From NCBI GenBank assembly GCA_019508105.1, contig JAEKMB010000112.1:1-12517 (forward strand): a stretch of DNA of 12,517 nt, in the 5' to 3' direction. Positions within the stretch are counted from its first letter, which is position 1. Every line of letters starts with the position of its first letter. The translations under genes and the position numbers were made by a program. The stretch is from Alphaproteobacteria bacterium (GTDB taxonomy: Bacteria; Pseudomonadota; Alphaproteobacteria; Micropepsales; Micropepsaceae). Under the pieces are notes generated by a model. It did not search any database. It was not told the DNA's origin and was given only the letters and a program-made list of their open reading frames with translations. Of this stretch, positions 1 through 12,517 are shown piece after piece.

Positions 1-1
1 G

Positions 2-880
2 AATGTCTATGCCCAGGATTTGCCGGTGCCCGGTTTCACCTCCGAGCTGACCGCAGTCTACAACATGAACCGTGAAGCCGATAACATTCACACCGACTTT
101 AACGGTTTTCCCTCGCGTCCGGCGCTGCTCGGCGACATCCGTCCGCGCGACTATGACGCCGTCTATCTAGGCTATTCCGGCGATGGCCATTGGGGCGACA
201 TCAACCTGACCGTCACCGGCTATGGTGTGCTGGGCGAGGACCGCAACAATCTCTTCACCAGCCGTCCCGCGGATATTTCCGGCTACTTCTTCGCCGTCGA
301 ACCGTCGATGGATTTTGACTGGATCCGGGTGCGGCTGTCGGGGCTCTATGCCTCGGGCGACGACAATCCCTATGACGATCATGAAGGCGGCTTCGACGCC
401 ATCTTCGAAAACCCGCAATTTGCCGGCTCCGACACCAGCTACTGGATCCGCCAGTCGGTCCCGTTCGCCGGCGGCGGCCGCGCCATCTTCCTCAACAGCC
501 GCAACGGCGTGCTCAATGATTTGCGCTCGTCCAAGGAAGAGGGCCAGTCCAACTTCAACAATCCCGGCACCATCCTGCTCGGCGGGGGCGTGGACTTCGA
601 CGTGCTGCCCGAATTGCGGGTGGCCGCCAACGTCAATCACCTGTGGTTTGCCGACACGACCCTGGTGCAGACGCTGCGCCAGGAAGGCACCATCTCCCAG
701 GATCTGGGCTGGGATACGTCGCTGGCGCTGACCTATCGTCCCTGGCTGAACCAGAACATCGTGTTCCGGGCCTCGGGCGCGGTGCTGTCGCCGGGGCCGG
801 GCTTTGGTGACCTGTTCACCAACTCCAGCCATGACGGCCAATATTATTCAATGCTGTTCAACGCAATTCTCACTTTCTAG
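2..880 (+). CDS. Outer-membrane beta-barrel (porin-like) protein, C-terminal part
   Basis: The reading frame is open at the left edge, so the N-terminus and any signal peptide are missing; 292 residues remain, ending in TAG. The sequence alternates short amphipathic strands rich in Tyr, Trp, Phe and Gly with polar loops rich in Asp and Asn (for example the stretch with ASGDDNPYDDHEGGFDA). It ends in a strand finishing ..NAILTF; a C-terminal Phe is the usual BAM-recognition signature of outer-membrane barrels. It looks like the large alginate-export-type porins, but I cannot assign a substrate. It contains no CXXCH motif and does not look like an MtrB/PioB sheath. Only 5 nt separate it from the decaheme cytochrome gene at 886, so the two are probably co-transcribed. 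The inferred role is as outer-membrane partner of that cytochrome. Barrel assignment is fairly secure; function is not. Confidence 0.75.
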   Translation, partial: NVYAQDLPVPGFTSELTAVYNMNREADNIHTDFNGFPSRPALLGDIRPRDYDAVYLGYSGDGHWGDINLTVTGYGVLGEDRNNLFTSRPADISGYFFAVEPSMDFDWIRVRLSGLYASGDDNPYDDHEGGFDAIFENPQFAGSDTSYWIRQSVPFAGGGRAIFLNSRNGVLNDLRSSKEEGQSNFNNPGTILLGGGVDFDVLPELRVAANVNHLWFADTTLVQTLRQEGTISQDLGWDTSLALTYRPWLNQNIVFRASGAVLSPGPGFGDLFTNSSHDGQYYSMLFNAILTF

Positions 881-885
881 GGCGC

Positions 886-3800
886 ATGACGGCGGGCTGG
901 CACAAGAAGGCACTGTTGCTGGCGGCTCTGGCCCTGCTGGCGGGCGCTGCCACGACGCGTCTGCTGGCCGGCGATGAAGATGTCGCGGTCGAACGCACTT
1001 ACGCCAGGACGCCGGACGCGCCGCGCGGTCAGAGCCAGGCCGAAGCCGATGCCAAGAGCGCCGGCTGCATTTCCTGCCACAGCGCATCGGATGCGCCGTC
1101 CATGCATGACAATCAGGCGGTGCTGCTGGGCTGCGCCGACTGCCATGGCGGCGACGCCACAGTGAAAGCGGCCGCCGGATTGGCCAAGACCGATCCGCAA
1201 TATGCCAGCCTCCGCGACAAGGCCCATGTGCTGCCGCGCTATCCGCAGAATTGGCACTATCCCAGCTCCGCCAACCCCAAGGAAAGCTACACCCTGTTGA
1301 ACCGCGAGGCGCCCGAATATGTGCGCTTCGTCAATCCCTCGGATTACCGGGTGGCGCGCGAATCCTGCGGCGCCTGTCACATGGACCAGATCACCGCGGC
1401 GGAACGCTCACTGATGGCGACCGGCGCCATGTTCTATGAGGGCGCTTCCTATAATAACGGCATCGTGCCCTTGAAGGGGGCTTTCGACAATGTGCTCGAC
1501 CCGTCGCTGAAGGGCGTGGGGATCGGCGAGGCCTATACCCGCACCGGTGAGCCGGCCAAGGTGGTGTCGCCCGGTGCGCCGCCCGGCACCATCACCGAAG
1601 AGCAGAAGAAACGCGGCGCCTTGACGGCGCTGATCCCGCTGCCGACCTGGCAGGTGGTGCCGCCCGGCGACATTTTCCGCGTCTTCGAGCGCGGCGGCCG
1701 CAACATCGGCACGGAATTTCCCGAAATCGGCCTGCCCGATTCCACCGGCTCCATCCAGCGGCTGGAAGAGCCGGGCCGCCCCGACATCAAGCAATCCAAC
1801 CGCGGCCCCGGCACCGGGCTGCGCGTCGCCATTCCCATCCTCAATATCCACAAGACCCGCCTTAACGATCCCTTTATGTGGTTCATGGGCACCAATGACC
1901 AGCCGGGCGATTATCGCCAGTCAGGCTGCGCCGGCTGCCATGTGATTTACGCCAACAGCCGCGAGCCGCGCGAAAGCTCGGTCTATGCCCAGCATGGCCG
2001 GGACGGCAAAAGCCAGACCGTGGATCCCACCATCAACAAGGACGAATCGGGCCATCCCATCAAGCACCAGTTCACCCGCGCCATTCCGACCGCCCAGTGC
2101 ATGAATTGCCACATGCACCAGCCCAACATGTTCCTGAACACCTATCTTGGCTACACCATGTGGGACTATGAATCCGACGCGCCGTCCATGTGGCCCAAGG
2201 AGCAGAAATATCCCACCTCCGAAGAGATGCGCAAAGTCCTGGACCGCAACCCGGAAGGCGCCGCCCCGCGCGGCAAATGGGCGGACGTGGATTTCCTGCG
2301 CAGTGTCTATGATCTGAACGACAAGCTGAAGGACACCCAGTTCGCCGATTACCACGGCCATGGCTGGAACTTCCGCGCCATCTTCAAGCGCGACCGCGAC
2401 GGCAACCTGCTGGACAAGGACGGCAAGGTGGTGGCCAACGACGATCCGGAGAAGTGGCGCAGGAAGGGCGTGGGCAAGTTCGCGCCGGTGGGCGTCAATC
2501 CCGGCAAGGCGGTGCACATGATGGATATCCATGCCGAAAAAGGCATGCAGTGTTCGGATTGCCATTTCGCCCAGGACAGCCATGGCAGCGGACTGATCAT
2601 GGGCGAAGTCGCCAATGCAGTCGAAATCGGCTGCAAGGACTGCCATGGTACAGTATCGGCTTTTCCGACCCTGAAGACCTCCGGACCCGCCGCGCCGCCT
2701 GGCGGCACCGACCTCTCGCAATTGCGCAATCAGGACGGCAGCCGCCGCTTCGAATGGTCCGAAGATGGCGGGCGCCGCGTGCTGCTCCAGACCTCATCGC
2801 TGGATCCGTCGCTGAAGTGGAAAGTGTCCCTGGTCAAGGACACGGTTGATCCGTTGAGTCCCAACTATAACGAGAAGGAAGCCCGCGCCAAGCTGATGGC
2901 CCGCACCAGCGACAACGGCAAGCAGATGCAATGGGGCCCGGGGGTGCAGCAGGCCAACCTGGCGCACAAGGACAGCGAGATGGCCTGCTTTACTTGCCAC
3001 ACCTCCTGGACCACATCCTGCGGCGGCTGCCATTTGCCGATCGAGGCCAACTGGAAGACCGACAGCCACAAGTATGATGGCCAGACCGCCCGCAACTACG
3101 CCACCTACAATCCGCAAGTGGCGCGTGACGACATGTTCCAGCTGGGCGTCCACTCCACCATCAAGGGCAACGAGATCGCGCCGGTGCGCTCAAGCTCGGC
3201 GCTGATCCTCAGTTCCACCAATCTCAACCGCGACCGGATCTATGTGCAGCAGCCGCCGATCTCGGCATCGGGTTTCTCCAGCCAGGCCTTTGCGCCGCAC
3301 TTCCCGCACACCGTGCGCACCACCGAGACCAAGACCTGCAGCGATTGCCATGTCTCGGCCGCCAATGACAATAATGCGATTATGGCGCAGCTGCTGCTGC
3401 TGGGCACAAACTTCGTCAACTTTGTCGGCATGAATGCCTGGACCGGCCTGGAAGGCGGTATCGAGGCAGTGCGCGTCACCGAATGGAACGAACCCCAGGC
3501 GGTGTTCGGCTCTTATTTGCAGAAATACGCCTATCCCGACTATTACAAGGCCCATGTCGAGCGCAACAAGCGCGAGCTGGTGGATTGGCGGCGCGGCGAC
3601 ATCTTCGGCAAGGGCGACACCAATGTCGAAGACATTTTCAATGTCACCCATTCCACGCCCGATGCGGTGCGCTGCCTGCAACTGCGCGGTGAATATCTCT
3701 ATACCGCGCAAGGCGCGGGCGGTTTCCAGGTCCTGGACGTGGCCAGCATCGCCAACAAGGACATCTCCCAGAAGATGATCACCGCGCCTTTCTCGCCCTT

Positions 3801-4908
3801 GGGCCAGCGGGTGCGCGTGCCGTCAAAGAACGCCACATGCATGGCGCTCCCCACCGGCCAATCCATCGCGCCTGAGCGCAACACGGCCGAGATGCGCAAA
3901 TTCAACGAGGAACAGCCGTTCCACCCGATCTACAACTACGCTTTTGTCACCGATGCCGAAGAAGGCCTGATCCTGGTAGACGTCAACACCTTCAATGACC
4001 GCAATCCGCGCAACAACAACATCCGCCGCGCCCTCACCTGGAATCCGGACGGGGTTCTGAACGGCGCGCGCCATATCACCCTGGGCGGCTCTTACGCCTA
4101 TATTGCCACGCCGCGCGGGCTGGTGGTGGTGGACCTGGGCGATCCGATGAAGCCCAGAGTGGCCGCGCAGGTGGCACTGCCCGACATGCGCGCCTCAGCA
4201 TTGCAGTTCCGCTACCTGTTCGTCACCGATGCCCGCGGGCTCGAAGTGCTGGACGTCACCAGGATGGACCAGCCGAAGGCGATCAATGGCGCCCGTTTCC
4301 TGTTGGATGACGCCCGCCGCGTCTATGTGGCGCGCACCTATGCCTATGTCGCCGCCGGCAAGGACGGGCTGGTGATTCTCGACGTCAAGAATCCGGAGAA
4401 GCCGCGCGCCTATTGGAACAAGCCGTTCGAGAATGCCGATAGCCAGGACGTGATCGTGGGCTCCACCAACGCTTCGCTGTTCGCTTATGTCGCTGACGGC
4501 AGGAACGGCTTGAAGGTGCTGCAGCTCACCAGTCCGGAAAGCCAACCCAACTTCTACGGTTTCTCGCCGCCGCCCAAGCCGGAAGTGATTGCCTGGGCGA
4601 AGACGCCGACGCCGGCGCTGGCTCTGTCCAAGGGCCTGGACCGCGACCGCGCCGTGGACGAGACCGGCAACCAGATCGCTGTCTTCGGGCGGCTGGGCTC
4701 GCGCCCCTTCCACCGCGACGAGATGGAAAAGTTCTTTGTGGACTGGAAGGGCCAGCAATACCGCGTCAGCGACGAACTTGTGAAAGCCGACTTTGTCGGA
4801 TTGCCCGACCAGCGCGGGGCTCCGGTACAGGCCGATGACCGGAACAAAAAGTCCGGTCCGCCGCGCCGTGATGTCAGCGTCCACCCCAAGAAAATGGCGC
4901 GCAACTGA
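886..4908 (+). CDS. Exported decaheme cytochrome c with C-terminal LVIVD-type beta-propeller
   Basis: A 1340-residue protein. The ATG at 886 directly precedes a signal peptide (basic GWHKK, then a Leu/Ala core to about residue 28) without a lipobox Cys, so it should be secreted by Sec. Ten CXXCH heme-binding motifs start at residues 61, 83, 161, 348, 405, 556, 583, 701, 712 and 818. Other His residues nearby could be distal ligands. Residues about 925-1216 carry no CXXCH but repeat a pattern of an aromatic/Val strand followed by G-L-hydrophobic-V-L-D-V (VLDV, ILVDV, VVVDL, VLDV, VILDV), typical of LVIVD beta-propeller repeats. The last ~120 residues are polar and basic. It starts 5 nt after the barrel gene and probably forms a complex with it, in the periplasm or at the outer membrane, passing electrons between inner-membrane carriers and outside acceptors or donors. 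An enzymatic role (octaheme-oxidoreductase-like) is an alternative. The heme count is seen directly; partners are inferred. Confidence 0.9.
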   Translation: MTAGWHKKALLLAALALLAGAATTRLLAGDEDVAVERTYARTPDAPRGQSQAEADAKSAGCISCHSASDAPSMHDNQAVLLGCADCHGGDATVKAAAGLAKTDPQYASLRDKAHVLPRYPQNWHYPSSANPKESYTLLNREAPEYVRFVNPSDYRVARESCGACHMDQITAAERSLMATGAMFYEGASYNNGIVPLKGAFDNVLDPSLKGVGIGEAYTRTGEPAKVVSPGAPPGTITEEQKKRGALTALIPLPTWQVVPPGDIFRVFERGGRNIGTEFPEIGLPDSTGSIQRLEEPGRPDIKQSNRGPGTGLRVAIPILNIHKTRLNDPFMWFMGTNDQPGDYRQSGCAGCHVIYANSREPRESSVYAQHGRDGKSQTVDPTINKDESGHPIKHQFTRAIPTAQCMNCHMHQPNMFLNTYLGYTMWDYESDAPSMWPKEQKYPTSEEMRKVLDRNPEGAAPRGKWADVDFLRSVYDLNDKLKDTQFADYHGHGWNFRAIFKRDRDGNLLDKDGKVVANDDPEKWRRKGVGKFAPVGVNPGKAVHMMDIHAEKGMQCSDCHFAQDSHGSGLIMGEVANAVEIGCKDCHGTVSAFPTLKTSGPAAPPGGTDLSQLRNQDGSRRFEWSEDGGRRVLLQTSSLDPSLKWKVSLVKDTVDPLSPNYNEKEARAKLMARTSDNGKQMQWGPGVQQANLAHKDSEMACFTCHTSWTTSCGGCHLPIEANWKTDSHKYDGQTARNYATYNPQVARDDMFQLGVHSTIKGNEIAPVRSSSALILSSTNLNRDRIYVQQPPISASGFSSQAFAPHFPHTVRTTETKTCSDCHVSAANDNNAIMAQLLLLGTNFVNFVGMNAWTGLEGGIEAVRVTEWNEPQAVFGSYLQKYAYPDYYKAHVERNKRELVDWRRGDIFGKGDTNVEDIFNVTHSTPDAVRCLQLRGEYLYTAQGAGGFQVLDVASIANKDISQKMITAPFSPLGQRVRVPSKNATCMALPTGQSIAPERNTAEMRKFNEEQPFHPIYNYAFVTDAEEGLILVDVNTFNDRNPRNNNIRRALTWNPDGVLNGARHITLGGSYAYIATPRGLVVVDLGDPMKPRVAAQVALPDMRASALQFRYLFVTDARGLEVLDVTRMDQPKAINGARFLLDDARRVYVARTYAYVAAGKDGLVILDVKNPEKPRAYWNKPFENADSQDVIVGSTNASLFAYVADGRNGLKVLQLTSPESQPNFYGFSPPPKPEVIAWAKTPTPALALSKGLDRDRAVDETGNQIAVFGRLGSRPFHRDEMEKFFVDWKGQQYRVSDELVKADFVGLPDQRGAPVQADDRNKKSGPPRRDVSVHPKKMARN

Positions 4909-4915
4909 CGGTCAG
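4905..4915. other. Convergent gene junction with mirrored stop codons
   Basis: The forward cytochrome gene stops with TGA at 4906-4908 and the reverse phosphoesterase gene with TGA at 4914-4912, leaving 3 nt between them. The two stops lie in an 11-nt inverted repeat, CTGAC-G-GTCAG. The arms do not extend and no T-run follows, so I do not read it as an intrinsic terminator. Transcripts from the two strands may overlap here. Confidence 0.5.
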
Positions 4916-5751
4916 CCAGTTTTGGCCTGATCGTTGATGAACGGTACTTCGTAAGTCACCGCCGCCGGGAAATCGCCGGCCGGGCAGGCATGCATCACAA
5001 GCTCGCCCTTATCCCACACCAAAAGCATGAAGCCGGGCGCGCGCTCGGTCAGAAGCTCGCGATGATCGGGCACCCTGAGGTCGATCGGGCTGAGATCCAG
5101 CGTCAGCTGGATAGAGGTGGCGGTCGATACCTGCACCAAGTGACCGGCAAAGATGCCGCTGAAGGCGCGGTGCATATGGCCGCAAACGAGGCCGCGGATC
5201 TGGTTCTGGCCGCGAATGACATTGGCCAGCCGCACCTTCCAGGGGGCATCCGCCGCCTCGTCCATCCAGACGATGCCGCTGGCGATCGGCGGGTGGTGCA
5301 GTGCCAGCAGGGTGGGGGTGTCCGGCGCTTCGGCCAGGGTCCTGGCCAGCCAGGTGGCGCGCTTCTCGCAGAAGCCGCCATGCTCCTTGCCGTCCAGCGT
5401 GTCGCACATCACCACCCGGAGATCGCCCAGCATGAAGGCATATTGGACAAAGCCGTTCTCATCCACCGGCGTGGCGGGCAGGGCCTTGCGGAAGGCGGGC
5501 CGGGAATCGTGATTGCCGATGCCGTAATAGATAGGGATTTCGCAGGATGCGAGGATCTGCTTCAGCTCTTCATATTCGTCGGCCTGACCCAGATCCACCA
5601 AGTCGCCGGTGGCCAGGATGGCGGAGGGCCGCGGCTTCATCGCATAGATGGATTTGAGCACGGTGCGCAGCCGGGCGGCGTTGCGCGCCCGGTCCACAGG
5701 CTGGCTGCCGTTGGTGATGTGCAGGTCGGTGATTTGCGCAATGGTCAGCAC
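4912..5751 (-). CDS. CpdA/GpdQ-like metallophosphoesterase (predicted cyclic-nucleotide phosphodiesterase)
   Basis: A 279-residue soluble protein without signal peptide. It has every metal-ligand motif of the calcineurin-like class III phosphodiesterases, in order: D9-x-H11 (ITDLH), G-D50 (ATGDLVD), GNHD (N80, H81, D82), H152/H153 (ALHHPP) and GHMH (H192, H194). The length fits CpdA (3',5'-cAMP phosphodiesterase) and GpdQ (glycerophosphodiesterase); motifs alone cannot separate them. Translation starts at GTG 5751, because the ATG at 5760 is followed two codons later by an in-frame TAA. A GGAG lies 11 nt upstream of the GTG. The gene sits 95 nt downstream of the FHA-decaheme gene, so it may be read with that operon or from its own promoter. 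Since the operon's first product carries two cyclic-nucleotide-binding domains, a role in lowering the ligand is attractive but inferred. Catalytic class confident; substrate not. Confidence 0.85.
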   Translation of the reverse strand: MLTIAQITDLHITNGSQPVDRARNAARLRTVLKSIYAMKPRPSAILATGDLVDLGQADEYEELKQILASCEIPIYYGIGNHDSRPAFRKALPATPVDENGFVQYAFMLGDLRVVMCDTLDGKEHGGFCEKRATWLARTLAEAPDTPTLLALHHPPIASGIVWMDEAADAPWKVRLANVIRGQNQIRGLVCGHMHRAFSGIFAGHLVQVSTATSIQLTLDLSPIDLRVPDHRELLTERAPGFMLLVWDKGELVMHACPAGDFPAAVTYEVPFINDQAKTG

Positions 5752-5792
5752 TTAAGTCATTTCTCCGGAGGCCGGCACTCCCTAACCCCTTG

Positions 5793-5822
5793 ATAATACA
5801 CGGCCGCCGCAAAAGGGCACAA
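5793..5822 (-). promoter_or_regulatory. Possible sigma70-type promoter for the phosphoesterase gene
   Basis: In the 95-nt gap, reading the reverse strand, TTGTGC (5822-5817) is followed after 18 nt by TATTAT (5798-5793), a 5-of-6 match to the -10 consensus. It lies about 30 nt upstream of the GGAG at 5766-5763 and about 40 nt from the GTG start. It is one of the few AT-rich spots in this GC-rich DNA. It could let the phosphoesterase be expressed separately from the electron-transfer genes. The assignment rests only on consensus and spacing. Confidence 0.25.
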
Positions 5823-5846
5823 AGGCAGCAAGCAGAATACGCAAGA

Positions 5847-7745
5847 CTAGTGTGTTCGGATCAAGGCGTTCTGCGCCAATTGCCGGGCCCTGGGCGAGGC
5901 GGGCAATCCGGGATTGTGGAATCCGTGGCATTCGGCGCAATCGGCGCCTGCCGCGGTCGGGGTCGCAGCCTTGGTCTTGCCGTGGCAGGTGCCGCATTCG
6001 GCGATCCTGGGCAGCAGCACATCCTGGGAGACCTTGGAGCTTTCAGCCTTGTGGCAGGACTTGCAGGTTTCCGCGCCACTGGCGTCCTTATGATGCTCGG
6101 GCACATTGTGGTTGAAGTCGCCCCAGGGCAGGTAGCGGGCGGTCAGGCGCACCGGCTGGATCCTGTATTCAAGCGAGCCGGCGGGCGGCTTGAAGAAAGT
6201 GTGGCAGGTGGTGCAGGTGCCGCCGCGCTCGAAGGCGGCGCGCACACTGTCGGCAACATAATCGGCCGGCCGGCCGGCGCGGGGCGTGCCGCGCGCGAGG
6301 CCGGGGCGCCCGATAAAGAGCTCAGGCCCGGCTGAGAAATTGGGCTGGTTGGCATAGTAAAGTTTCAACTGGGCCACGACCTCGCTGGGCCGGCCATGCT
6401 TCAATTGTTGATCCACGCCGTTTTTGCGCGCGAAGGCCAGCGAGTGGCAGATGCCGCAATCCTTCGGCATGTCGATCTTGCCGAAGCCGCCATCGGGTGA
6501 CGGCTTGTGGCAATTGGCGCAAGTGAGCGGCCCGCCATAGCCGCCGGCCTTGCCCAGCTCCACCCCCTGGCGCGCCACGCCGCCCGTGGCGCTCAAATGC
6601 ACGTCATGGCCGAAGATCAGGCCGTTTTTTTGGGTTGGGTTCATCGCCAGGTCGGTCTTCACCAGCACGGGCTTGCCACCCTGAAAGCCGGTGATGATGA
6701 CGGGACGGAAATCGGGATGGCGTCCCCAGTCGGGCACATCTCGCAGGAAGGTGGGCGCACCGGCTGCGGCCATGCGCGCCGCCATACCGGTATGGCAGTC
6801 CTTGCAGTCATTGCGCTTGATCTGGTCCGGGGTCACGAGCGGATGTCCAGCGCCGGCCATCGCCTTGCCGTTGCCGACATGCTCGGTGTGGCAACTGGCG
6901 CAGCGATTGCTGGGATGAGAGAAGTTATTGGCGATCCATGTGTTGATGCGCCGCGCCATATTGGGGTCGGGCGGGGCGGCGGCCATCAGGCGGGCATGGC
7001 TGGCATGCTCGGCGGCGGGGTCGGGGGGAAAGGCGCTTCCCAGTTCGCGCGTCCGCAATTCGATTTGCGCCGCGGCCAGTCTGTTCAATCCCGCCTGATG
7101 ACAGGAAAGGCACGCGCTGTCCTTCACCGAGACAAAGGCCTGCTGGTGGCAGGCCTTGCAATTCTTTTCCAGAAAATGATGGCCCGGCGACAAAGGGCCG
7201 CTGGACCATTGGCGGTGGGCAGCGGCCGGGATCATGCGATGCTGGTGAAGGTCCAGCACGAACACGCCGACGGGAAAGACCAGGCAAGCCAGAAGGATCA
7301 ACAGGCCGGTGATCCAGGCCAGCCGGCGCGGGCTGAACAGCGCATATTTCAGCGAGAAGGCGCGCTTGTGGTCGTCGCCGGCGGCGGTGGCGGCGATATT
7401 TTCCCGCGCCGTGGCCAGCACCAGCACCGCGCCGTTTTCGCCGGCCGACAAGGTGAGCACATGGCTGCCGAAGCCCAGCACCGGCGAATCCGCCAGGGCC
7501 AGGCTGGCATTATGGACGAATTTGCCATTGGCTTCGAAATTCTCGTTGCCCAGAGCCTCTACCACCACGCGGCCCGGGCCGCTTTGCTTGAGCACGGCAT
7601 GGCGCAGGCTGACGGCGAGGTCGGTAAGCTGGATATCGCAATCGCTGCCGCGTCCGATCACCGGCTCGGCCGCGGCCAAGGGCTTTTCGCGCACGATGTC
7701 GGGGGCACCGACGCGCTTGCTGATCTGGCGCAGGATAAAGCTCAT
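5847..7745 (-). CDS. FHA domain - transmembrane - decaheme cytochrome c fusion
   Basis: A 632-residue protein in three parts. Residues about 1-110 form an FHA domain: GR at 31-32 (VIGRGSDCDIQL), S46/H49 (SLRH) and an NG at 73-74, the residues that shape the phosphothreonine pocket. After a basic stretch (HKRAFSLKY, SPRR) comes one hydrophobic helix, about 142-166; by the positive-inside rule the FHA domain is cytosolic and the rest periplasmic. Residues 196-607 contain ten CXXCH heme motifs, starting at 196, 212, 282, 314, 409, 430, 511, 561, 584 and 603. ATG 7745 lies 4 nt after the TGA of the b-cytochrome gene, with GAGG just upstream, so the two are probably translationally coupled. Inferred role: takes electrons from the b cytochrome and passes them to periplasmic carriers, with its cytosolic end reading a Ser/Thr-kinase signal. 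No kinase is encoded in this window. Domains are clear; direction and partners are inferred. Confidence 0.88.
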   Translation of the reverse strand: MSFILRQISKRVGAPDIVREKPLAAAEPVIGRGSDCDIQLTDLAVSLRHAVLKQSGPGRVVVEALGNENFEANGKFVHNASLALADSPVLGFGSHVLTLSAGENGAVLVLATARENIAATAAGDDHKRAFSLKYALFSPRRLAWITGLLILLACLVFPVGVFVLDLHQHRMIPAAAHRQWSSGPLSPGHHFLEKNCKACHQQAFVSVKDSACLSCHQAGLNRLAAAQIELRTRELGSAFPPDPAAEHASHARLMAAAPPDPNMARRINTWIANNFSHPSNRCASCHTEHVGNGKAMAGAGHPLVTPDQIKRNDCKDCHTGMAARMAAAGAPTFLRDVPDWGRHPDFRPVIITGFQGGKPVLVKTDLAMNPTQKNGLIFGHDVHLSATGGVARQGVELGKAGGYGGPLTCANCHKPSPDGGFGKIDMPKDCGICHSLAFARKNGVDQQLKHGRPSEVVAQLKLYYANQPNFSAGPELFIGRPGLARGTPRAGRPADYVADSVRAAFERGGTCTTCHTFFKPPAGSLEYRIQPVRLTARYLPWGDFNHNVPEHHKDASGAETCKSCHKAESSKVSQDVLLPRIAECGTCHGKTKAATPTAAGADCAECHGFHNPGLPASPRARQLAQNALIRTH

Positions 7746-7749
7746 CGCC

Positions 7750-8522
7750 TCACCAGAAGAAGAAGACGCTGAAGATGTGCGCGGTAAGCGCAGCGATCAG
7801 CGCAAGGGTGGTGGGGACATGTATGAACAGCCAGACTTCCAGCAGGCTGCGCAGGCGAATGTGACGGCGCGCCTTGGCCAAGGTGGCGCTCTTTTCTTCT
7901 AACAAGGTCGGCACCTGGTCCAGCGCGGTGGCCTGCGGTCCGTCGGACATTCGCGTGTGGGCAGCCAGCAGCGCGCGCTGGGCATTGGCGGTGGCGCAGT
8001 CAGCAGGCGGCCGTCCAGGGCATGGATCTTTTCCAGCATCTGCTTTTGGGTGGTCTCGCCGCGATTGTCGGACAGGATGGGCGGAATTTTGGCATAGACG
8101 GTGATGCCGAACACGCCAGACAGGATCACCAGCATCATCAGCGCATAGGCCAGGGTGTGGATGTTCCAGCCGAACTGCAAGCCGCTATGCAAGGTGGCGA
8201 TCACGATCAGCGACAGGCCCAGATAGACATGGGCCGAGACCCAGGCCTTGAGCAACCAGGTATCATCGGTCATGGCGCGCTTGCGTATCCCCAGCAAGGC
8301 CAGCCACACGATCAGGCCGGCGCCCAAGGTGCCGCTGGCATAGCCGAACCAGCTTGAGCCGGTATGGCGCAGGCGAAAGTCCGCCGTCATCAAGGTGGCG
8401 GTAAAACCGGCGATCACCAGCAGGCTGACCAATACCGCGGCCTTCAGCCAGCGAAAATGGGCATGACGCAGGAAGCTCTCATGCGCGGCGGCAGCCTTTG
8501 CTCTTTGCCGTTGCTGGGCCAA
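7750..8522 (-). CDS. Diheme b-type cytochrome membrane protein, interrupted by a frameshift
   Basis: Two overlapping frames together make one gene. The first (8522-7899) starts with TTG 8522, 3 nt after the stop of the upstream oxidoreductase. It gives four hydrophobic helices (about residues 27-46, 60-80, 94-115, 122-145) but ends in an implausible Pro/Arg/Cys-rich tail. The second frame (open across about 8000 and ending at TGA 7750) supplies a soluble helix-rich linker and a final helix, LLEVWLFIHVP..TAHIF. Helix 3 has H98 and H112, 14 residues apart. The last helix also has two His 14 apart (codons 7821-7819 and 7779-7777). Four His on two helices with this spacing is the usual arrangement for two stacked b hemes. 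Restoring the frame needs one extra base (or loss of two) near 8000. The inferred role is moving electrons across the inner membrane between the ferredoxin-containing enzyme and the decaheme protein. It could be a pseudogene, a sequence error or recoded. Confidence 0.7.
7988..8004 (-). other. Probable frameshift position in the b-cytochrome gene
   Basis: On the coding strand the upstream frame reads ..DGRLLT up to about 7998; the downstream frame reads ..CATANAQRALLAAH from about 7997. Adding one base at ACT|GCGCC would join them as LLT-C-ATANAQ. The exact point is uncertain because both frames are open for about 100 nt. There is no homopolymer and no standard -1 slippery heptamer here, which argues against both a simple homopolymer miscall and classical programmed slippage. 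Confidence 0.55.
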
Positions 8523-8525
8523 GGT

Positions 8526-11072
8526 CTAACGCCCGCCTTGCTTGACGACATCAAGGAACTGTTCCGGCGACACGCGGATGGCGGCGCCCGTGGGACAGGC
8601 GCGCACACAAGCCGGCCCGCCGCTTTTGCCGGCGCACATGTCGCACTTGATGGCGACTTTGGGTTTCTTGGGATCGTAATGCTTCTTCAGCCAATCCTTG
8701 TCGGGCTCGCCGGGACCGGGCCCGACACCGAACAGCATCCATTGCAGCAGGCCCGGTTTTTTGGGCGGCACCGAATCCATGCGGATCACGCCATAGGGAC
8801 AATTGCGCTGGCAGTTGCCGCAACCGATGCAGGCGTCGCTGATGAAGACTTCACCGTCCGCGCCGCGCCGGATGGCATTGGGCGGACAGTCGGTCATGCA
8901 ATGGGGCTGCTCGCAATGGCGGCAGGAGGTGGGGACATGCAGATGGGCATAGGTCTTGCCCGCCTCGCGGTTCAGCCGCGACAAGCCGTCATGACTGTCG
9001 GCGCAGGCCTTTTCGCAATTGTCGCAGCCGATGCACAGCGTCTCGTCGATCAACAGCTCATCGGTGGCCTCGCCGATGCCCTGCTTGACCAGGAATTCGT
9101 TGCGCTCCAGCAGTTCGCGGAACAGCCGCCCGTTCAGCCGCACCACCTGGGAGCGCACCGTGGCGCGCACCGTGGCGGTGCGCTTGCCCCGGTCGACCAG
9201 CGCCATTTCCCCGAAATAGGAGCCGGCCGGGATATAGGAGAGGAACACCTGCTTGCCGCCAATGGCTTTTTCCACCGTCATGGAGCCGGAGCGCACAATG
9301 AAGATGTCGTAGATGCCGCCTTCACGTAGCGCTTCGGCCTCGGGCTGCAGCGCCGCCAGTTTTTCGGCTTCGGCGGCTTTTTCCGCGGCGACGCGCGCGG
9401 CAAAGGCTTCCTGGGTCTCGCCCTTGGCGGGCTCGCGGTCGATGCGGGCGCGGGGCGCGCGGGCCAGGAATTCATCGCCGGCATCCTGGCCTTCCTTGAT
9501 CACGCTCTGGCCGGGGCGGATTTCCTCCACCTTGGCGGTCTTGAGGATTTCGGCGATGTCGGCGGCCTGCAGGCCGGAGCCGAAAATCTGCAGCAGGTGG
9601 CGTTCGGTGGTGATGCGGTTGACGGTTTTCTTGGCTTCCTCGTTGGAGCCCATCAGCTTGAGCGCCGCGGTGCGGGGAATTTCCACCACGATGCAATCTT
9701 TGCCGGCGCGGATGGTGGCGCCGCGGCGGCGCCCCGAGATCAGGCCCACTTCGCCGAAGATCGAACCCTGGCCGATCGGGATGGTGATGGACGGATCGTG
9801 CGGATTGATCTCTACCTTGACCGAGCCGGCGGCGATGCCGAACAGCGATGAGCCGATGGCGTTGCGTTCGAAGATCACGTCATTTTCCGCATAGACCTTG
9901 ACGGCGCAGTCCAGCAGGAATTCGCGCATCTGCAGCGGCGACAGGCCCTTGAGAATCTCGACATGATCGCGGAGGAACTCGATCCAGTCGGCCACGCTCT
10001 TCTTGACCGGCACGTCCTTGAGGCGCGCCTCCAGCAGGGGTTCGTCGGCGGGCTTGAGATCGGTGTTGCCGGTGATGAACTCCACCACGTCATAGCCCTG
10101 GTTCATGCAGTGCTTGATCAGGGGATAGCCGGCCAGCGCGCCGATGGCATAGACGCCGGGCACGGTGGTCTCGAATTGCGGGCTGAGCTTGGGGAAGGCA
10201 TCACGCGCCTCACTGGTGAACTGGATGCCGCCCTTCAGTTTGGGGCGACCCTTGTCGTCCAGGTCGGCGGGGTCGGGAGTGGCGCCGACCGATTCCACAA
10301 AGCCGCGCGGCGCTGCCGAACCCATGCGCGCGATGACGCGGTTGCAGGGCAGGCGGGTTTCGCCCTCGGGCGTCTCGATGGTGATCCAGCCTTCCTCGAT
10401 CTTGGCAGGGCTGGCCTCCGACAGGATGCTGAGACGCCCGGCCTTCTGCGCCTCCATCATCAGCTCGACATTGGCCGCCTTGGCCTTGGAAAAATCCTTG
10501 GAGCGGTTGACAAGGGTGACTGTGTTGCCCTGTTCGGGATCTTCGGCCAGGCCCCGGGCATTCTCGATACCGGCATCGCCGCCGCCGACCACGAAGATAT
10601 GTTCGTCGAAATATTCCCGCGGATCGTCCAGCTGGTACTGGACATGTGGCAGCTTGGCGCCGTCGCAGCGCACTAGGTTGGGATTTCCTTGCGTGCCAAT
10701 GGCCATGATGATGGTTTCGGCCTTGACCACATCACCGCTGGTCAGGGTGATGGTGAAATCGCCCCGGGCGCCGGTGACCGACTTGACGTCGGCCTTGTAG
10801 CGGACATTGGCCTTGGCGGTGGCGGTCTGCTTGTTCCAGTTTTCCAGAATGGCTTCGCGCTTGCCCGCATCGAAGCTGCAGTCGGAGCGCAAGGTGAGGC
10901 TGACGGGCGTCGCCATCACATGCTTGCCCTTCTGGTAGCGGTAGATGGTGTCGGAGAGATGGTCGGTCTTTTCCAACAGCACATGGCTGAGCCCGCGCGC
11001 AGCAGCGCGGTTGGCCGCGCTCATACCCGCCGGCCCAGAGCCGATAATGGCGATCTGAAAAGCTTCCGACAC
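8526..11072 (-). CDS. FAD/NAD(P) oxidoreductase fused to two cyclic-nucleotide-binding domains and a four-cluster ferredoxin
   Basis: About 850 residues; numbering here counts from an alternative TTG at 11093. I prefer GTG 11072 (codon 8), giving [13 protein letters not shown] with GGGG 6 nt upstream. Domains in order: thioredoxin-reductase-like fold with FAD motif GSGPAG (18-23) and NAD(P) motif VGGGDAG (169-175), but no CXXC redox pair; cyclic-nucleotide-binding domain 1 (about 377-495; E448 and R457 in FGEVG..RRRGAT); domain 2 (about 500-670; E629 and R638 in FGEMAL..KRTAT), which holds an Ala/Glu-rich insert at about 541-590; and a DmsB/NrfC-type ferredoxin with four cysteine quartets (687/690/693/697, 724/727/732/736, 755/758/761/765, 817/820/829/833). 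There is no signal peptide or membrane helix, so it is cytosolic. Inferred role: passes electrons between NAD(P)H and the membrane b cytochrome encoded 3 nt downstream, gated by a cyclic nucleotide. It is the first gene of the operon. Confidence 0.9.
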
Positions 11073-11188
11073 GACTATCCCCGCCCCATCCAAAGCCCGT
11101 CAAAGGCCCGGATTATTTAATTATTTCACAGCCCTGCGGGGTACGCTAGGGTCGCCGGACAGGGTGTGACGGGCTATTGCAAGGGACC
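11073..11188. promoter_or_regulatory. Divergent intergenic region between the oxidoreductase operon and ccmF
   Basis: About 115 nt separate the preferred GTG start of the reverse operon from the ATG of ccmF. At 11111-11129 is a run of almost only A and T (gattatttaattatttc), which stands out in this GC-rich DNA and is the likely promoter core for one or both directions. I could not fit a convincing -35/-10 pair on either strand. No terminator or structured RNA family is recognisable. Confidence 0.4.
11126..11169. repeat. Imperfect inverted repeat upstream of ccmF
   Basis: TCACA-G-CCCTG at 11126-11136 is matched by CAGGG-TGTGA at 11160-11169: ten paired bases with one bulged G, and an inner CGG/CCG pair (11137-11139 with 11155-11157). 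It ends 19 nt before the ccmF ATG. It could be a hairpin in the ccmF leader or a binding site; the outer TCACA/TGTGA pentamers equal CRP-family half-sites but are too far apart (34 nt) for one ordinary CRP dimer. No function is demonstrated. Confidence 0.35.
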
Positions 11189-12517
11189 ATGGCGGCGGAA
11201 ATCGGACAATTGGCGCTGGTGCTGGCATTTGTGCTGGCGGCCGTGCAGTCAGTGGCCCCTTTCTGGGGGGCTGCCCGGCGGGACCCCGCGCTAATGGGGC
11301 TGGGCCGGACCACCGCCTTGCTGCAACTGGTTTTTGTCGGTCTGGCCTTTGCCAGCCTGGCCGCCGGTTTTGTGGGCAAGGATTTCTCCATCGCGCTGGT
11401 GGCCCAGCACAGCAACGCCGCCCAGCCGGCGATTTACCGGTTCGCCGCCACCTGGGGCAGCCATGAAGGCTCCATGCTGTTGTGGGTCTTGATCCTGGCG
11501 CTGCAGGGCGGGGCGGTGGCGCTGTTCGGCGGGCGGCTGCGCGAAACCTTGCAGGCGCGGGTGCTGGGGGTGCAGGGCATCATCGGCACCGCTTTCCTGG
11601 GGTTTTCGCTGTTCACCTCCAATCCCTTTCTGCGGCTGTTTCCCGCTGCCGCCGACGGAACCGAGTTGAACCCGCTGCTGCAGGATCCGGGCCTCGTTTT
11701 TCATCCCCCCATGCTCTATCTGGGCTATGTCGGGTTTTCCTCGGCTTTTTCCTTCGCCATGGCAGGCCTGATCGAAGGCCAGGTGGATGCGGGCTGGGCG
11801 CGCTGGATCCGGCCCTTTGTGCTGGCGTCCTGGATCTGTCTGACCGCCGGCATCACCATGGGCAGCATCTGGGCCTATTACACTTTGGGCTGGGGCGGCT
11901 GGTGGTTCTGGGATCCGGTGGAGAACGCTTCCCTGATGCCCTGGCTGATGGGCACGGCGCTTTTGCATTCCTCCATCGCGCTGGAGCGGCGCGGCGCCTT
12001 GATCAGCTGGACCATATTGCTGGCGATCCTGACTTTCTCACTGAGCCTGATCGGCACCTTCCTGGTGCGTTCCGGTGTGCTGACCAGCGTGCACGCTTTT
12101 GCAGTGGATCCGCGGCGCGGCATCTACATACTGGGCATTATTGCCTTGGCCACCGGCACGGCGCTGGGCCTGTTCGCCTGGCGGGCCCCGGCCATGCGCA
12201 CCGGGGCGCTGTTCCAACCGCTGTCGCGCGAAGGCGGTCTTGCCGTCAACAACCTGTTCTTGATGGCGGCCACCGCCACGGTGTTCCTGGGGACTTTCTA
12301 TCCGGTGTTTGTGGAGATCGCCGGCGGCCATTCTATCTCGGTGGGACGGCCTTATTACGAGCTGACTTTTGTTCCTGTGGTGGTGCCGCTGCTGATCCTG
12401 GTCAGCTTCGGGCCCATGCTGAACTGGAAGCGCAATGCCCTGCGCGAAGTGCTGACGCGGCTGCGCTGGTCCTTGATCCTATCAGGCTTGGCTCTGCTAT
12501 TTGGCGTGCTGGCCTTT
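11189..12517 (+). CDS. ccmF: Cytochrome c-type biogenesis protein CcmF (heme lyase subunit), 3' truncated
   Basis: The frame stays open to the window end: 443 of roughly 650 residues. The start ATG 11189 has AAGGGA just upstream, and MAAEIGQLALVLAFVLA is the typical CcmF N-terminus. Family landmarks: TWGSHEGSMLLW (H92), FHPPMLYLGY (H172), the WWD heme-handling motif WGGWWFWDPVEN (235-246), H260, and VRSGVLTSVHAF (H302). The protein is almost entirely transmembrane helices. CcmF, with CcmH (and CcmI where present), takes heme from holo-CcmE and attaches it to the CXXCH cysteines of apocytochromes on the periplasmic side. That fits the neighbourhood, which encodes twenty c-type heme sites. It is transcribed away from the oxidoreductase operon; ccmG/ccmH-type genes may follow outside the window. 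The missing C-terminus is only the window edge. Confidence 0.95.
   Translation, partial: MAAEIGQLALVLAFVLAAVQSVAPFWGAARRDPALMGLGRTTALLQLVFVGLAFASLAAGFVGKDFSIALVAQHSNAAQPAIYRFAATWGSHEGSMLLWVLILALQGGAVALFGGRLRETLQARVLGVQGIIGTAFLGFSLFTSNPFLRLFPAAADGTELNPLLQDPGLVFHPPMLYLGYVGFSSAFSFAMAGLIEGQVDAGWARWIRPFVLASWICLTAGITMGSIWAYYTLGWGGWWFWDPVENASLMPWLMGTALLHSSIALERRGALISWTILLAILTFSLSLIGTFLVRSGVLTSVHAFAVDPRRGIYILGIIALATGTALGLFAWRAPAMRTGALFQPLSREGGLAVNNLFLMAATATVFLGTFYPVFVEIAGGHSISVGRPYYELTFVPVVVPLLILVSFGPMLNWKRNALREVLTRLRWSLILSGLALLFGVLAF

Follow-up and report, generated by a model that had tools for sequence, protein, structure and literature searches.

Porin-cytochrome clusters of the PCC4 type were proposed from genomes and are present in the genomes of iron oxidisers (He et al. 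2017, PMC5566968). In the portions of that paper drawn on here, PCC4 comprises three multiheme cytochromes (MHCs), which carry 4, 5 and 10 heme motifs and are not extracellular, together with a porin of its own; electron flow was modelled to the quinone pool, and uptake was proposed for PCC3 and PCC4. A quinone-active protein was suggested from the WX3HX13H and SGXXG motifs of the inner-membrane protein. Clusters of a "first group" in metagenome-assembled genomes (MAGs) from Sterkfontein (PMC13264449, June 2026) carry a 4-5 kb decaheme gene adjoining a porin of about 20 strands, and in 7 of the 11 a gene for ferredoxin-NADP+ reductase lies in the vicinity; the sections of that report used here mention no b-type protein, FHA domain, HbpS protein or cyclic-nucleotide component and give neither mechanism nor taxonomy. 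No report testing the function of these or related genome-described sets was found in the open literature.

The window analysed is an entire 12.5-kb contig (12,517 nucleotides) from a 62%-complete MAG. It carries genes of a conserved seven-gene set encoding a flavin/Fe-S protein (FADFeS), a diheme cytochrome b, an FHA-domain cytochrome (FHAcyt), a c554-like pentaheme cytochrome, an HbpS-type lipoprotein, an AlgE-like barrel and a large decaheme cytochrome (MHC10); two of the seven were found on another contig (C233) of the same genome. The locus consists of two convergent operons, with the barrel and MHC10 on the plus strand, three genes on the minus strand and a phosphodiesterase-like gene between them. 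The original prediction had described a candidate complete conduit with five genes in sequence. The latter wording is misleading for operons on opposite strands, and the conduit is not complete within the window, where the barrel is cut, the cytochrome b frame is broken and the two C233 genes are missing. The cNMP-binding domains, FHA domain, LVIVD repeats, phosphodiesterase-like gene and C233 operon genes had been omitted altogether. A CcmF/NrfE-type heme lyase gene (11177-12517, plus), divergent from FADFeS and cut at its 3' end by the contig end, scored 511.3 bits against the NrfE model (cut-off 927.3; the gene is truncated) and probably has an accessory role in cytochrome c maturation. Rfam returned no match in the window.

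We read the set, with a probability of roughly 0.6, as a conduit that carries electrons from the cytosol to the outer membrane, coupled to NAD(P)H and regulated by cyclic nucleotides. Electrons would pass from NAD(P)H to FAD and four [4Fe-4S] clusters, all within soluble FADFeS, and from these to two b hemes across the inner membrane. They would then move to the ten c hemes of anchored, periplasmic FHAcyt and the five c hemes of the periplasmic c554-like protein, cross the outer membrane with the AlgE-like barrel and the HbpS-type lipoprotein, and reach MHC10, whose ten c hemes would sit at that membrane or outside it. The numbers of hemes and Fe-S clusters are in keeping with a wire. The sequences show the cofactor motifs, the gene order, the co-occurrence and a FADFeS-cytochrome b fusion in two genomes, while the order of electron transfer past that fusion, the gating, passage through the outer membrane and the outward direction are inferred.

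In order to determine whether the genes occur together, as the original prediction required, two genome samples were searched. MHC10 was always accompanied by FADFeS, in 29 of 29 carriers among 385 genomes of the class (7 with FADFeS only) and in 11 of 11 among 398 genomes of the phylum (4 with FADFeS only); Fisher tests blind to phylogeny gave p 2e-37 and 2e-18, respectively. The rarity of joint occurrence that would have refuted the original prediction was not seen. The 29 carriers include one gene fragment (G030), and three MHC10 matches with one internal stop (G170, G274, G770) were included in the counts. FADFeS and MHC10 share a contig in 25 of the 29 class carriers, and in all 24 tested genomes lacking FADFeS in the fetched MHC10 stretch it was present outside that stretch. 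Presence was counted by tblastn because the GC-based gene caller missed low-GC or short genes (L140, L129 and several cytochrome b). The c554, HbpS lipoprotein, barrel and MHC10 genes are consecutive in named loci; where upstream sequence sufficed, the barrel adjoins MHC10 in 72/72, the lipoprotein is found in 64/65 and c554 in 61/62. Fourteen distant loci with both ends on a single contig were selected, and 12 show the order FADFeS-b-FHAcyt-HbpS-barrel-MHC10 on one strand; the 13th also has the genes as neighbours on one strand but permuted, and the 14th is a short contig. One of the 14 (L140) lies outside the class, and as the other 13 were picked from the 25 one-contig class carriers, they do not show how frequent split sets are.

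Many carriers are Sphingomonadales and Caulobacterales, including named Sphingobium, Novosphingobium and Brevundimonas isolates, and a plasmid typed as conjugative is among the carriers as well. A large share of the named carriers come from genera known to be heterotrophic, and many carriers from genera known as aerobes. Proteins labelled Rhizomicrobium sp. were seen among the homologs of both decahemes; R. electricum, of the same genus, was reportedly isolated from a microbial fuel cell.

Two ten-heme proteins had been claimed, and each has exactly ten CXXCH motifs (886-4908, plus; 5847-7745, minus). All ten are invariant in both families (alignments of 37 and 31 rows), so they are not due to chance. 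FHAcyt (5847-7745, minus) has a cytosolic FHA domain, one transmembrane helix (residues 148-166) and a periplasmic decaheme part with ten invariant distal His for its ten hemes. The c554-like protein on C233 has four CXXCH and one CX4CH, with 5 invariant distal His for 5 hemes. MHC10 (886-4908, plus) is an exported decaheme cytochrome c of 1340 aa; it has LVIVD repeats (72.4 bits) at its C-terminal end, an N-terminal signal-like segment, no lipobox and 13 invariant distal His for 10 hemes. It was rejected as an MtrC homolog, with PF22113 (MtrC/MtrF domain II/IV) at 26.4 bits (cut-off 30), and as an ExtM homolog, with the NCBIfam model at 61.7 bits (cut-off 800). Its family profile matched no PDB sequence at E<=0.1, and an AlphaFold model of the heme part (residues 30-880) had a pLDDT of 44. 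In open-licence literature no prior report was found combining an FHA domain with a multiheme cytochrome, or Sphingomonadales with a multiheme cytochrome and the outer membrane; matches for LVIVD with cytochrome were, judging by their titles, on other matters.

The outer-membrane barrel named in the original prediction is represented by its C-terminus (2-880, plus), and since the window is the whole contig of an incomplete MAG, cut here at the gene's 5' end, only the last 292 residues are present. The family has a median length of 639 aa. Fold searches gave an AlgE/OprD-like fold, and the barrel is predicted to be an AlgE-like pore of 18 strands rather than an MtrB-like sheath; a barrel of this predicted size leaves no evident space for an MtrA-like plug, which argues against one. 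No MtrB entry was among the best 50 matches listed in either of two fold searches, Pfam (including PF11854) gave no match to a full-length barrel at E<=0.01, and the barrel profile had no PDB match.

These features bear on an alternative in which the set is a periplasmic reducing system without a surface link. NAD(P)H electrons would then go to an acceptor or enzyme in the periplasm, either MHC10 itself or one that handles heme or iron together with the HbpS lipoprotein, and the barrel would be a solute pore. An AlgE/OprD-like barrel, an MHC10 without a lipobox and with 13 rather than 10 invariant extra His, and the occurrence in some genomes of the inner module without outer genes near by are all consistent with it. 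However, barrel, lipoprotein and MHC10 are found together in nearly all named loci, and three cytochromes with 25 hemes would seem excessive for one periplasmic reductase. We regard this alternative as unlikely. The surface end of the conduit in the original prediction does not hold as worded: MHC10 has a signal-like segment but no lipobox, the barrel is predicted to be a pore, and the surface location of MHC10 is putative.

The inner half begins with the soluble NAD(P)H-FAD-FeS protein, which was predicted correctly. FADFeS (8526-11093, minus; likely start GTG at 11072) combines an NAD(P)H:FAD oxidoreductase, two cNMP-binding domains and four [4Fe-4S] motifs. Its N-terminal flavoprotein part is thioredoxin-reductase-like, with the fold of TrxR-like ferredoxin-NADP+ reductase and YpdA and a second Rossmann site of NAD(P) type; a thioredoxin-disulfide reductase was rejected, as no CXXC occurs in the first 330 residues in 24/24 rows. 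The C-terminal domain is of the four-cluster DmsB/HydN type (PF13247, 43.9 bits, cut-off 26.2), and 16 Cys are invariant in the family alignment, corresponding to four clusters. The copy in the window has an in-frame 117-nt gap relative to L008. The gene lies directly upstream of that for cytochrome b, and the two are fused in two outside genomes (L143 and L144, one genus label). Because FADFeS is soluble, adjoins or is fused to the b-type protein and has an NAD(P)-type Rossmann site, NAD(P)H is its likely cytosolic partner, with NADPH possibly preferred over NADH.

The diheme membrane b cytochrome was predicted correctly as to type, since a b-type membrane protein is encoded at 7749-8522 (minus); its frame is open only over 8522-7899, and the second heme-binding helix is encoded in a different frame. 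The break is a 109-nt deletion relative to L008, which is intact, as are the other aligned relatives. The family has two WX3HX13H motifs and SGXXG (W94/H98/H112, S135-G136-G139 and W267/H271/H285 in L008 numbering, invariant in 19 rows), the second WX3HX13H being out of frame in the window. A simple hydropathy scan gave four transmembrane helices for the L008 protein, versus five given for the PCC4 protein. The HX13H arrangement of b hemes is described by He et al. (PMC5566968), in the portions used here, as common to ferric reductases and NOX.

A second alternative is electron uptake, with the same chain running inward. Fe(II), Mn(II) or some other donor outside the cell would be oxidised, and the electrons would be delivered to the quinone pool or NAD(P)+. 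It would agree with the presence of PCC4 in iron-oxidiser genomes, with flow modelled to the quinone pool, and with the b-type motifs read there as quinone-active (He et al. 2017, PMC5566968, as available). We consider uptake unlikely. The donor protein is soluble, sits beside the b-type protein or is fused to it, and bears an NAD(P)-type site, which points to NAD(P)H as partner, and many named carriers come from genera known as heterotrophs. Electron transfer from Fe(II) to NAD(P)+ also needs energy input.

In the conduit reading, with flow presumed to be outward, the NAD(P)H step would be gated by the two cNMP-binding domains together with a class III cyclase and the phosphodiesterase-like gene, both of which many genomes have within or next to the locus. 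The motif of cNMP site 1 is present in 24/24 FADFeS rows. The gene between the operons (4912-5751, minus) encodes a calcineurin-like phosphoesterase with metal motifs present; it resembles cyclic-nucleotide phosphodiesterases of the SpdA/CpdA kind in sequence, with scores below cut-off for SpdA (133.1 bits, cut-off 400) and cAMP phosphodiesterase (98.1 bits, cut-off 225). Homologs occur in 54/80 named loci and a CHASE2-type cyclase in 25/80, and C233 carries a cyclase-domain fragment. A bolder and less likely form would make the set a cyclic-nucleotide-gated bacterial counterpart of NADPH oxidase, in which electrons from cytosolic NADPH cross two membranes by way of about 27 hemes and arrive at the cell surface in Alphaproteobacteria that are heterotrophs and for the most part aerobes, an AlgE-type barrel replaces the MtrB sheath, and the second messenger is made, sensed and broken by the same locus. 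A surface NAD(P)H-oxidase-like device producing superoxide, or reducing Fe(III) or Cu(II) for assimilation rather than respiration, would suit the HX13H layout, the NAD(P)H/FAD donor and the many carriers from aerobic genera, but is very improbable, since NOX and ferric reductases are not known to employ multiheme cytochromes and no gene for iron uptake was identified next to the locus (a weak absence, because fewer than half of forty listed neighbour clusters were identified).

If the conduit reading is true, electron exchange at the outer membrane would be built into many soil and water Sphingomonadales and Caulobacterales, and would draw directly on NAD(P)H under the control of a second messenger, as opposed to being fed from the quinone pool.

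The locus shares the general plan of MtrCAB, PioAB and MtoAB, namely a periplasmic cytochrome, an outer-membrane barrel and an outer decaheme. It would differ in its input (NAD(P)H versus CymA/quinol) and in its barrel, predicted to have 18 strands where MtrB has 26. A search of 48 carrier genomes, several of them incomplete, for the MtrB/PioB family (PF11854) gave 3 matches at E<=0.001, of which one exceeded the cut-off (342 bits), at a different place in its genome; of the two weak matches, one is in the window's own genome (contig C71, 18.8 bits). None of 14 control genomes exceeded the cut-off, so the sensitivity of the search rests on the 342-bit match. Membership in Mtr/Pio was rejected, as the locus has no MtrB/PioB-family barrel and no MtrC/OmcA-type outer decaheme match over cut-off. 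The predicted difference from Mtr/Pio is thus borne out at the sequence level, with the MtrB family over its cut-off in 1 of the 48 carriers searched and no PDB match for either outer profile.

FADFeS shares its flavoprotein and four-cluster parts with TrxR-like ferredoxin-NADP+ reductase or YpdA and the DmsB/HydN subunit, and differs in their fusion with two cNMP-binding domains and in lacking CXXC in its first 330 residues. The outer half resembles the Sterkfontein "first group" by description, as far as the report available goes (PMC13264449): the MHC10 gene is 4.0 kb, the barrel has 18 predicted strands and FADFeS is reductase-like.

Compared with PCC4 as given in the available parts of He et al. 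(PMC5566968), the cytochrome b family has the two WX3HX13H motifs and SGXXG of the inner-membrane protein, FADFeS corresponds to the pfam13247 Fe-S gene upstream of it in Subgroup II, and one decaheme and one cytochrome with four CXXCH are also present. The heme counts differ (10 and 10 in the window, four CXXCH and one CX4CH on C233, versus 4, 5 and 10), and the PCC4 pentaheme and porin are replaced by the HbpS lipoprotein, the AlgE-like barrel and the 1340-aa LVIVD decaheme. Three PCC4-like loci, matching PCC4 by composition only, were compared: L126, where a FADFeS homolog occurs, shows the entire composition (10/4/5-heme genes and porin), and L127 and L130 have 10- and 5-heme genes and a porin, c554 being cut by the fetched stretch. 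Nothing in the window or in any of the 14 distant MHC10 loci matched the pentahemes of L126 and L130, profile comparison gave no relation between MHC10 and the PCC4-like pentaheme (probability 9%), and the barrel family was likewise unrelated to the porins of the three loci (hhalign probability 0.8%). The outer half differs from PCC4, and the inner half fits the inner-membrane module already proposed. Porin and periplasmic MHC genes lie side by side here, as in porin-cytochrome complexes generally, and the locus is a variant of a porin-cytochrome kind so far proposed from genomes; if the conduit reading is right, the PCC4 proposal would be sharpened into a testable one, in which one inner module is reused with outer modules that can be exchanged.

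All five parts of the candidate electron conduit that the original prediction had named in sequence were present in the window (the entire contig G000:C61, 12,517 bases, from a 1.75-Mb MAG with 62% completeness), but their arrangement is that of two convergent operons. The plus strand encodes the last 292 residues of the barrel (2-880), a 1340-aa protein with ten CXXCH motifs (MHC10; 886-4908) and, from 11177 onwards, a truncated CcmF/NrfE heme lyase. The minus strand encodes a phosphoesterase of the calcineurin-like type (5751-4912), a ten-CXXCH protein with an FHA domain (FHAcyt; 7745-5847), a membrane protein of b type (8522-7899) and a FAD/cNMP/Fe-S protein of 855 aa (FADFeS; 11093-8526). 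For FADFeS, a GTG codon within the 11093 frame is a likely start and matches the originally predicted coordinate, 11072. Three features had been overlooked in that first reading: two cyclic-nucleotide-binding domains in FADFeS (102.6 bits), an FHA domain at the N terminus of the membrane-anchored FHAcyt (31.5 bits) and LVIVD repeats at the C terminus of the exported MHC10 (72.4 bits). Compared with the intact reference locus L008, the b-type gene (7899-8522) is broken by an out-of-frame 109-nt deletion and the FADFeS gene (8526-11093) carries an in-frame 117-nt gap. Two such gaps in one MAG contig suggest possible assembly collapse, with real decay as the alternative origin.

In relatives, two more operon genes, also missed initially, were located 5' of the barrel. 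These encode a c554-like cytochrome (four CXXCH and one CX4CH) and an HbpS-like-domain protein, the family of which has a lipobox pattern in 49/53 members. Both genes were recovered on contig C233 of the window's own genome, where the HbpS-like gene is cut by the contig end and an adjoining class III nucleotide cyclase domain fragment precedes c554.

To describe distribution, named genomes were scanned for MHC10 and the best 80 of 257 loci were kept, with labels mainly from Caulobacterales, Sphingomonadales or unplaced Alphaproteobacteria. Among those of the 80 with sufficient upstream sequence, the barrel was found at 72/72, the HbpS lipoprotein at 64/65 and c554 at 61/62 loci, with L046 the exception for both of the latter. 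FADFeS, the b-type protein and FHAcyt (the inner module) were found downstream in 34 of the 61 named loci with at least 9.5 kb of downstream sequence. FADFeS was inside the fetched stretch at 36/80 loci; of the 44 without it, 24 were tested genome-wide and all 24 had it elsewhere in the genome. In a class sample of 385 genomes, MHC10 was detected in 29 (including G030, represented by a fragment only) and FADFeS in 36; all 29 MHC10 genomes were FADFeS-positive, and in 25 of them the two genes share a contig and lie no more than about 15 kb apart. In a phylum sample of 398 genomes, which shares three carriers with the class sample, MHC10 was detected in 11 and FADFeS in 15, again with every MHC10 genome FADFeS-positive (11/11). 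Fisher p values for this co-occurrence, with phylogeny ignored, were 2e-37 (class) and 2e-18 (phylum). Within the window's genus, MHC10 is patchy (4/25 genomes, the window's own included), and thus its loss or transfer is common there. Most of MHC10 was found on 12 Sphingobium and one Sphingopyxis plasmid records, and the whole conduit set is aboard pMSHV of Sphingobium herbicidovorans, a plasmid typed as conjugative. On pMSHV, the genes upstream of the set encode a Crp/Fnr regulator, CHAT and CHASE2-cyclase proteins, and a two-partner secretion pair; TpsB-like genes were present at 12/80 named loci.

Gene order was compared across fourteen distant MHC10 loci, thirteen (L111-L123) picked from class carriers with FADFeS and MHC10 on one contig and one (L140) picked as outside the class. 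In 12/14, the gene order on a single strand is FADFeS, b-type protein, FHAcyt, HbpS lipoprotein, barrel and MHC10. The set is also together in L118 (continued in L146), but with FADFeS after MHC10, and L119 is a short contig that begins within the barrel. c554 was within the stretch at 8/14. In several of these loci, FHAcyt and the HbpS lipoprotein are separated by a gene for a small protein (about 140-150 aa) that looks exported (L111 11918-12367; L114 11312-11755; L123 10298-10720); the L114 protein, the only one tested, had no Pfam match.

Cofactor ligands were strongly conserved. In FHAcyt (31 rows at 25-80% identity to the window), invariant His number ten within the motifs and exactly ten elsewhere; the corresponding counts are five and five in c554 (26 rows) and ten and thirteen in MHC10 (37 rows). 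FADFeS (24 rows) has four cluster motifs with 16 invariant Cys, and the WX3HX13H motif occurs twice, invariant, in the b-type protein (19 rows). This pattern would fit bis-His electron-transfer hemes, about 27 with the two b hemes counted, and the surplus His in MHC10 could serve other roles. A simple hydropathy scan predicts one transmembrane helix in FHAcyt (148-166), so that its FHA domain would be cytosolic and its hemes periplasmic; the sole predicted hydrophobic segment of MHC10 is N-terminal (9-27), and no transmembrane segment was called in FADFeS. From an Arg following the second Rossmann strand, we infer that FADFeS would prefer NADPH.

Genomes with FADFeS and without MHC10 show other uses of the inner module. 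c554, a pentaheme and another porin were added in L126, L127 and L130, and c554 alone in L125 and L129; the contig edge falls inside HbpS in L124, and L128 has FADFeS alone. Outside the class, L141 carries the complete inner module, FADFeS in L142 has neither b nor FHAcyt close by, and L145 (continued in L147) has inner genes, HbpS and barrel to near the contig end, in a genome where MHC10 was looked for and not found. In L143 (9850-13203) and L144 (3052-6420), also outside the class, a single ORF (1118 and 1123 aa, respectively) combines FADFeS with the diheme b-type protein and is followed by an FHAcyt relative with nine CXXCH; no outer-membrane gene of the conduit set was found in either stretch. 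Because both genomes carry one genus number, a single event may account for the two fusions. The strongest evidence that FADFeS would hand electrons directly to the b-type protein comes from this fusion.

A simple phosphate-cassette pattern was matched in 24/24 rows at the first cNMP site of FADFeS and in 12/24 at the second. A CHASE2-type cyclase gene was found at 25/80 named loci by profile (27 by tblastn), and in L008 c554 is preceded by a distinct TPR-S/cyclase gene. The phosphodiesterase-like gene was found at 54/80 named loci; the best models for the window's copy were 2',3'-cyclic-nucleotide and 3',5'-cAMP phosphodiesterase, both below cut-off. Because this gene was undetected in the sequence fetched for the 14 distant loci, a local make-and-break circuit would be limited to part of the family. 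Control by phosphothreonine is doubtful, since the phosphopeptide Ser of the FHA domain was found in only 7/31 rows (Arg 31/31, His 24/31).

The conduit set is a real, conserved envelope electron pathway, and it is probably NAD(P)H-linked. It is best read as an electron conduit to the outer membrane, with a probability of roughly 0.6. Recurring beside the locus were genes for an acetolactate synthase-like TPP-dependent enzyme (30/80 named loci; 33 by tblastn), an aldehyde dehydrogenase (30/80) and an NADP-type glutamate dehydrogenase (21/80; 23 by tblastn), all named by eye rather than by profile; L047 (1320-4430) is one example. This is possibly a redox-balancing neighbourhood.

A clear match to the MtrB/PioB barrel family (341.6 bits; G294:C324) was obtained in one of 48 carriers, on a contig separate from that of the conduit set; the MHC10-type set and an MtrB/PioB-type system can coexist in one genome. 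In He et al. 2017 (PMC5566968), the proposed porin-cytochrome system PCC4 comprises a porin, MHCs with 4, 5 and 10 hemes and an inner-membrane protein with two WX3HX13H motifs and SGXXG, with a pfam13247 Fe-S gene upstream in one subgroup. The inner half of the present set agrees with PCC4 as described there in its inner-membrane and Fe-S features, whereas the outer half differs in heme counts and porin, and profile comparison of the outer parts with PCC4-like counterparts found no relation. The set is a variant of a proposed kind, of which no test was found in the literature searched, and neither the anatomy of the inner half nor the cyclic-nucleotide domains, HbpS lipoprotein or co-occurrence turned up there. 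A 2026 cave metagenome paper (PMC13264449) describes eleven clusters in which a decaheme gene of 4-5 kb adjoins a gene for a porin with about 20 strands; a ferredoxin-NADP+ reductase is close by in seven. By description, rather than by sequence comparison, these fit the same kind as the set reported here, and this kind of cluster may already be in print in outline.
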